Shown one piece after another: positions 1 to 64,000 of a stretch of DNA of 64,000 nt. The stretch is taken from the NCBI RefSeq assembly GCF_900107455.1, contig NZ_FNQB01000005.1, positions 62,001-126,000 of the forward strand, given 5' to 3'. The translations under genes and the position numbers were made by a program. The notes below the pieces were generated by a model, which made no database searches, was not told the origin of the DNA, and worked only from the letters and a program-made list of their open reading frames with translations. The stretch comes from Asanoa ishikariensis (GTDB lineage Bacteria; Actinomycetota; Actinomycetes; Mycobacteriales; Micromonosporaceae). Position 1 is the stretch's first letter. Each line of letters opens with the position of its first letter.

Positions 1-1
1 A

Positions 2-415
2 ACGGCCCTTGAGCAGGCTTGGCCGCACACTGCGCCGTATGTCGGCACCCGGTGCTGGTTCACGCCCCTGGAAGGGGCGGATGTAGTGCTGCTGCCCACG
101 CCGGTGCAGTGGCTTGCCCCGGCATGGTTCGACTACTGGGGTGCGATCTCGCTGGGCAATCGTGGTGGTGACCCCGGCCGGGACGGTCTCGCTGCGGCGA
201 TCCGTCAATGGGAGCAGCAGTGGGGCGCCGAACTGGTGGCGTCCTGGGGGACGATGCTGCAGTTCGTCGTCAGCAGGCAGCCCGCCCTGGGCGAACAGGC
301 GTGGCAGCTCGCTCTCCAGCACCTGGCGGTCGGCGGCAGTCTCGAAACACCAGCCTGGAAGCTGGCTCTTGCGTTGACTCGCAGCGACGCCTGGTTGCTG
401 CACGACCGCCCCTGA
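2..415 (+). CDS. C-terminal part of a DUF4253-like protein (5' end outside window)
   Basis: The frame is open from the window edge to the TGA at 413-415, so the gene begins upstream. A GTG at 86 is available, but coding-like sequence continues before it (TPLEGADVVLLPTP), so I treat it as internal. The C-terminal pattern (WEQQWGAELVASWG, then LGEQAWQLALQHL and a closing SDAWLLHDRP) resembles the end of DUF4253 proteins, which usually finish with a WEERYGAEVV-like strand and a final Trp-rich strand. The function of that family is unknown. An integrase remnant follows immediately. The family assignment is from memory of the motif and is moderate at best. Confidence 0.5.
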   Translation, partial: TALEQAWPHTAPYVGTRCWFTPLEGADVVLLPTPVQWLAPAWFDYWGAISLGNRGGDPGRDGLAAAIRQWEQQWGAELVASWGTMLQFVVSRQPALGEQAWQLALQHLAVGGSLETPAWKLALALTRSDAWLLHDRP

Positions 416-648
416 CCCGGCGCCACGTACGCGCGCTCGCCCTGCCGGACTGGCCGGCCCTGGTCGCCTGGCGACCGCGCTGGTGGAACGCTCGCATGGC
501 CGCTATCAGGGGTGGGGCGATGTGGTCACGTTCGCGGGCGGCACCGCCGCACGGATTGGGGAGGTCGCGGGTGTCCGGCGTGCCGACATCGACCGGGATT
601 CCTGGATCTGGACGGTCCGGCGACAGACAACCACCGGACCCGGATGGG
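406..648 (+). pseudogene. Remnant of a tyrosine recombinase (integrase), middle section
   Basis: Two frames together read as a piece of a phage-type integrase. Frame 1 gives LTRRHVRALALPDWPALVA (about 406-465). After a shift, frame 3 gives ALVERSHGRYQGWGDVV, then FAGGTAARIGEVAGVRRADI and WIWTVRRQTTTGPG (about 470-640). The AARIGEVAGVR stretch corresponds to the region of the first catalytic Arg (TGARxGEL-like) in tyrosine recombinases. Homology stops near 648 and no catalytic HxxR or Tyr segment follows. A matching C-terminal tail lies at 5221-5343 on the same strand. It is broken by at least one frameshift and cannot encode an active recombinase. Confidence 0.7.
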
Positions 649-981
649 GGAGCGGCATGCTCGGCAACGTTTCCCAGGTCGTGCAAAGCATAGGCCAGCT
701 GGGTAAAGGAGTCGCCGCAAACTCCCTCGGTGTCCACAATGGTTTCGTTGTCGCCGGGCCCTCCGTGGACGAACCCGGGTCGTCTTGGCTTGGTCGGTCC
801 GGTCGAGGCGGCGACGACATCGTTGGGACCGCGACGTTGCCGCTGTTCGTCCGCGGCCGACCAGGCCGACGTCTTGGGACCGGCTCGACCGATGTGCAGA
901 CGCCGAACGGCTACGTCATGCCGTGGTCGAACGCCGTGAGCGGCTCGTCCCCTGGGCCCTCGCAGGGTCGCAGCCGCGGTC
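649..981. other. Degenerate stretch without a supported gene
   Basis: Several overlapping open frames exist on both strands, but none reads as a recognisable protein and none has a convincing ribosome binding site. The minus strand around 650-770 gives a mixed-composition peptide (GFVHGGPGDNETIVDTEG) that could be a fossil fragment; I cannot name it. I regard the stretch as decayed DNA between two gene fragments. Confidence 0.4.
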
Positions 982-1080
982 GCTGATGCACAGACGCTCG
1001 CCGGCGACCGCGTGGTCGCGGTCACCGGTGGCACCATCGCCCGAGAAGGCCTCGAACTGGGGCTGCTCGACGAGGTGCCT
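982..1080 (+). pseudogene. Fragment of a RibD C-terminal (dihydrofolate-reductase-like) protein
   Basis: The frame from 982 reads ADAQTLAGDRVVAVTGGT followed by IAREGLELGLLDEV. This matches the late part of RibD_C/dihydrofolate reductase family proteins, where a GG-containing nucleotide-binding turn is followed by a helix and a GLVDEL-type strand. The usual continuation (VPVLLGxGxxLF) is absent, and the frame continues into unrelated residues. There is no start codon or upstream domain. It is a short fossil in a chain of decayed genes. Confidence 0.5.
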
Positions 1081-1149
1081 TCCGGTGGTCGACCGTGGGC
1101 GCGGAGTCGACGCCACCTGTCGGCTCAGACGTCGGTTCTCTGTCCGGCG

Positions 1150-1510
1150 TCAGCGGCCTCGCTCGCCTTCAGCGTTGTTGCGGGCCTCGGCGGCCTTGAT
1201 GGCGTGCTCCAGTTCCGTCGGGCTGCGGGCTCAGCGTGTAGGTGAAGCCCGACTTGCCACCCCACGTGTTGGATTCCGTGGTGGTGACCACGACGTGGTT
1301 CACGTCCGACCAGTCGTAGTGCATGCGTTCCCAGACGCCGCCTGAGCCCTCGGTGACGTCGGCCTGATCGATGCCCCGTTCGTGCACCTTGAGATAGCCG
1401 TCGGCGCTGCGGCTGAAGATGTCGGACCGCCCGGGCCCGAAGTCGGTCAACGCGGCGACGAACTGCTCGGGTGTCGCGGTCGTGGACTTATGAAGGTGAA
1501 TCGTGGTCAT
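1150..1510 (-). pseudogene. SRPBCC-fold protein gene, internally deleted and frameshifted
   Basis: From ATG 1510 the minus strand reads MTTIHLHKSTTATPEQFVAA and continues through GGVWERMHYDWSDVNHVVV and NTWGGKSGFTYTLSPQPDGT, a good N-terminal half of an SRPBCC (START-like) protein. The reading frame then runs into GARHQGRRGPQQR and stops. Shifting one frame at the same place gives ELEHAIKAAEARNNAEGERGR and a stop at 1150-1152, which looks like the normal C-terminal helix of the same protein. The simplest explanation is a deletion, not a multiple of three, that removed the strands between. The start overlaps the TGA (1507-1509) of an even shorter upstream remnant. Confidence 0.65.
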
Positions 1511-1913
1511 GCCGGTTCCTCGTCGCGACGTGTGGCACGTTCGCGCAGGTCATCCACCACTTCAGCCTAGAACGGCGGGCACATGATGGATGCCAAGGCC
1601 TTATAGGCGTACGCGGATGATCGTCTTTCCCTTGACGTCGGGTGTGTAGCTGGTCGGGCCTTCAGCGGACCACCACCGACCAGCCCTTGTCCGACCGCGA
1701 CGACAATGGATCCAAGTGTTCTTCATCGGCGGACGTCACTGGACCGGATCACCATCTGGCAGCTACGGTCAGCCTGGCAGTAGCGACCAGTTCAGCAGTG
1801 GAGCCGGCCTCCTCCTTCATTGCTGGTTGCGCAACCAGGGCGGTCCCAGGTCGGGCTAGCCGCCGGTCAAATCGGCGACCTGCTGGCCGCCTAAGAGAGG
1901 GAGCAACCCCACC
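1511..1913. other. Intergenic region upstream of the sugar ABC operon
   Basis: At 1507-1563 the minus strand holds the last codons of a lost gene (EVVDDLRERATRRDEEPA, then TGA overlapping the SRPBCC ATG), plausibly the tail of a regulator once coupled to it. The rest, about 350 bp, contains no gene I can support. The promoter of the ABC operon must lie here, but I could not pick out a convincing -35/-10 pair or operator. A GAGAGGGAG ribosome binding site ends about 10 bases before ATG 1914. Confidence 0.4.
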
Positions 1914-3017
1914 ATGACTCGCATGACTTTCAGCAATTCGTCCTGCCGACGGGCAATCGCCATCGTCGCGGCAGTCTCGACCGCCGTGACCGTGGCAGCC
2001 TGCAACCGCGGCGATTCCTCCAGTTCGGGTACCGGCGGCGAGGCGGCCATCGGCGTCACCCTCATCACCAAGGACTCCACCAACCCGTTTTTCGTCGCCA
2101 TGCAGAAAGGCGCAAAGCAGGACGCCACGAAGAACAACGTGAAGCTGACCGTCGCCTCGGGCAAGGAGGAGGGTGACGACCAGGGCCAGATCACCGCGAT
2201 CGAGGACGCCATCGCCCGCGGCGACAAGGGCATCCTCATCACCCCGATGAGCAACGGCGTCAACGCCTCCATGACGAAGGCTCGGGATGCGGGCCTGTAC
2301 GTCATTGCGCTGGATACCCCCCCGGACCCGGCGGACACCGTCGACATCACGTTCGCCACCGACAATCGTCAGGCTGGCAACCTGGACGGGAAGTGGGCAG
2401 CCGCGCAGCTCGACGGCAAGCCGGCGGTCATCGCCCTGATCGACCTGTTCGACGACAAGATCGTGTCGGTGGACTACAACCGCGACCAGGGCTTCCTCGA
2501 GGGGATGGGCATCGACGTCGCCGACCCGAAGAAGAACGGCGACGAAGCGAAGACCGGCAAGTACACGGGTGGCAAGGGGGGCACGTACACCATCGTCTGC
2601 AACGAGGCCGGACAGGGCGCCGAGGACGGTGGCCGGACCGCTATGGAGAGGTGCCTCGCCAAGAACCCCAACATCAACCTCGTGTACACGATCAACGAGC
2701 CGACGGCTGTCGGGGCGAACGCCAGCCTGAAGGCCGCCGGCAAGACGGCCATCATCGTCTCCGTGGATGGTGGCTGCGCCGGCGTCGCGAGCGTCGAGAG
2801 TGGCATTGTCGGCGCGACCTCCCAGCAGTACCCGCTCAAGATGGCGACTCTCGGCATGGAGGCCATAGCCAAGATCGCCCGCGGTGGTGAGAAGCCGAAG
2901 ACCTCGCCCGGCCTCGACTTCTACAACACCGGCGTTGCGCTGGTGACCGACAAGAAGGTGGATGGAGTCGACAGCATCTCCTCTGACGAGGGCGCCAAGA
3001 TCTGCTGGGGTAACTGA
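1914..3017 (+). CDS. Sugar ABC transporter substrate-binding lipoprotein (fructose/ribose type)
   Basis: This is the extracytoplasmic receptor of a periplasmic-binding-protein type I sugar importer. Residues 1-30 form a lipoprotein signal with lipobox VAAC. The mature part begins IGVTLITKDSTNPFF, the usual first strand of this fold, and later contains an LDTPPDPADTVD hinge segment and YTINEPTAVGAN, typical of FrcB-like fructose and related pentose/hexose receptors. Length (367 aa) is normal. A good purine-rich ribosome binding site supports ATG 1914. The permease starts 2 bases after its stop, so they form one operon. The exact sugar cannot be read from sequence; fructose or another monosaccharide is a guess from family similarity. 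Confidence 0.88.
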   Translation: MTRMTFSNSSCRRAIAIVAAVSTAVTVAACNRGDSSSSGTGGEAAIGVTLITKDSTNPFFVAMQKGAKQDATKNNVKLTVASGKEEGDDQGQITAIEDAIARGDKGILITPMSNGVNASMTKARDAGLYVIALDTPPDPADTVDITFATDNRQAGNLDGKWAAAQLDGKPAVIALIDLFDDKIVSVDYNRDQGFLEGMGIDVADPKKNGDEAKTGKYTGGKGGTYTIVCNEAGQGAEDGGRTAMERCLAKNPNINLVYTINEPTAVGANASLKAAGKTAIIVSVDGGCAGVASVESGIVGATSQQYPLKMATLGMEAIAKIARGGEKPKTSPGLDFYNTGVALVTDKKVDGVDSISSDEGAKICWGN

Positions 3018-3019
3018 CC

Positions 3020-4042
3020 ATGAGTAATACGGTCACGTCTGCTGCCGCCGAGTTCGCCCGGCGGCAGCACTCTCCCGTTCAACGCGTCCAGCACCAGCTG
3101 CACGCTCGGCCGTGGTTGAGTCCGCTCTTTCTGCTGTTCGTGGCCTTCGTGGTGTTCTTCATCGCCACGCCCACGTTCCTCACCGCCAACTCGATGGGCA
3201 TCCTGCTCCAGCAGACCGCCGTCGTCGCGACGCTCGCGGTCGGCCAGACGCTGGTCATTCTCACGGCCGGCATCGACCTGTCGGTCGGGGCCATCATGGT
3301 GCTGACGATGATGGTCATGGCCTCGCTCGCCAGGGACGGGGGCATGCCGGGCCTGCTTGCCCTGCTGATCGGATTCGTGCTCGCCTTGGCGGCCGGAGCG
3401 CTCAACGGATTTCTCGTCACCCGGATCAACCTGCCGCCGTTCATCGTCACGCTCGGCACGCTAAGCGTCTACACCGCGATCGCCCTGCTGTACTCCGGTG
3501 GTGAGAGCATTCAGGCCTCTCACCTGCCCGGGTTGCTCAACGTCCTCGGCGACGGCTTCGCCATCGGAGGCTTCCGGTTGACCTGGGGCATCGTCGTCAT
3601 GGTGATCATCTACGCCGTCGTCGGCTTTGCTCTGTCGCAGACGGCGTGGGGCCGATACGTGTATGCCGTGGGCGACGACCCCGAGGCCGCGCGCCTTTCC
3701 GGCGTGCCCAGCAAGCGAATCCTGCTCGCCGTCTATACGGTCGCCGGCCTGATCTACGCCGTCGCTGCCTGGGAACTCATCGGACGTGCTGGGGCCGCGA
3801 CGCCCAATGCCGTTCCCGATGCGAACCTGCAGTCCATTACGGCTGTCGTCATTGGAGGCACGAGCCTCTTCGGTGGCCGTGGTGTCCTGATCGGCACCCT
3901 TCTCGGCGCCCTCATCGTCCAGACGCTCCAGTTCGGATTGTCCCAGATGGGCGTCGACCAGCAGTGGCGCGTGCTCGCGACCGGCATCCTCATCGTCGTG
4001 GCCGTCGCTGCCGACCAATGGATCAGGAAGGTCAAGGCATGA
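3020..4042 (+). CDS. Sugar ABC transporter permease (RbsC/FrcC family)
   Basis: This is the membrane channel subunit of the importer. After a polar 30-residue N-terminus there are about eight to ten hydrophobic segments (for example SPLFLLFVAFVVFFIATPTF and LLALLIGFVLALAAGALNGF). Family hallmarks are visible: LTAGIDLSVGAIM, the FIVTLGTLS segment, a GRYVYAVGDDPEAARLSG cytoplasmic loop that contacts the ATPase, and VIGGTSLFGGRG. Length (340 aa) is typical. It starts 2 bases after the receptor gene, and its TGA overlaps the ATG of the ATPase gene, showing translational coupling. Confidence 0.92.
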   Translation: MSNTVTSAAAEFARRQHSPVQRVQHQLHARPWLSPLFLLFVAFVVFFIATPTFLTANSMGILLQQTAVVATLAVGQTLVILTAGIDLSVGAIMVLTMMVMASLARDGGMPGLLALLIGFVLALAAGALNGFLVTRINLPPFIVTLGTLSVYTAIALLYSGGESIQASHLPGLLNVLGDGFAIGGFRLTWGIVVMVIIYAVVGFALSQTAWGRYVYAVGDDPEAARLSGVPSKRILLAVYTVAGLIYAVAAWELIGRAGAATPNAVPDANLQSITAVVIGGTSLFGGRGVLIGTLLGALIVQTLQFGLSQMGVDQQWRVLATGILIVVAVAADQWIRKVKA

Positions 4043-4872
4043 CCACACGAGATCTCGAGGTCGCCCATGGTGGCATTCCCGTGGGCAAGGAGGGCATATA
4101 CAGCCAGCAGCCCATCCTGTCAGCGCGCAAGCTCGTCATCACCTTCGGCCGGGTCGTCGGCCTGGACGGGGTGGACCTCGATCTCTACCCCGGTGAGATC
4201 CTCGCCGTCATCGGTGACAACGGCGCCGGCAAGTCCACACTCATCAAGTGCCTCACCGGGGCGTACATCCCCGACTCCGGCGAGATCCTGATGAATGGGC
4301 AACCGGTCCACTTCAGGAAGCCCCAAGACGCCCGAATGGCGGGTATCGAAACGGTGTACCAGCAACTCGCCGTCGTCCCGGCCCTCGACATCGCGAGCAA
4401 TCTGTACCTCGCCCGCGAGGAGCGTCGCAAGGGTCCGCTCGGCTCGGTCTTCCGGATGCTCGACAAGAAGGGCATGGAGCGCCGCGCTGGTCAGGCGATA
4501 CAGCGCCTCGGCATTCAGACCATCCAGAACATGGGTCAGGCCGTTGAGACCTTGTCCGGTGGCCAGCGCCAAGCCGTCGCGGTAGCCCGCGCTGCGGCGT
4601 TCGGAAGCAAGGTCGTCGTCCTCGACGAGCCGACGGCAGCCCTTGGGGTCAAGGAGTCAGGCATGGTCCTCGAGATGATCAAGCAGTTGCGTGACGGCGG
4701 CCTGTCGATCATCCTCATCAGCCACAACATGCCGCATGTGTGGGAAGTCGCAGACCGCATCCACATCCAGCGGCTGGGTGCTCTGGCGGGAGTGATCACC
4801 CCGCAGTCACACGACATGGGTGAAGGCGTGGCGATCATGACGGGCGCCAAGCGGTTGGCGCCCTCCGCGTGA
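4039..4872 (+). CDS. Sugar ABC transporter ATP-binding protein (single-domain, FrcA-like)
   Basis: This ATPase subunit powers the importer. Visible motifs are Walker A GDNGAGKST (about residue 65), the Q-loop region VYQQLAVVPALDI, signature LSGGQRQAVAVARA, Walker B VVVLDEPTAALG and the switch His in LISHNM. At 277 aa it has one nucleotide-binding domain, like FrcA, and not the duplicated RbsA/XylG form, so it would act as a homodimer. I start at ATG 4039, which overlaps the permease stop (ATGA); the open frame extends much further upstream only as a shadow of the permease. No sugar kinase or regulator follows, which is unusual for a complete uptake locus. Confidence 0.92.
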   Translation: MTTRDLEVAHGGIPVGKEGIYSQQPILSARKLVITFGRVVGLDGVDLDLYPGEILAVIGDNGAGKSTLIKCLTGAYIPDSGEILMNGQPVHFRKPQDARMAGIETVYQQLAVVPALDIASNLYLAREERRKGPLGSVFRMLDKKGMERRAGQAIQRLGIQTIQNMGQAVETLSGGQRQAVAVARAAAFGSKVVVLDEPTAALGVKESGMVLEMIKQLRDGGLSIILISHNMPHVWEVADRIHIQRLGALAGVITPQSHDMGEGVAIMTGAKRLAPSA

Positions 4873-5220
4873 CCGAGAGCATCGTGAGGGCGGCCGCTCC
4901 CCGCCGATCAAGGGCTAAGACGACGGGCTTACGCAGCCAGCCGAGGGCCCGGGCGTCAGGGCAGGCGCGGCAGGAACGGGTCGGTCGGGTACACGCCCCG
5001 GCGTAGTGAGGGTGGCGAGGCGTTGGGCGGGGATCGCCTCAGCCACTGGGTCGGTAGGCGGTGCAGTGGCAGTGTCAGCGACACGGTGCCGGGATATGAA
5101 TCCAAGCCCGCACCATCGGCGCGGTCAGCGGCGACCTCGCCACGGGTAGGCGGTGCTGTCCAGGATGCTTGATCCTGCTGGCCCGCCCCACCATGTCACG
5201 GAGACCTGGACGGTCACGTC
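4873..5220. other. Gap between ABC operon and integrase tail
   Basis: There is no supported gene in about 350 bp. Composition is coding-like in patches and the stretch directly precedes a recognisable integrase C-terminus, so it probably contains further decayed integrase or element sequence that I cannot align by eye. Confidence 0.4.
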
Positions 5221-5343
5221 GGCCCGATCTTCGCTCCGTTGATGACACAGCGCTACCTGCACCCTGACCGGCGGTCGATCAAGGACGCGGGAACGTCACT
5301 CAGTGCCCACCTGAAGGCACGTCGGTCCCCAGATGGTCCCTAG
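5221..5343 (+). pseudogene. C-terminal tail of a tyrosine recombinase (integrase)
   Basis: The frame ending at TAG 5341-5343 reads LMTQRYLHPDRRSIKDAG then TSLSAHLKARRSPDGP. TQRYLHPD is the segment containing the nucleophilic Tyr in a common family of actinobacterial integrases, and the DAGxxLSAHL helix plus RSPDGP ending matches their C-terminus. Upstream of about 5221 the family pattern is lost. The tail ends about 100 bp before the 45-bp tRNA-derived repeat at 5440, the classic position of an integrase gene next to its attachment site. It may be the other end of the gene whose N-terminal side survives at 406-648. Confidence 0.65.
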
Positions 5344-5391
5344 GCACCCGCTGCCTAGATCATCTCTACCGCGCTAGGGGAGAGGTGCTAA

Positions 5392-5434
5392 AGGGCCGCT
5401 GACCTGCGGATTTGAATCCCAGGTTAGCGGCCCT
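5392..5434. terminator. Long hairpin beside the tRNA-derived repeat
   Basis: AGGGCCGCTGACCTG (5392-5406) can pair with CAGGTTAGCGGCCCT (5420-5434), giving a 15-bp stem with one G-T wobble and a loop of 13 bases. On the minus strand it is followed by TTTAGC. It could be the original terminator downstream of a tRNA copy, since it sits just 3' of the tRNA-Pro fragment in the tRNA's direction. It could also be an integrase or excisionase arm site. The pairing is seen directly; the role is inferred. Confidence 0.4.
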
Positions 5435-5439
5435 AGCGG

Positions 5440-5484
5440 GTGTCGGGACGGCGGGATTCGAACCCACGACCCCTTGACCCCCAG
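5440..5484 (-). repeat. Attachment-site copy: 3' part of tRNA-Pro
   Basis: These 45 bases are identical to 11331-11375, which covers the 3' part of the intact tRNA-Pro from the anticodon loop through the discriminator base plus 3 flanking bases. Outside the 45 bases the two copies diverge at once (5' flanks differ; 3' flank GCAACC versus TCAAGT). The tRNA here lacks its 5' half and cannot fold, so this is not a gene. It is best read as the distal attachment site left when an element integrated into the tRNA gene. The crossover core ending in the anticodon loop is common for tyrosine integrases. Confidence 0.85.
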
Positions 5485-5703
5485 GCAACCAACCGGATCC
5501 GATGACCTCAGATGCCAGTAAGCCTGGCCAAGATGAACGATCCGTCAACGTCCATGATGGTGCATCGGGATCGCTGCCGATTGTCACGCAGTTAGTCACT
5601 CGGCGCGCGGCAACGCTTGCCAACCCGAGGAAGTCCCATCAGTGGATTGAGCAGGCTGAGTCGGCCAGCCCGCCCGTGCCGCTAGATTATTAGACTGGGC
5701 CGC
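5485..5703. other. Left internal end of the integrated segment
   Basis: About 220 bp with no supported gene. It leads up to the GTG start of the HD-GYP/LuxR gene and presumably carries its promoter. A somewhat AT-richer patch (TAGATTATTAGAC, about 5683-5695) lies 10-20 bp before that GTG and could hold a -10 element, with a very short leader. Confidence 0.35.
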
Positions 5704-7278
5704 GTGACCGGGGCTTCAGCTGATCTGCGAGTGCGCCGCCTAGAGCTGCTGGCTGTCATGTCGCTGGGTGCCGATCTCGGCCTCGGTCAGCCAATGGAGC
5801 ACGTGCTGCGTGAGTGCCTGATCGCGATGCGGCTGGCCGAGCGAGTCGGACTGGATACGAAGGGCCGCGCGACCGTTTGCTACACGGCGCTGCTGACCTG
5901 GGTCGGCTGCCACGTGGACGCGTACGAGCAGGCGAAGTGGTTCGGTGACGACCTGGCATTTAAGTCTGACTTTCCGATGGTCGACGGGGCCGGGACGGGT
6001 TTCGTTCTGCGTCATCTGGGGGCAGGGCGACCGCTGGTCGACCGGGCCCGGCTCGGGTTGGCGCTGATCGGCGGTGGCCGACGCGAGGTCGAGGCGATCA
6101 TCGACAACCATCGGCGGGCAGCGGAGGATCTGGCCCACCAGCTCGGTCTCGACGCCGAGGTTCGAGACAGCCTTGGGCAGGCTTTCGAACGGTGGGATGG
6201 AAGGGGTACGCCAGGGCTGGCTCGGGGGCCCGCGATCTCGCTGGCCTCACGGCTGGTGAGCATGGCCGATGTGGTCGAGGTTTTCCACCGGCTGGGTGGC
6301 GTTGAGGCGGCCGTGGCGGTCGCACGTGAGCGGCGGGGGACTCAGTTCGATCCGGAGCTGGTCGACCTGTTCGTGTCCGTCGCCGACGAAATCTTGGTGG
6401 GGCCTGGCGGCGAGGCGACCTGGAACGCGGTGATCGCCGCCGAGCCCGAGCTGGACGTCGTGCTGACTGGCGCGGAGCTCGACGCGGCGCTCGCGGCGGT
6501 AGCCAACTTCGCCGATGTGAAGTCGCCTTACACGCTCGGCCATTCGTGCGCGGTGGCCGTGCTGGCCGAGTCGGCGGCTCGGACCGCCGGACTGGTCGAG
6601 GCTGACGCGGTGCTGGTGCGGCGGGCCGCGTATGTCCATGACCTCGGCCGGCTTGGCGTGTCCAATGCCATCTGGGACAAGCCGGGCAGCCTCAGCGTCG
6701 GCGAACGGGAGCGGGTGCGGCTGCATCCGTATCTGACCGAGCGGATGCTGGCAGCGTCGGCACTCGCTCCACTGGGGACGGTGGCTATAGCCCATCACGA
6801 ACGGCTGGACGGCTCTGGGTACCCGCGGGGCATCACCGGCGATGCTCTGCCCATGGTCGCCCGGATTCTCGGAGCGGCCGATGCGTACCGGTCCAAGCTG
6901 GAACCGCGACCGCACCGAGCCCGGCTGACGGCCGATCAAGCCGCGGCCTACCTGCGCGATGAGGTACGGGTCGGCCGGCTCGACGGCGACGCGGTCGAGG
7001 GTGTGCTTCAGGTGGCCGGGCATGCGGTGCGTCGCCGCCGTTCCTGGCCGGCCGGGCTCACGGCCCGAGAGGTCGAAGTCCTCCGGTTAGCCGCCCGAGG
7101 ACTGGCGGTCGCGGCCATTGCCGCCCAGCTAGGCATCTCCAAGAAGACCGCCGCCAACCACGTGGAGCACATCTACGTCAAGATTGGTGTGTCCAACCGG
7201 GCCCGGGCCAGTCTGTTCGCCGTAAAGCACGGCCTGATCGGCGACGACGACATCGACGCGGAGTCGCGACAAAGATGA
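5704..7278 (+). CDS. HD-GYP-type phosphohydrolase fused to a LuxR-type DNA-binding domain
   Basis: The protein has 524 aa. The N-terminal half (about 1-250) is a degenerate HD-like region: ERWDGRGTPGLARG resembles the HERWDGxGYP segment but lacks the Tyr. The second half (about 255-400) is a better HD-GYP domain, with VHDLGRLGVSNAIWDKPG, a downstream RLHP, AHHERLDGSGYPRG and ADAYRS, so the metal-binding HD, the H residues and the GYP triad are present. Residues about 452-515 form a LuxR/GerE helix-turn-helix (LTAREVEVLRLAARGL, ISKKTAANHVEHIYVKIGVS). HD-GYP domains usually hydrolyse cyclic di-GMP, but activity here is unproven. It probably acts as a transcription regulator. An SRPBCC gene starts 12 bases downstream, likely co-transcribed. 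Confidence 0.85.
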   Translation: MTGASADLRVRRLELLAVMSLGADLGLGQPMEHVLRECLIAMRLAERVGLDTKGRATVCYTALLTWVGCHVDAYEQAKWFGDDLAFKSDFPMVDGAGTGFVLRHLGAGRPLVDRARLGLALIGGGRREVEAIIDNHRRAAEDLAHQLGLDAEVRDSLGQAFERWDGRGTPGLARGPAISLASRLVSMADVVEVFHRLGGVEAAVAVARERRGTQFDPELVDLFVSVADEILVGPGGEATWNAVIAAEPELDVVLTGAELDAALAAVANFADVKSPYTLGHSCAVAVLAESAARTAGLVEADAVLVRRAAYVHDLGRLGVSNAIWDKPGSLSVGERERVRLHPYLTERMLAASALAPLGTVAIAHHERLDGSGYPRGITGDALPMVARILGAADAYRSKLEPRPHRARLTADQAAAYLRDEVRVGRLDGDAVEGVLQVAGHAVRRRRSWPAGLTAREVEVLRLAARGLAVAAIAAQLGISKKTAANHVEHIYVKIGVSNRARASLFAVKHGLIGDDDIDAESRQR

Positions 7279-7290
7279 GGTGAATGCCTC

Positions 7291-7923
7291 ATGTCCGCCC
7301 CCGTGCTCCGACCTAACGTCGAATGCCTGGGTACCGGCATGAGGGAGACGGCCTTGACTCGCGTGGTGTGGGATGGCGACAACTTCTACGAGATGGTGCT
7401 CGAGGCGCACTGCGACGCCTCGCCATCCGCGGTTTACGACGTGCTGGCAAACCTGGAGACCCACCTGGAGTGGGCCGGCCGCAAGCAACGGCATGGGTTT
7501 CAACTCACGTCGCTGAGGGCCGACGGCCCGATGCGGGCAGGCGCCGAATTCACGAGCGTCGGATCAATGCCGATGACCCGCACCCGTTGGCAGGATCACA
7601 GCGTGGTCGTGCGGGCCGACCGGGCCGCCGTCATCGAGTTTCACACTGACGGCGTTGCGGTGTGGCCAAGCGGCCGCCACACCGAGGCCCGGTGGGAGCA
7701 CCGGTACGACATCGAGCCGGCCGCCGACGGCGCGCGGGTGATCTACCGGCTGCGTCGGGCATCCATGACCAACCCGCCGCTGCGGATGCGCCTTCCCTTC
7801 ATGGCCACGATGACTCACCGCGTGATGATCCCGTTCCTGTGCCGCCGTGGCTTCCGCAATCTGCTCTGGGCGGCCGAACAGTTGGCCCAGCCTGTGTCGC
7901 CCGCGGCTTGGTCCATCGACTGA
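7291..7923 (+). CDS. SRPBCC-fold protein (polyketide-cyclase/START-like)
   Basis: The 210-aa protein has the SRPBCC pattern: an N-terminal strand FYEMVLEAHCDASPSAVYDV, helix LANLETHLEW, then the antiparallel strands through FHTDGVAVWPSGRHTEARW and a C-terminal helix. Such proteins bind hydrophobic ligands or act as cyclases/dehydratases; the ligand is unknown. A GAGGTGAA ribosome binding site overlaps the end of the preceding gene and supports ATG 7291, although an ATG at 7339 could also be used. It is probably in one transcript with the upstream regulator and may be its target or effector. Confidence 0.7.
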   Translation: MSAPVLRPNVECLGTGMRETALTRVVWDGDNFYEMVLEAHCDASPSAVYDVLANLETHLEWAGRKQRHGFQLTSLRADGPMRAGAEFTSVGSMPMTRTRWQDHSVVVRADRAAVIEFHTDGVAVWPSGRHTEARWEHRYDIEPAADGARVIYRLRRASMTNPPLRMRLPFMATMTHRVMIPFLCRRGFRNLLWAAEQLAQPVSPAAWSID

Positions 7924-8127
7924 CATGCGCTGTCAGCGGTCGGCCGGTTCGGGCCGTGTTTGGCTTGGCACGGCCGAGCGCGCGGGCCCGGCCTTTACGG
8001 TGAGCCAGGTTTCCCGACCGGTTTGACCCTGACAATTGGACCCTGAGCTGCGCAAACTCGGTTCGGATACGGCCGCGTCTGGTCCACCAAGAGGGTGCCG
8101 CCGTCCCCAGCCGGGGGCTTTCGTGGT
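7924..8127. other. Gap with no supported gene
   Basis: About 200 bp between the SRPBCC gene and the ABC ATPase pseudogene. I see no start, ribosome binding site or family motif; the last part probably once encoded the N-terminus of the ATPase. Confidence 0.35.
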
Positions 8128-8420
8128 GGCGTCGCGTCCGCTCTTGGGCATCTTCGCCCTGCTCGGCTCCAACGGGGCGGGGGAAGACCACGGTAGTGAA
8201 GACCCTGTCCACGCTGCTAGGCCGACGCCGGGACGGCCCGGTCAACGGTTTCGATGTCGCGGCGTAGGCCGCTGACGTACGCGAGCCAATCAGTCTGACC
8301 GGGCAGTTCGCGGCGGTGGAAGAGATCCTCAGCGGGGACCAGAACCTCATCCTGATCGCCAAGCTGAGGCACCGCAAATCCGGGCGATCGCGGATGACCT
8401 GTTGCGGTGCTTCGCGCCGC
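8128..8420 (+). pseudogene. Broken ABC transporter ATPase (DrrA/daunorubicin-resistance family)
   Basis: Pieces in different frames spell a DrrA-like N-terminal half: IFALLGSNGAG then, after a one-base shift inside a G run (about 8175), KTTVVKTLSTLL; then VNGFDVAA, an in-frame TAG where the family has Gln, and AADVREPISLTGQFAAVEEI, LSGDQNLILIAKLRH. This covers Walker A and the Q-loop region. The signature motif and Walker B are missing. At least two frameshifts and one nonsense codon show that it is dead. The intact family exports drugs or lipids with a partner permease, which is also absent. Confidence 0.75.
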
Positions 8421-8718
8421 CTCTTCATCGGAATCCTCAATGGAGCTACGCTCCGCCGCAGGAAGCGAGGCGGCCTGCCAGTTTGGGTTTGGCGCGCCGC
8501 AGGTAATCCCAGAAGATCCCAAACAGATGATCGGCATTTTGGGCAAGATCGTGATCGAACAACGGGTTGCTCACGAGGACCGGACCAAGAACAGCCGATG
8601 ATCATCTAGCCGGAGCTGTCGCGGATCATCAGCCGAGCCTGGTCGGCTTCTTCGCCGCGCGGCGCATGATGCGATGGTTGTGGTTTGGATGTGGCGCCGT
8701 TCAAAGAGAGGGTGAGAG
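8421..8718. other. Relic stretch upstream of the monooxygenase-like gene
   Basis: No intact gene. On the plus strand 8490-8600 reads VIPEDPKQMIGILGKIVIEQ before a stop, and the minus strand reads FDHDLAQNADHLFGIFWDYL; either might be a fragment, and I recognise neither. The promoter of the gene at 8719 should be near the right end, where AAAGAGAGGGTGAG provides a strong ribosome binding site. Confidence 0.35.
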
Positions 8719-9051
8719 ATGATCTGTCGGATCTGGCGGGGCTGGACCACGCCCGAAAACGCCGACGCCTACGAGTCCGTCGTCCGGGGCCAAGTGATTC
8801 CGGGCATCGAGGCGCGGACGCTGCCCGGTTTCCGGCATATTGACCTGATGCGCCGTGACCTCAATGGTGAGGTCGAGTTCCTCACGGCCATGTGGTTCGA
8901 CGATGTCGCATCCATCCGGGGCTTCACCGGCGACGACTACGAAGTGAGCCACGTGCCGGAAGCCGCCCGCGCCGTACTGTCGCGCTTCGACGAGCGTGCC
9001 GCCCATTACAGCGTTCTAGAGGATCGGCCGCAGCCAGGTCCCGAGGGCTGA
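8719..9051 (+). CDS. Antibiotic-biosynthesis-monooxygenase-like (dimeric alpha/beta barrel) protein
   Basis: This 110-aa protein shows the ferredoxin-like ABM pattern: strand MICRIWRGWTTPENADAYES, a helix region, then LPGFRHIDLMRRDL and VEFLTAMWFDDVASIRGFTG. Relatives are small cofactor-free monooxygenases or heme-degrading/stress proteins that work as dimers; the substrate is unknown. An excellent GAGAGGGTGAG ribosome binding site lies just before ATG 8719. It stands alone between decayed stretches inside the tRNA-bounded segment. Confidence 0.7.
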   Translation: MICRIWRGWTTPENADAYESVVRGQVIPGIEARTLPGFRHIDLMRRDLNGEVEFLTAMWFDDVASIRGFTGDDYEVSHVPEAARAVLSRFDERAAHYSVLEDRPQPGPEG

Positions 9052-9455
9052 CGTGACCGGGGCAGGTCGCCACCGTACGGTCTCGGCGCGGGAGTCTCCG
9101 ACCGGCCTCGGGTTTCGACCCGCACCCGCGCGATCTGGCGGAGCGCCGCGCGGCGGCGCCGGCCGAGGTGTGGGCGTTGCCGAGAACGCCGCGGGCTTCC
9201 CGGCTGGAAAGGTTGGTCGTCTTTGTCGGCGAACGGGGCCAGGAAGGCGAGGTAGTAGTCGCGGGAGCAGCGATCCGAGCATCCAACGCCGCACCAGTCG
9301 AGATTCCGGTCCGTGCCCGGCACAGCGAGGAACTCGGCCGACTCGACCACTAGCCAGAAACTGGGCGATGCTGGCGATGATCAACCCGTCGGTGTCGTCT
9401 GACGTAGGGTGATGTCCGTGCGCGTCCGTGGCTGTCGCGAAGGGGCAATACGACC
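9052..9455. other. 404-bp gap with only shadow open frames
   Basis: Open frames of 60-120 codons exist on both strands here but have strongly biased composition (long Arg/Pro/Gly runs) and no family resemblance or ribosome binding site. I see no gene, although a minus-strand peptide near 9230-9350 (DWCGVGCSDRCSRDYYLAFL) might be a fossil. The promoter for the gene at 9456 should lie near the right end. Confidence 0.35.
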
Positions 9456-10154
9456 ATGGGAGATCGGCCGAGGCAGCAGCCGCCGGTTAGAAAGCCGCCA
9501 TCCCTCGACAGCCTCGAAGTCACCGGGACCCCGCCGCATGCGCAGTTCTTGGCGAGCGAGCACTGGAGCTTGCTAGCCACCCGCAGCATGACCTGGAACG
9601 AGATCTTCAGCCGGACCGGCACCTATCTGACCGTTCTCTCGGCCGCCGTCATCGCACTCTCGCTGGTGGCGAACGCGACCGGTGGCTTCGGGCAGGACTT
9701 CCGGACGTTCGCGCTGCTGGTACTCCCCGTTGTCCTGCTCGTCGGCGTGGGAACGTACTTCCGCCTGATCGAGGCCGATATCGAGGACGCCTGGCTGGTG
9801 ATCGGCATGAACCGGCTACGGCACGCCTACATTGAGCTAGCACCGGAGCTGGATCCTTACTTTGTCGCAAGCCATCACGACGACGAATCGGGCATGCTGC
9901 AGACGTATAGCTTCCGCAGTCGGGTCGGCCTGACCCACTGGCTCTCGGGATCGCCGGTCATCGTGGGCATCATCGACGCCGTCGTCACCGGCGTGCTGAC
10001 TGCGGTCGTCTGTCAGGCCGTGGGCGCCGGGGCTGTCCTGCGCACCATCGCCGGCGTCCTCGCCGCCCTCGCGGCCGCGGTCTTGCTCGGCACTATGGGC
10101 TATCGAAAGGTCCGCCAGGTAAGACGCGACTACCGCCCGCGTTTCCCGAGTTGA
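9456..10154 (+). CDS. Integral membrane protein of unknown function
   Basis: I do not recognise this 232-aa protein. After about 55 polar residues there are two adjacent hydrophobic segments (LTVLSAAVIALSLVANATG and FALLVLPVVLLVGVGTYF), a long cytoplasm-like central loop (MNRLRHAYIELAPELDPYFV), then two more segments (IIDAVVTGVLTAVVCQAV and IAGVLAALAAAVLLGTMGY) and a basic tail. This gives a four-helix topology with a soluble middle domain. Coding bias continues unbroken from ATG 9456. It belongs to the cargo of the tRNA-bounded segment. Confidence 0.6.
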   Translation: MGDRPRQQPPVRKPPSLDSLEVTGTPPHAQFLASEHWSLLATRSMTWNEIFSRTGTYLTVLSAAVIALSLVANATGGFGQDFRTFALLVLPVVLLVGVGTYFRLIEADIEDAWLVIGMNRLRHAYIELAPELDPYFVASHHDDESGMLQTYSFRSRVGLTHWLSGSPVIVGIIDAVVTGVLTAVVCQAVGAGAVLRTIAGVLAALAAAVLLGTMGYRKVRQVRRDYRPRFPS

Positions 10155-10597
10155 CCGCCCAGCCACGGTCTGCGCGAGATCCACACCGGGCCCTGCCGAG
10201 CCGATCAGGAGAATTCCGGTTAGCGGCTCGATGCGGGCACGTACTCGGGGCGGCGCAGGGATTGCGCCGACCCGGTCGACGAGCACGACGTGTCCGCTGA
10301 ACCAGGCCAGATAGAGCAGGGGGAAGATCGCGGACAGCTGGTCCGGATCGGCGGTCGATTCGCGCGGCGAGGGGAGGCCCTCACCGCGCATCTTTCAGCT
10401 AGCCGGTCCCCAATGATCCCCTGCGGGGCATCGCATGCGAGCGTTGGCCATCGGGGACTGCCCGTGCCGCGAGATCAGTTTGCCGTCTCAGCCGACGGCG
10501 GCCTTCCCGTCGCGATCGTCGAAGGGAGGGGTTCCGACACAGGGCATATCGGCACGCTGGGCCTTCTGCGCACAGACGGGTGAGGCTCGGCCGGGTG
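10155..10597. other. Gap, with a possible membrane-protein remnant on the minus strand
   Basis: The minus strand from about 10391 to 10210 reads MRGEGLPSPRESTADPDQLS, then a hydrophobic stretch IFPLLYLAWFSGHVVLV, before merging into antisense of the upstream membrane gene. This could be the start of a lost membrane protein, but evidence is weak. The remaining 200 bp holds nothing I can support. Confidence 0.3.
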
Positions 10598-11044
10598 TCA
10601 GGTTCGCGTTGCAGGGCGTGAAGGCCAACCCGCAGGAGCCGAAGGGTCCGCCGAGCTGACCCGGCCGGGTCGTTTGGCCGCGAGCTCCTCGTCATCGACG
10701 TATGTGATCATCTCGACGCCGGGGGGACAGAACATGGTCACGACGAACCGGCTCCAGCTGTCCGCGAGCAAGTTCGAGACCGTGTAGTGGATGACATCGC
10801 CACCTGGTTCCCAGAATGCCTCTCCGGCCTTGACCGGATAGGGCGCCCCGCCTTCGAGCTCGAACAGCATCTCCCCTTCGAGCATGAAGCCGAAGACGGG
10901 TCCGGAGTGCCGGTGCGGAGCGATGCCGGGGTCCCCTGGCGGCAGGTCGAGGTGTCGGACCATCGCCAACGAACCCTCCGGGATGGACGGCGGCTCGACC
11001 TCCAACAGGTCCCTCTGTGTCATGTGGGACTCGACAACAGGCAT
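10598..11044 (-). CDS. Small cupin-domain protein
   Basis: This 148-aa single-domain cupin carries both halves of the metal-binding signature: PGIAPHRHSGPVFGFMLEGE (His residues and the Glu) and AGEAFWEPGGDVIHYTVSN (second His). Such proteins bind a divalent metal and may be dioxygenases, isomerases or sensors; the substrate is not readable. ATG 11044 gives MPVVESHMTQRD; a second ATG 21 bases later is possible. The last 30 residues (RPGRVSSADPSAPAGWPSRP) look unstructured. It points away from the tRNA gene at the right end of the integrated segment. Confidence 0.7.
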   Translation of the reverse strand: MPVVESHMTQRDLLEVEPPSIPEGSLAMVRHLDLPPGDPGIAPHRHSGPVFGFMLEGEMLFELEGGAPYPVKAGEAFWEPGGDVIHYTVSNLLADSWSRFVVTMFCPPGVEMITYVDDEELAAKRPGRVSSADPSAPAGWPSRPATRT

Positions 11045-11292
11045 ACGACCAGGCTAGCTCTGTGTGGCCGCGCTGGTAGGGCGCTCGCTCTTGCCGGGGT
11101 CGATGCAGCCTTGCCGTCTCGGCTTGTGGATGTCACCAAAGCCGCCCGGCGGAGGCGGCGGGTGCGCCGACCGTGTCGCTGGCCGGTTCTTGCGTCCGGC
11201 TGCCAGCGTGATGACCGGCTCTTCGCCAGACCGTGGTCAAAGTTGGTCGCTGCCGTCGTGTGACCGGAACCGATAGTCACTCAGGGACGAAG
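11045..11292. other. Gap between cupin gene and tRNA terminator
   Basis: About 250 bp with no supported gene. It must contain the cupin promoter (reading left). Confidence 0.35.
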
Positions 11293-11325
11293 AGAGGGCA
11301 TATCCATCGATCAGATATGCCCTCT
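11293..11325 (-). terminator. Perfect 12-bp hairpin downstream of tRNA-Pro
   Basis: AGAGGGCATATC (11293-11304) pairs perfectly with GATATGCCCTCT (11314-11325) around a 9-base loop. It begins 9 bases past the tRNA 3' end in the tRNA's direction, so it is well placed to terminate or help process the tRNA transcript. There is no U-run, as is usual in high-GC actinobacteria. It lies outside the 45-bp repeat. Confidence 0.6.
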
Positions 11326-11330
11326 GAGCT

Positions 11331-11407
<77 letters not shown>

Positions 11408-11512
11408 TTGCCTCGCGGGGTGTTGCGTCCCGCATGGCAGCCGCTACAGAGTAGCGCACAGGGGGGCCCGGTGTTCCGCGTGGTCTGTGGTGTCGAGAGG
11501 CTGGAGGGGTCG

Positions 11513-12409
11513 ATGGGCGGTTTGGGGGCGATCGGGAACACTCCGTTGGTCGCGTTGGAGCTTGGCGGCGGGCCCGGGGAGGTCTGGGTCAAGGTTGAGG
11601 CGGCCAATCCGACCGGGTCGTACAAGGACCGGATGGCGCTCGCGATGATCGAGGCCGCTGAGCGGGACGGGCGCCTGCAACCCGGGCAGACCGTCGTCGA
11701 GTACACCGGCGGCAGCACTGGCTCCTCGCTTGCCTTTGTCTGTGCCGTCAAGGGCTACCCGCTCAAGATCGTGTCCTCCGACGCCTTCGCCACCGAGAAG
11801 ATCAGGACTATGCGGGCCTTCGGGGCCGAGGTTGAGCTCATCCACAGCCCGGGTGGGATCACCCCGCAGCTCATCCCGGCCATGGTCGCGCGGGCCGCGG
11901 AGATCGCCGCCGAGACCGGGGCCTTCTGGACCGATCAGTTCAACAACACCGACATGACCGACGGCTACCGCAGGATGGGGGAGGAGATCCTCGAGCAGGT
12001 CGACACCCTCGACGCCTTCTGCTCGTACGTGGGCACTGCCGGCGCCTTCCTCGGCGCTAGTCGGGCGCTCAGACAAAAGCTGCCCAAACTCAAGCGAGTC
12101 GCCGTCGAGCCCGGCGAGTCGGCCGTGCTCTCCGGCAAGCCGGCGGGGACCCACCACATCGAGGGTGGCGGCATCGGCTACTGGCCGCCCCAGCTAAGCC
12201 CGGCAGACTTCGACGAGGTGATCGCCATCCCCGACGCCGAGGCGTTCGCGACCGCGAGGAAAGCGGCCAGACAACACGGCATCTTCAGCGGCCCGTCCAC
12301 CGGCGCCAACCTCGCCGCGGCCCTTCAAATAGCAGCCAAGGACCAGCGAGTGGTCACCATCCAGGTAGACAGTGGACTCAAATACCTGTCCGGACCGCTC
12401 TACGCCTGA
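11513..12409 (+). CDS. PLP-dependent cysteine-synthase-family enzyme
   Basis: This 298-aa fold-type II enzyme has IGNTPLVALE at the N-terminus, the PLP Lys in NPTGSYKDRMA, EYTGGSTGSSLAFV (binding of substrate carboxylate, equivalent to the TSGNTG loop), FWTDQFNN, and GPSTGANLAAAL near the C-terminus for the PLP phosphate/ring. Cysteine synthases normally have NPxxSVKDR; the Ser-Tyr version seen here occurs in related lyases. It may make cysteine or a similar beta-substituted amino acid. I choose ATG 11513 because GGAGG (11503-11507) precedes it; the frame is open further upstream to the tRNA, without family sequence. Its 3' end overlaps the convergent hydrolase gene by 32 bp. Confidence 0.82.
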   Translation: MGGLGAIGNTPLVALELGGGPGEVWVKVEAANPTGSYKDRMALAMIEAAERDGRLQPGQTVVEYTGGSTGSSLAFVCAVKGYPLKIVSSDAFATEKIRTMRAFGAEVELIHSPGGITPQLIPAMVARAAEIAAETGAFWTDQFNNTDMTDGYRRMGEEILEQVDTLDAFCSYVGTAGAFLGASRALRQKLPKLKRVAVEPGESAVLSGKPAGTHHIEGGGIGYWPPQLSPADFDEVIAIPDAEAFATARKAARQHGIFSGPSTGANLAAALQIAAKDQRVVTIQVDSGLKYLSGPLYA

Positions 12410-13655
12410 ACACGACGACCAGCACCAGGCCGGAGAACACCAACAGCGCGCCAGCCAAAGACAACGAGACCACCGGTGAACCGGTGATAGGCAACCCACC
12501 AACGGGCGGCGGCGACTCGATGTAGTCGTACACCGCCCGCGCCAACTCCCGCACCGTCGATGCACCGAGCTCCTCGGGACCAGCGGTCAGGAACGCGACC
12601 GCGATCTCCGTACCCGGGATCAGGTAGTAGCCCACGTCGTGCGACACGTCGACCAGTTCCCCGGTCTTGTGCGCGACCGGCACCCCCGAGGGCAGCGCCG
12701 CCGGGATCTTGCCGTTGAGGGTCTGCTCCAGCATGAAGCTCAACAGCAGGTCCCGGTTGACCTGGCGCAGGACGTTCCCGGACCAGACCGCGCCCAGCAG
12801 GGAGATGACGTCGTCCGGTGACGTGAAGTTCTCCGGCGGCGCCGGCGCGAGCATCTTGCGCGCCAGCACCGTCTGCGTCTGGTTCATCGAGTCCGCCAGG
12901 GCGTTGACCGGCCCGAACCCACCGAGGTAGTCGATCAGCACGTTGGTGGCTGTGTTGTCGCTGTACTTGATCGTGTACTGGGCCAGCCGAAACAGTGTCA
13001 CGTTCTGCGGGAACGTCTCGTGCTGGAGCTCGCCGGTTCCTCCGACGACATCGGTCGGCAAGACCAGAACCGTGTCCGTGTACGCGGCCTGCCCGCAGTC
13101 GATGCGGCGCATGAGCTCGGTGATCACCCACAGCTTGATGAGGCTGGCGGCCTTCGGCCGGAAGCGCCCGGCCACCGAGATCTGCTGCTCGCCGTAGCGG
13201 CCGGACAGGTCGCGGACCGATACGCCTGCGGTCACCGGCGCCGCGTCCACGATCGCCTGCAGCTTCGCGCCCAGGGGGCGCAGCCGGCGACCGAGTGAAG
13301 GCGAAACGGGCGGCTGCGGGCTGGTCACCGTCGGACCGCTGAGGTGCCGCCGGCCAATCTCCAGAAAGCCGGTCGAGCGCCCGACCAACGGCACCCGGAA
13401 GCGATAAGCCGTCCCCTCGTACGTGATCCGCCCGCTCGCGAAACCGCCACCGACCCGCATCGTCGGGTTGTACAGCCGCCCGGTGTCGACCGAGCACGAC
13501 CGGTACCGAACAGTGCGCGTGGCGGCGTCGACCGAGAAGATCCCGTCGCCGGCGGGCATCCAAACAAGGGGAGCGGAAGCGGCAAACGAAGGCGACGCCG
13601 GCAGTGGCGCGACCAGGGCGACCAGCACCATCAGCGCCGCGTACCAACGCGCCAT
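12378..13655 (-). CDS. Cell-wall-anchored class A beta-lactamase-fold serine hydrolase
   Basis: After a Sec signal (MARWYAALMVLVALVAPLPA) comes an N-terminal domain of about 100 aa, then a penicillin-interacting serine hydrolase domain: SLIK (nucleophile Ser and Lys), YSDNTATNVLID (SDN motif) and HKTGEL (KTG motif). I see no clear ExxLN omega-loop Glu, so true beta-lactamase activity is doubtful; a peptidoglycan-related role is as likely. The C-terminus is a sortase signal: LPITG, a hydrophobic span (VVSLSLAGALLVFSGLVLVV) and a basic tail, so the protein should be linked to the cell wall. A start at 13700 is also possible; 13655 gives a standard signal peptide. Convergent with the cysteine-synthase-like gene. 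Confidence 0.85.
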   Translation of the reverse strand: MARWYAALMVLVALVAPLPASPSFAASAPLVWMPAGDGIFSVDAATRTVRYRSCSVDTGRLYNPTMRVGGGFASGRITYEGTAYRFRVPLVGRSTGFLEIGRRHLSGPTVTSPQPPVSPSLGRRLRPLGAKLQAIVDAAPVTAGVSVRDLSGRYGEQQISVAGRFRPKAASLIKLWVITELMRRIDCGQAAYTDTVLVLPTDVVGGTGELQHETFPQNVTLFRLAQYTIKYSDNTATNVLIDYLGGFGPVNALADSMNQTQTVLARKMLAPAPPENFTSPDDVISLLGAVWSGNVLRQVNRDLLLSFMLEQTLNGKIPAALPSGVPVAHKTGELVDVSHDVGYYLIPGTEIAVAFLTAGPEELGASTVRELARAVYDYIESPPPVGGLPITGSPVVSLSLAGALLVFSGLVLVVVFRRRAVRTGI

Positions 13656-13743
13656 TCCGACCCCCGAGAAAGCAGCGACGCAACGTGTCAACAAGAACAC
13701 GAAGAGTAGTCGAGGGTCGGGCCGGCACGCCGCAGGAACAGGA

Positions 13744-14946
13744 TCAATAAACCAGGACGAGGTACGCCGTGAAGGCCGCCACGGCCGCGACCGCGAAGGC
13801 CCGGTGTCGCGCCGTGACCACCGCCGCCGGCCGCTCGAACCGGCGCACCAGCACGACGAGCAGCCCGAGCGCCAGGGCCAGCACCGGGAACCAACTGAGC
13901 CGCTCCGCCACCCAAGCTCCGGAGGACGGCGCGTCGGTCAGCCCGTCGAACGAGCCCAGCCGTGCCGCGCCGGCGGACACCGCGACCAGCGCCGTCTGGT
14001 GCCAGCAGAAGATGGTCATCGCGCACAGGTTGAGCACCGCGACGACGGTCCACAGCGCGTTGTGCCGGTGGAGGAGCCGGTCGAAGCGCTCCCGGAGCAG
14101 GATCGCCGCACCCGACTGCACGGCCGCCAGCGCCGGCACCAGCAGCGACGGCGGGTTGGAGTTCGAGCGGCCCGCGCCGGGCACGGTCACCATGCTGGCC
14201 GGATACCGCAGAACGACCACCAGAGTCGCGAACAGCGCGGCTCCGCCGAGCAGCAGGCGCCACGCGGTGGTCCGGGTGATGCCGCCGCGGGCCCACGCCA
14301 CGCCGAGCTGATAGGTGAACATCCACGCGGGTACGACGGTGAGGTACCCGGCCCAGTCCGGCACGAGGTGCAGCCCGTAGCGCGCCACGTCGGCGACGGC
14401 GACCATGCCGGCCAGCGGCAGCGCGGCCGCCCAGCCCCAGCGCCGGTCCAGCCACATCGCCACCGGGGTGAGCGCCGTCACCACCGCGTAGATGCCGATG
14501 AACCAGAACGGCTGCACCAGCAGCACCGCCCAGGTGCGCAGCGTCGTGGGCGCCGCGCCGGCCAGCGCGGCGAGCGGCAGGGCGGCCGTGACCAGCGCGA
14601 CCGCGGCCAACACCGGCCACGCCAGGCGCAGGAATCGCCGCCTCAGCCAGGCCCGGTCGGTGCCTCCGCCCGCCCGCCACCGGGTCAGCGAAGCGCCCGC
14701 CGCGTAGCCGCCGACGAGAAAGAACACGCCGAGCATCTGGAGCAGCCAGGTCATGGGCGCGAGCCAGGCGGCGGCGCGCAGAGGGCTGTCGACGACGAGC
14801 CCGCCGGCGGTGCCCGGGCTGAGCCCGCCGACCAACCAATGTCCACACACGACACCGAGGATCGCCAGTGCCCGCAGGCCGTCTATGGCCCGTTCGCGAT
14901 GAAAAACGGCGGGGGCGACCGGGGTGAGGGATACCGTCGCGGTCAT
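13744..14946 (-). CDS. Membrane acyltransferase (acyltransferase 3 family)
   Basis: About 400 aa with roughly ten hydrophobic segments. It begins RERAIDGLRALAILGVVCGH, the typical first helix with the conserved R and H of acyltransferase 3 proteins, and has WLLQMLGVFFLVGGYAAGAS and CAMTIFCWHQTALVA in later helices. These enzymes acylate exported sugars, lipids or peptidoglycan; the acceptor is unknown. ATG 14946 follows a TCGAGAG purine stretch and gives the standard N-terminus; the open frame extends to 15021 without family sequence. It lies 88 bases beyond the start of the hydrolase gene on the same strand. Confidence 0.82.
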   Translation of the reverse strand: MTATVSLTPVAPAVFHRERAIDGLRALAILGVVCGHWLVGGLSPGTAGGLVVDSPLRAAAWLAPMTWLLQMLGVFFLVGGYAAGASLTRWRAGGGTDRAWLRRRFLRLAWPVLAAVALVTAALPLAALAGAAPTTLRTWAVLLVQPFWFIGIYAVVTALTPVAMWLDRRWGWAAALPLAGMVAVADVARYGLHLVPDWAGYLTVVPAWMFTYQLGVAWARGGITRTTAWRLLLGGAALFATLVVVLRYPASMVTVPGAGRSNSNPPSLLVPALAAVQSGAAILLRERFDRLLHRHNALWTVVAVLNLCAMTIFCWHQTALVAVSAGAARLGSFDGLTDAPSSGAWVAERLSWFPVLALALGLLVVLVRRFERPAAVVTARHRAFAVAAVAAFTAYLVLVY

Positions 14947-15282
14947 GCTCTCGACGCTAGGTCCGACGGCGACGGGACTCGATCCAGCGGCCAACCGGAT
15001 CCGAGGTGGTGACAACCCCACCCGTAAGGGGATTTCCGGAGGTGCTTGCGGTGTGTAGTGGGGGCGCGCTACCGTTCAGCCAGGCGAAGACGATCCGTCC
15101 TCAGCCGTCGCGCTGTTGTCGCAGCGCGAAGTCTACCGGTCACCCCCGTGGATGTGCGCAGCTTTCCTGCTGCCCCCCGGGAGGCCGTTCGTGATCGAGG
15201 CAGTTCGCCCGATCCATCTCGACCGCTCCCGGCGCGCCCAAAGAACACGCCGGGAACGACTACTTCCCATGAGGAGACGCGC
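14947..15282. other. Divergent intergenic region and rho leader
   Basis: 336 bp separate the acyltransferase start (minus) from the Rho start (plus). A frame in phase with Rho is open from 15046, but its Arg/Ser/Pro-rich translation is not family-like and I treat it as untranslated leader. Promoters for both genes must lie here. I could not identify a specific operator or riboswitch. Confidence 0.4.
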
Positions 15283-16494
15283 GTGCGCGCTACCCCCAAT
15301 GCTCCACAAGAGACGCCCGCTGGAGCGGATCCCGTCGACGGGATCGTCGACCAGCGCGGCGACCAGTACTTCCTGCGGACCCAGGGCTACGCGCCCGGCC
15401 CGCAGGACGCCTATCTCCCTCCGCCGCTGGTCCGCCGGCTCGGCCTGCGCCCCGGCGACCGGATCGTCGGCACCCTGCGCGCCGGTGAGGGCCAGGCCAA
15501 GAAGGCCGGCGGCCGCCAGCCGCAGAACAGGTCGCAGAGCAAGCCGCAGGGCAACCGCCCCCGCCCGGTCGAGACCGTCGACACGATCAACGGCCGCGAC
15601 CCGGAGCAGATCCGCCGGCGCCCTGACTTCTACGACCTGACTCCGGTGCACCCGCACGAGCGGCTCCGTCTGGAGACCGACCCGCGGCTGCTCACCACCC
15701 GGGTGATCGACCTCGTCATGCCGATCGGCAAGGGGCAGCGGGCGCTGATCGTGTCGCCGCCCAAGGCCGGTAAGACCATCGTGCTCAAGGCGGTCGCCCA
15801 GTCGGTCCTGCGCAACAACCCCGAGTGCCACGTGATGGTGCTGCTGATCGACGAGCGGCCCGAAGAGGTCACCGACCTGCAGCGCTCCGTCAAGGCCGAG
15901 GTCATCGCCTCGCCGTTCGACCGGCCGGCCCAGGACCACACCGCGGTCGCCGAGCTCGCCATCGAGCGGGCCAAGCGGCTCGTGGAGCTCGGCCGCGACG
16001 TCGTCATCGTGATGGACTCGCTGACCCGGCTCGGCCGCGCCTACAACAACACGGCCGGCGGCAACAGCCGTACCCTCTCCGGCGGTGTCGGCGCCTCCGC
16101 TCTCGCCCCGCCCAAGCGGCTGCTCGGCGCGGCCCGGGCCATCGACGGTGGCGGCTCGCTGACCATCATCGCGAGCGCGCTGATCGACACCGGCTCGCGC
16201 GGCGACACGCTGATCTACGAGGAGTTCAAGGGCACCGGCAACGCCGAGCTGACCCTCGACCGGGCCAGCGCCGACGGGCGGATCTTCCCGGCCGTCGACC
16301 TCAACCAGTCGGGTACGCGCAACGAGCACCTGCTGATGCCCCCGGACGAGCTGGCCGCCGTCCACCTGCTGCGCCGCGCGCTCGCCGGACGGGAGACCGT
16401 GCAGGCCCTACCGCAACTGCTCGAGCAGCTAGCCCGGACCGGCAGCAACGCCGAGTTCCTGCACCGCACCGCCGGCCACGCCCGCGTCGCCTGA
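15283..16494 (+). CDS. Short Rho-type transcription termination factor (probable second Rho)
   Basis: This RNA-dependent hexameric helicase has 403 aa. Residues about 15-70 form a cold-shock-like RNA-binding domain (RGDQYFLRTQGYAPGPQDAY, LPPPLVRRLGLRPGDRIVG); the N-terminal helical Rho_N bundle is absent. The ATPase core is complete: Walker A PPKAGKT, catalytic Glu in LLIDERPEEVTDLQRSV, Walker B VIVMDSLTRLGRAYN, Q-loop LSGGVGASALAPPKR, and EEFKGTGNAELTLDR (R-loop). GTG 15283 has GAGGAG six bases upstream. Main actinobacterial Rho proteins are much longer because of an Arg/Asp-rich insertion, so this is probably an accessory paralogue. Its 3' end overlaps the convergent monooxygenase gene by 66 bp. 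Confidence 0.9.
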   Translation: MRATPNAPQETPAGADPVDGIVDQRGDQYFLRTQGYAPGPQDAYLPPPLVRRLGLRPGDRIVGTLRAGEGQAKKAGGRQPQNRSQSKPQGNRPRPVETVDTINGRDPEQIRRRPDFYDLTPVHPHERLRLETDPRLLTTRVIDLVMPIGKGQRALIVSPPKAGKTIVLKAVAQSVLRNNPECHVMVLLIDERPEEVTDLQRSVKAEVIASPFDRPAQDHTAVAELAIERAKRLVELGRDVVIVMDSLTRLGRAYNNTAGGNSRTLSGGVGASALAPPKRLLGAARAIDGGGSLTIIASALIDTGSRGDTLIYEEFKGTGNAELTLDRASADGRIFPAVDLNQSGTRNEHLLMPPDELAAVHLLRRALAGRETVQALPQLLEQLARTGSNAEFLHRTAGHARVA

Positions 16495-17571
16495 GCCCGG
16501 CGCCGCCAGCAACACTCGCAACTCGCGTACCGCCGCCCGCCCCGCGCGGTTCGCCCCGACCGTGCTCGCCGACGGCCCGTAGCCGACCAGATGGATCCGG
16601 GGATCGGCGACCACCCGGGTCCCGTCCATGACGACGCCGCCACCCTCGCCGCGCAGTCGCAGCGGCGCCAGGTGGTCCAGGGCCGCCCGCCAGCCGGTGG
16701 CCCACAGAATCACGTCGGCGGCCTGCCGGGTGCCGTCGGCCCAGACCACGCCGTCGGGTTCGATGCGCTCGAACATCGGCCGGCGGACCAGCACCCCGCG
16801 CTCGGCGGCGGCCGCGTACTGCGGCGTCCAGGGCAGGTCGGTGACGCTGACCACGCTGCGCGGCGGCAGCCCCTCCTTGACCCGGGCCTCGACCTTGGCG
16901 ATCACGGCCCGGCCGTACTCCTGGTCGAAGGGTCCCTCGCGGAACACCGGCGGCCGGCGGGTGACCCAGGTGGTGTCCGCGGCGACCTCGGCGACCTCCA
17001 GCAAGGTCTGCACGGCCGACGTGCCGCCGCCGACGATCACGACGCGCTGGCCGGCGAACGCGTCCGGGCCGGGGTAGTCGGCGGTGTGTAGCTGCCGGCC
17101 GCCGAACGTCTCCTGGCCCGGGTAGACGGGCCAGAACGGCCGGGTCCAGGTGCCGGTGGCGTTGACCAGCGCCCGCGTACGCCAGACGCCGTGATCGGAC
17201 TCGACCAGCAGCCGTCCGTCGTCGCCGGGGCGGACCGCGGAGACCTTGACCGGCCGCCGCACGTCGAGCGAGAACCGCCGCTCGAAGGCGGCGAAGTAGG
17301 CGGGCACCGCGTCGGCGGCACGCTCGTCCGGCGCCGGCGGGTCGAAACGCATCCCGGGCAGGTCGAAGATCCCGTGCACGGTCGCCATCCGCAGGCTCGG
17401 CCAGCGGTGCTGCCACGCGCCGCCGGGACCCGGGTTGGCGTCCAGCACGACACTGCTCAGCCCCGAGCCCCGCAGGTGGTAGGCGGCGGAAAGCCCCGCC
17501 TGCCCGGCCCCGATCACCACGACGTCGACATCCCGCACGATCACGACAACGCCGCATGCCGCCCGACGCAT
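16429..17571 (-). CDS. FAD/NAD(P)-binding monooxygenase-like protein
   Basis: A two-dinucleotide-fold flavoprotein related to FMO/CzcO-type oxidoreductases. FAD site: DVVVIGAGQAGLSAAYHL. NADPH site: VVIVGGGTSAVQTLLEVA. Between them lie FDLPGMRFD and NATGTWTRPFWP, and ILWATGWR sits near the C-terminus. It probably oxygenates a small lipophilic substrate or acts as a related reductase; the substrate is unknown. The start is uncertain: ATG 17571 lies a few residues before the first strand, and GTG codons at 17544 and 17538 are also plausible. The 3' end overlaps the rho gene on the other strand. Confidence 0.82.
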   Translation of the reverse strand: MRRAACGVVVIVRDVDVVVIGAGQAGLSAAYHLRGSGLSSVVLDANPGPGGAWQHRWPSLRMATVHGIFDLPGMRFDPPAPDERAADAVPAYFAAFERRFSLDVRRPVKVSAVRPGDDGRLLVESDHGVWRTRALVNATGTWTRPFWPVYPGQETFGGRQLHTADYPGPDAFAGQRVVIVGGGTSAVQTLLEVAEVAADTTWVTRRPPVFREGPFDQEYGRAVIAKVEARVKEGLPPRSVVSVTDLPWTPQYAAAAERGVLVRRPMFERIEPDGVVWADGTRQAADVILWATGWRAALDHLAPLRLRGEGGGVVMDGTRVVADPRIHLVGYGPSASTVGANRAGRAAVRELRVLLAAPGSGDAGVAGGAVQELGVAAGPG

Positions 17572-17952
17572 CCCGGACGGGGCGGATCTCACACCGGCTA
17601 GAGGCGTTCCGCGCAGACGAAGGTGTAGTCGCTGGTCGAGGACGACAGCAGCGGACCGACCGTGAACGAGATGTGCCGGCCGTCCTCGGGGCACTTGGTC
17701 TGGCTAGGGGTGGGCCGGCTCAGCCGGCGGCGACGAGTATCGATGCGGTTCGCCTCACGCGCCGCACGGTACCAATGCCGGGCAATGGTCTCGGCGCGGA
17801 CGCGTATCGGTCTCGGTGGCGACTCGCGGAGGTTACGGAAGGACACGCTGCGATCACGGTTGTCGCGCTTCGGCAACGGCTCGGCCACGACGGGAGCGCT
17901 GGGCCGACGACGTCTGTCCAATGAAGAGGACATGACGAGCGGGGAGGAACAG
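17572..17952. other. Intergenic region with a possible small-protein remnant
   Basis: On the minus strand about 17738 to 17598 reads SQTKCPEDGRHISFTVGPLL, then SSSTSDYTFVCAERL and a stop, which looks like a real protein C-terminus with two Cys residues. I find no start codon with a ribosome binding site that would make a sensible gene, so it may be a remnant. The rest should hold the promoter of the VWA lipoprotein gene. Confidence 0.3.
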
Positions 17953-19416
17953 ATGAAGCGCACGATGGTACGCCTCGCGGCGGTGCCAGTGGTGGCCCTG
18001 CTGGCGTTGACCGGCTGCGGCGGTGACCTGGGTGGCAGCTCGACCGGCCGCGAGGCCTCGGCACCGAACTACTCGCAGGAGGAGGACGGGAGCGGCGACC
18101 GCAATCCACTCGACGATCCACAGTCGACGTTCGCGGTGGACGTCGACACCGCCTCCTACGGCTATGCCCGGCGGGTGATCCAGGACGGCAACCTGCCCGA
18201 CCCGACGATGGTCCGGCCGGAGGAGTTCGTCAACTCGTTCGACCAGGACTACCCGGAGCCCCGCGGTGACGGCTTCGCGGTCTTCGCCGACGGCACCCGT
18301 CCGCCCGCGGCCCACCGCGCCGAGGGCGACGTGCGCATCATGCGGGTCGGGCTGCAGACCCGCTCGGAGTCCGAGTTCCGCCGCCCGGACGCCTCGCTGA
18401 CCTTCGTCGTCGACGTCTCCGGCTCGATGGCCGAGCCCGGCCGGCTCGACCTGGTCCGCGACGCCCTGCACACGCTGGTCGACCAGCTCCGCCCCACCGA
18501 CTCGGTGGCCATCGTCTCGTTCAGCGACAAGGCGAAGGTCCTGCGCGAGATGACCCGGGTGTCGGAGAAGGCCGACCTGCGCAAGGCGATCGACCGCCTG
18601 CGCCCCGACGGGAGCACCAACCTCGGCGCCGGGCTCAAGCTCGGCTACCGGGTCGCCCGTGACGGGTTCCGGGAAGGCACTTCCAACCGGGTGATCGTGC
18701 TCTCCGACGGGCTGGCCAACTCCGGCGACACCGAGGCCGACTCGATTCTGCGCCGGGTCCGCGAGGAGGCCGCCAAGGAGATCGCGCTGCTCGGTGTGGG
18801 TGTCGGCAGCGACTACGGCGACGCGCTGATGGAGCGCCTCGCCGACGGCGGCGACGGGTTCGCCGTCTACGTCAGCGAGCCGGAGCAGGCCCGCGACGTC
18901 TTCGTCAACCGGCTGCCGGCGACCCTGGAGGTGCGCGCGCTCGACGCCAAGGTCCAGGTGACCTTCGACTCCCGGGCGGTCAAGGACTACCGGCTGATCG
19001 GCTACGAGAACCGCGCGGTGGCCGACGAGGACTTCCGCAACGACAAGGTCGACGGCGGCGAGGTCGGTCCCGGGCACAGCGTGACCGCGCTCTACGAGGT
19101 GCGCCTGACCGCCGAGGACCTCGGCGCCGAGGTGGCCACCGTCCGGGTGCGCTGGCTCGACCCGGGCAACCGCAGCCCGGCCGAGGCGTCCCACCGCGTC
19201 ACCGTGGCCGACCTCGACCGCGGCTTCGAGGAGGCGGCGCCCCGGCTGACCGTCGACTACGTGGCCGCCTATCTAGCCGAGACCCTGCGCGGCGGCGAGC
19301 AGTCGATCCCGATCACGGACCTGCGCCGGATCGCCGACCGGGCCGCCGACCGCGCGGCCGACCCGGCGGTGGGCGAGCTCGCCGAACTGGTGGCCCGCGC
19401 CGAGGAACTCCGTTAG
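17953..19416 (+). CDS. VWA-domain lipoprotein (YfbK-like)
   Basis: The lipoprotein signal ends in LTGC (residue 22). A YfbK-type N-terminal region follows (STFAVDVDTASYGYARRVI, MVRPEEFVNSF), then a von Willebrand factor A domain with MIDAS motif DVSGSM (about residue 153), DSVAIVSFSD and the T in GSTNLGAGL. The C-terminal part (YRLIGYENR, GHSVTALYEV) is the region that follows VWA in this family. The protein should be membrane-anchored on the outer face and bind a divalent-metal-dependent partner; the cellular role is unknown. GGGGAGGAACAG before ATG 17953 fixes the start. The 487-aa length is normal. It appears to be monocistronic. Confidence 0.87.
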   Translation: MKRTMVRLAAVPVVALLALTGCGGDLGGSSTGREASAPNYSQEEDGSGDRNPLDDPQSTFAVDVDTASYGYARRVIQDGNLPDPTMVRPEEFVNSFDQDYPEPRGDGFAVFADGTRPPAAHRAEGDVRIMRVGLQTRSESEFRRPDASLTFVVDVSGSMAEPGRLDLVRDALHTLVDQLRPTDSVAIVSFSDKAKVLREMTRVSEKADLRKAIDRLRPDGSTNLGAGLKLGYRVARDGFREGTSNRVIVLSDGLANSGDTEADSILRRVREEAAKEIALLGVGVGSDYGDALMERLADGGDGFAVYVSEPEQARDVFVNRLPATLEVRALDAKVQVTFDSRAVKDYRLIGYENRAVADEDFRNDKVDGGEVGPGHSVTALYEVRLTAEDLGAEVATVRVRWLDPGNRSPAEASHRVTVADLDRGFEEAAPRLTVDYVAAYLAETLRGGEQSIPITDLRRIADRAADRAADPAVGELAELVARAEELR

Positions 19417-19506
19417 GGCCGCGTCCTGACCGTCGCCGGGCTGGGACGGGCGCCGACCAGGCGCCGGTCCGCACCTCGGACCGGCATGAGCGAGCTCGCC
19501 ACTCCG

Positions 19507-20568
19507 CTAGAACGTGTCGAACGGCTCCGGGCGCACGCAGGTCGTGCGCACCGGTAGTCGTTCGCCGCGCTCGGCGGCGGCGTGGATGGTCTCCATCGTG
19601 TCGAGCACGTGCAGGGCCAGCGTCGCGGACGCCCGGTGGTCGCGGCCGGCCTCGATGGCCGCGACCATCTCGGCGACACCGAGGCCTCGGGAGTTTTCCG
19701 ACCAGGGCGTGCGTAGCGGCTCCTCCCGCCACTCGGTGTCGCCCTTGCCGCGGGACAGCACCGGCCCGCCGAAGTTGTTGGGGTCGTGCACGACCAGCGT
19801 GCCGTCGCTGCCGTAGAGCTCGATGCCGTGCGGGACGGTCGAGGCGGGCACGTCGAAGCTGAACACGGCGGTGACGGTCGCGCCGCCCTCGAACTCGAGC
19901 ACCGCGCTGACGTGCGTCGGCACCTCGACCGGGATCTCCCGGCCCTGCGGGGTGCGCCGGGTCGGCGAGCCGGAGGTGGCCACGGCGCTGGCGGCGGCCA
20001 CCGGGCCGAGCAGGTTGACCAGCGCGGTCAGGTAGTAGGGACCCATGTCGAACAGCGGCCCGCCGCCGCGCTGGTAGTAGAAGTCGGGCTCGGGGTGCCA
20101 GTGCTCGTGGCCGGGGGAGAGCATGTGCACCGCGCCGGCGCGTGGGGTGCCGATGGCGCCCTCGTCGAGCAGGGCGCGGGCGGTCTGTAGGCCGGCCCCT
20201 AGGAAGGTGTCGGGCGCGCTGCCGACCCGCACGTTGTGCTGGGCCGCCTCGACCAGCAGCTCGCGGCCGTCATCGGTGGTGAGGGCCAGCGGCTTCTCGG
20301 CGTAGACGTGCTTGCCCGCCCGGACGGCGGCCAGGCCGACCGCCACGTGGGCCGCCGGGATGGTGAGGTTGACCACAAGGTCGACCGAGTCGTCGACCAG
20401 GAGGTCGTCGACGCTGCCGGCGGACGGGATGCCGTGCTGGGCCGCAGCCTCCTTGGCCCGCCCGACGTCGAGGTCCGCGCAGCGTACAACCTCGGTCTGG
20501 GGCAGTTGGGGCAGGTTTTGGAAGTAAATCCCGCTGATCTTGCCGCACCCGATCACACCGATACGCAT
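19507..20568 (-). CDS. Gfo/Idh/MocA-family oxidoreductase
   Basis: The NAD(P)-dependent sugar-type dehydrogenase has 353 aa. [16 protein letters not shown] is the Rossmann start, [14 protein letters not shown] contains the conserved EKP Lys, and the C-terminal half contains the expected [20 protein letters not shown] segment. These enzymes oxidise or reduce sugars, inositols or sugar nucleotides; the substrate cannot be read. The open frame on this strand extends past 22 kb, but only as antisense of lipoamide dehydrogenase, so ATG 20568 is used. The divergent lpd start is 54 bp away and the two share a promoter region. Confidence 0.9.
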
Positions 20569-20622
20569 GCGGCGGATGCTAGTCGCGGGCACCGACACTT
20601 CGGGAGTCCTAGGCTTGCGGGT

Positions 20623-22011
20623 ATGACTGAGCATTTCGATCTCGTCGTTCTCGGCGCGGGCCCGGGCGGCTACACCGCCGCGGTCCGTGGCGCCCAACTC
20701 GGCCTGCGGACCGCGGTCGTCGAGGAGCGCTACTGGGGCGGCGTGTGTCTCAACGTGGGCTGCATCCCCTCGAAGGCGCTGCTGCGCAACGCGGAGCTCA
20801 ACCACATCTTCACGAACGAGCGCAAGACGTTCGGCATCAACGTGACAGGTGAGGTGACCTTCGACTACGGCGCCGCGTTCACGCGCAGCCGCAAGGTCGC
20901 CGACGGGCGGGTGCGCGGCGTGCACTACCTGATGAAGAAGAACGGCATCACCGAGATCAACGGGCGGGGCACGTTCGTCGACGCCCACACGCTGGCCATC
21001 GGCGACCAGACCGTGACGTTCGACAACTGCATCATCGCGACCGGCGCCTCGACCCGACTGATCCCCGGCACCTCGCTGTCCGACCGGGTCGTCACGTACG
21101 AGGAGCAGATCCTGAGCTCTGAGCTGCCGTCGTCGATCGTGATCGCGGGCGCCGGTGCGATCGGGGTCGAGTTCGCGTACGTGCTGCACAACTACGGCGT
21201 CAAGGTCACGATCGTCGAGTTCCTCGACCGGATGCTGCCGCTGGAGGACGAGGAGGTCTCGGCGGAGCTGCTCAAGCGCTACAAGCGCCTCGGCGTCGAG
21301 GTGCTGGTGTCGACCAAGGTCGAGTCGGTGTCCGAGTCCGAGTCCGGTGTGCAGGTGACCGTGTCGAACACCGAGGGGCAGAGCCGCGTCATCGAGGCCG
21401 ACAAGCTGCTTCAGGCGATCGGCTTCCAGCCCAATGTCACCGGGTACGGGCTGGAGAGCACCGGTGTGTCGCTCACCGATCGTGGGGCGATCGCGGTCGA
21501 CGGGCGTGGGCGTACCAACGTGTCCGGCATCTATGCCATCGGTGACGTGACCGCCAAGCTGATGCTCGCGCACGCCGCCGAGAGCATGGGCGTCATCGCC
21601 GCCGAGACGATCGCGAACGCGGAGACCATGGAGCTCGACTTCGTGATGATCCCGCGGGCGACGTTCTGCCAGCCGCAGGTGGCCAGCTTCGGCTACACGG
21701 AGGCGCAGGCCCTGGCAGCGGGGTACGACGTGCAGGTCGCGAAGTTCCCCTTCACCGCCAACGGCAAGTCGAACGGGCTCGGTGACACGGTCGGGTTCGT
21801 CAAGATCCTCTCGGATTCGAAATACGGCGAGCTGCTGGGTGCCCATCTGATCGGGCCTGAGGTGACCGAGTTGCTGCCGGAGCTGACGTTGGCCCAGCAG
21901 TGGGATCTGAGCGTGCACGAGGTGGGGCGCAACGTGCACTCGCACCCGACCCTGAGCGAGGCGGTCAAGGAGGCCATCCACGGTCTCGCGGGGCACATGA
22001 TCAATATGTGA
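20623..22011 (+). CDS. lpdA: Dihydrolipoyl dehydrogenase
   Basis: This is the E3 flavoprotein of 2-oxoacid dehydrogenase complexes: it reoxidises dihydrolipoamide with NAD+. It shows the FAD site [14 protein letters not shown], redox disulfide [20 protein letters not shown] site [15 protein letters not shown], the second FAD strand GIYAIGDVT, and the catalytic His-Glu pair in [16 protein letters not shown]. Length (462 aa) is standard. ATG 20623 follows closely after TAGGCT (20611-20616), which could be a -10 for a leaderless transcript. No E1 or E2 genes are nearby, as is common in actinobacteria. Confidence 0.93.
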
Positions 22012-22104
22012 GGCGGTTTCGCGCGACTCGCCGGTAGTGGGTTGACGCAGCGTCGCCGGACGACTCCAATGCGAGGAGCTTCGATGCTTCTTGGGGAGGG
22101 TCCG

Positions 22105-25095
<2,991 letters not shown>

Positions 25096-25178
25096 GTCAA
25101 GACGGCCCGCTACAACGGCGGCGGCGCCTTTACCGTGCTGCCGCGGTCGGTGGCGGTTCGTGTCGTAGCCTCAGCTCC

Positions 25179-25478
25179 GTGCCCGCACCACCGCCGCTGC
25201 TACGCGCGACCTGGCCCACGTTCGCGGCGGAGCTCGCCGCCGCCCTCGACGAGCCTGGGCTGAAAGACCAGGTCGACCGACTGCGCGTGGTCGAGGAATG
25301 CGGCTGCGGTGACGACTTCTGCCGGAGCTTCCACACGGCCCCGAAACCCACCGGCCCGTACAGCGCAGGCCACCGCAACCTGGAACTTCCCGCACCGTGG
25401 CCGGGCTACCTCATCCTCGACGTGGTCGACGACGAGATCGTCTTCGTCGAGGTCCTCTACCGGTCGCCGCTGAACTGA
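25179..25478 (+). CDS. Small conserved hypothetical protein
   Basis: This 99-aa protein has a compact C-rich centre (EECGCGDDFCRSFHTAPKPT) and an acidic C-terminal strand (LVVD-type: GYLILDVVDDEIVFVEVLYR). The pattern is familiar from small uncharacterised actinobacterial proteins; I know no function. The three Cys and one His could bind a metal. It starts at GTG 25179, about 10 bases after the duplicated pullulanase end, with no obvious ribosome binding site, so the duplication may have displaced its normal upstream region. Confidence 0.6.
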   Translation: MPAPPPLLRATWPTFAAELAAALDEPGLKDQVDRLRVVEECGCGDDFCRSFHTAPKPTGPYSAGHRNLELPAPWPGYLILDVVDDEIVFVEVLYRSPLN

Positions 25479-25710
25479 CATCGACCCCAGCTTTGCCCCG
25501 CCACCCGGTGGTAGGACGACGACGCCGACGGGGCTGGCGCCCCTGGTTACCTGGGGCTGCGTCTGCGGCGACGCCGATGGAGCTGACGAGCGACCTCGCC
25601 CCCGCGGCGTCTGCTACGGCGCCGGCGGCGGACTCAGCTCGCCCGGCGTTTGTCGCTGGTGGCGGATAACTCGGTCGCGAAATGTCGTACCCCCTCGTCA
25701 AGATGACCCC

Positions 25711-27042
25711 ATGTTCCGCGACGTCCTGCCCCAACGACCCGAGGCCCGGCGGTTGCTGGCCGCCACCTTCTTCTCCGCCACCGGGCGGGGCTTGACGCTG
25801 CCGTTCATGTACATCTACCTGACCGACGTGCGCCACCTGCCGTCCGGCACCGCGGGCCTGGTCATCGGCTGGATGGCGGTGTGCGCGCTGGCCATCGGGG
25901 CACTCGGCGGCTGGGCGGTCGACCGCTACGGCGCGCGCCGCGTCGTGCTTCCCATGCTCCTGGTCGAGGCGGTCGGCGTGGGCAGCGTCGGCTTCGCGCA
26001 CACCGCATGGCAGGCTCTCGCGTCGGTCACCCTGGTCGGCGCGGGCGGCGGCGTGATCTGGGCGGCCAACACGACGATCCTGTCGTCGGTCACCGACGGC
26101 CTGGAGCGGCAGAAGACCTTCGGCCTGAGCTTCGCCCTGCTCAACCTGGGCATCGGTGCGGGCACGGTGATCGCCGGCTCGATCGTCGACTCCAGCCGCC
26201 CCGGCACGTTCCAACTTGTCTACCTGATCGACGCGTCGCTCTACCTGGTCCCGTTCGTCAACCTGTTGACCATGCCCGGCGTCGGCCGCCGACTAGCCCC
26301 CGACGGCAGCGGCGCCGCGCCGACGCGACAGCGCCAGCCCGGCTACCGAGAGGTCTTCGCGCATCGCGGCTTCCGCCGGCTGCTGCTGTTCAGCATCGTG
26401 CTCACGATCAGCGGCTACGCCCAGCTCGAAGTCGGTTTCACTGCCTTCTCGGTCAACGTGGCCCAGGTGACCCCGCAGGTCGTCGCCTACGCCTTCACGG
26501 CCAACACCCTGGTCATCGTCCTGGCCCAACTGTTCGTCGTGCGCCTGATCCAGGGCCGCAGCCGCACCCGCCTGCTGTCCGTGGTCGGGGTCATCATGGC
26601 CGCCTCGTGGCTGATCCTCGCCGTGGCGGGCGTGACAGACAATCGCAACACGGCGATCGCGATCGTGGCGGTCATCGCGTGCGCGGCGGTCTTCGCCTTC
26701 GGCGAGACGCTGCTGTCCCCAATCAGCCCGACGCTGCTCAACTCGCTGGCGACCGACGAACTACGCGGCCGCTTCAACGCCCTCGGCGCGATGGTCTGGG
26801 GCATCAGCGGCATCGTCGGCCCGATCACCGCGGCCCCGCTGATCGGCGGCGGTCACAGCTCGGTCTGGCTCGGCCTGACCGTCGCGGGCTGTCTGATCTC
26901 GGCCGTATTGGCGGCCTCCCTACGCAAGGTCATCACCGCGGAACAAGACGGGCGCGTCCCATCGGCAGCGCCGGATGAGCCTGGCGGGGCGGCGCCGACA
27001 GAGAACGAAGCACCGGCCACGCCGGCCACCGCGGGTCGGTGA
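25711..27042 (+). CDS. Major facilitator superfamily transporter
   Basis: 443 aa with about twelve hydrophobic segments. The MFS motif A between helices 2 and 3 is recognisable as GGWAVDRYGARRVVLP, and the second half repeats the fold (ELRGRFNALGAMVWGISGI). The C-terminus is a Pro/Ala/Glu-rich tail (PSAAPDEPGGAAPTENEAPA). It is most like drug or metabolite exporters; the substrate is unknown. It is monocistronic, about 230 bp after the small hypothetical gene with nothing supported between. Confidence 0.85.
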   Translation: MFRDVLPQRPEARRLLAATFFSATGRGLTLPFMYIYLTDVRHLPSGTAGLVIGWMAVCALAIGALGGWAVDRYGARRVVLPMLLVEAVGVGSVGFAHTAWQALASVTLVGAGGGVIWAANTTILSSVTDGLERQKTFGLSFALLNLGIGAGTVIAGSIVDSSRPGTFQLVYLIDASLYLVPFVNLLTMPGVGRRLAPDGSGAAPTRQRQPGYREVFAHRGFRRLLLFSIVLTISGYAQLEVGFTAFSVNVAQVTPQVVAYAFTANTLVIVLAQLFVVRLIQGRSRTRLLSVVGVIMAASWLILAVAGVTDNRNTAIAIVAVIACAAVFAFGETLLSPISPTLLNSLATDELRGRFNALGAMVWGISGIVGPITAAPLIGGGHSSVWLGLTVAGCLISAVLAASLRKVITAEQDGRVPSAAPDEPGGAAPTENEAPATPATAGR

Positions 27043-27226
27043 GCAGCAGGAAGAACATGGCGGTGTCGTCGGACCCGCGGGGAGGGACGGGTGTTGCCGC
27101 CCTCGCTGCGGGTCCGATCGACGGCTCGTCGGCCCGCCGGCCGACCCCCGACCGCGAGGCGGCGCGGCAGCCCGCCGCCGCGGGTGACGACGACACCGTC
27201 AGCTAGCTCGCTGCGGGCTGTACCTC

Positions 27227-27631
27227 TTATGCCGGGTGTTGCCGCCGTTGCCAGTTGGCTTCGTCGCCCGGCTCCGGCAGCACGCTGCCATGCTCGACCG
27301 CTGACCGGGCCGGGCTGTCGTCGATGACAACCAGCACTTGTTTCTCGCTCTTGTGGGTGATCGTCGCCGCCGCCTTGGACACCTCCAACGCCAGCCGGGT
27401 CACGTCTGGCTGGGGATGTCCACGTCGTGCCCACCCGCTGATCAGGACCGGTGTTCCCGGCTCCGAGCCTACGTAGACGTTGTCGGTGGGTAGCTCGGTG
27501 AAGACCACGTTGACGTAGTCCGGTGGAACGTGGTTGATGGCCGAGTGAATCTTGCTGATCTCCGCCGCGAGCGAGGCCTTGGCGTCGTTCGTCAGCGTGC
27601 CCTCGGCGGTTGTGCAGGTGTAGATGGGCAT
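27227..27631 (-). CDS. Tautomerase-superfamily protein (cis-CaaD/MSAD-like length)
   Basis: Starting at ATG 27631 the protein begins MPIYTCTTAEGTLTNDAKAS, so removal of Met would expose the catalytic Pro1 of the 4-oxalocrotonate tautomerase superfamily. At 134 aa it is a fused two-unit form, and VNVVFTELPTDNVYVG matches the second beta-alpha-beta region. Family members tautomerise or hydrate/decarboxylate unsaturated oxoacids. It lies 69 bp downstream of the benzoylformate-decarboxylase-like gene on the same strand and probably shares its transcript. A GGAG lies about 10 bases before the start. Confidence 0.8.
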   Translation of the reverse strand: MPIYTCTTAEGTLTNDAKASLAAEISKIHSAINHVPPDYVNVVFTELPTDNVYVGSEPGTPVLISGWARRGHPQPDVTRLALEVSKAAATITHKSEKQVLVVIDDSPARSAVEHGSVLPEPGDEANWQRRQHPA

Positions 27632-27700
27632 TCGTCGTCTCCGGATCACTGGACCGGTCGGTGCCCGGAGGCCGGAGCGGACCGGCCTCCGGGCTAAGGC

Positions 27701-29320
27701 TCAGAGAGTCGTCTTCTGCGGCTGGGTCCGCACCACGATGACCGTGGGACCGTCCGCGGCCAGCGCCGTCCGGAACTCCTGCTCGAGTTCGGCGATCGTC
27801 TCGACCTCGGCGGCCCCGCATCCCAGACCGTGGGCCTCGGCGGCGATGTCCAGGTCTGGCAGGTCCATTCCCGGCACGCCGGGCGTGTGTTCCAGCTCGG
27901 CGAACGACTTGAGAATCGAGTACTCGCCGTTGCGCATGGCGACGAACACGATCGGCAGGTTGTGCTGGGCGGCGGTCCACAGGCTCTGGATGGAGTAGTG
28001 GAAAGAGCCGTCTCCGATCAGCCCGATCACGGGACGGTCGTCGCCGCTGTCGCGCAGCCCCAGGGCGACGCCGACCGTGGCCGGCAGGCCCCAGCCGATG
28101 CCGCCGCTGGGCGTGCCGTAGTACGACTCCGGCTCGATGGTCGGCAGCCACTCCGCGTGTTGGGCCATCGTCGAGGTGGACTCGTTGAGGATGACGGCGT
28201 GCGGCGGCCGCAAACGGCTCAGTGCCGCGTACACCTCGTCCGGGGTCAGCGGGCTGCTCTCCTTCGCGGGCAGCTTGTGCGGCCATGACAGCGTGGCCGG
28301 TGGCGTGCGGTCACTTCCGTCCGCCACGAGCTCGGTGAGCGACTCCATCGTCATCCGGGCGTCGCCCAGCAGGCTGTCACCGACCCGCGCCGCGCCCGCC
28401 TGCATCGGGTCGTGCGTGATCTGCAGGAGATCCGTGCCGTGCGGCAGGATGTCGCCCGCCACGAACGGGTAGTACCGGAACACCTCGGCCCCGACGACCA
28501 CGACCAGGTCATGGCCGGCAAGGCGGCCGCTGATCTCCGCGTACGACATTCCGACCGGCCCTTGATAGAGCCTGTGGTCCTCGGGGAACGAGCCGCGGTC
28601 GGAGAGCGGTGCACTGAAAACGGCGGCGTTCAGCTTCTCCGCCAACGCCACCGCGGCCTGCCAGCCGTGTGCGCGGTCCACGTCCGGGCCGATGATCAGT
28701 GCCGGGTGCTGGCTCGCGCTGATCCGGTCGGCGAAGTGCCGCAGCCGCGCCGGATCGGGTGCGAAGGTGCTGCTGACCGAGCGACGGATGGCCGGGCCCT
28801 CCAGCGGGCGGTCCCAGTCGTCGAGCGGGATGGAGAGGTAGACCGGCCCAGCCGGCGGTTGCAGCGCCATCGCGTAGGCGCGCATGAACGCCTCGGGCAC
28901 GTCCTCGGCGCGGGCCGGCTCGTACGACCACTTCACCCACGGGCGCGGCATGTTGGTGGCGTCCGGATTGCTGAGGTACGGATCGCCGATCACCATCTCG
29001 CGGTGTTGCTGCCCACTCGTGACGATCAGGGGAGTGTGGCCCTTGTTCGCGGCCACCATGTTGCCCATGCTGTTGCCGAGCCCGGCGACCGAATGCAGGT
29101 TGACCAGGGCCGGTCGCCCGGTCGACTGGGCGAACCCGTCAGCGATCCCGATCGCCGACGCCTCCTGGAGCGCCAGCACGTAGGTGAAGTCGTCCGGGAA
29201 GTCGCTCAGGAAAGTCTGCTCGGTGGACCCTGGGTTGCCGAAAACCGTTGTCAGGCCGAGCGACCTGAGCAGATCGTACGTGACATTGTGGACAGTGGTC
29301 TTGACGTGGTTGTCGCCCAT
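27701..29320 (-). CDS. ThDP-dependent decarboxylase, benzoylformate decarboxylase-like
   Basis: The protein has 539 aa. ThDP enzyme features: TVFGNPGSTEQTFLSDFPDD (contains the Ser equivalent to Ser26 of MdlC), LALQEASAIGIADG (catalytic Glu47), VNLHSVAGLGNSMG (His70), LNESTSTMAQH, and the ThDP motif GDGSFHYSIQSLWTAAQHNL. All are closest to benzoylformate decarboxylase, which releases CO2 from phenylglyoxylate. The second active-site His (His281 in MdlC, within FRYHQ) is Tyr here (EVFRYYPFVAG), so substrate or activity may differ. The downstream tautomerase suggests a small oxoacid-degrading operon. Confidence 0.85.
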   Translation of the reverse strand: MGDNHVKTTVHNVTYDLLRSLGLTTVFGNPGSTEQTFLSDFPDDFTYVLALQEASAIGIADGFAQSTGRPALVNLHSVAGLGNSMGNMVAANKGHTPLIVTSGQQHREMVIGDPYLSNPDATNMPRPWVKWSYEPARAEDVPEAFMRAYAMALQPPAGPVYLSIPLDDWDRPLEGPAIRRSVSSTFAPDPARLRHFADRISASQHPALIIGPDVDRAHGWQAAVALAEKLNAAVFSAPLSDRGSFPEDHRLYQGPVGMSYAEISGRLAGHDLVVVVGAEVFRYYPFVAGDILPHGTDLLQITHDPMQAGAARVGDSLLGDARMTMESLTELVADGSDRTPPATLSWPHKLPAKESSPLTPDEVYAALSRLRPPHAVILNESTSTMAQHAEWLPTIEPESYYGTPSGGIGWGLPATVGVALGLRDSGDDRPVIGLIGDGSFHYSIQSLWTAAQHNLPIVFVAMRNGEYSILKSFAELEHTPGVPGMDLPDLDIAAEAHGLGCGAAEVETIAELEQEFRTALAADGPTVIVVRTQPQKTTL

Positions 29321-29563
29321 CTTGGGAGATCAGCTCCCTCGCTATCGCGTGGACGCGACACTCCCCAGAGGGTCGTCGTGAAGATTCGGACGACCGGCCG
29401 ATGCGGCGTGCCGTCCGGCGCACCGCCCACGAACCGGACACGTTTAAAGCAAAAATGGTAACGGCCAGGCCGCACCTGATGTCGCCGATTCAGCGAACTC
29501 CCGCAGCGCACCTCGATAACGTCGGCTGCAGCGAGTGCCTTACGTTGGGGAGGAGGCCGAGCC
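29321..29563. other. Divergent promoter region
   Basis: 243 bp between the decarboxylase start (minus) and the cupin pseudogene (plus). It contains an unusually AT-rich patch for this genome (CGTTTAAAGCAAAAATGGTAAC, about 29440-29462), a likely promoter core. GGGAGGAGG (29549-29557) is the ribosome binding site of the rightward gene. Confidence 0.4.
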
Positions 29564-29991
29564 GTGAGCGCACTGAATCCCGCTCAGACAATGATCACCC
29601 TCCCCGAGAACGTCGCCTGGCAGACATCCAAGGACGCTCCCGACAGGTCGGTGGAGATGGCGACGCTCGCGGGAGGGGAGAAGGAAACCGGTCCATACCT
29701 CGTACTCATGAGGTGGTACCCGGGATACATGAGCGCCCCCACATGTACCGCACCGACCGACTCTGCGTGGTCGTCTCAGGCACCTGGTGGTGCAACAGCG
29801 GCGACGACTTCGACCCTGGGAGCGCGGTCCCCGTGCCCGCCGGCGGCTTCGTCCGCCGAGTCGCCGGAACACCCCACTACGACGGCGTCCTCGCCGACGC
29901 CAGTCAACCGGCGGTCATCGCGATCTCCGGGTTGGGACCGGTCGACCAGACGTGGATCGACCCGACCCAATCATGGTGGCGCCGAACGTAG
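29564..29991 (+). pseudogene. Cupin protein gene with a frameshift in a C run
   Basis: From GTG 29564 the frame reads MSALNPAQTMITLPENVAWQ to VLMRWYPGYMSAP, then becomes nonsense. One base shift at the run CCCCC (29736-29740) gives HMYRTDRLCVVVSGTWWCNS, GSAVPVPAGGFVRRVAGTPH and GLGPVDQTWIDPTQSWWRRT to the stop at 29991, a continuous cupin of about 142 aa. One missing C explains everything. It may be a true recent inactivation, a phase-variable tract or a sequencing error; the coding quality on both sides is otherwise intact. It is divergent from the decarboxylase gene. Confidence 0.8.
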
Positions 29992-30079
29992 GCGCCGCGC
30001 CAGACGTTAGGGCACGGTTCGGCCGGCGTTGGGGCGCACGTCGATGGATGGCTGCCGCGCGCCGCCTAGCGTGGCGACC

Positions 30080-31528
30080 ATGCGAGCACGGCGGATCTTG
30101 GCGGGCGCACTGGCGGCCCTTGCGCTTGGAACAGTGGGCGTCGCCCAGCCGGCGCAGGCCGGCGGCCACCCGAGCCGGATCAAGGTGATGACGCTCAACG
30201 TCTTCTACGGCGGCGACGAGCTCGACCTGGCCACCGGCGACTTCTGCGCCGAGCCCGACGCCTGCACGGAGACGCTGACCGAGGTCAAGCGGGTCATCCA
30301 GGCTGCCGGCGCGGACATCGTCGGCATCCAGGAGCCCGAGCGCAACACCTCGCGGATCGCACGCCTGCTCGGCTGGTACTCGAGCGACCGCGCCCACGTC
30401 ATGTCCCGCTTCCCGATCATCGATCCGCCGGACAGCGACGGCCTGTACGTCTTCGTCGAGGTCGCGCCCGGCCGGGTGGTCGCGGTCGCCAACATGCACC
30501 TGCCGTCGGATCCTTACGGGCCCTACCTGGTACGCGACGGCGGCACCAGGAGCGACGTCCTGAAGCTCGAACGCGACACCCGCCTCGCCGCCGCCAAGAG
30601 CGCCGTCAAGCCGCTGCCGAAGTTGGCCAGGCAGGGCATCCCGGTCTTCCTCACCGGCGACTTCAACAGCCCCTCGCACCTCGACTGGACCCAGGCCGTG
30701 GACGACGCCCGCGACGACGTGCCGTTCGCCGTCGACTGGCCGGCCAGCCACGCGCTCGCGGACGCCGGCCTGAAGGACACCTTCCGCGAGGCGCACCCGA
30801 ACCCGGTCAAGGACCCCGGCTTCACCTGGACGCCGGGCGGCCCGGAATCCGACCCGCACGAGGTGTACGACCGGATCGACTGGGTGCTGCGCGCCGGGCC
30901 CGGGCACACCGTCGCGAGCCGGGTGGTCGGCGAGCGGGACGTGGACCCGTACCCGACCGATCATCGGGGTGTCGTCTCCACAGTGGACGTCACACCCGCC
31001 GTGCCGCCGGTGCTGGCCGCTCCGCGAGAGCGCAACGTCGACCTCGGCGACCCGATCGTGGTCGACTACCACGGCACCGACGCGGTGACCTTGCGCGACG
31101 ACGCCGGCCGCCTGATCGCCCGGCAGGCGACGCCGCGCCAGGACGGCACCGTGCGATTCGCCACGCGCGACCTGAAACGCGGCCGCTACACGGTCAACGG
31201 CGCACCGGTCTGGCTCTATCCCCGCGACGAGCCCGTGCGCGTGGCGACGACGAAGACCAGCTACCGCACAGGCGAGAAGATCGCGGTCGACTTCAGCAAC
31301 GCGCCGGGCATGGGACTCGACTGGATCTCGGTGTTCCGTGCAGGAGACGGCAACGATGCATACCTCGCGTACGCGTACACGGGCAGCTTGATCGAAGGGC
31401 GCCTGAGTATCGGCCCGGACGGCATCGGTGACTGGCCGCTGCCGCCCGGCCGGTACGTGGTGCGCCTGCTGCCTGACGACGGCCTGCGCTCCGTCGCCGA
31501 GTCCAAGCCCTTCACCGTCAGGAAGTGA
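30080..31528 (+). CDS. Secreted endonuclease/exonuclease/phosphatase-fold protein
   Basis: The protein has 482 aa with a Sec signal ending in a QPAQAGG cleavage region. The EEP domain (about 35-315) is complete: IKVMTLNVFYGG (Asn), DIVGIQEPE (metal Glu), VANMHLPSD, FLTGDFNSPSH (Asp and Asn) and DPYPTDHRGVVSTV (catalytic Asp-His). A C-terminal beta-rich domain (about 330-480) follows. The substrate could be nucleic acid, phospholipid or a phosphoester; the family is broad. ATG 30080 is chosen because the signal peptide begins there; the frame is open from 30029. Its end overlaps the convergent GH43 gene by 11 bp. Confidence 0.85.
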   Translation: MRARRILAGALAALALGTVGVAQPAQAGGHPSRIKVMTLNVFYGGDELDLATGDFCAEPDACTETLTEVKRVIQAAGADIVGIQEPERNTSRIARLLGWYSSDRAHVMSRFPIIDPPDSDGLYVFVEVAPGRVVAVANMHLPSDPYGPYLVRDGGTRSDVLKLERDTRLAAAKSAVKPLPKLARQGIPVFLTGDFNSPSHLDWTQAVDDARDDVPFAVDWPASHALADAGLKDTFREAHPNPVKDPGFTWTPGGPESDPHEVYDRIDWVLRAGPGHTVASRVVGERDVDPYPTDHRGVVSTVDVTPAVPPVLAAPRERNVDLGDPIVVDYHGTDAVTLRDDAGRLIARQATPRQDGTVRFATRDLKRGRYTVNGAPVWLYPRDEPVRVATTKTSYRTGEKIAVDFSNAPGMGLDWISVFRAGDGNDAYLAYAYTGSLIEGRLSIGPDGIGDWPLPPGRYVVRLLPDDGLRSVAESKPFTVRK

Positions 31529-32882
31529 CCCGGAACGTCGCGTCCTGCCGCTCGGTCGCGGTGCTGATCGGGTCGATCCGCAGCAGGTAGTCGTAGTGCC
31601 GTAGGTAGCGGGTCGGGACGTTGTAGGACCGGAACGACGACCAGGCGGAGTCAGCCAGGCCGGCGGTGCGGTAGAAGGTGGCGTCGGCGCGGAAGGTCGC
31701 GGTGTTGTCGTTCGGGTCGAGGCGGATCGCGTAGTTGTAGTGCCGCAGGTACGAGCCGGGGTAGTTGACCGACTCGAACGACACTCCGGCCGAGTCGGCG
31801 AGGCCGGCGACCATGCGCCACAGCTGGTCCTGGTACGGGTCGAACGGGTACGCGTCGATCCGGCCGATCCGGTTGGCGTGCCGCACGTACCGGTCGGGGA
31901 AGTTCGACGACTTGAGCCGCACCCACGCCGGCGTGCCCCAGCGGGAGATCGCACCGGCGTACTCCGTGGCGCTGATTCCGATGATCGAGCCGTGCTTGGC
32001 GTTCAGCGGCGGCGTGTAGTCCCGCTGGTTCATCACCGACCACGACCCGCCACCGACGTTGCTCGTGGACCAGGCGTAGTAGTCGTTGTTGACCGGCCCG
32101 AACGAGTCGCCCCACAGCCGCCAGCCGCCGTCGTTGGCCTTCAGCAGCAGCGGCGCCTCGATCGCAGTGCCTTGCCGCAACCCGCCCGTGTACGTGCTGA
32201 AGCTGTTCGGAGCCCCGGAAGAGGAGCGCGCGCCGTACAGGTAACCGTCGTTGAGGTTCTTGTAATACAGATAGGTCGTGGCGCCGTCGACCACGATGTC
32301 GCCGTCGAGCACGCCGAAGCCGGGGTTGAAGAAGATCTGGGGCGCGCTGACGGCGCGGAAGTCCGAGGTGTAGTTGACCTGGAACAGGTCGCGGCCACCG
32401 TTGACGGCGGAGTAGACGATGCCGTATTGGCCGCGCGACGCGTCCCAGAACGCGGTCGGCGCCCAGGTGTGGGTCGCCAGGGTGTGCATCTGGATGCGCC
32501 GGTAGCCGGTGAACGCGGTCAGGTTGGTCGAGTCCCAGACGTGCAGGTACTGGTTGTTCAGGCCGAAGTTCGTGCCGTTGAGATCGGTGGCCAGCACGAC
32601 GAACGTGCCGTCCTGTTTGCGCAGCACGAAGGGGTCGCGCAGGCCGAGCGTCCCGGCGGTGGGGGTGACGACCGGGTTGTTCTGGTTGAGCGGGGTCCAG
32701 TTCCAGCCGTCCTGGCTCACGGCCAGGTGCAGCCCGTAGTTCGCGCCCTGCATCTGCGGCGACTCGGTGAAATACGCCATCAGGTACGCGGTGTTGGCCG
32801 CGAGCGCGGCGCGTGGCAGCGAGAACATGCCGGCCGCGGCGGCCAGCGTGCCGGCGGTGAACGCACGTCGGGTCAGGGACAT
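31518..32882 (-). CDS. Tat-secreted GH43-like glycosidase with C-terminal AbfB arabinose-binding domain
   Basis: The signal peptide carries a twin-arginine motif (SLTRRAFTAGTLAAAAG), pointing to Tat export. Residues about 45-320 resemble the five-bladed propeller of GH43-type arabinanases/xylosidases (AYLMAYFTES, GLRDPFVLRKQDGTFVVLAT, VNGGRDLFQVNYTSDF, AIEAPLLLKANDGG). Residues about 325-454 are an AbfB (CBM42) domain: three repeats of the type SSNFPDRYVRHANRIGRID, NYPGSYLRHYNYAIRLDP and YNVPTRYLRHYDYLLRIDP. It likely trims arabinose-containing plant polysaccharide. ATG 32882 gives the exported form. A LacI-type operator lies upstream at 32915-32930. Confidence 0.87.
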   Translation of the reverse strand: MSLTRRAFTAGTLAAAAGMFSLPRAALAANTAYLMAYFTESPQMQGANYGLHLAVSQDGWNWTPLNQNNPVVTPTAGTLGLRDPFVLRKQDGTFVVLATDLNGTNFGLNNQYLHVWDSTNLTAFTGYRRIQMHTLATHTWAPTAFWDASRGQYGIVYSAVNGGRDLFQVNYTSDFRAVSAPQIFFNPGFGVLDGDIVVDGATTYLYYKNLNDGYLYGARSSSGAPNSFSTYTGGLRQGTAIEAPLLLKANDGGWRLWGDSFGPVNNDYYAWSTSNVGGGSWSVMNQRDYTPPLNAKHGSIIGISATEYAGAISRWGTPAWVRLKSSNFPDRYVRHANRIGRIDAYPFDPYQDQLWRMVAGLADSAGVSFESVNYPGSYLRHYNYAIRLDPNDNTATFRADATFYRTAGLADSAWSSFRSYNVPTRYLRHYDYLLRIDPISTATERQDATFRVTS

Positions 32883-32914
32883 CAGAATCACCAATCTTTT
32901 CCGGCGGTACGGGG

Positions 32915-32930
32915 ATGTGAGCGTTAACAT
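32915..32930. promoter_or_regulatory. LacI-type operator upstream of the GH43/AbfB gene
   Basis: ATGTGAGCGTTAACAT is an imperfect palindrome whose halves (ATGTGAGCG, and ATGTTAACG on the other strand) match half-sites bound by LacI-family sugar regulators in actinobacteria. The next bases repeat the outer GAGCGT/ACGCTC arms (32918-32939). It lies 33 bp upstream of the start codon and likely makes the gene sugar-inducible. The cognate repressor is not adjacent. Confidence 0.55.
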
Positions 32931-33057
32931 AGACGCTCATAGATTGTCAGATCGGACCGCGTACTTCAAGACGAGGTTTTGTCGTACCCAGCCGCTACGG
33001 TTCCACCGTTCACAACGGATCGGGGAGGCTGTGTTGTCGGTCGGGCAGGAGCACATA

Positions 33058-36000
33058 GTGGGCGAGGACGGGCCGTTCACGCTGCCGGTCGCGTGGCGTC
33101 GGCATTTCTATCCACGCCGCGGCGGCACGCCCGGGCCAGCCCTGACCGCCGACCTGGCCAAGGCCGACGAGCTGGTGCGTGCGGCAAAGGCCACAATGGA
33201 TGCTCGGTTCGTCAACGCCCACAGCGATCCGCGACTGATCGCCGCGGGTGAGGCTTACCTGGCCGATCCCGCATCCGGCTCGCCGGAGGGGGCGGCCGTG
33301 GTGGCCGCGCTGGTCAGTGCCCATGTCGGCCGCAGCGAGCCCGACCGGGTCGGCAAGCTCGCCGACGACTGGGTGGCGCGGCACGGCGTGGTGTTCGCCG
33401 CCCGGGCCGCGCTGGTCATGGCCCGGATGGAGCTAGGCGGCTATTGGAGCAACGGGCGATCGTTCGACCCGCGACTAGCGTTCCGCACGAACAGCGGCTA
33501 CTGGAGCTTCTTCCCGCACTGGTTGGCGATCGCCGGCCGGGTGCGGGCCTACCTTGCGGTGGCCAGCGACGACGACTACGCCGCGGCGATCGACACACTC
33601 GCCGGGCTACGCGGCGACTCGGCGGAGGCGCGAGCGGCGAGCTCGTTTCTGGTGCCGACACAACAACTCTGGGTCGACGCCGACTGCGTGGAATTCAGCG
33701 CGACCGGGCACGGATTTGGCCCCCAACTGCTGTGGTGCTCGGCGGCGACGAACGACCAGGCCACGCTGATCGCCTCCGCGATGCACACTTGGGGCATCGT
33801 CAACGGCACCGACCTGTTGTCCACCGCGGTCGACGGGGTCGGGCCGGCCATCCTGCCGCAACTGCTCGCCTGGTTCGACCACGACACGGTCGGTGCCGAG
33901 GGGCTGCAACGGCTGGTGGGCCTGGTCGCGCAGTTCCCCACCGACGACGCGTTCGCTGCCCTGGTCGCCCGACTCAACGACAGATATGTGCCGGCCGCCG
34001 CCATGACGGCGGCCCGTCAGTTCCCGCGCCGGGCCCTCCGCATGCTCGCGGACGCGGGCACCAGGGCTGCGGCAGACCAGCTCCGGGTCCACGTCCTGAC
34101 CAACCAGGAGCTGGCCGAAAGCGAGCTACCCACGCTGCCGCCCGCCGCTCGAGCCCGGGTCGAGGCCATCCTCGCCGAGCGGTCCACCACGCCGGACGCG
34201 CTACCCGAGGCGCTGCCGCCCGTCCTGGTCACTCCACCCTGGACGGTCAAGCGGAGGGCGGCCAAGCCGACCGTTCTGACCGGGCTGGTCTTCACGGGGG
34301 ATCCCGTGATCACGTGGGAGCCAGGCGAGCAGGAGGAGTGGGCGGCTACTACCGTACGCCGCCTGGCCTGGTGGAAGCTCGACATCCCGATGGAGCGCGC
34401 GATCGAACTCTGTCGTGCCGGACGGCTCGAGGAGCGCCACCACGTGACGCTGATGGTCACCGGGCCGCGTGACGAGGTGTCGACGCTCCTTCCCGACTGG
34501 CGACCCGAGCGGGCCTGGGACGCCGACGAGTGGATGCCGACGATCATCGCCACGCACGGTGTCACCGCCCTGCCGGCGACCATGCACGTGGCCAAGGCGC
34601 TGCCAGCGAGCTGCACAGACTTGTTGATGCCGTTCGCCAGCGCCGAAGTCGCAGAGCGGATGGCCGAGGCGCTGGCCCGGCTCAAGTCGTTGCGCCCGCA
34701 CGCGATCGCCTGGCTCGACCGGCACCCCGCCTATGCCGCCCGGGCCCTGACCCCGGCCGCACTGGGCAAGCCCGGCCCGGCCCGGCGGGCCGCCGAGGGA
34801 GCACTCCGGCAGATCGCGGCCAGGCACCGCGACGCCGTGCTCGCGGCCGCCGACGACTACGGTCCGGCCGCCCGGGCCGGCGTCGAGGAACTGCTCGGCG
34901 CCGACGCGCTCGAGCTCCTGCCGGCGCGCATCCCGCAGCTACCGGTCTGGGCCGAGCCCAACCTGTTGCCGCGGATCCTGCTCGCCGACCGGTCGGCCGC
35001 CCTGAGCCCCGAGGCGGCGCGGCACCTGTGCACCATGCTCGCCATCTCCAAGCCCGGCGACGTCTACGCGGGCGTTCCCATCGTCCGCGAGGTGTGCGAC
35101 CGAGGCTCGCTGGCCGAGTTCGCCTGGTCGCTGTTCAAGGCGTGGCAGGCGGTCGGCGCGCCGCCGAAGGAGGCCTGGCCGCTGCACGCGCTGCGCTGGA
35201 TCGGCGACGACGAAACGGTCCGCCGCCTGTCGCCGGTGATCCGTGCCTGGCCGGGCGAGGGCGGCCACACCAAGGCGCTGACCGGGCTCGACGTGCTCGC
35301 CGAGATCGGCTCCGACCTCGCGCTGACCCACCTGCACGGCATCGCGCAGAAGGCCAAGTTCAAGGGGCTCAAGGACCGGGCGGGCGAGAAGATCGCCGAG
35401 GTGGCGGACGGGCTCGGGCTCACCGCCGATCAGCTCGCCGACCGGCTCGTGCCCGACCTCGGGCTCGACGACAACGGCTCGCTGACCCTCGACTACGGCC
35501 CCCGCAAGTTCGTGGTCGGTTTCGACGAGCAGCTCAAGCCCTACGTGGTCGACGAGTCGGGTGCCCGCCGCAAGGACCTGCCCAAGCCCGGCATCCGCGA
35601 CGAACCCGCGCTCGCACCCGTGGCACACCAGCGCTTCGCCGGCCTGAAGAAAGACGTCCGCACCCTCGCCGCAGACCAGATCCGACGGCTGGAGGCGGCG
35701 ATGGTCGGCCAGCGACTCTGGTCGGCGGAAGAGTTCCGCGACCTGTTCGTGCGGCACCCGCTGCTCTGGCACATCGTCCGCCGCCTGGTCTGGGTCGCGC
35801 AGGTCGGCGACGGCGCACCGGTCGCGTTCCGGGTGGCCGAGGACCGCAGCTACGCCGACGTCGACGACGACACCTGGGAGCTGCCGGCGGACGCCAAAGT
35901 CCGCGTGGCCCACCCGCTGCACCTCGGCGCCGAGGCGGCGGCGACCTGGTCGGAGATCTTCGCCGACTACGCGATCCTCCAGCCCTTCCCACAGCTCGGC

Positions 36001-36378
36001 CGCCCGGTCCTCGCCCTCAGCGACGCCGAACGCGCGGCGACCGCGCTGACCCGCTTCGCCGACGAGACGGTGCCGAGCACGACCCTGCTCGGCCTCGAAC
36101 GCCGTGGCTGGCGCCGGGGCGAGCCACAGGACGGCGGCGTCCAGGGCTGGTTCTGGCGCGCCACGCCTGACCGCCGGGCGATCGTGCTCGACCTCGACCC
36201 CGGCATCGCCGTCGGCGCACCCGACATCCTCGAAGAGCAGACAATCACCGCCGTCTGGATCAACACCCGCCCCCATGGGGACTGGCGACGGCCCGACCTC
36301 ACCGAAACCTTCGACACTCTCGACGCGGTGACCGTGTCCGAGATGCTCCGCGACCTGAGCGAGGTGCTGTCCCGATGA
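33058..36378 (+). CDS. DUF4132-domain protein, first gene of a YehI/YehLMPQ-like operon
   Basis: This very large soluble protein (about 1106 aa) has a C-terminal DUF4132 region (about 800-1100), including DEQLKPYVVDESGARRKDLP, DQIRRLEAAMVGQRLWSAEE and LRDLSEVLSR at the end; the rest is helical, repeat-like and Ala/Leu-rich. DUF4132 occurs in E. coli YehI, which sits beside yehLMPQ. The biochemical role is unknown. I favour GTG 33058 (GGAG six bases upstream; product starts VGEDGPFTLPVAWRR), but GTG 33031 behind GGGAGG is also possible. The final TGA overlaps the ATG of the AAA gene (ATGA at 36375), so translation is coupled. Confidence 0.82.
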   Translation: MGEDGPFTLPVAWRRHFYPRRGGTPGPALTADLAKADELVRAAKATMDARFVNAHSDPRLIAAGEAYLADPASGSPEGAAVVAALVSAHVGRSEPDRVGKLADDWVARHGVVFAARAALVMARMELGGYWSNGRSFDPRLAFRTNSGYWSFFPHWLAIAGRVRAYLAVASDDDYAAAIDTLAGLRGDSAEARAASSFLVPTQQLWVDADCVEFSATGHGFGPQLLWCSAATNDQATLIASAMHTWGIVNGTDLLSTAVDGVGPAILPQLLAWFDHDTVGAEGLQRLVGLVAQFPTDDAFAALVARLNDRYVPAAAMTAARQFPRRALRMLADAGTRAAADQLRVHVLTNQELAESELPTLPPAARARVEAILAERSTTPDALPEALPPVLVTPPWTVKRRAAKPTVLTGLVFTGDPVITWEPGEQEEWAATTVRRLAWWKLDIPMERAIELCRAGRLEERHHVTLMVTGPRDEVSTLLPDWRPERAWDADEWMPTIIATHGVTALPATMHVAKALPASCTDLLMPFASAEVAERMAEALARLKSLRPHAIAWLDRHPAYAARALTPAALGKPGPARRAAEGALRQIAARHRDAVLAAADDYGPAARAGVEELLGADALELLPARIPQLPVWAEPNLLPRILLADRSAALSPEAARHLCTMLAISKPGDVYAGVPIVREVCDRGSLAEFAWSLFKAWQAVGAPPKEAWPLHALRWIGDDETVRRLSPVIRAWPGEGGHTKALTGLDVLAEIGSDLALTHLHGIAQKAKFKGLKDRAGEKIAEVADGLGLTADQLADRLVPDLGLDDNGSLTLDYGPRKFVVGFDEQLKPYVVDESGARRKDLPKPGIRDEPALAPVAHQRFAGLKKDVRTLAADQIRRLEAAMVGQRLWSAEEFRDLFVRHPLLWHIVRRLVWVAQVGDGAPVAFRVAEDRSYADVDDDTWELPADAKVRVAHPLHLGAEAAATWSEIFADYAILQPFPQLGRPVLALSDAERAATALTRFADETVPSTTLLGLERRGWRRGEPQDGGVQGWFWRATPDRRAIVLDLDPGIAVGAPDILEEQTITAVWINTRPHGDWRRPDLTETFDTLDAVTVSEMLRDLSEVLSR

Positions 36379-37475
36379 CCACCGAGACCAGGCGCGACGC
36401 GGTGCAGCGGCCGCCGGCCGAGGTCCGCTACGCCGACGAGCTGGTCCGGCTGCGGGAGACCGACGACGGGGAACGCCCACCAGGCTGGGCGTTGAGCCTG
36501 CGAGCCGCCCGCACATTCATCGTCGGCGACCCCGACGCCGGCATCAGCCGCAAGTTCGTCGGTGACGCGTCGCTGATCGACCGGGCGCTGGTCACCCTGG
36601 CCACCAGCCGCGGCCTGCTGCTGGTCGGCGAGCCCGGCACCGCCAAGTCGCTGCTCTCCGAGCTGCTGGCGGCCGCGGTCAGCGGTGACTCCACATTGGT
36701 CATCCAGGGTGGTGCCGCCACGACCGAGGACCAGATCCGCTACTCGTGGAACTACGCGCTGCTGGTCGCCGAAGGGCCGTCGACCCGGTCGCTGGTCGCC
36801 GCGCCACTGTTGCGGGGCATGGCGGAGGGCCGCGTGGTGCGGTTCGAGGAGATCACCCGCTGCCCGCTGGAGGTGCAGGACTCGCTCCTGTCACCGCTGT
36901 CCGACCGGATGCTGGCGGTCCCGGAGCTCAGCGGCGACGACGGGCTGGTCTTCGCCCGCGACGGGTTCACCGTCATCGCCACCGCCAACACCCGTGACCG
37001 CGGGGTCAACGAGATGAGTGCGGCGCTCAAGCGGCGCTTCAACTTCGAGACCGTGTTCCCGATCCCCGACCTGGCCACCGAGCTCGACCTGGTCGAGGCG
37101 CAGGCATCCGAGCTCCTGGCACGCTCGGGCGTCCGGGTGCCGCCCCGCCGCGACGTGCTGGAGGTGCTCGTCACCACGTTCCGCGAGCTACGCGGCGGCG
37201 TCACCGAACGCGGCGACACGATGGAACGCCTGTCGTCGGTGATGAGCACCGCCGAAGCGGTCTCGGTCGCACACGCGGTCGGGCTACGAGGCTGGTTCCT
37301 GCGCGGCGAGGCCGGCCAGGCCGCCGACGTGGTCGCCTGCCTGGCCGGCACGGCGGCCAAGGACAACGCCGACGACCTGGCGCGGTTGCGCCGCTACCTG
37401 GAGCAGCAGGCGCGGGGGCACGCGGGCGAGCAGTGGCAGGCACTGCACGCTGCCCGGCACCTGCTGCCGGGCTGA
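36375..37475 (+). CDS. MoxR-type AAA+ ATPase (YehL-like)
   Basis: The AAA+ ATPase has 366 aa. Walker A is LLLVGEPGTAKSLLSELL, Walker B VVRFEEITRCPLEVQDSLLS, sensor 1 VIATANTRDRGVNEMS, and the arginine-finger region follows in ALKRRFNFETVFPI. MoxR proteins act as chaperone-like motors that load metals or remodel VWA-domain partners, and a VWA protein is encoded two genes downstream. It overlaps both neighbours: ATGA with the DUF4132 gene and TGATG with the DUF5682 gene. The set of families matches E. coli yehI-yehL-yehM-yehP-yehQ, so I read it as YehL-like. Confidence 0.9.
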   Translation: MTTETRRDAVQRPPAEVRYADELVRLRETDDGERPPGWALSLRAARTFIVGDPDAGISRKFVGDASLIDRALVTLATSRGLLLVGEPGTAKSLLSELLAAAVSGDSTLVIQGGAATTEDQIRYSWNYALLVAEGPSTRSLVAAPLLRGMAEGRVVRFEEITRCPLEVQDSLLSPLSDRMLAVPELSGDDGLVFARDGFTVIATANTRDRGVNEMSAALKRRFNFETVFPIPDLATELDLVEAQASELLARSGVRVPPRRDVLEVLVTTFRELRGGVTERGDTMERLSSVMSTAEAVSVAHAVGLRGWFLRGEAGQAADVVACLAGTAAKDNADDLARLRRYLEQQARGHAGEQWQALHAARHLLPG

Positions 37476-40036
37476 TGGCCGCGCCTGTCACCGTCGTCGG
37501 CGTCCGCCACCACAGCCCCGCCTGCGCCGGACTGGTCGCCGCGACGATAGAGACGCTGCGTCCGGCCTACGTGCTGATCGAAGGCCCGGCCGACGTCAAC
37601 GACCGGATGGACGAGCTGCTGCTCGGGCACACACTGCCGGTCGCGATCTTCACCTCCTACCGCGACGGCGAGCGGACGCACGCCTCCTGGAGCCCGTTCT
37701 GCGGCTACTCGCCGGAATGGGTCGCCGTGACCCAGGGCCGCGCGAGCGGTGCCGAGGTCCGGTTCATCGACCTGCCGGCCTGGCACCCGGCGTTCGCGAC
37801 CAGGGAGAACCGCTACGCCGACGCGGAGGAGCGCTACCTGCGGGCGACGGAGCGACTATGCGCGGCGTTCGGGATGGACAACGCCGACACGCTCTGGGAC
37901 CACCTCGTCGAGGCCGCACCCGCCGAGGGCCTGGCCGACCGCCTGTCGGTCTACTTCGAGACCCTGCGCGGCGACTCCGCGGCCGGCGCCGCCGACCTGG
38001 AGCGCGAGGCCTACATGGCGACCTGGATCCGCGCCGCAGCGGCCCGCGACGAGGGCCCGGTGCTCGTCGTGTGCGGCGGCTTCCACCGTCCGGCGCTGGA
38101 ACGCCTGCTCGCCACGGACGACAGCGCCGCGGCCAGGCCCGCGATGCTGGCGCCCCCGCCCGGGGCGGTGGGGTCGGTGCCTGAGGTGCCGGCGGCTCCG
38201 CGTGGCTGCCACCGCCCTGCGTTGAAACCGCCGGTCGAAGCCTGCGAACGCAATGCGGCCACGCCCGAAGTGCCGGCGCCCCCGCCCAAGGCGGTCGGGT
38301 CGGCGGCTGAGGTGCCGGCGGCTCCGGGCGGGGCGGCCTGGTCGGTGTCTGAGGTGCCGGCGGCTCAGGGCGGAGCGGTCGGGTCGGTGCCTGAGGTGTC
38401 GACGCCTCCAGGCGGGGCGGTCTGGTCGTGGCCTGCGGTGCCGGCGCCGCCGCCGGGGGCGGTCGGGTCGAGTTATCTCGTCCCGTATGCGTTCAAGCGG
38501 CTGGATGCCTTCCACGGCTACCAGTCCGGGATGCCGTCGCCCGAGTTCTACCAGCGCGTCTGGGACGACGGGCCGGAAGCGGCCGGGCGCGGGCTCGCCG
38601 AGACCGTGGTCACCCGGCTGCGTCGGCGCGGTCAGCCCGCCTCCACCGCCGACCTCATCGCGGCCCGCACGATGGCCGAAGGGCTCGCCCGGGTGCGCGG
38701 CCACGCCTACCCGGCGCGCGCCGACGTGCTCGACGGTCTGGTCTCGGCCCTGGTCGGCGAGGCGATGGAGGCGCCGCTGCCGTGGGCGCACCGCGGCCGG
38801 CTCGCCGTCGGCACGCACCCCGTGGTCGTGGAGATGGTCGCGGCCCTCGCCGGCGACCGGGTCGGCGCGCTGCACCCGGACACGCCGCAACCCCCGCTGG
38901 TCGGGGCCGTGACCGCCGAGCTGACCCGACTCGGGCTCGACGTGGCCGGGGCAAGGACGCTGGACCTGACCGACGGTGCGGACCGGGAGCGCAGCCGGGC
39001 GTTGCACCGGCTGCGGGTGTTGGGGGTGCCCGGATACCAACGCATCAGCGGGCCGAAGCCGGGCGTCGACCCGGCGCTGACCGAACAGTGGCGGCTCGCC
39101 GACGACCCGAACCGGTTGGTCGCGCTGATCGAGGCCGGCGGGCACGGCGCCACGCTCGCCGACGCCGCTGCCGCGGCCCTGCTCGAACGGGCCGCCGACG
39201 CGGGCGGCCGAGCTGACGTTGTCGCCGACGTGCTCTTCGACGCCGCGCTGTGCGGCGTCGCGGCCGTCACAGGAGAGATCGTCGCCTCGCTGCGCCGGGC
39301 GGTCGGCGGCATCACCGACCTCGCTCAGCTCGGCGGGGTGCTGGCGGTCGCGCTCGGGCTGTGGCGGCACGACCGGTTGTTCGGCGCCGCCCGCAGCGAA
39401 CAGCTCGGCGAAGTCATCCACGGCGGCGTGACCCGCGGACTGTGGCTGGCCGAGGGAGTGCATGGTGGACCCGCACCGGCCGACCTCGCCCGGCTGAGGG
39501 CCGTCGTGGCGATCCGCGACGGGCTGCGGCACGCCGCGGAGGCGCTCGACATCGACCGCGCAGCCGGGCTCGCCGTCATGGCGCGGATCGCGGCCGACGC
39601 GGCGGCACCTCCCGACCTGCGCGGCGCCGCGTTCGGGTTCGGCTGGTCGCTGGGCGGCGGCGGCGACCCCGCCCGGGCCGTGCGAGGCGCGGCGGCACCG
39701 GGTGTGCTCGGCGACTGGCTGGCCGGGCTGTTCAGCGTCGCCCGGGACGAGGCGACCGCCGACGGCGGGCTCCTCGACGTGCTCGACGGGCTGGTCGGCG
39801 CGATGACCGACGGCGACTTCCTGATCGCCCTGCCCGCGCTGCGCCAGGCGTTCGCCTACTTCCCGCCCCGCGAGCGGCAGCGGCTGGCCGAGGCGGTGCT
39901 GGCCCGGCGGGGGATCGTGGAGGACGGCCGCGCGCTGCTGCGCCTGCGGGCCGACCCGGTGCGGCGCGCCCGGGCGATCGAGCTGGACTCCTATGTAGAC
40001 GAACTGCTCCGCACGGAAAGACTCGTGGCGCCGTGA
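37475..40036 (+). CDS. DUF5682 protein (YehM-like) with an internal minisatellite
   Basis: The protein has 853 aa. The N-terminus VTVVGVRHHSPACAGLVAAT and YVLIEGPADVNDRMDEL are typical of DUF5682; VVCGGFHRPALERLL and, after the repeat, SYLVPYAFKRLDAFHGYQSG continue the family domain. The His-rich HHSPAC motif and the Glu in IEGPAD suggest an enzyme-like active site, but no activity is known. Between about residues 230 and 332 lies a low-complexity insertion built of 14-residue units (AVGSVPEVPAAPG-type) encoded by 42-bp repeats. The start overlaps the AAA gene (TGATG), and its TGA overlaps the GTG of the VWA gene. Confidence 0.85.
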   Translation: MAAPVTVVGVRHHSPACAGLVAATIETLRPAYVLIEGPADVNDRMDELLLGHTLPVAIFTSYRDGERTHASWSPFCGYSPEWVAVTQGRASGAEVRFIDLPAWHPAFATRENRYADAEERYLRATERLCAAFGMDNADTLWDHLVEAAPAEGLADRLSVYFETLRGDSAAGAADLEREAYMATWIRAAAARDEGPVLVVCGGFHRPALERLLATDDSAAARPAMLAPPPGAVGSVPEVPAAPRGCHRPALKPPVEACERNAATPEVPAPPPKAVGSAAEVPAAPGGAAWSVSEVPAAQGGAVGSVPEVSTPPGGAVWSWPAVPAPPPGAVGSSYLVPYAFKRLDAFHGYQSGMPSPEFYQRVWDDGPEAAGRGLAETVVTRLRRRGQPASTADLIAARTMAEGLARVRGHAYPARADVLDGLVSALVGEAMEAPLPWAHRGRLAVGTHPVVVEMVAALAGDRVGALHPDTPQPPLVGAVTAELTRLGLDVAGARTLDLTDGADRERSRALHRLRVLGVPGYQRISGPKPGVDPALTEQWRLADDPNRLVALIEAGGHGATLADAAAAALLERAADAGGRADVVADVLFDAALCGVAAVTGEIVASLRRAVGGITDLAQLGGVLAVALGLWRHDRLFGAARSEQLGEVIHGGVTRGLWLAEGVHGGPAPADLARLRAVVAIRDGLRHAAEALDIDRAAGLAVMARIAADAAAPPDLRGAAFGFGWSLGGGGDPARAVRGAAAPGVLGDWLAGLFSVARDEATADGGLLDVLDGLVGAMTDGDFLIALPALRQAFAYFPPRERQRLAEAVLARRGIVEDGRALLRLRADPVRRARAIELDSYVDELLRTERLVAP
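38165..38470 (+). repeat. In-frame 42-bp minisatellite inside the DUF5682 gene
   Basis: Units beginning GCGGTCGGGTCGG or a close variant start at 38291, 38333, 38375 and 38417, spaced exactly 42 bp, with a truncated fifth at 38459 that joins the conserved sequence SYLVPYAF. One earlier, separated copy starts at 38165. Each encodes 14 residues such as GAVGSVPEVSTPPG. Because the period is a multiple of three, copy-number change would keep the frame open. Confidence 0.9.
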
Positions 40037-41157
40037 CCGCCCCAGACCTCGAACGCTGGCGGCTGATCCTTGGCGAAGCCGCCGACGCCTGCCTGGCCGG
40101 TCAGCCGATGAGCACGACCGCGGCGGGGCGGGACGCCGCGCTCGACTGGCTCTACGGCCGCGACGAGGACCTGGACCGGCGCGACGTCCGGCGCCGGTCC
40201 GGCGGCGACGGCGCGTCTCAACTGACCACGATGGACTGGCTCGATCAGGTCAACCGGCTCTTCCCGAAGGAGACGGTGGAACGCCTCGAACGCGACGCGG
40301 TCGAGCGCTACCAGATCCCTGACGTGCTCACCGACCCCGAGGTGCTCGGCCGGATCGAGCCCAACGCCACGCTGCTCAAGGCCGTGCTGCGCACCAAACA
40401 CCTGATGAACCCCGCGGTGCTCGCACTGGCCCGGCGGATCGTCCGTACCGTCGTGCAGGACCTCGTCGACCGGCTCGCGGTCAGCGTGCGGCAGTCGTTC
40501 ACCGGCGCCCGGTCGCGTCGCCCGAGCCGGTTCCGGCAGGCCCGCAACCTCGACATGCGCCGGACGATCCGCGCGAATCTGGGCAACTATCAGCCGGACC
40601 AGCGCCGGTTGCTGGTCGAGGACGTGCACTTCTTCGGGCGTACGCGGCGGCAGCTCGAGCCCTGGCAGTTCATCCTGCTGGTCGACCAGTCCGGCTCGAT
40701 GGTCGACTCGGTCATCCACTCCGCCGTCACCGCCGCGTGTCTCTGGGGGCTGCCCGGCATCCGCACGCACCTGGTCGCGTTCGATACCGAGGTGGTCGAC
40801 CTGACCGCCGACGTCGACGACCCGGTCGAGCTTTTGATGAAGGTCCAGCTCGGCGGCGGCACCGACATCGCCCGCGCGGTCCGCTACGGCGCCGGGCTGG
40901 TCGACAACCCGCGCCGGGCGATCGTCGCCGTGGTCACCGACTTCTACGAGGGCGGTGCGCCGGGCGGGCTGGTGCGCGCGGTCCGCGGGCTGGTCGAACA
41001 GGGCACGCACGTGCTCGGGCTGGCCGCCCTCGACGAGGAGGCCAATCCGTCGTACGACCGGCAGACCGCGCAACTCCTCGCCGACGCCGGCGCCCACGTC
41101 GGCGCGATGACCCCCGCGCACCTGGCCGAGTTCGTCGCCGAGAAGGTGGGCCGATGA
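40033..41157 (+). CDS. VWA-domain protein (YehP-like)
   Basis: The protein has 374 aa. The N-terminal half is helical (LTTMDWLDQVNRLFPKETVE; MNPAVLALARRIVRTVVQDL). The VWA domain occupies about 215-370, with MIDAS motif LLVDQSGSMVDSVIHSA, the conserved Thr in QLGGGTDIARAVRYG and Asp in VAVVTDFYEGG. It lacks a signal peptide, so it acts in the cytoplasm. VWA proteins encoded with MoxR ATPases are usual working partners. GTG 40033 overlaps the DUF5682 stop (GTGA), and its own TGA overlaps the SWIM gene's ATG (ATGA at 41154). Confidence 0.9.
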   Translation: MTAPDLERWRLILGEAADACLAGQPMSTTAAGRDAALDWLYGRDEDLDRRDVRRRSGGDGASQLTTMDWLDQVNRLFPKETVERLERDAVERYQIPDVLTDPEVLGRIEPNATLLKAVLRTKHLMNPAVLALARRIVRTVVQDLVDRLAVSVRQSFTGARSRRPSRFRQARNLDMRRTIRANLGNYQPDQRRLLVEDVHFFGRTRRQLEPWQFILLVDQSGSMVDSVIHSAVTAACLWGLPGIRTHLVAFDTEVVDLTADVDDPVELLMKVQLGGGTDIARAVRYGAGLVDNPRRAIVAVVTDFYEGGAPGGLVRAVRGLVEQGTHVLGLAALDEEANPSYDRQTAQLLADAGAHVGAMTPAHLAEFVAEKVGR

Positions 41158-43049
41158 GGGCCGACCTGCTCGCGCTGACCACCGACGCGCTGGCCGCACT
41201 GACCAACCGCGGCCTGGTCAAGCGGGCCAGCCGCGCCGTCGAGTCCGGTGACCGGCCGACGATCCGGACGGACCCCGACGGGTCCGTGCATGCCGACTTC
41301 TCCGACGGGGTACGCACGACGCTGCCACCCGGTGGCCTCGTCGCCGCCTTTTGCACCTGCGGCGCGACCACCACCTGCCGCCACGCCCTCGCGTCGATCC
41401 TCGCCTACCAGGCCGACCCACCCACCGTGGAGCCCGCGGAGCCCGCGACCGCGTGGTCGCCCGGCACCTTCACCGACGCCGACCTCGCAGCCGCGATCGG
41501 GAAGCGCGCGTTCGCCGCGGCCCGACGGATCGCCCGCGCCGGCTACCAGGCCCAGGTCCACCGTCCGACGGCCACCGACCACGCGCCGCGCGTCGACCTG
41601 CCGGCCTGCACGGTCCGGTTCCTGGTGCCGCACGACCTCGGCTACGTGCACAGCGACGCCGCGCATGGCGGGACGGACCACACCGTCGCGCTGGCCGTCT
41701 GGGCGTTCCGGGTCGCCGACGAGCAGGATCCGGCGGCCGCCCGGCAACAGGTCGACGTCGGCAGCGGCAGCACCGGCCCGCTCGGCGCGCTGGACGACGC
41801 CGTCGCCCTGGCCGACGACCTCCTGCTCGACGGCGCCGCGCACGCCACGCCGCTGCTGCCCGCCGTCGCGGCGGTGGCCAAGGGGCTCGACGGCGCCCGG
41901 TTGCGCTGGCCGTTGCTCGCGCTCGAGGACATCGCGGACCAGCTCACCGCGTACGCCGAGCGCAGCGCCCGCTACCGCCCGGAGCAGCTCGCGGAACTGC
42001 TGGCCGAGTTGCACGCTCGGCGCCGGGCCGCCGCGAAGGGTGCACGAGTCCTGGGCACCGAGGAAGCCGCGGAGACGCAGCTACGCAGGGTGCGGCTGAC
42101 CGGCCTCGGTTGCCGGATCAGCTCGGCCGGCCTGGAGCACACCGCCGACATCTTCCTGGCCGACCCGGCGACCGCCACCGTGCTGACCCTGCGCCACCGT
42201 TGGACGCACGCGGACGGCCCGGCCGCCGGGTCACGCCGGGTCGCGGGCACCACGATCGCCGCCCTGGCCGGTGGCAACCTGGTCAGCGAGTCGGCGGTAC
42301 GCACCGCGAGCCGCCGGGTCCGCCTGCCGGCCGGGCGGCTGTCCCGCAACAGCGTGCTGGGCTCGGCGGGGGAGTGGGGCGACCTGCCACCCGGCATCCT
42401 CGCCCCCGACCTGGCCGCGCTCACCGCCGAGCTCGACCGACTACCACCGCGGCTGATCCGGCCTCGGGTCGACGCCGAGGCGGTCCGCGTCGTACCCGTC
42501 GCCGAGGTCAGATCCGTCCGCTACGCCCCGGGCGACCAGCGACTCGACGCGGTCGTCGCCGACGCGGCCGGCGGCACGGCGACGGTGTCCGCGGTCCATC
42601 GCTCCGCCAGCCCGGGTGCGCTGGACGCGGTCGCGGAGGCCCTGCCGCGGGCGCGCTTCCTCGCCGGTGTGGTCCGCCGTGGTCGGGGTGGCCTGGTCAT
42701 CAGCCCGCTCGCGATCGTCGCGGGCGAAACGGTCGTGGTGCCGGACCTGGCGACCGCCGGCGGGCCGCTGGCCGCTGATGGCGACGCGGAGGACAGCGAC
42801 GAGATCGGCCGGGCGCTCGACGACGCACTCGGCCTGCTCGCGGAGGTGGCACACCGCGGCGGGCACCACCTACCGCCGACCTATCCGGAGCGGCTGCGCA
42901 CTGCGGCGGCCACCCTCACCGACACCGGCCTGGCCCGCTGCGGCCAGGCGCTGGCGGCCGTGGCCGGAGCCTGCGGATCACCGGAACGACTACCGACGGC
43001 CTGGGCCGACGCCCAGATCCGCCTGATGGTCGCGTCGGACAACCGCTGA
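41154..43049 (+). CDS. SWIM zinc-finger protein (YehQ-like)
   Basis: The protein has 631 aa. A SWIM zinc finger lies near residue 63-78 (FCTCGATTTCRHALASIL: the CxC and CxH ligands). The rest is alpha/beta with Ala/Arg-rich helices and no enzymatic motif I can name. SWIM fingers bind DNA or proteins. It is the last gene of the five-gene coupled operon and corresponds by family to E. coli YehQ. ATG 41154 overlaps the previous stop. The 3' end at 43049 is followed by the duplicated tail of the opposing dipeptidase gene. Confidence 0.87.
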   Translation: MRADLLALTTDALAALTNRGLVKRASRAVESGDRPTIRTDPDGSVHADFSDGVRTTLPPGGLVAAFCTCGATTTCRHALASILAYQADPPTVEPAEPATAWSPGTFTDADLAAAIGKRAFAAARRIARAGYQAQVHRPTATDHAPRVDLPACTVRFLVPHDLGYVHSDAAHGGTDHTVALAVWAFRVADEQDPAAARQQVDVGSGSTGPLGALDDAVALADDLLLDGAAHATPLLPAVAAVAKGLDGARLRWPLLALEDIADQLTAYAERSARYRPEQLAELLAELHARRRAAAKGARVLGTEEAAETQLRRVRLTGLGCRISSAGLEHTADIFLADPATATVLTLRHRWTHADGPAAGSRRVAGTTIAALAGGNLVSESAVRTASRRVRLPAGRLSRNSVLGSAGEWGDLPPGILAPDLAALTAELDRLPPRLIRPRVDAEAVRVVPVAEVRSVRYAPGDQRLDAVVADAAGGTATVSAVHRSASPGALDAVAEALPRARFLAGVVRRGRGGLVISPLAIVAGETVVVPDLATAGGPLAADGDAEDSDEIGRALDDALGLLAEVAHRGGHHLPPTYPERLRTAAATLTDTGLARCGQALAAVAGACGSPERLPTAWADAQIRLMVASDNR

Positions 43050-43098
43050 CCAGTTCTTTTGGCCGACGCCGCGACCCGGCGGCTGGCCAGCCCGGCCC

Positions 43099-43285
43099 GG
43101 GTCGATCGGTCAGTGGCGGGTCCGGCTGGCGCCGGACCGGCTCAGCCCAGGTGGCTGGGCCGTGGCGAGTCTGGCTGGCGCCGGACCGGCTCAGCCCAGG
43201 TCGATCGGGCCGTAGCGAGTCTGGCTGGCGCTGGACCGGCTCAGCTCAGGTCGATCGGGCCGTAGCGGGTTTGGCTGGCGCCGGT
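43099..43285 (-). repeat. Tandem 49-50-bp repeats: multiplied 3' end of the dipeptidase gene
   Basis: The motif GGCTGGCGCCGGACCGG or a near copy starts at 43124, 43173, 43223 and 43273 (spacings 49, 50, 50), and a partial unit begins at 43099. On the minus strand each unit encodes a form of SQTRYGPIDLS followed by a stop. The first unit, belonging to the real gene, supplies the working stop at 43241-43243; the others lie beyond it and are increasingly degenerate. Confidence 0.88.
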
Positions 43286-43885
43286 GCCTAGGGCCCAGTA
43301 GCGGTCGCCGTACGACCAGTGCCACCACTCAGTCGGGTAGTTCGCGAAGCCGGCCAACCGCAACGCCGTCCCCAGCACGTACCGGTTGCGGCGGGCCAGG
43401 GCCGAGATGTGCGCAGCAGCCGTGAAACAGGCGTTCCCACTGGCGACTGGGCTGTCGTTGACGGCCGTACCCATGTCGAGCTCACGCCCGTCCGGCCCGA
43501 CCAACGTCAGGTCCACAGTGCCACCGGTGCTGTGCGGCGCCACCGACGGCGGCGACACGTACTTGCTCGCCTCGACGTACACCCGCTCCTCGTCCCACCC
43601 GGGATACAGCGCCCGCAATTCGGACTGATAGTCGTTGAAGTACGACCGCTGCAGGCTCAACGGCCGGTAAGCCTCGACGACCAGCAACCGCAGCCCGGCC
43701 GGCAGCGACCGTTGCGCCGCGAGGAGGCGCGACACCGCGCCCTCACGCATGTGCGCGTACGCGCCAGCCGGATCGGCCAGCCGGTCGTCCACCCGGAGCT
43801 CGTCCACGGTGCGCAGGTCGACCATAGCCTCGCCGGTGTCGTGTACCGGCACGGCGGCGACCCGCGGGTCGGAGATCAGGATCAT
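43241..43885 (-). CDS. D-alanyl-D-alanine dipeptidase family protein (VanX/DdpX-like)
   Basis: The zinc dipeptidase of the VanX family has 214 aa. LRLLVVEAYRPLSLQRSYF contains the conserved Arg of the EGYRP motif; SVAPHSTGGTVDLTL holds the SxHxxGxAxD zinc-binding His and Asp; and YPTEWWHWSYGDRYW holds the catalytic Glu and third zinc His (ExWH). Such enzymes cleave D-Ala-D-Ala, in glycopeptide resistance or wall recycling. AGGAG seven bases before ATG 43885 fixes the start, which overlaps the stop of the upstream acyltransferase gene (ATGA). No vanH or vanA is nearby, so recycling or a cell-wall modification role is more likely. Confidence 0.88.
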   Translation of the reverse strand: MILISDPRVAAVPVHDTGEAMVDLRTVDELRVDDRLADPAGAYAHMREGAVSRLLAAQRSLPAGLRLLVVEAYRPLSLQRSYFNDYQSELRALYPGWDEERVYVEASKYVSPPSVAPHSTGGTVDLTLVGPDGRELDMGTAVNDSPVASGNACFTAAAHISALARRNRYVLGTALRLAGFANYPTEWWHWSYGDRYWALGTGASQTRYGPIDLS

Positions 43886-44991
43886 GCGGAAGCTCCTAAG
43901 CGTCGAGAGGGCAGGTCGAACAACCAGCGGGCACGAACAGCAATCAGTCCACGATGGATACCGAGGCTCAGCCCGATCACCACGGCGGTCAGCACCGCCG
44001 GGTAGCCGACGGCGACCACCAACTGGGCTCCGCCGCCGAGGGCGGACACCGGCCCGACCAGCAGGCCGTGCAGCAGGGCGAGCACCGGCATGTGGATCAC
44101 GTAGATCGGCAGCGTGATCCGGCCCAGCCGGGCCAGCCGGGCGCTCAGCGAGGGCCGGGCGACGGCCAAGCGGGCGGCCGCGGTTACCCCGAACACCACC
44201 GCCACCGCGGACACCACGAGCCACACCCCGAACCACTCCTCCGCGCCGAGGGCCGCCATCAGGGCGAGGGCGACCGCGTACACCGCGCCGGTCAGCCACA
44301 GCCGGCGCCGGGTCGCGGTCGCCGCCAGCCGCTCGATCCGTGGCCGGAAGTACAGGCCGGCCAGGAAGAACACCAGGTTCTGGTAGAAGCCACCGCGGTC
44401 GCCCGGGGTGGGCAAGAAGCCAACGCCGGCGGACAACACGGCCGCGGGCACCAGCACCGCCGCCACCGGCAGCCGCCGCACGGCCTTGGCGAACGCGAAG
44501 TAGAGGGCCAGGGCGTACAGGTACCAGAGGTTCGACGGTGTGATGGTCAGCTGCGACAACAGACCCAGGGGCGAGTGAGCCCGCTCGGTCGGAAAGGAAG
44601 GCACGAGGGCCAGGACCGCGGTGTGTACGAGCAGCCACACCGTGTAGAGGTAGAGGAACTTGGCGATCCGCCCACGGGCGACCACCCGCCACGGCCGCGC
44701 GAGAGCGCTGGTCGCGAAGACGCCGGAGATGGTGAAGAACAGCGGCATCCGCAGCGGCAGCAACTGCTCGCCCAGCGTCCCCCACACACCCGGCAGGGGC
44801 AGGCCGATGTGCCAGTCGACCAGCAGGTAGTCCTTGACGATCACGTGCCACGCGACGACCAGGATGATGCAGACACCCTTGGCCGTATCCGCCCACGCCA
44901 CTCGTTGTGACGGGACGTGCGAAGCCCACGACGAGACCCAGACGGCACGGGCTCCGGTGCGCGAGGCGAGGCGAGGCGAGGGCGTTTCCAC
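43882..44991 (-). CDS. Membrane acyltransferase (acyltransferase 3 family)
   Basis: 369 aa with about ten hydrophobic segments. The family start RVAWADTAKGVCIILVVAWH (conserved residues before the first-helix His) is followed by LPLRMPLFFTISGVFATSAL and ITLPIYVIHMPVLALLHGLL. It resembles OatA/NolL-type enzymes that O-acylate extracytoplasmic sugars or peptidoglycan. Its TGA overlaps the ATG of the dipeptidase gene, so the pair forms a coupled operon pointing to cell-wall chemistry. The start at ATG 44991 leaves about 30 polar residues before the first helix; a later start is possible. Confidence 0.83.
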   Translation of the reverse strand: METPSPRLASRTGARAVWVSSWASHVPSQRVAWADTAKGVCIILVVAWHVIVKDYLLVDWHIGLPLPGVWGTLGEQLLPLRMPLFFTISGVFATSALARPWRVVARGRIAKFLYLYTVWLLVHTAVLALVPSFPTERAHSPLGLLSQLTITPSNLWYLYALALYFAFAKAVRRLPVAAVLVPAAVLSAGVGFLPTPGDRGGFYQNLVFFLAGLYFRPRIERLAATATRRRLWLTGAVYAVALALMAALGAEEWFGVWLVVSAVAVVFGVTAAARLAVARPSLSARLARLGRITLPIYVIHMPVLALLHGLLVGPVSALGGGAQLVVAVGYPAVLTAVVIGLSLGIHRGLIAVRARWLFDLPSRRLGASA

Positions 44992-45135
44992 GGGTCAGAC
45001 GGTGGCAGCCGCGTGTCCGCGACCCATCCACGCGATGTCACGGGCACGTAATGGAGACGCGTGACGATGGCCACAAGCGCCCGCCGGGCGGTGGATGCCG
45101 CATCGATCGCTGGCTGTGGCACCCTGGTCACACCT

Positions 45136-46176
45136 ATGACTGAGCTACCCGGCGGTGTGCGGATCAAGGACGTGGCGGCGGCCGCCGGCGTCTCGGTCGG
45201 CACTGTGTCCAATGTGCTCAACCGGCCGCATCTGGTCGCCCTGCCGACCCGGCGTCGGGTGAGCGCCGTCATCTCCAAGCTCGGCTTCGTGCGCAGCGAG
45301 TCGGCCCGCCAGCTCCGCGCCGGGTCCAGCCGGACGGTCGCCATGCTGGTGCTCGACGTGGCCAACCCCTATCTGACCGATGTCGTACGCGGTGTCGAAG
45401 ACGAGGTGGCCGCCGCCGGGCTCGTGGTCATGCTCGCGGGCAGCGGCGGGCTGCTCGGCCGGGAGCAGCGCTACCTGGAAATGTTCCAGCAGCAGCGGGT
45501 ACGCGGACTGCTGTGGAACCCGACCAACCTGGCGCCGCCGCGGGCCGACGCGTTCGACCGGCTCGGCATCCCGATCGTCTTCCTCGACCGGCATCTGGAG
45601 CGCACCCACTCGAACGTCGCCGTGGACGACGTGGCCGGCGGCCGGATCGCGGCCGAGCACCTGCTCGCGCGGGGCCACCGACGGATCGCGGTCGTCGGTG
45701 GGCCGGCCACGCTGGCGCAGATCGAGGACCGCCGGGACGGCGCGTACGAGGCGATCCGCCGGGTGTCCGACGGCGCCACCTTGTTCCTGTCGATCCCGAC
45801 CGCCGACCTGACCCTGCGCTCCGGCCGCGCCGCCGCCGACGACCTCCTGGCGATGCATCCCGCGAGCCGGCCCACGGGCGTCTTCGCCGCCAACGACCTG
45901 GTCGCCATCGGGCTCCTGCAAGGGTTGCTCGCGCACGGCGTCCGGGTGCCCGAGGAGGTGGCCATCGTCGGCTACGACGACATGGAGTTCGCCGCCGCGG
46001 CGGCCGTCCCGCTGACCTCCGTGCGGGCGCCCCGCGCCGACCTCGGCCGGCACGCGGCCCGCCTGCTGCTGGAGGCGATCGTGGAACGCGAGAACGGCAC
46101 CCGGGTCGCGGCCCAGCACCTGCGCTTCGAACCGAGCCTCGTGCCCCGCGCCTCCACGGCCCACCAGCACTCTTGA
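45136..46176 (+). CDS. LacI-family transcriptional regulator
   Basis: The protein has 346 aa. The N-terminal LacI helix-turn-helix is clear (VRIKDVAAAAGVSVGTVSNV, LNRP), followed by the hinge and a periplasmic-binding-protein-like effector domain (VAMLVLDVANPYLTDVVRGV, IVFLDRHLERTHSNVAVDDV, HRRIAVVGGP, GVFAANDLVAIGLLQGL, VGYDDMEFA, PLTSVRAPRADLG). It is probably a sugar-responsive repressor. ATG 45136 gives the conventional start just before GVRIKD; the frame is open from 45061. It is divergent from the acyltransferase-dipeptidase operon; its targets are unknown, and it may control sugar genes elsewhere. Confidence 0.88.
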   Translation: MTELPGGVRIKDVAAAAGVSVGTVSNVLNRPHLVALPTRRRVSAVISKLGFVRSESARQLRAGSSRTVAMLVLDVANPYLTDVVRGVEDEVAAAGLVVMLAGSGGLLGREQRYLEMFQQQRVRGLLWNPTNLAPPRADAFDRLGIPIVFLDRHLERTHSNVAVDDVAGGRIAAEHLLARGHRRIAVVGGPATLAQIEDRRDGAYEAIRRVSDGATLFLSIPTADLTLRSGRAAADDLLAMHPASRPTGVFAANDLVAIGLLQGLLAHGVRVPEEVAIVGYDDMEFAAAAAVPLTSVRAPRADLGRHAARLLLEAIVERENGTRVAAQHLRFEPSLVPRASTAHQHS

Positions 46177-46357
46177 CGGCGGTGGCGCGGCCGTCGATGC
46201 TTCCTGATGATGGCCGGCGGGTGACAGACAAGTCGCCGCTGCCGGGCGACGCCGAGGGCGGGTCGGTGGCCTTCGACGCCGAGCCGGCCGGCCGCAGGAC
46301 GGGCCGTGGCCTCCAATGCCTGCTGCCGGCCGGAGCCGCACGTACGATCCCGTGGTG
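46177..46357. other. Gap between LacI and Nudix genes
   Basis: About 180 bp; I see no separate gene or clear terminator. It must hold the promoter of the Nudix gene unless that gene is read through from lacI. Confidence 0.3.
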
Positions 46358-46936
46358 ATGTCCCATGCGCACGTCGCCGAGGTGGTCGCCGGCTACCTGG
46401 CCAGGAATCCGACCGAGGCCGACCGGCTCGCACCGCTGACCGGAGCGCTGGCCGCCAAAGCCGGACCCGACATCGTCTCGCGAAAGACCTTCGTGCCCGG
46501 CCATGTGACCGCGTCCGCCGTCGTGCTCGATCCGGCCGGTCGCATGCTGCACATCCGGCACAACGTCTTCAACAGGTGGCTCCAGCCCGGCGGGCACCTC
46601 GAGCCCGGCGACACGACGCTGCTCGGCGCGGCCCGCCGTGAGGTCGAGGAGGAGACCGGGATTCCGTCGCACCTGCTGACCCTGGCCGACGAGACGCCGT
46701 GCGACGTCGGCGTGCACGCGATCGCCGCCAACCCGGCCCGGTCCGAAGCCGCGCACCACCACTTCGACGTCCGCTACCTGTTCACCACGGTCACCGAGCC
46801 GGCCACCCGGATGCGGGCCGACGAGGTGCACGGCATCGCCTGGCTGCCGCCCGACGAGGTGGAGCAGGACTTCCGGCAGAAGGTCAGGGCGTGGGCCACC
46901 GGGACCTCCCCTGCCGGGGGTGTCGGTAGGGCTTGA
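46358..46936 (+). CDS. Nudix hydrolase
   Basis: The protein has 192 aa. The Nudix fold is shown by VTASAVVLDPAGRMLHIRHN, WLQPGGHLEPGDTTLLGAAR and the REVEEETGI end of the Nudix box, which supplies the metal-binding Glu residues. The spacing GGHLEPGD before REVEEE is that of a common actinobacterial subgroup. These enzymes hydrolyse nucleoside diphosphates linked to another moiety; the substrate is unknown. ATG 46358 (GTG 46352 also possible) begins the conserved part. It stands alone before the acetoin operon. Confidence 0.85.
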   Translation: MSHAHVAEVVAGYLARNPTEADRLAPLTGALAAKAGPDIVSRKTFVPGHVTASAVVLDPAGRMLHIRHNVFNRWLQPGGHLEPGDTTLLGAARREVEEETGIPSHLLTLADETPCDVGVHAIAANPARSEAAHHHFDVRYLFTTVTEPATRMRADEVHGIAWLPPDEVEQDFRQKVRAWATGTSPAGGVGRA

Positions 46937-47031
46937 CCGGGTAAGCGCTGCGGGAACCCTCCGGCCGAGCCGGACACGCGCGGTGTTCGGTGCCCAAAGG
47001 TGAGTCGGAGCGGCCAACCGGAGGTGCTCCG

Positions 47032-48711
47032 ATGACCCAGCCGCACGCCCGACCCGTCCGCACCGCCGACCGGCTCGTCGAGGGCCTGGCGGCGCAGGGC
47101 GTCCCGTACATCTTCGGGGTGCCGGGTGCCAAGATCGACCAGACGTACGACGCCCTCAACGACGGTGGTCCGGAGCTCGTGGTGTGCCGGCACGAGCAGA
47201 ACGCCGCGTTCATGGCCGGCGCCGTCGGGCGGCTGACCGGCACGCCCGGCGTCGTGCTGGTGACCTCCGGACCGGGCACCACCAACCTCGCGACGGGTCT
47301 GGTCACGGCCAACACCGAGGGCGACCCGGTGTTGGCCCTGTGCGGCGAGGTGCCGCTCACCGATCGGCTCAAGCGCACGCACCAGTCGATGAACGCGGCC
47401 GGCCTGCTGGAGAACGTCACCAAGTTCACGGAGGAGATCACCGACCCGGACACCGTGCCGGAGGCGCTCGCGAACGCCTTCCGCGCCGCCGTCAGCGACC
47501 GTCGGGGCGCCGCCGCGCTGGTGCTGCCGGACGACCTGATGGCCGCGCCGAGCGCCGCCGGCACGCTCACGCCCGCACCGCCGAGCGCCCTCGGACCCGC
47601 GCCCGCAAGCGACATCGCGCGGGCGGCTGAGCTGATCCAGGCGGCCCGGCGGCCGGTGCTGCTGGTCGGGGTGCGCGGCGCCGACCCGGCTGCCTGCCAG
47701 GCGGTCCGCGAACTGGTCGCGGCCACCCAACTGCCGGTCGTGGAGACGTTCCAGGCCGCCGGCGTGGTCTCGCGGGAGCTGGAGTCCCGCTACGTCGGGC
47801 GGATCGGGCTGTTCAAGAACCAGCCCGGCGACGCCGTCGTGGCCAACGCCGACGTGCTGGTGACCATCGGGTACGACCCGGTCGAGTACGACCCGCGCCT
47901 GTGGAACACCGACGTCGAACGCACGATCGTGCACATCGACGTGGTCCCCGCGGACATCGACAACCATTACCGCCCGGCGGTCGAGCTGCGCGGCGACGTC
48001 GACGCCACGGTCCACGCGTTGGCCCGCCAGCTCGACGGCCTGGAGCTCTCCATCGAGTTCGAGGCCGAGATCGCCCGGCAGGGCGAGGCGCTGGCCGCGA
48101 TCGACCGGTCGGCGGGCAGCCCGTCACGTGGCCCCGGCGGCGTCAACCCGGCGTGGCTCGTGCTCCAGCTCCGCGAGCACCTCGACGACGACGCGATCGT
48201 CGCGGTCGACATGGGCACGAACTACATCCACATGGCCCGCCACTTCCGGGTGTACGAGCCGCGGCACCTGCTGTTCAGCAACGGCCAGCAGACGTTGGGC
48301 GTTGGCCTGCCGTGGGCGATCGCCGCCAAGCTGGTGCGGCCGGACACACAGGTCGTGTCGGTCTCCGGTGACGGCGGCTTCCTCTACAGCGCGATGGAGC
48401 TGGAGACCGCGGCCCGCCTGGGCAGCAAGCTCACGCACGTCATCATGCGCGACAACAGCTACGACATGGTGAAGTTCCAACAGGTGCTCACGTTCGGCCG
48501 CGAGTCCGGCGTCGAGCTCGGGGACTACGACATCACCGCGTACGCGGCCGCCTTCGGTGCGCACGGCTATCGCCTGGACGGGCCCGACGAGTTCGCGCCG
48601 ACGTTGCGGCGGGCCCTCGCCGAAGAGGGAGTGTCCATCATCGACGTTCCCGTCGACTATTCACACAGCGGCGACATCGCCGCACAGCTGCACGAGGAAG
48701 TACTGATCTGA
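47032..48711 (+). CDS. alsS: Catabolic acetolactate synthase
   Basis: This ThDP enzyme (559 aa) condenses two pyruvates to acetolactate. [17 protein letters not shown], the catalytic Glu in [20 protein letters not shown], and [15 protein letters not shown] are characteristic of the FAD-independent AlsS type; the ThDP motif is [20 protein letters not shown], with a later [15 protein letters not shown] six bases before ATG 47032 fixes the start. alsD begins 2 bases after the stop, so the two form an acetoin-producing operon that diverts pyruvate into neutral products. No alsR-like regulator is adjacent. Confidence 0.92.
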
Positions 48712-48713
48712 CC

Positions 48714-49484
48714 ATGGACAGCGAAGCATACGGCCGGTTCCGGGCGTGGGGTCGCGCGATGATCCACGACGGGCACGCCGACGAGATCTACCAGACATCG
48801 ACCATGGGTGCGCTGCTCGACGGGCTCTACGACGGCGACGTGACGATCGCCGAACTGCTCCGGCACGGCAACTTCGGGCTCGGCACCTTCAACCACCTCG
48901 ACGGCGAGATGGTCGTCCTCGGCGGGACCTGCCACCACCTGCGGGCCGACGGCAGCGCGCGGGTCGCGGAGCCCACCGACCTGACCCCGTTCGCCACCGT
49001 CACCTGGTTCCGGCCGGAGACCACGCTGCGGGTCACCGATCCGATCGACCGCAAGGACCTGCTCGACCGCATCGACCGGGCGTTGCCCACCACCAACCTG
49101 ACCGCCGCCGTCCACGTCACCGGCCACTTCGACGCGGTCGAGACCCGCACGGTGATGGAGCAGAAGCCGCCGTACCCGCCGCTGACCAAGGCCACCGAAG
49201 GGCAGGCGGTCACGACCTTCCGCGACGTCGACGGTGACCTGGCCGGGTTCCGCTCGCCGGCCTACGAGCAGGGCATCTCGGTGCCGGGCTACCACCTGCA
49301 CTTCCTCACCGCCGACCGCGACCACGGCGGCCACGACCTCGACTTCACCCTGGTCGAGGGCGAGGTGCGGGTGGCCACCGAGACCGAGCTTCACCTCAGC
49401 CTGCCGCGTACCGCCGCGTTCGCGAACGCGAACCTCTCACCGGACAACATCGCGGGCCAGATCCGCCAGACCGAGGGCGGTTAA
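48714..49484 (+). CDS. alsD: Alpha-acetolactate decarboxylase
   Basis: The protein has 256 aa. It converts acetolactate to acetoin. Family motifs: IYQTSTMGALLDGLYDG, FGLGTFNHLDGEMVVLGG, PFATVTWF, and SVPGYHLHFLTADRDHGGH with the zinc-binding His residues. It follows alsS by 2 bases. It ends within the 3' end of the convergent sigma-factor gene (4-bp overlap). Confidence 0.92.
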   Translation: MDSEAYGRFRAWGRAMIHDGHADEIYQTSTMGALLDGLYDGDVTIAELLRHGNFGLGTFNHLDGEMVVLGGTCHHLRADGSARVAEPTDLTPFATVTWFRPETTLRVTDPIDRKDLLDRIDRALPTTNLTAAVHVTGHFDAVETRTVMEQKPPYPPLTKATEGQAVTTFRDVDGDLAGFRSPAYEQGISVPGYHLHFLTADRDHGGHDLDFTLVEGEVRVATETELHLSLPRTAAFANANLSPDNIAGQIRQTEGG

Positions 49485-50401
49485 GCCGGTGTCGTCCGCA
49501 GCACGGCCGGATAGCCGAAGCGGGCGACGTGGTCGGCCCCGGTGAACAGGACGATGCCGCGCAGGCCCGTCGGAGTCGGTGACAGCAGCACCACGCCGAA
49601 GGCGGCGCCGGCGCGGTAGACCACCACGGCCGGCTGGTCGTTGGCGGTCACCGGGAACATCGCCCACTCGCCGGGCTCGCCGAGCACCGAGGCCAGATAG
49701 GGCACGCAGACGGCCTTGCCCGCGAACCAGGTGCGCGAGGGTACGACCTCGAGCGTGGCGTCCTTGCGCAGCGCCGCTTCCAGCGCGCGCAGGTCGCTGT
49801 TGACGAACGCGGCCAGGTACGCGTCGAGCTGTGCCAACGCCTCCGGCGAGTCCGGGTCGGACAGTGGCTCGCCGCGCGCCGCGTCCAGGCGGGCCCGGGC
49901 CCGTTGCAGGCTGCTCTTCACCGCCGGCACCGACATGTCCAACATGGACGCCACCTCGGTCGCGGGGAACTCCAGCACCTCGCGCATCAGCAGCACCGCC
50001 CGCTGTCGGGGCGGCAGCAACTGCAGGCTCGCCACCAGCGCCAGGCGCAGGCTCTCGTGCCGCACCACCGTGTCGGCCGGGTCGTCGGCGAAGGGCTGGA
50101 GCCACGGCACGTCGAGGTCGACCGTGCCGGGTGTGGTCGGGTCGTCGGCGGGCGCGCCGAGGCCGGAGGGCAGCGGGCGGCGGGCCCGCTGCCCCAGCGC
50201 GGTCAGGCAGGCGTTGGTGGCGATGCGATAGAGCCAGACCCGCACGGACGCCCGTCCCTCGAAGCGCTCAGCGGCCCGCCAGGCCCGCAGGAAGGTCTCC
50301 TGCACCACGTCCTGCGCCTCTTCGGCCGAGCCGAGCATGCGGTAGCAGTGCGCCGTCAGCTCACGGCGATACGGCTCGAGCTCTCCCGCATCCATCCTCA
50401 C
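49481..50401 (-). CDS. ECF-type sigma factor with SnoaL-like C-terminal domain (SigG/SigJ type)
   Basis: The protein has 306 aa. Region 2: YRRELTAHCYRMLGSAEEAQ, DVVQETFLRAWRAAERFEG. Region 4: LPPRQRAVLLMREVLEFPAT, EVASMLDMSVPAVKSSLQRA. After about residue 195 comes a SnoaL-like extension (LAQLDAYLAAFVNSDLRALE), the hallmark of ECF groups that are controlled by their own C-terminal domain and not by a classic anti-sigma factor. No anti-sigma gene is nearby, consistent with this. GTG 50401 overlaps the stop of the upstream hydrolase gene; ATG 50395 is an alternative. It is probably the last gene of an MFS-hydrolase-sigma operon. Confidence 0.87.
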   Translation of the reverse strand: MRMDAGELEPYRRELTAHCYRMLGSAEEAQDVVQETFLRAWRAAERFEGRASVRVWLYRIATNACLTALGQRARRPLPSGLGAPADDPTTPGTVDLDVPWLQPFADDPADTVVRHESLRLALVASLQLLPPRQRAVLLMREVLEFPATEVASMLDMSVPAVKSSLQRARARLDAARGEPLSDPDSPEALAQLDAYLAAFVNSDLRALEAALRKDATLEVVPSRTWFAGKAVCVPYLASVLGEPGEWAMFPVTANDQPAVVVYRAGAAFGVVLLSPTPTGLRGIVLFTGADHVARFGYPAVLRTTPA

Positions 50402-51282
50402 CGCTCCAGTCTCGGTCGTACCCAGTCGGCGAACCGCCGGATCGCGTCATCCGCCTCCGGCGCGCGCCCGGCGGCCATCTGGAAGGTGTGCTGCTGCTCC
50501 TCGAACACGTCCCGGCGCACCTCCACGCCGAAGTCGCGGGCGCGCTTCTCCAGCATCCGGCTCTCGTCGAGCAGCGTCTCGTCGGCACCCACCTGGATGA
50601 ACATCGGCGGCAGCCCGGTCAGGTCGGCATGGAGCGGGTTGGCCCCGGGGTCGTGCGGGTCGCGCCCGGCCAGGTACATCGCGGCCAACTCCCGCACCAC
50701 GTCCCGGTAGAAGAACCCGTCGCGTTCGGCGTTGATGTCGAAGCTGTCGCCGCTGACCGCCATGTCCACCCACGGCGAGATGAGCAGCAGCGCGGCCGGC
50801 GCGGGCAGGCTCCGGGCGCGGGCGGCCCGGGCGGCGGTCACGGCGAGACCGCCACCGGCCGAGTCGCCCACCAGGACGAGCCGATCGAAACCCTGGGAGA
50901 CCAGATCGGCGTACGCGGCCAGCGCGTCGTCGAGCTGTGCGGGGTACGGGTGTTCAGGGGTGTGCCGTTGGTGCGCGATCAGCGCCGGCACGCCGACCGC
51001 CTTGGCGAGATGCCCGTACAGCTTGCGGTGGGTGAAGACCGACCCGCTGACGAAGCCGCCGCCGTGCAGGCAGAGCAGCGCGGCGCGGCCCCCGTCGGTC
51101 CCGTGCGGCACGAGCCGCAGCCCGTGGTCCACCTCGACGTAGTCCACCCCGCGCGGCTCCGCCGTCAGGTCACCCCAGTGGTCGTCGGTCTCCCGTGGCT
51201 CCGGCTCCGGCGGCGGGTTCAAGCGGTCCCGGGTCCACGTCCGGTACATGCGCTCCACGGCGCTCGACTGTGTGCTGGCCAT
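50398..51282 (-). CDS. Alpha/beta hydrolase of the hormone-sensitive-lipase family
   Basis: The protein has 294 aa. The oxyanion motif LCLHGGGFVSGS, nucleophile elbow VLVGDSAGGGLAV, catalytic Asp in QVGADETLLDES and catalytic His in EEQQHTFQM complete an HSL/acetyl esterase active site. It likely hydrolyses short acyl esters. ATG 51282 has AAGGAGAG upstream; the frame is open to 51318. The stop overlaps the sigma gene start, and the start lies inside the 3' end of the MFS gene. Confidence 0.88.
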   Translation of the reverse strand: MASTQSSAVERMYRTWTRDRLNPPPEPEPRETDDHWGDLTAEPRGVDYVEVDHGLRLVPHGTDGGRAALLCLHGGGFVSGSVFTHRKLYGHLAKAVGVPALIAHQRHTPEHPYPAQLDDALAAYADLVSQGFDRLVLVGDSAGGGLAVTAARAARARSLPAPAALLLISPWVDMAVSGDSFDINAERDGFFYRDVVRELAAMYLAGRDPHDPGANPLHADLTGLPPMFIQVGADETLLDESRMLEKRARDFGVEVRRDVFEEQQHTFQMAAGRAPEADDAIRRFADWVRPRLER

Positions 51283-52516
51283 CGTGGCTCTCCTTCCCTC
51301 TGCCGGTGTTGACCGCACCGGGGTCGAGAAGGAATCGGCTCTTGGGCACCAGAAGCACGGTCGTGACCGTGGTCACACCGGCCAGGGCGACCGCCCAGCG
51401 CGGTGCCGTCAGTGAGGCCAGCGCGCCGAACACCGCCGGTCCCACGCCTTGCAGCGTCATCAGGCCGGTGGAGAGCAGGCCGAAGGCCTGGCCCCGCCCG
51501 CGTTCCGGCACCGCGTCGACGAACGCCCGCTGCACGCCGAGCGAGTACGCGAACCCCGCCCCGCTGGCCACCATCAGCACTGAGCAGACCAGCAGCGGTG
51601 GGTCGAAGGCGAACGCCACGGGTGGCAGCCCGAGCAGCAGCACCAGCGGCGCCACGAGCCGGACCCGGGTGTCCGGCGGCACCAGCCGGCCGACCACGAG
51701 ATGGCCGACCAGCATGCCCAGGGGCGAGCACGCCATCAGCAGCCCGACCGCGCTGGCGGGGAAGCCCCGCGTCGACGCGTACGCGACCATCAGCGCCTCG
51801 GCCCCGACCACGAACGCCGAGGGCAGCCACTGCAGCAGCAGCAACTGCCGGACCCACGGGTCGGCCAGCAGCGTGGTGTTGCTCGCCCAACTCTGCCGCA
51901 CCGCGCCGCCGTCGGCCGCGGCCGGCACCGCGGGCAGGTCGGCCAACCCGAACCGGACGATCAGCGCGGCGACGAGGTGGCAGGCGGCGGTGAGCAGCAG
52001 TGCCCGCTGCGCGCCGAGCGCGGCGATCGCGACGCCGCCGGCCGCGAGCCCGAGCAACTGCGCGCCGCCGGACGCCATGCTGCTCAGCGAGCGTCCCAAC
52101 ACGTACGCGTCGCCGGTCAGCACGTCGGCGACCAGCCGGCCGGAGGCTCCGTTGAACACCGGAGTGCCGATGGCGACGACGGCCACCAGCGCCAGCCTGG
52201 CCCAGGTCGGCAGCGGGACCAGCGCCAGGGTCAGGGCGGCCACGCACTCCGCGCCGTAGCCCGCCACGATCAGCGGCCGGGGCCGGAGCCGGTCGGCCAG
52301 CGAGCCGAACAGCGCTCCGCCGAGCACCTGCGGCAGGAAGCCGATGGCGAAGGTGATCGCGGACAGCAGAGGTGAGCCGGTCGCCGCGAACACCAGCACC
52401 GAGAGCGCGACGATGCGCAGTGCGTCGGCGGCGATCGCGATCGAGCGGCTGGCGAACAGGACCCGGAAGGCCGGCACCGCGAAGACCTCGCGGTAGGTGG
52501 CGGACTGTGTGCTCAC
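51170..52516 (-). CDS. MFS exporter with an anomalous C-terminal extension
   Basis: 448 aa, twelve-helix drug-exporter type (family MFS_3-like). The protein begins YREVFAVPAFRVLFASRSIA, GSLADRLRPRPLIVAG is motif A, and similar helices continue to ALAGVTTVTTVLLVPKSRFL. The last 40 or so residues (from about GRGKESHDGQHTVERRGAHV) are simply the hydrolase gene read in another frame, giving a 113-bp same-strand overlap. The natural end was probably near LLDPGAVNTG and the stop was lost or shifted. It is divergent from the ArsR-type gene, with a palindromic operator between. Confidence 0.83.
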   Translation of the reverse strand: MSTQSATYREVFAVPAFRVLFASRSIAIAADALRIVALSVLVFAATGSPLLSAITFAIGFLPQVLGGALFGSLADRLRPRPLIVAGYGAECVAALTLALVPLPTWARLALVAVVAIGTPVFNGASGRLVADVLTGDAYVLGRSLSSMASGGAQLLGLAAGGVAIAALGAQRALLLTAACHLVAALIVRFGLADLPAVPAAADGGAVRQSWASNTTLLADPWVRQLLLLQWLPSAFVVGAEALMVAYASTRGFPASAVGLLMACSPLGMLVGHLVVGRLVPPDTRVRLVAPLVLLLGLPPVAFAFDPPLLVCSVLMVASGAGFAYSLGVQRAFVDAVPERGRGQAFGLLSTGLMTLQGVGPAVFGALASLTAPRWAVALAGVTTVTTVLLVPKSRFLLDPGAVNTGRGKESHDGQHTVERRGAHVPDVDPGPLEPAAGAGATGDRRPLG

Positions 52517-52552
52517 TGCCGCAGCCTGCGGGAGGCGCTGCCCCGGTGGCCA

Positions 52553-52576
52553 ACGTTACGGTTCTGGCCGTAACGT
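52553..52576. promoter_or_regulatory. Palindromic operator between the MFS and ArsR-type genes
   Basis: ACGTTACGG (52553-52561) and CCGTAACGT (52568-52576) are perfect inverted 9-bp arms around a 6-base spacer. The site sits in the 66-bp gap between two divergent starts, ends 6 bases before ATG 52583, and would cover both promoters. The obvious ligand is the ArsR-type protein encoded next door, giving autoregulation and control of the exporter operon. Confidence 0.75.
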
Positions 52577-52582
52577 CAAGGT

Positions 52583-53572
52583 ATGCTCCGCTACCTCGTC
52601 GACCAGGCTGACCTGCTGCACAGCCGGTTCGCGCTGTCGCCGAGCTTCGAGCTGGAGAACCTGCTCCGCTACTTCGACGGCACGGACCGGCACGGCCCCC
52701 GCACGCCCGGCCCAGCCGTCCGGCTGCGCCCCGCGTTCGAGCACCTCCGCCGCACCGACCCGGCCATGCGGGCCCTGCTCGCGCTGCACCACCCGCACGG
52801 CGGCGCCGACTTCGTCGCGCCGCCGCCGACCCGAGCGGGGCTGCAGACCATCGAGGACGACCTCGAGGTGGTGCGGTCGGTGCCGCTGGCCGTCGCCCGC
52901 GCCGAGATCGCGGTGTGTCTGGCCGCCCGGCCGGCGGAGGACCCGGACGCCCGGGAGGTCCTCGCCTCGCCGGACGTCGCGCCGCTGCTGGCCGATGGCC
53001 TGCGCCGTGCCTGGGACGCCCTGCTCGCCGCCGACTGGCTCCAGCTTCGGGCGATCTGCGAGCGCGACATCGTCTACCGCTCCGGCCTGCTGGCCCGGCA
53101 CGGCTGGGCGGCGGCGCTCGACGGGCTGCACTCCCGCGTGCGCTGGCGGGACGGCCGCATCGAGGTGAGTCGCATCCTGGACCGCGATGTCGTGGTCGGC
53201 GGCCGGGGGATGACGTTCATCCCGTCGGTGTTCATCTGGCCCAGCATCGCCGCACACTCCGACGACCCGTGGGAGCGCGCCATCATCTACCCGGCGCGCG
53301 GAGTCGCGCAGTGGTGGGGTGCCAAGCCGGCGCCGCCGTCGGCCGCCCTGGAGGAGCTCATCGGCCGGACGCGGGCGCGGATCCTGGTCGCGCTGCGCGA
53401 ACCGGCCAGCACCACGCAGCTTGCCCGGTCGCTGGCCCTGCCGATCGGCTCGGCCGGCGACCACCTGCGCGCGCTGCGCCGGGCCGGACTGCTGGACGCC
53501 GCCCGCTCCGGGCGCTCGGTGCTCTACCACCGCACGCCCCTGGGCGACCTGCTGGCCGCCGGCGGGGGATGA
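52583..53572 (+). CDS. ArsR-type transcriptional regulator with DUF5937-like N-terminal domain
   Basis: The protein has 329 aa. The first 240 residues resemble the DUF5937 region of long ArsR-family regulators (LVDQADLLHSRFALSPSFEL; HSRVRWRDGRIEVSRI; MTFIPSVFIWP). The C-terminal 80 residues form a winged helix (RTRARILVALREPASTTQLA, SAGDHLRALRRAGLLDAARS, GRSVLYHRTPLGDLL). It probably senses a small molecule through the N-terminal domain and represses the divergent exporter operon. The operator palindrome sits directly upstream. The leader is very short, suggesting leaderless translation. Confidence 0.85.
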   Translation: MLRYLVDQADLLHSRFALSPSFELENLLRYFDGTDRHGPRTPGPAVRLRPAFEHLRRTDPAMRALLALHHPHGGADFVAPPPTRAGLQTIEDDLEVVRSVPLAVARAEIAVCLAARPAEDPDAREVLASPDVAPLLADGLRRAWDALLAADWLQLRAICERDIVYRSGLLARHGWAAALDGLHSRVRWRDGRIEVSRILDRDVVVGGRGMTFIPSVFIWPSIAAHSDDPWERAIIYPARGVAQWWGAKPAPPSAALEELIGRTRARILVALREPASTTQLARSLALPIGSAGDHLRALRRAGLLDAARSGRSVLYHRTPLGDLLAAGGG

Positions 53573-53579
53573 TGCGGTC

Positions 53580-53921
53580 ATGACCGCGTACGCCCTCGCT
53601 CATCTCAAGAACCCGACCACCAACGCCGACATCGTCGACTACATCACCCGGATCCAGGACACGATGGATCCGTTCGGCGGCCGATTCCTCGCGCACGGAC
53701 CAAAGGTCGAGGTGTACGAAGGGGAGTGGCCGGGCTCGGTCGTGCTGCTGGAGTTCCCGGACGCCGACGCCGCGCGCGCCTGGTACGCCTCGCCCGCCTA
53801 CCGGGAGATCCTGCCCCTGCGCCTCGCGCACATCGACGGCGACACGATCCTGTTCGACGGCGTCCCGCCGGGCTACGACCCGCGCGTCACCGCCGAGAAG
53901 CTGCGCTCCCAGCTGAGCTGA
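53580..53921 (+). CDS. DUF1330 protein (dimeric alpha/beta barrel)
   Basis: The 113-aa protein has the DUF1330 pattern MTAYALAHLKNPTTNADIVD, GGRFLAHGPKVEVYEGEWPG, VVLLEFPDADAARAWYASPA and YREILPLR. The function of the family is unknown, though the fold is shared with small monooxygenases. It begins 7 bases after the ArsR-type gene and is probably co-transcribed. Its end overlaps the convergent kinase gene by 35 bp. Confidence 0.87.
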   Translation: MTAYALAHLKNPTTNADIVDYITRIQDTMDPFGGRFLAHGPKVEVYEGEWPGSVVLLEFPDADAARAWYASPAYREILPLRLAHIDGDTILFDGVPPGYDPRVTAEKLRSQLS

Positions 53922-54861
53922 CCAGCGCGCGGGCCCGGGCGGCGTCCGGCAGGCCCTCGTTGTCGCCCGGGGTGGCCACCACGCCCGCGGCGAACTGACT
54001 GCCCAGCCAGGCGGCGCCGCGAGTGTCGATGCCGGCCAGCCGGGCCGCCAGGTAGGCGCCGGCGAACGCGTCGCCCGCACCCACCGGGTCGACCACCCGC
54101 ACCGCCGCCGTGGGCAGGTGCACCGGGCCGTCGTCCGTCGCGTAGAAACAGCCGTCGGCGCCGGCCTTGAGCACGACCTCGCCGACGCCGGCGGCGCGGG
54201 CCAGGGCGAACACCTCGGCCGGGTCGTCGGTGCCGAACAGCGCCGGCGCCTCGTCGCGACCCAGCACCAGATAGGCCGTGTACGGCAGCAGCCCGACCAG
54301 CGTCTCGCCGACCGGCCGCAGCCCGGGCCGCAGGTTGGGGTCGAGCGCGACCGCGACACCCCGGGCGTGTGCCTGCCTGGCCAGCCGCACCACCGCGCGC
54401 TCCGGACCCTCCCCGAGCGCCGCCGTCAGCCCGGAGACGGCGACCAGCCGTGGCGTCGCGGCCAGAGCCCGGTCGGCGTCGCCTTCGTCCATCGTGGACG
54501 CCGCCGAGCCGGCCCGGTAGTAGTGCACCCGGCGCGCGCCGTCGGGGCGTACCTCCTTGAAGAACACACCGGTCGGGAAGTCGTCGGCGGTGGCCACGAG
54601 GTCGGTGTCGACGTCGAGCGCCGTGGCGGCGGCGAGCACCCGCCGGCCGAACGGGTCGGCACCGACCCTGCTGCAGAACGCCGCCCGGGCGCCGGCCCGT
54701 GCGGCGGCCGCGAGCAGGTTGAGCTCGGCCCCGGCGACGTGCACCGAGGCCATCGCACAAGCGTCCAGGGGCGCGCCGCCGACCGGCTGGACGAGCACCA
54801 TCGCCTCACCCAGGCCGACGATGTCCGGTGCGGCGGGGCTGCGGTTGACCGGTGGGGGCAT
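53887..54861 (-). CDS. kdgK: PfkB-family sugar kinase, probable 2-keto-3-deoxygluconate kinase
   Basis: The protein has 324 aa. N-terminal PfkB signature region DIVGLGEAMVLVQPVGG and AELNLLAAAARAGARAAFCS; DFPTGVFFKEV; ALDPNLRPGL; and the C-terminal motif VDPVGAGDAFAGAYLAARLA with the catalytic Asp and anion hole. GEAM at the start and the VALDPNLR segment are typical of KDG kinases. The divergent neighbour is KDPG aldolase, the next enzyme in the pathway, which supports the substrate assignment. ATG 54861 is only 21 bp from the aldolase start, so both promoters must lie within the opposite coding sequences or transcription is leaderless. Confidence 0.82.
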   Translation of the reverse strand: MPPPVNRSPAAPDIVGLGEAMVLVQPVGGAPLDACAMASVHVAGAELNLLAAAARAGARAAFCSRVGADPFGRRVLAAATALDVDTDLVATADDFPTGVFFKEVRPDGARRVHYYRAGSAASTMDEGDADRALAATPRLVAVSGLTAALGEGPERAVVRLARQAHARGVAVALDPNLRPGLRPVGETLVGLLPYTAYLVLGRDEAPALFGTDDPAEVFALARAAGVGEVVLKAGADGCFYATDDGPVHLPTAAVRVVDPVGAGDAFAGAYLAARLAGIDTRGAAWLGSQFAAGVVATPGDNEGLPDAARARALVSSAGSAASRR

Positions 54862-54882
54862 GCGGGCTACCTTGCCATTCCG

Positions 54883-55479
54883 ATGACCGACTTCGCGACG
54901 CTGCTCCGCGGCAAACCCCTGATGGCCATCCTCCGCAACGTGCCGATCGAGCGCGCGGTAGCGCTCGCCGAGACCGTGTGGGACAGCGGCCTCGGCGCGG
55001 TCGAGGTGCCGATCCAGACCCCCGAGGCCGCCCGGTGCCTGCGGGCGGTGGCGTCGGCCGCGGCCGCGCGTGGCGCCGTGGTCGGTGCCGGCACGGTAGT
55101 GACCGTCGAGCAGGTGAGGCTGGCGGCCGACGCCGGCGCGGTGTTCACCGTGGCGCCCGGGCTCGACCTCGACGTGGTCGCCGCGAGCGCCGCCGCCGGC
55201 CTGCCGCACCTCCCGGGCGTGGCCACCCCGTCGGAGGTGCACCACGCGCGGAAAGCCGGCTGCGACTGGCTGAAGGCGTTCCCGGCCGGCTCGCTCGGCG
55301 CGGGTTGGCTGCGGGAGATGCGCGGGCCGTTCCCCGACGTGCGGTTCGTCGCCACGGGCGGGATCGGGGCGCACAACGCCCGCGACTTCCTCGCGGCAGG
55401 CGCGGACGCGTTGGGCGTGGGTGGTGCGGTGACCCGCGAGGGCGGGCTGGCCGAGCTGCTGGCCGTCCTCAGGGCGTGA
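54883..55479 (+). CDS. eda: KDPG/KHG aldolase
   Basis: This class I aldolase of 198 aa splits 2-keto-3-deoxy-6-phosphogluconate into pyruvate and glyceraldehyde 3-phosphate. LRGKPLMAILRNVPIERAV begins it, the catalytic Glu lies in GLGAVEVPIQTPEA, GAGTVVTVEQVRLAADAGA follows, and the Schiff-base Lys is in GCDWLKAFPAGS; VRFVATGGI precedes the phosphate-binding end. It is divergent from the KDG kinase gene (21 bp between starts). The 3' end overlaps the small membrane-protein gene by 11 bp. Confidence 0.92.
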   Translation: MTDFATLLRGKPLMAILRNVPIERAVALAETVWDSGLGAVEVPIQTPEAARCLRAVASAAAARGAVVGAGTVVTVEQVRLAADAGAVFTVAPGLDLDVVAASAAAGLPHLPGVATPSEVHHARKAGCDWLKAFPAGSLGAGWLREMRGPFPDVRFVATGGIGAHNARDFLAAGADALGVGGAVTREGGLAELLAVLRA

Positions 55480-55747
55480 CGTCGGAGCTCGTGCGCAGGC
55501 GGCGGCCCCAGGTCAGGTAGGCGACCGAGCCGACCGGCTGCACGAAGATCGCCGGCCACCAGAGCGCCTTGGGCCCGCGCACCAGGTGCTGCGGACGGCG
55601 CATCAGGTCGAGCGCGGCGGCGGTCGTGCAGACGACCTCGAACGCGGCCAGGGTGACCACGCCGGCCCGGCGGAAGGTGCCGAGGCCTGCCCAGAACTCG
55701 CGCAGTCCGGCGGCCTGGGTCGGGCGCGGGACGCTGTCGTCGGCCAT
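55469..55747 (-). CDS. Small membrane protein with PLD-nuclease N-terminal-like domain
   Basis: The protein has 92 aa. A first hydrophobic helix (FRRAGVVTLAAFEVVCTTAA) is followed by RRPQHLVRGPKALWWPAIFV and a second helix ending GSVAYLTWGRR, the pattern of the PLDc_N membrane hairpin. The domain has no known activity by itself. I start at ATG 55747 (MADDSVPRP); the frame is open to 55813. It is convergent with eda and divergent from the amidase gene. Confidence 0.75.
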   Translation of the reverse strand: MADDSVPRPTQAAGLREFWAGLGTFRRAGVVTLAAFEVVCTTAAALDLMRRPQHLVRGPKALWWPAIFVQPVGSVAYLTWGRRLRTSSDVTP

Positions 55748-55806
55748 GTTCCGAACGTACCCCCGGACCGGCCCGGCGTCGGGCCGCTCGCGTAGTTTGG
55801 TGCCCG

Positions 55807-57009
55807 ATGGCACCTCTCGACCTGGTCAGGCCCCGGTCGCTGGCCGACCCCCAGCCCCTCTCCGCGTGGCTGGACAGGATCGACGCGGTCGACCCCGTGC
55901 TCCACGCGTTCCTGCCCGAGCCCGACCGCCGGGCGCGCCTGAGCGATGCGGGAGTCCCGCTCGGGGTCAAGGACATCTTCCGGGTCGACGGGTTCCCCAC
56001 CCGGGCCGGCTCGGCGCTGCCGCCCGAGCTGTTCGACGGCCCGGAGGCGTCCCTGGTGACCCGCCTGCGAGCGGCCGGCTTCGTGGTCGCCGGCAAGACC
56101 GTGACGGCTGAGTTCGCCAGCGCGGCGCCCGGGCCGACCCGCAACCCGCACGACCCGACGCACACACCCGGCGGGTCCAGCAGCGGCTCTGCCGCGGCCG
56201 TCGCGGCCGGGATGGTGCCGGTCGCGCTCGGCTCGCAGACCCTCGGCTCGGTGGTCCGTCCGGCCGCGTTCTGCGGCGTGGTCGGCTTCCGCCCCACCCA
56301 CGGCCGGGTCCCGGCGGACGGAATGGTGCCGCACTCGCCGTCGCTGGACACGGTCGGCTGGTTCACCGCCGACGTGGCGAGCGCCACGCGGATGGCCGCC
56401 TTCGCGTGTCCATCGTGGACGCCGATGGTGCCCGACCGCGCACCGGTGCTAGGTGTGCCGTCCCCGGTCTATCTCGCACGGGCCGGCGCGGCGGCGCGGG
56501 CGGCGTTCGAGGAGCGGCTGACGGCGTTGCGGGAGGCGGGTTTCGTCGTGCGTACCACCGACTTCCTGTCCGATGTGGAAGACAATGCGGCGCGATGCGT
56601 GGCGCTCAACCGGTTCGAGCTCGCCCGCACCCACGCGGCCTGGTTCCCTGAATACGGCGACCGCTACCGCCCGCAGACCGCGGCCGCGGTCCGCCAAGGG
56701 TTGGCGGTCACGCTCGACGACTACGCCGAAGCGACGCGCTGGCGGCGCGAGTTCGTCGCGGCCTTCGACGACGCCGACGTGGACGTCTGGGTCACCCCGG
56801 CCGCACCCGGCACCGCACCGCGCGGACTCGACAGCACCGGCCACGCCGCCATGTCGGTGCCGTTCAGCGTGCTCGGGGCGCCTGCCCTGAGCGTTCCCGC
56901 GGGCCACGACGCACAAGGACTGCCCTGGGGCATGCAGCTGGTCGGAGCGCGCGGCGCCGACGAGCGCCTGCTCGCTTGGGGGGCGACCATCGCACCAGCG
57001 CTAGATTGA
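55807..57009 (+). CDS. Amidase-signature-family amidase
   Basis: The protein has 400 aa. The Ser-cisSer-Lys triad is visible: Lys in [15 protein letters not shown], Ser in [18 protein letters not shown], and the nucleophile Ser in [20 protein letters not shown] (GGS is replaced by LGS). [20 protein letters not shown] follows. It hydrolyses an amide, such as an indoleacetamide- or glutamyl-type compound; the substrate is unknown. At 400 aa it is shorter than most (about 450-480). The aldo/keto reductase gene starts 5 bases after its stop, so they are likely co-transcribed. Confidence 0.87.
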
Positions 57010-57013
57010 TCAC

Positions 57014-58036
57014 ATGGAGCATCGTGCGCTCGGCCGGTCCGGTCTGTGGGTCAGCGAAGTCGTCTACGGCAACTGGTTGACACACGGCGAGACCGTCGAC
57101 CGCGCGACCGCGACCGCATGCGTGCGGGCGGCGTTGGACGCCGGCATCACCACCTTCGACACCGCCGACGTGTACGCGCTGGGCGCGGCCGAGCAGGTGC
57201 TGGGCGAGGCGCTCCGGGGCGTACGCCGGGACTCCGTGGAGTTGGCGACCAAGGTCTGCCTGCCCACCGGCGACGGCCCGAACGACCGCGGCCTGTCCCG
57301 CAAGCACGTCCTCGAGTCGTGCCACGCGTCGCTGCGCCGGCTGGGCACCGACCACATCGACCTCTACCAGGCGCACCGGTTCGATCCGAGGACGCCGCTG
57401 GAGGAGACGCTGGTCGCCTTCGACGACCTGGTCCGGGCGGGCAAGGTGCGCTACGTCGGCGTATCCGAGTGGACCGCGGCGCAGATCGCCGAAGCGCTGG
57501 CACTCGCCGACGAGTGGGGCCTGGCCCGCCGCATCGTGTCCAACCAGCCGCAGTACAACATGCTCTGGCGGGTGATCGAGCCCGAGGTGCTGCCGCTGTG
57601 CCGGCGCGAAGGCATCGGCCAGATCGTCTTCCAGCCGTTGGCGCAGGGCGTGCTGACCGGCAAGTACCAGCCGGGCGCCGCGCCGCCGGTCGGCTCCCGG
57701 GGCGCGGGCTTCGGCCGCGCACCGCGCTTCATCGGGCGGGTGCTCGGTGACGCCGTGCTCGACCGGGTCCAGCGGCTGCGGCCGTTGGCCGACGAGGCGG
57801 GCGTCACGATGGCCCAGCTCGCGATCGCCTGGACCCTGGCCACCGACGGCGTTAGCGCTGCCATCATCGGCGCCACCCGGCCGGAGCAGGTCACCGAGAA
57901 CGCCGCCGCCGCAGGTGTCCGGCTGACCCCCGACCTGCTGACCGAGATCGACCGAACCCTTGGCGATCTGGTCGACACCGACCCGACGAAGACGGCCGAC
58001 ATGTTCGCCGTCAAGGCCGAGTGGGCGAGAGCTTAA
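57014..58036 (+). CDS. Aldo/keto reductase (potassium-channel beta-subunit-like group)
   Basis: The NADPH-dependent reductase has 340 aa and the (beta/alpha)8 pattern: [20 protein letters not shown], the catalytic Asp and Tyr in [15 protein letters not shown], Lys in VELATKVC, His in DLYQAHRFD, and the cofactor segments [11 protein letters not shown] and [19 protein letters not shown]. Its nearest relatives reduce sugars or small aldehydes. It follows the amidase gene by 5 bases and stands in a sugar-acid neighbourhood. It is convergent with the deaminase-like gene, with 4 bp between the stops. Confidence 0.88.
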
Positions 58037-58040
58037 GAAG

Positions 58041-58973
58041 TCACCTCAGGAGGACTTCCTTGAGCGCAGCGGGCGCGGCGCTCGCGGTGATGGAGCAGCG
58101 GGCCAGGTCGGCCTGTTCGGCCGGGTCGCTGGTGACCAGCGCGTACTGGGTGGTCAGGTCTCCGCCGAACAGCAGCGGGTCGTCGGTGCCCAGGGCGACC
58201 GGGACGCCGGCCGCTCGGAGCTCGCGGATCGGTAGCTCTGTGATCGCCGCGACGCCCAGTGGGGGATAGGACGTCGGGCAGACCTCCAGGGCGACGCCGC
58301 GTTCGGCGAGCAGGTCGCGGGTGGCGGGGTCGTGCATCGCGGCCAGGCCGTGGCCGATCCGGTGGGCACCGAGCACCGTGACGCAGTCGGCGACGTGCGA
58401 CGCCGGGGTGTAGAACCCGCCGTGCGGCACCACCAGCAGCCCGGCCTCGGCGGCCAGCCGGCAGGCCGGCGCCAGGTCCGCCACGCTGCCCAGGCGCTCG
58501 TCGTTGGACAGTCCGAAACCGACGACACCCCGGTCCGCGTACGCCGCGGCCAGCTTGGCCAGTCGCAGGGCGTGCTCCGGCCCCGCCGCCCAACTCGCGG
58601 CCACCACGATGCCGACCGGGATCGGGGCGCGGGCGGCGCCGGCCAGGGCCGCCTCGACCGCGCCGTGCAGGCTGCCCGCCACCACGGCGTACGACGTCGG
58701 GTCGACCTGGAGCTCCACCCAGCGCGCGCCGCAGGCCGCGTCGTCCTCGGCGGCCTCGACCACCACCCGCTCGATGTCCTCGGGGCCGCGGATCGTGGCG
58801 CGGGCCAGGTCGTATCGCTCCTGGAAGGCGGCCCATTCGTGGACCGTGCCGGCGACGAACGGCGGCGGCAACGGAAGGCCGGCGCGGGCCGCCAGCTCGG
58901 CCAGCGTGCTCGGGCGCATGGCGCCCGTGAGATGCAGATGCAGGTTGGTCTTGGGTAGCGTCGCCGCTGTCAC
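58041..58973 (-). CDS. Adenosine-deaminase-fold protein lacking the usual catalytic Glu
   Basis: The protein has 310 aa. The amidohydrolase barrel is recognisable: LPKTNLHLHLTGAMRPSTLA (metal His pair), GVVGFGLSNDERLG, LLVVPHGGFYTP (metal His), GAHRIGHGLAAM (catalytic His) and PVALGTDDPLLFGG (metal Asp). In adenosine deaminases the third motif is HAGE or HGGE, and its Glu protonates the purine; here Phe stands in that place. The metal ligands are otherwise intact. It may act on another substrate or be a binding protein. GTG 58973 starts it; the dehydrogenase gene is divergent, 23 bp away. Confidence 0.78.
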   Translation of the reverse strand: MTAATLPKTNLHLHLTGAMRPSTLAELAARAGLPLPPPFVAGTVHEWAAFQERYDLARATIRGPEDIERVVVEAAEDDAACGARWVELQVDPTSYAVVAGSLHGAVEAALAGAARAPIPVGIVVAASWAAGPEHALRLAKLAAAYADRGVVGFGLSNDERLGSVADLAPACRLAAEAGLLVVPHGGFYTPASHVADCVTVLGAHRIGHGLAAMHDPATRDLLAERGVALEVCPTSYPPLGVAAITELPIRELRAAGVPVALGTDDPLLFGGDLTTQYALVTSDPAEQADLARCSITASAAPAALKEVLLR

Positions 58974-58996
58974 CCTCGGAACACTACGGAGGCACC

Positions 58997-60319
58997 GTGT
59001 CTGTCGAAAGCAGCACCGCCGCGGCCGCGGTCGCCGCGCGTGAGCTGGCCACCTGGTCCGGCGCCCGGCGACGGGACGCCCTGCACGCGGCCGCCGACGC
59101 CCTCACGGCCGCCGCCGGGCCGATCATCGAGACGGCGATGGCCGAGACCGGCCTGCCCCGGCCGCGGATCGAGGGCGAGCTGGCCCGCACGACCGGCCAG
59201 CTCCGCCTGCTCGGTGACTTCGTCGCCGACGGCCGGGACCGCCCGGTGGTCCGCTCGGCCGGCGCCGCACCCGGTGGCGGCGACATCGTCTCGGTGCGGG
59301 TGCCGATCGGTCCGGTCGCGGTCTTCGCCGCCTCCAACTTCCCGCTGGCCTTCGGTGTGCTCGGCGGCGACAGCGCGTCGGCGCTCGCCGCGGGTTGCCC
59401 GGTGGTCGCCAAGGCCCACCCGGCCCAGCCGGAGACCGCGCGGCTGGTCGAGGCCGCGGTCAAGCCCGCGCTCGGCGACGCCTTCCGGGTCGTAGAGGGC
59501 GGCGCCGACGTCTCGCTCGCGTTGGTCCGCGCACCGGAGATCCGCGCGGTCGGCTTCACCGGCTCCGCGGGCGGTGGCCGCGCGCTTATGGACGCGGCCG
59601 CCGCACGTCCCGACCCGATCCCGGTCTACGCCGAGATGGGCGCGCTCAACCCGGTGTTCGTCTTCCCCTCCGCGCTGGGCGACGAGCGCTGGCCGGCGAC
59701 GCTGGCCGCCGCGGTGACCGGCTCGGCCGGGCAGCTCTGCACCAAGCCGGGCCTGGTCGTGGTGCCCGACGACGCGGCCGGCGCCGCGTTCGCCGACCGG
59801 CTCGCCGCCGAGGTCGCCGGGACGCCGGTGTTCGACCGCATGCTGACCCCGGCGATGGCCGCCGAACACGCCGCCTGGCGGGACCGGGCACCGGCGGCCG
59901 AGGGTGCGGCGACCGCGCCGGACGGTGGTGCGGCCCCGTTCGCCGTGCGGGTCGCCGGCGCGGCGCTCGACGGTGAGCTGCTGGCGGAGCACTTCGGCCC
60001 GACCGTGGTGATCGCACAGTCGGCCGTGGACGGTTACGGCACCCTGGCCGGCCGGCTGGAGGGCAGCCTGACCGCGACCGTGCTGGCCGGCGAGGGCGAC
60101 GACGACGCGGTCCGTGCGCTGCTGCCGGCGTTGGTCGACCGGGCCGGCCGGGTCATCTACAACGGGGTGCCGACCGGGGTCGCGGTGGTCGATGCGATGC
60201 AGCACGGCGGTCCGTGGCCGGCGGCCTCCGGCGCGTTCACGTCGGTGGGCACCGCCGCGGTCGAGCGCTTCCTGCGCACCGTGGCACTGCAGAACCTTCC
60301 GGAGCGGCTCGTTCCGTAG
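58997..60319 (+). CDS. Aldehyde dehydrogenase, 2,5-dioxovalerate (ketoglutarate semialdehyde) type
   Basis: The protein has 440 aa. NADP-dependent ALDH features: PIGPVAVFAASNFPLAFGVL, CPVVAKAHPAQPETARLV, VGFTGSAGGGRALMDAAAAR, the general-base Glu in YAEMGALNPVFVFPSAL and the nucleophile in GSAGQLCTKPGLVVVP. ASNFPLAF and the AHPAxP segment are typical of ketoglutarate semialdehyde dehydrogenases, which end non-phosphorylative breakdown of pentose or hexaric acids. GGAGG precedes GTG 58997. Its position near KDG kinase and KDPG aldolase fits a sugar-acid role. The C-terminus ALQNLPERLVP is also typical. Confidence 0.87.
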   Translation: MSVESSTAAAAVAARELATWSGARRRDALHAAADALTAAAGPIIETAMAETGLPRPRIEGELARTTGQLRLLGDFVADGRDRPVVRSAGAAPGGGDIVSVRVPIGPVAVFAASNFPLAFGVLGGDSASALAAGCPVVAKAHPAQPETARLVEAAVKPALGDAFRVVEGGADVSLALVRAPEIRAVGFTGSAGGGRALMDAAAARPDPIPVYAEMGALNPVFVFPSALGDERWPATLAAAVTGSAGQLCTKPGLVVVPDDAAGAAFADRLAAEVAGTPVFDRMLTPAMAAEHAAWRDRAPAAEGAATAPDGGAAPFAVRVAGAALDGELLAEHFGPTVVIAQSAVDGYGTLAGRLEGSLTATVLAGEGDDDAVRALLPALVDRAGRVIYNGVPTGVAVVDAMQHGGPWPAASGAFTSVGTAAVERFLRTVALQNLPERLVP

Positions 60320-60432
60320 GCGGAAGTGGCCAGTGGTGCCAGCGGTTTCGGCGACGGCCGGAACCGCGACGACCTGCGGGAATAGGCTGAAGGGCGGATC
60401 TGGACCTCTCAGCGAGGGCGAACCTTCACCCT

Positions 60433-61896
60433 ATGGCGGCACCCCCGAGGCAACGCGTGACCAGGCAGGCCGCGCAGCCGCCGCGCGCCCGGGGAATCCT
60501 GGTGCTGGCCATCTGCTGCTGCAGCATCTTCATCGTCGGTCTGGACACGAGCGCGCTCAACGTCGCGCTGCCGTCGATCCAGCAGGACTTCAACGCGTCG
60601 ATCCAGGGCGCGCAGTGGACGCTGGCCTCGTACATGCTGGTGCTCGCGTCGTTCCTGATCGTCTCGGCCTCGATCGGCGACCGGATAGGCCGGCGGCGCG
60701 TCTTCCAGGTGGGGCTGGCCGTGTTCGCGCTCGGCTCGCTGCTGTGCGCGCTGGCGCCCAACCTCGGCTGGCTGATCGCGTTCCGGATCCTGCAGGGGCT
60801 CGGCGGCAGCATGCTGAACCCGGTCGCCCTCTCGATCATCACCAACACCTTCACGGAGCGGCGGGCGCGGGCCAAGGCGATCGGCTTCTGGGGTGCCACG
60901 GTAGGCGTGAGCGTCGCCGCCGGCCCGATCCTGGGTGGCGTGCTGGTGCAGGCGTTCTCTTGGCGGGCGATCTTCCTGATCAACGTGCCGATCGCGATCA
61001 CCGCGTTCATCCTGGCCGGCCGCTACATCCGCGAGTCGATGGCGGCCAAGCACCGCCGGCTGGACCTGTTCGCCCAGGTGCTGCTCGTCCTGCTGGTCGG
61101 GTCGCTCACCTACGGGATCATCGAGCTGCCGATGAGGGGCATGTCGCCGTCGATCCTCGGCTTCTTCCTGGGTGCCATCGGGTCCTTCGTGGTGCTGGTG
61201 TGGTGGGAGATGCGCCGGCGAGAGCCGCTGATCGACCTGCGCTTCTTCCGCTCGCCGCCGTTCTCCGGCGCCACCGCGATCGCGCTGCTGGCGTACACGG
61301 CGCAGGGCGGCTTCCTGCTGCTCAACACGTTCTACCTCCAGGACGTGCTGGCGTTCTCGCCGGTCGAGGCGGGCCTGGCGATCCTGCCGATGGCGGCGTT
61401 GCTGGCGGTGTTCAGTCCCGTATCCGGGCGGGTGGTGGCCCGCTACGGCCCACGGCCGTCGCTCGTCATCGGTGGCCTCTCGGTCCTGGTGGCCGGCGTG
61501 ATCACCGTGATCCCGCACAGCGACCCGCACTACTTCCGGCTGTTCTTCATGTACTGCCTGATCGGCTTCGGCCTGGGTTGGACCAACGCGGCGATCACGA
61601 ACACGGCGGTCGCCGGAATGCCCAACCGGCAGGCCGGCGTCGCCGCGGGCATCGCCTCCACCATGCGGCAGCTCGGCCAGACCCTGGGCGTGGCGATCAT
61701 CGGGTCGATCATCGCGGGTCAGGTGGTCGAGGTGGCCCAGACGCCGGCGTTCATGCGGGCATACCACATCAGTTGGGCGGTGATCGGCGCGATCGGCCTG
61801 GCGAACCTGGTCATCGGGTTGATCTCCACGTCGACGCGCGCCATGCGTTCGGCAGAGCTCAACACCGAACGCATGGGCGCGGCGGCCCGCGACTGA
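60433..61896 (+). CDS. DHA2-family drug/proton antiporter (EmrB/QacA type)
   Basis: 487 aa with about fourteen hydrophobic segments. LDTSALNVALPSIQQDFNAS is the family motif D1, IGDRIGRRRVFQVG motif A, RILQGLGGSMLNPVALSII motif B, and GFWGATVGVSVAAGPILGGV motif C of antiporters. It should export toxic compounds or natural products. It is monocistronic, 113 bp after the dehydrogenase gene, and nearly abuts the convergent FG-GAP gene. No TetR regulator is adjacent. Confidence 0.9.
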   Translation: MAAPPRQRVTRQAAQPPRARGILVLAICCCSIFIVGLDTSALNVALPSIQQDFNASIQGAQWTLASYMLVLASFLIVSASIGDRIGRRRVFQVGLAVFALGSLLCALAPNLGWLIAFRILQGLGGSMLNPVALSIITNTFTERRARAKAIGFWGATVGVSVAAGPILGGVLVQAFSWRAIFLINVPIAITAFILAGRYIRESMAAKHRRLDLFAQVLLVLLVGSLTYGIIELPMRGMSPSILGFFLGAIGSFVVLVWWEMRRREPLIDLRFFRSPPFSGATAIALLAYTAQGGFLLLNTFYLQDVLAFSPVEAGLAILPMAALLAVFSPVSGRVVARYGPRPSLVIGGLSVLVAGVITVIPHSDPHYFRLFFMYCLIGFGLGWTNAAITNTAVAGMPNRQAGVAAGIASTMRQLGQTLGVAIIGSIIAGQVVEVAQTPAFMRAYHISWAVIGAIGLANLVIGLISTSTRAMRSAELNTERMGAAARD

Positions 61897-61897
61897 G

Positions 61898-62971
61898 CTA
61901 CCTCACCTTGAGGGTGGCGGTCGCGGTCTGCGACTTCCCGTCGACGGTCAGCCGGTACACGAAGCTGTCGTTGTGCTTGACCGTGTTGCGGTAGACGAAG
62001 CCCTTGCTCGTGGTGCGCACGATCGTGCCGTACGCCGGCGGGGTGACGATCTCCAACGCGGCCGAGGTGGTGGCCGCGTCGTTCACGAGCACGCTGATCG
62101 TCTTCTGCTCGCGGTGGGCCACCTGGACCGTGTCGTCGACCGCGTGGGGTGCCTCGGTGAACGCGCCCCGCCCGTTGCCGATGAACTGCGCGACCTCGCC
62201 GGTGTCCCCGCTCTCGACGCGCACGTCGCGCTTGCTGTCACCGTTGGCGTCGAGCGCGTCGACGGCGTAGTAGCTGCCGTCGTCACGCAGGACGACCCGC
62301 TCGCCGTCGTCGAGGATGACCACGGCCGCCGTGTCCGGCACCTGCGGGTAGGCGCCGGTGTATCCGATGACCAGGTCGGTGGCGCCGTTGCGGTCGAAGT
62401 CGGCGAACTCGAAACCGAAGTCCAGCGCCTGCTGGCGCACCGGACCCGGCACGAGCTGCCCGGACGGCGTGTTGAGCCAGGTGAGGATGCCGCTGCCCTG
62501 GTCGGTCCACTCGTACACGTCGACGAGGTCGTCCTTGTTGAAGTTCTCCAGGCCGATGAAGCTCGGCTGGTTGATGGCGTCGAAACCGCGGGTCGGCGTG
62601 AAGTCCTCGAGCACGACCAGGTCGCTGTCGACCCCGGGCGTCAGCCCGTTGAAGTAGGCCAGCACGAGCTCGGCCGTGCCGTCGCCGCCGAGGTCGACGA
62701 TCACGCCCAGGTCGGGGCAGTAGCCGACCTCGGACGGGTCCGGCCAGGTGTAGCGGGTGGCGGCACCGAATCCGCCGCCGGGCTGGCCGAGCGCGACGTC
62801 GACGCCGCAGTCGTCCGCCAGGTCGACCAGGGTGGCCCGGTCGGTGCGGCCGTCGCCGTTGACGTCGCCGAGCAGTGGGTCACCCGGGCCGCCCGCGTGC
62901 GCCGGGCCGGCGACCACCGTCGCCGCCAACGCGGCCACGGCCAGTGCCGCAAGAACTCGCTTAGCCCTCAA
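61898..62971 (-). CDS. Secreted FG-GAP/VCBS-repeat protein with C-terminal Ig-like domain
   Basis: About 357 aa. The signal peptide is LRAKRVLAALAVAALAATVV with an AHAG cleavage region. Calcium-binding-like FG-GAP repeats follow: LLGDVNGDGRTDRATLVD, DLGGDGTAELVLAYFNG, DFDRNGATDLVIGYTG and DANGDSKRDVRVES. The C-terminal 80 residues (HREQKTISVLVNDAATTSAA, GTIVRTTSKGFVYRNTVKHN) form a cadherin/Ig-like domain. It probably acts in extracellular binding or adhesion. I choose TTG 62971, because GGAAGGA lies 6-7 bases upstream and the signal peptide starts there; the open frame to 63109 is not protein-like. Confidence 0.75.
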   Translation of the reverse strand: MRAKRVLAALAVAALAATVVAGPAHAGGPGDPLLGDVNGDGRTDRATLVDLADDCGVDVALGQPGGGFGAATRYTWPDPSEVGYCPDLGVIVDLGGDGTAELVLAYFNGLTPGVDSDLVVLEDFTPTRGFDAINQPSFIGLENFNKDDLVDVYEWTDQGSGILTWLNTPSGQLVPGPVRQQALDFGFEFADFDRNGATDLVIGYTGAYPQVPDTAAVVILDDGERVVLRDDGSYYAVDALDANGDSKRDVRVESGDTGEVAQFIGNGRGAFTEAPHAVDDTVQVAHREQKTISVLVNDAATTSAALEIVTPPAYGTIVRTTSKGFVYRNTVKHNDSFVYRLTVDGKSQTATATLKVR

Positions 62972-63158
62972 TTCGCGTCCTTCCCCCGTGTGTTCCCGGC
63001 CCGCGAGGCCGGGTTGAGTTGGCGGACCGTAACGCATCCCGCGCGGACGGTAACAGCGCGCTGACCGGATTCCGACTCGCGGCAACCTCCGCAAGACATG
63101 GATGAGCATCGTTGCCAGGCGTCGCGACGATCCGTAGCATGGCGGTTACGACCGTCGA

Positions 63159-63170
63159 TGAAACGTTTCA
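63159..63170. promoter_or_regulatory. LacI-type operator upstream of the rhamnosidase gene
   Basis: TGAAACGTTTCA is a perfect 12-bp palindrome with the central CG typical of LacI/GalR-family operators in actinobacteria. It ends 51 bp before ATG 63222, a good position for repression of the rhamnosidase gene. Confidence 0.65.
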
Positions 63171-63221
63171 CCGCCGGTCGGTGCACCGATCCGCCCGTCC
63201 CCGGATCGCTTGGAGGAATCC

Positions 63222-64000
63222 ATGCCAACCACCACACCGCGCCGCCTCGCCGGCGCGGCCACCACCCTCACCTGCGTCGCGGCCCTGCTGTTCGCCGGCG
63301 CCGCGCCCGCGCAGGCCGCGCCGGTCAACCTGGCCGGCGCCAACTGGATCTGGTACCCGGAAGGCAACCCCGCCGACACCGCGCCCGCCGCCACCCGCTA
63401 TCTGCGTCGCACCTTCACCGCACCGTCCGGTGTGGTCAGTGAGGCGCAGCTCGTGGTGACCGGCGACGACAGCGTCGACGTCTGGCTCAACGGCGTGCCA
63501 CTGGCCAGCTCGGCCCAGGCGGTCGACTCCTGGCGCCAGGCGCTCTACGTCGACCTGGCCGGCGCCCTGCGACCCGGCGCGAACACGCTCGCCGTCGCCG
63601 CCCGCAACACCGCCGCCGGACCCGCCGGCGTCATCGGCCGGCTGCGGGTGGTCGCCGCGGGCGGCACCGTCGAGCTCGTCACCGACGCGGCGTGGAAGGC
63701 CGCTAACAGCGTCGGTCCAGACTGGACCGAGCCGGCGACCAGTGACGCGAGCTGGCCCGCCGCGCTCGTCTCCGCCGGCTACGGCGCGGGACCGTGGGGG
63801 AGTGGCGTCACCGGACCGGACGTCGCCGCCGGCTCACCGCTGGCGGTCACCGCGCCGACCACCGAGCGCCGGGTGACGCCTCTCGGTGTCGACGCGGCGA
63901 AGCCACGTTTCGGCTGGAAGGCGACCGCGCCGGCCGGCACCGAACTGCTCCAGGGCGCCTATCAGGTGATCGTCTCCACGACGGAGGCCGCGGCCCAGGG
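63222..64000 (+). CDS. Secreted alpha-L-rhamnosidase, N-terminal part (runs off window)
   Basis: The frame is open from ATG 63222 to the window end (259 codons). Residues 1-34 are a Sec signal (RLAGAATTLTCVAALLFAGA, AQAAP). Then comes a jelly-roll domain found at the start of GH78 alpha-L-rhamnosidases: ANWIWYPEGNPADTAPAATR, YLRRTFTAPSG, VVTGDDSVDVWLNGVPL and GANTLAVAARNTAAGPAGVI. VDAAKPRFGWKATAPAGTEL at the end is the next conserved segment. The catalytic domain lies beyond the window. GGAGGA (63212-63217) is the ribosome binding site. The enzyme would release rhamnose from plant glycans. Confidence 0.85.
   Translation, partial: MPTTTPRRLAGAATTLTCVAALLFAGAAPAQAAPVNLAGANWIWYPEGNPADTAPAATRYLRRTFTAPSGVVSEAQLVVTGDDSVDVWLNGVPLASSAQAVDSWRQALYVDLAGALRPGANTLAVAARNTAAGPAGVIGRLRVVAAGGTVELVTDAAWKAANSVGPDWTEPATSDASWPAALVSAGYGAGPWGSGVTGPDVAAGSPLAVTAPTTERRVTPLGVDAAKPRFGWKATAPAGTELLQGAYQVIVSTTEAAAQ

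Follow-up and report, generated by a model that had tools for sequence, protein, structure and literature searches.

MoxR-type AAA+ ATPases with a VWA partner are known from RavA-ViaA, NorQD, CoxDE and MoxR-MoxC/L, which have known clients and are not known to include DUF5682, DUF4132 and SWIM proteins. The genes yehI-yehLMPQ have, to our knowledge, no assigned function so far, though they occur in E. coli, in a large number of actinobacteria and in part of the Myxococcota. The E. coli gene molR (yeh locus) is named among LexA-regulated genes in a section of PMC11039860, and yehF stands in an SOS table of PMC11002266. Among the open-access papers listed, none was seen to link these five genes to one another or to PafBC; DUF5682 was not mentioned in the open-access papers searched, and DUF4132 was mentioned in three.

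The window is a stretch of 64,000 nucleotides from Asanoa ishikariensis and contains a five-gene operon (Table 1). The five genes and their four stop/start overlaps were located where the sequence-only reading had put them: ATGA (DUF4132/MoxR), TGATG (MoxR/DUF5682), GTGA (DUF5682/VWA) and ATGA (VWA/SWIM). The overlaps indicate translational coupling; a fixed stoichiometry of the five products, which had been read from them, does not follow. The DUF4132 gene begins with GTG, and a GGAG ends 6 nt upstream. It is the only DUF4132 gene of the genome and its product has no WGR match. Judged by eye, none of the products has a signal peptide.

Table 1. Features of the operon and its upstream region in the window
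Feature	Position	Strand	Basis or remark
RecA-NDp/PafBC-type DNA-damage promoter motif (predicted), TTGTCGTAC-CCAGCCGC-TACGGT	32979..33001	+	ends 57 bp before first start codon
DUF4132 protein (YehI homologue), 1106 aa	33058..36378	+	DUF4132 domain aa 835-1018
MoxR AAA+ ATPase (YehL homologue), 366 aa	36375..37475	+	Walker A GEPGTAKS, Walker B VRFEE, KRRF
DUF5682 protein (YehM homologue), 853 aa	37475..40036	+	Pfam and E. coli homology
Tiki/ChaN/TraB-superfamily domain of DUF5682 (predicted), aa 1-212	37475..38110	+	conserved RHHSP, IEGP, REAYM, GGFH; profile-profile homology
DUF5682 insert of low complexity (Pro/Ala/Gly/Val), aa about 211-329	38105..38461	+	trimmed relatives mostly about 740-795 aa
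VWA (CoxE-like) protein, YehP homologue, 374 aa	40033..41157	+	MIDAS DQSGS, GGGTD, TDF
SWIM protein, YehQ homologue, 631 aa	41154..43049	+	Pfam (below cut-off) and E. coli homology
SWIM zinc-finger ligands C67-x-C69-x5-C75-x-H77 (CxCx5CxH)	41352..41384	+	sequence; pattern in 72/76

Profile searches placed the products in the predicted families: DUF4132 (E 4.5e-59), AAA_5 (8.8e-35), DUF5682 (1.1e-102) and VWA_CoxE (5.4e-59). The SWIM match (E 0.0081, 16.1 bits) was under the cut-off of 19.6. The assignment to a YehI-YehLMPQ type was confirmed, as homologues of all five were found among E. coli K-12 proteins (E 4.5e-48 to 2.8e-161). DUF4132 matched YehI (9e-97), MoxR matched YehL (2.8e-161, 62% identity) and DUF5682 matched YehM in two stretches (1.7e-75 and 1.2e-54), followed by VWA with YehP (9e-149, 57% identity) and the SWIM protein with YehQ (4.5e-48). 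The SWIM protein is thus a YehQ homologue despite its Pfam score, and it has the CxCx5CxH pattern. The ATPase motifs of MoxR and the MIDAS motifs of the VWA protein are intact. Across relatives, the MoxR motifs were kept almost without exception (Walker A 81/82, Walker B 82/82, arginine-finger region 82/82). By family, it is reasonable that an AAA+ ring may remodel the VWA protein. Trimmed DUF5682 relatives were mostly about 740-795 aa long, compared with 853 aa for the window copy.

The same gene order is seen in Actinomycetota, in E. coli and in part of the Myxococcota. The nearest 80 of at least 571 confirmed loci were surveyed (77 Actinomycetota and 3 Myxococcota by record titles), so the sample is biased and nearly all actinobacterial. 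Where the downstream DNA sufficed, MoxR-DUF5682-VWA-SWIM was the order in 69 of 70 loci, and all five genes were adjacent in 63 of 69 loci with room on both sides. Hence, the five-gene arrangement is not due to chance. The neighbourhood check suggested earlier came out in its favour: the genes are regularly together, with order and overlaps widely conserved. With starts estimated from alignments, the three gene junctions measured ≤40 nt in 74/80, 57/75 and 62/74 cases. WGR-DUF4132 fusions were present in 27 of 102 loci (33 ORFs).

Upstream of the first gene lies the promoter motif listed in Table 1. A looser form of it gave two matches on both strands of the window, one of them this site. In the 9.09 Mb of the organism's own genome, the strict form matched 14 times including the operon site, and the backward pattern twice. 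For class-1 loci, 25 of 86 were dropped (22 with the first gene cut by the end, 3 without DUF4132), which left 61 scoreable regions. TGTCR-N11-TANNNT was found upstream of the first gene in 50 of these and on the reverse strand in none; 11 had no motif. The background from 40 dinucleotide shuffles was a mean of 0.125 and a maximum of 2 regions. The strict form TTGTCR-N11-TANNGT was found in 25/61 regions (shuffles: 0.025), and the gap between TGTCR and TANNGT was 11 in 45/47 cases. The consensus letters used are those which we take to be the PafBC/RecA-NDp consensus, and the corresponding dyad was recovered independently by an unguided search: TGTC-N12-TA ranked first, with 29 of 37 non-redundant regions against 1.5 expected (including a pseudocount of 0.5). 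In 1.56 Mb, 82 of the 90 motif matches lay at the operon and on its coding strand. Moreover, 25 of 55 later DUF4132 copies had a motif of their own.

As a positive control, the same motif preceded recA in 13 of 21 genomes. A Streptomyces genome contained 20 motif matches versus 1 for the control, and Pfam assigned seven downstream proteins picked by eye to UvrB, DnaN, ThyX, O6-methylguanine methyltransferase, YjbR, WGR and SWIM. These matches bear on a remark in a passage of PMC9380542 that the mycobacterial PafBC motif is seemingly not conserved in S. venezuelae. Three of the 14 strict matches in the own genome, picked by eye, had a DNA ligase, an AlkZ-like glycosylase and YjbR downstream. 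Many motif matches in this genome precede genes that, by eye, do not resemble repair genes, such as ABC transporters, an epoxide-hydrolase-like protein and a peptidase. The genome appears to contain pafBC: pafA lies about 3 kb or less from two adjacent WYL genes, which are followed by TatA and TatC, and about 8 kb held PafA, two opposite-strand ORFs, the two WYL genes, TatA and TatC. A PafB-specific model gave no match to the one WYL protein scanned. In a section of PMC5656591, proteins named there as MoxR1, MoxR2 and a von Willebrand protein were lowered in a pafBC mutant. The comparison shows the operon as one conserved unit, which in actinobacteria carries a predicted RecA-NDp/PafBC-type motif like that of recA.

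Other regulators are reported or suggested in other phyla. In E. coli F17EC0245, the first gene of the yeh cluster is a WGR-DUF4132 gene with CTGGATAAAATTACAG just upstream, and E. coli K-12 is identical there; as a LexA box this is weak (4/16 mismatches, two such matches in 22 kb). For drA0165-0166 of D. radiodurans (DUF4132 in DRA0166), a passage of PMC8533742 gives a DdrO site with ChIP and RNA-seq support, and induction of DRA0166 by mitomycin-C. Adjacency of this Deinococcus DUF4132 operon to MoxR/DUF5682 could not be established. On the coding strand of 20 fetched Myxococcota loci, the PafBC-type motif was found in 8 and was absent in 12. An identical strict match is found in two close relatives, 511-517 bp ahead of the DUF4132 homology. 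In the other six loci, the match sits at the start codon of MoxR and appears to be a coding coincidence. One further match lies elsewhere in the Myxococcota locus L215. What we take to be the Myxococcus LexA consensus matched 0/20 of these loci. An alpha-LexA box near the operon was absent in A. vitis and, among those scanned, present only in Sinorhizobium, about 700 bp upstream. Scans for LexA, RDRM and alpha-box sites in Deinococcus, Rhizobiaceae, Iodobacter, Hymenobacter and Methylosinus plasmid loci gave nothing convincing; Hymenobacter showed one site at -190 that resembles an RDRM, with 2 mismatches.

Pfam alone gave a weak Tiki-superfamily signal in DUF5682. In profile-profile comparison (86 DUF5682 N-termini, 30 sequences each of ChaN and TraB), the N-terminus matched ChaN, a haem-binding family, with a pairwise E of 3.2e-6 (probability 88%) over 187 columns, and TraB with 5.6e-5 (66%) over only 76 columns. 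The positive control ChaN-TraB gave 4.9e-10 and the negatives 0.075-0.37. Smaller, badly extracted sets (7/30 ChaN, 15/30 TraB) gave E 0.0036 for TraB and 0.11 for ChaN. Profiles run against solved structures found nothing (best E 0.52 for DUF5682, 0.1 for DUF4132). By these profiles, DUF5682 begins with a predicted Tiki/ChaN/TraB-superfamily domain. The domain may be hydrolase-like.

Related operons fall into further classes. In class 3, DUF5682 and VWA form one protein. The protein encoded last in class 3 is a homologue of the SWIM protein of class 1 (E 2.1e-5), but a Pfam scan of one copy gave no SWIM finger. The motif was present in 9/10 scoreable class-3 loci and in 0/6 of class 4. For class 2, it was clear in 11 of 19 and absent in 5 (4 of one family), and 3 matched only at or beside a start codon. 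For two candidates, homology to DUF4132 was not shown: DUF5691 of class 2 (profile comparison E 0.032 only) and the big class-3 protein (E 0.12 only), which a small DUF4132 gene adjoins. The sequence-only reading had the family and the operon type right and missed the sister classes, including the DUF5682-VWA fusion, and the WGR-DUF4132 fusions. It had also overlooked the motif before the first gene and the Tiki-superfamily domain.

We consider it probable, from sequence comparison, that the operon encodes a remodelling machine built on MoxR and VWA, inducible by DNA damage, which has a Tiki-type hydrolase and is directed at damaged nucleoprotein. PafBC would turn the operon on after DNA damage, as the comparison suggests. 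MoxR would assemble as a hexameric AAA+ ring, and the VWA protein would be its adaptor, binding a peptide via the MIDAS site. DUF5682, which in class 3 is part of the same protein as VWA, would sit on the VWA protein and supply the hydrolase-like domain. Target recognition may fall to the SWIM protein and to DUF4132, which occurs in one to several diverged copies and in some cases carries WGR; the target is probably damaged nucleoprotein. Driven by ATP, MoxR/VWA would then pull on the target and either remodel it or pass it to the Tiki-type site. Only tentatively do we propose an ATP-driven Tiki-fold protease of the DNA-damage response, in which WGR/SWIM scaffolds would target broken DNA and MoxR/VWA would feed protein to the DUF5682 site. 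The module has been assigned to PafBC in actinobacteria, to LexA in E. coli and, for the DUF4132 part only, to DdrO in Deinococcus.

The earlier suggestion of a biological-conflict system is less supported by the data, and we regard it as possible but rather unlikely. Here, phage or prophage damage would switch on an anti-phage or altruistic MoxR-VWA system, DUF4132 copies would sense the invader and DUF5682 would be the effector that stops growth. MoxR-vWA ternary conflict systems have been proposed in PMC7159879, the main text of which is silent on these families (YehL, SWIM, DUF4132 and DUF5682 do not occur in a word search). The patchy distribution of DUF5682 (17/198 Actinomycetota genomes; the window type in 2/6 genomes of the genus) and the divergence of tandem DUF4132 copies within one locus (median identity 49%) would fit. 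So would the 38 plasmid-collection records in which a MoxR was found with E ≤1e-60 (42-82% identity), of which several are chromosome-sized and part are class 2. However, the five proteins gave one weak PADLOC match (IetA, E 0.0078, 28 residues), and 144 of 405 candidate flanking proteins (64 loci) gave 5 matches at 1e-10, a raw count without a background set. Six window neighbours (arabinofuranosidase-domain, endo/exonuclease/phosphatase-family, TPP enzyme, transporter, acyltransferase and LacI regulator) were scanned and no defence gene was seen. One phage record was found, and a scan for close relatives gave no confirmed viral contig. The motif is shared with recA, uvrB and ligase-type genes, which agrees with a repair role no less than with a conflict role.

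A maturation chaperone like NorQD/CoxDE/MoxR-VWA, which would insert metal or activate one stress enzyme with DUF5682 binding a cofactor as ChaN does, is improbable. VWA_CoxE is the best Pfam match of the VWA protein, ChaN is the closer of the two superfamily profiles and MoxR-VWA pairs function in metal insertion according to a passage of PMC7159879, but no conserved client enzyme lies beside the operon (top Pfam family ≤7/144 flanking proteins). A regulator of molybdate metabolism, after the E. coli name molR and a mention in PMC8533742, is hardly credible, as the same passage gives moeA/moeB as unchanged and no molybdenum family is among the 25 commonest families of flanking proteins.

For the proposed damage-inducible remodelling machine, a damage-type promoter kept over dozens of operons and two other damage regulators reported on relatives give these orphan genes a testable role. 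If true, a remodelling machine of AAA+ and VWA proteins that bears a hydrolase-like domain would be part of the DNA-damage responses in several phyla. We know of no repair scheme with such a machine.

The operon shares with E. coli yehI-yehLMPQ the five families, the order DUF4132-MoxR-DUF5682-VWA-SWIM on one strand and a DNA-damage regulator reported or suggested upstream (LexA in E. coli, the PafBC-type motif in the window). It differs in tighter overlaps, no yehK, a single DUF4132 gene in the genome with no WGR in it, and another regulator. The class-2 system SWIM-DUF5691-MoxR-DUF5682-VWA shares MoxR, DUF5682, VWA and SWIM proteins, but has DUF5691 in place of DUF4132 and another order or a divergent SWIM gene. 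Compared with ChaN and TraB/PrgY/GumN of the Tiki superfamily, DUF5682 has no signal peptide by eye and a long C-terminal region, and is encoded with AAA+/VWA genes. The MoxR-vWA ternary systems (Kaur et al. 2020, PMC7159879) likewise combine MoxR, VWA and further components per operon. The third components given in that source are VMAP, iSTAND, FtsH and beta-propeller, whereas Pfam at E 0.01 shows DUF5682, DUF4132 and SWIM in the window, and the window MoxR matched the bpMoxR profile weakly (5.9e-5, 22.7 bits, below cut-off). With RavA-ViaA, NorQD, CoxDE and MoxR-MoxC/L, the operon shares an AAA+ MoxR with a VWA partner and a likely remodelling action.

The firmest new result concerns regulation: a putative damage-type promoter motif precedes three of the four classes of DUF5682 system that we distinguished, class 1 being the arrangement in the window. 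Both strands of the 64-kb window were scanned with a loose pattern (TGTCR, 10 to 12 bases, TANNNT). Two matches were found, one of them immediately 5' of the operon. This motif resembles the RecA-NDp promoter, the PafBC target in mycobacteria. Two papers describe PafBC action on that promoter in mycobacteria (PMC6789036, PMC8223512).

Features, arrangements and their locations
Feature	Location	Description
Class 2		SWIM-DUF5691-MoxR-DUF5682-VWA
Class 3		DUF5682 and VWA fused in one protein
Class 4		VWA-MoxR-DUF5682-like
Loose match 5' of operon	window 32980	
Sole other loose match	window 20597, - strand	TGTCGGTGCCCGCGACTAGCAT
Insert in DUF5682	window 38105-38461	Pro/Ala/Gly/Val low-complexity, repeat-like, ~118 residues, directly after Tiki-like domain
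Tandem array 3' of operon	window 43095-43284	50-bp unit, 3.8 copies, 87% matches
Strict match, Myxococcota class 1	L211 4750; L212 5486 (reverse complement)	identical TTGTCACCTGGAGTGGCTATGGT, 511-517 bp before DUF4132 homology
Class-2-like copy, own genome	L033, G000:C4:1962000-1980000	SWIM, MoxR, DUF5682, VWA; DUF5691 part putative
E. coli K-12	L002 2475-6270	yehF and pseudogene yehH
E. coli F17EC0245	L207 6448-10236	one WGR-DUF4132 gene
MoxR in MT835988.1	12855-13916	45.6% identical to window MoxR

The motif was tested on 86 loci, of which 61 were scored and 25 dropped (22 with the first gene cut by the end, three without DUF4132). TGTCR-N11-TANNNT was found 5' of the first gene in 50 of 61 class-1 regions; 40 shuffles gave a mean of 0.125 (a maximum of 2) and the reverse strand none. 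The strict form, TTGTCR-N11-TANNGT, occurred in 25 of 61 (shuffles: 0.025). The gap was 11 in 45 of 47 cases. The motif was absent from 11 of the 61 regions (L064, L070, L071, L074, L078, L080, L084, L094, L098, L123 and L130). As gene starts were proxies derived from alignments, motif-to-gene distances are approximate. When 37 of 57 regions, chosen to be non-redundant, were searched without guidance for every 4-mer/gap/2-mer dyad, TGTC-N12-TA ranked first (29 of 37; 1.5 expected with pseudocount). Of 90 motif matches in 1.56 Mb, just 8 were outside the operon or on the opposite strand. Second and later DUF4132 copies had their own motif in 25 of 55 cases, and MoxR genes in 6 of 77.

By raw pattern counts, 13 of 21 genomes, the window's own among them, had the motif 95–121 bp ahead of the recA match. 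In one Streptomyces genome, the TTGTCRGNG form had 20 matches versus 1 for the backward pattern. From the 20 downstream proteins, seven were selected by eye and assigned to families with Pfam (UvrB, DnaN, ThyX, O6-methylguanine methyltransferase, YjbR, WGR and SWIM), and an eighth looked like RecA on inspection. The motif-led WGR gene belongs to the class-1 operon itself and the SWIM gene is of the class-2 type. The own genome (9.09 Mb, actinobacterial by its relatives) had 14 strict matches versus 2 for the backward pattern; of the 14 downstream proteins, 3 were selected by eye and named by Pfam (DNA ligase, AlkZ-like glycosylase, YjbR), and several other motif-led genes appeared unrelated to repair. 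PafA, two opposite-strand ORFs, two WYL genes, TatA and TatC lie inside ~8 kb of this genome. YjbR-family genes were motif-led in both genomes (L133, L155), which suggests that this small family is part of the same damage regulon.

DUF5682 was present in 25 of 41 genomes (own genome counted) and in 17 of 198 Actinomycetota. Class 3 had the motif in nine of ten scoreable loci (L039, L043, L048, L204, L304-L308); L049 was without it, and L036 was cut and unscored. Class 2 had a clear motif in 11 of 19 loci (L035, L038, L040, L301, L289-L295). In seven of these (L289-L295), the SWIM gene and MoxR-DUF5682-VWA run divergently, and the motif marks the start of the SWIM gene. Three class-2 matches at or beside the start codon were doubtful (L300, L302, L303), and five loci had none (L033, L296-L299). 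L033, the class-2-like copy of the own genome, showed a near miss by eye; its DUF5682 (890 bits) is far nearer the Pfam model than that of the window. All six class-4 loci lacked the motif. Class 2 also occurred in Deinococcus, Rhizobium (SWIM gene annotated as hypothetical), Hymenobacter and Methylosinus (VWA absent from the annotation in the latter two).

In Myxococcota, 12 of 20 loci had no coding-strand match, and a LexA consensus matched none of the 20. Matches at the MoxR start codon in L215-L220 are probably coding sequence. The Rhizobiaceae loci gave no convincing regulatory box.

The five + strand genes and their four stop/start overlaps lie exactly where the sequence-only reading placed them. 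Its family calls were borne out, with Pfam firm for four of the five proteins and the SWIM finger under the cut-off, and all five products show clear homology to E. coli YehI, YehL, YehM, YehP and YehQ, as it had proposed. Searching a genome collection with a five-sequence MoxR alignment confirmed at least 571 relatives. Among the nearest 80 of these (77 Actinomycetota, 3 Myxococcota, as judged from record titles), the order MoxR-DUF5682-VWA-SWIM was kept in 69 of the 70 loci with enough sequence to show it, and all five genes were adjacent in 63 of 69 (exceptions: L063, L079, L105, L127, L129, L131). Of 20 Myxococcota stretches, L208, L209, L211 and L212 had the five genes in a single row, L210 had no DUF4132 match, L213 had a divergent DUF4132 gene, L223-L225 were class 2 and the rest had other arrangements. 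Iodobacter retained the order, with the SWIM part annotated as two genes; two Rhizobiaceae plasmids had DUF4132 between DUF5682 and VWA. The 14-kb record MT835988.1 (Bacteriophage sp., human faeces), unannotated and named as phage, carries a MoxR gene and may be bacterial DNA.

MoxR and VWA motifs were almost invariant among relatives. As single sequences, DUF5682 residues 1-212 matched ChaN (8 of 44, best E 0.022) and TraB (3 of 44, best 0.13) weakly. Profile-profile comparison gave pairwise E-values of 3.2e-6 for ChaN (probability 88%, 187 columns) and 5.6e-5 for TraB (66%, 76 columns); the positive control, ChaN versus TraB, gave 4.9e-10, and negative controls (C-terminal part, MoxR, reversed profiles) 0.075–0.37. 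Conserved residues were RHHSP (82/82), EGP (80/82) and GGFH (78/82). Most DUF5682 relatives are shorter than the window protein. The class-3 fusion argues for direct contact between DUF5682 and VWA. WGR and DUF4132 shared a single ORF in 33 ORFs (27 of 102 loci). Tandem DUF4132 copies had a median identity of 49% (47 pairs) and their best match inside the same locus in just 12 of 73 cases, so most are old paralogues. From families, one fusion and one profile match, we infer that MoxR would form a ring with the VWA protein as its adaptor, DUF5682 would contribute a Tiki-type hydrolase and the WGR/SWIM parts would do the targeting.

A biological-conflict (phage-related) MoxR-VWA system is a less likely but plausible alternative, since phage also cause DNA damage. 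PADLOC flank counts refer to 144 of 405 candidate flanking proteins, without a background set for comparison.

The gene order is the same in K-12, where the genes share a strand and yehK separates yehI from yehL. E. coli F17EC0245 carries one WGR-DUF4132 gene between metG and the yehI-type gene, and a weak box, CTGGATAAAATTACAG, is found 9 bases upstream, as in K-12. Since yehF and pseudogene yehH replace the intact gene in K-12, its function may have been overlooked in K-12 work. We take molR to be yehF/yehH. One paper lists molR as LexA-regulated (PMC11039860), and another includes yehF in a table of SOS genes, where transcript values reach 1.14 (PMC11002266). In D. radiodurans, drA0165-0166 (DUF4132 in DRA0166) is tabled among genes meeting all DdrO criteria, and mitomycin C raises DRA0166 (PMC8533742). 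The damage-type motif of three classes is thus accompanied by published LexA and DdrO links elsewhere.
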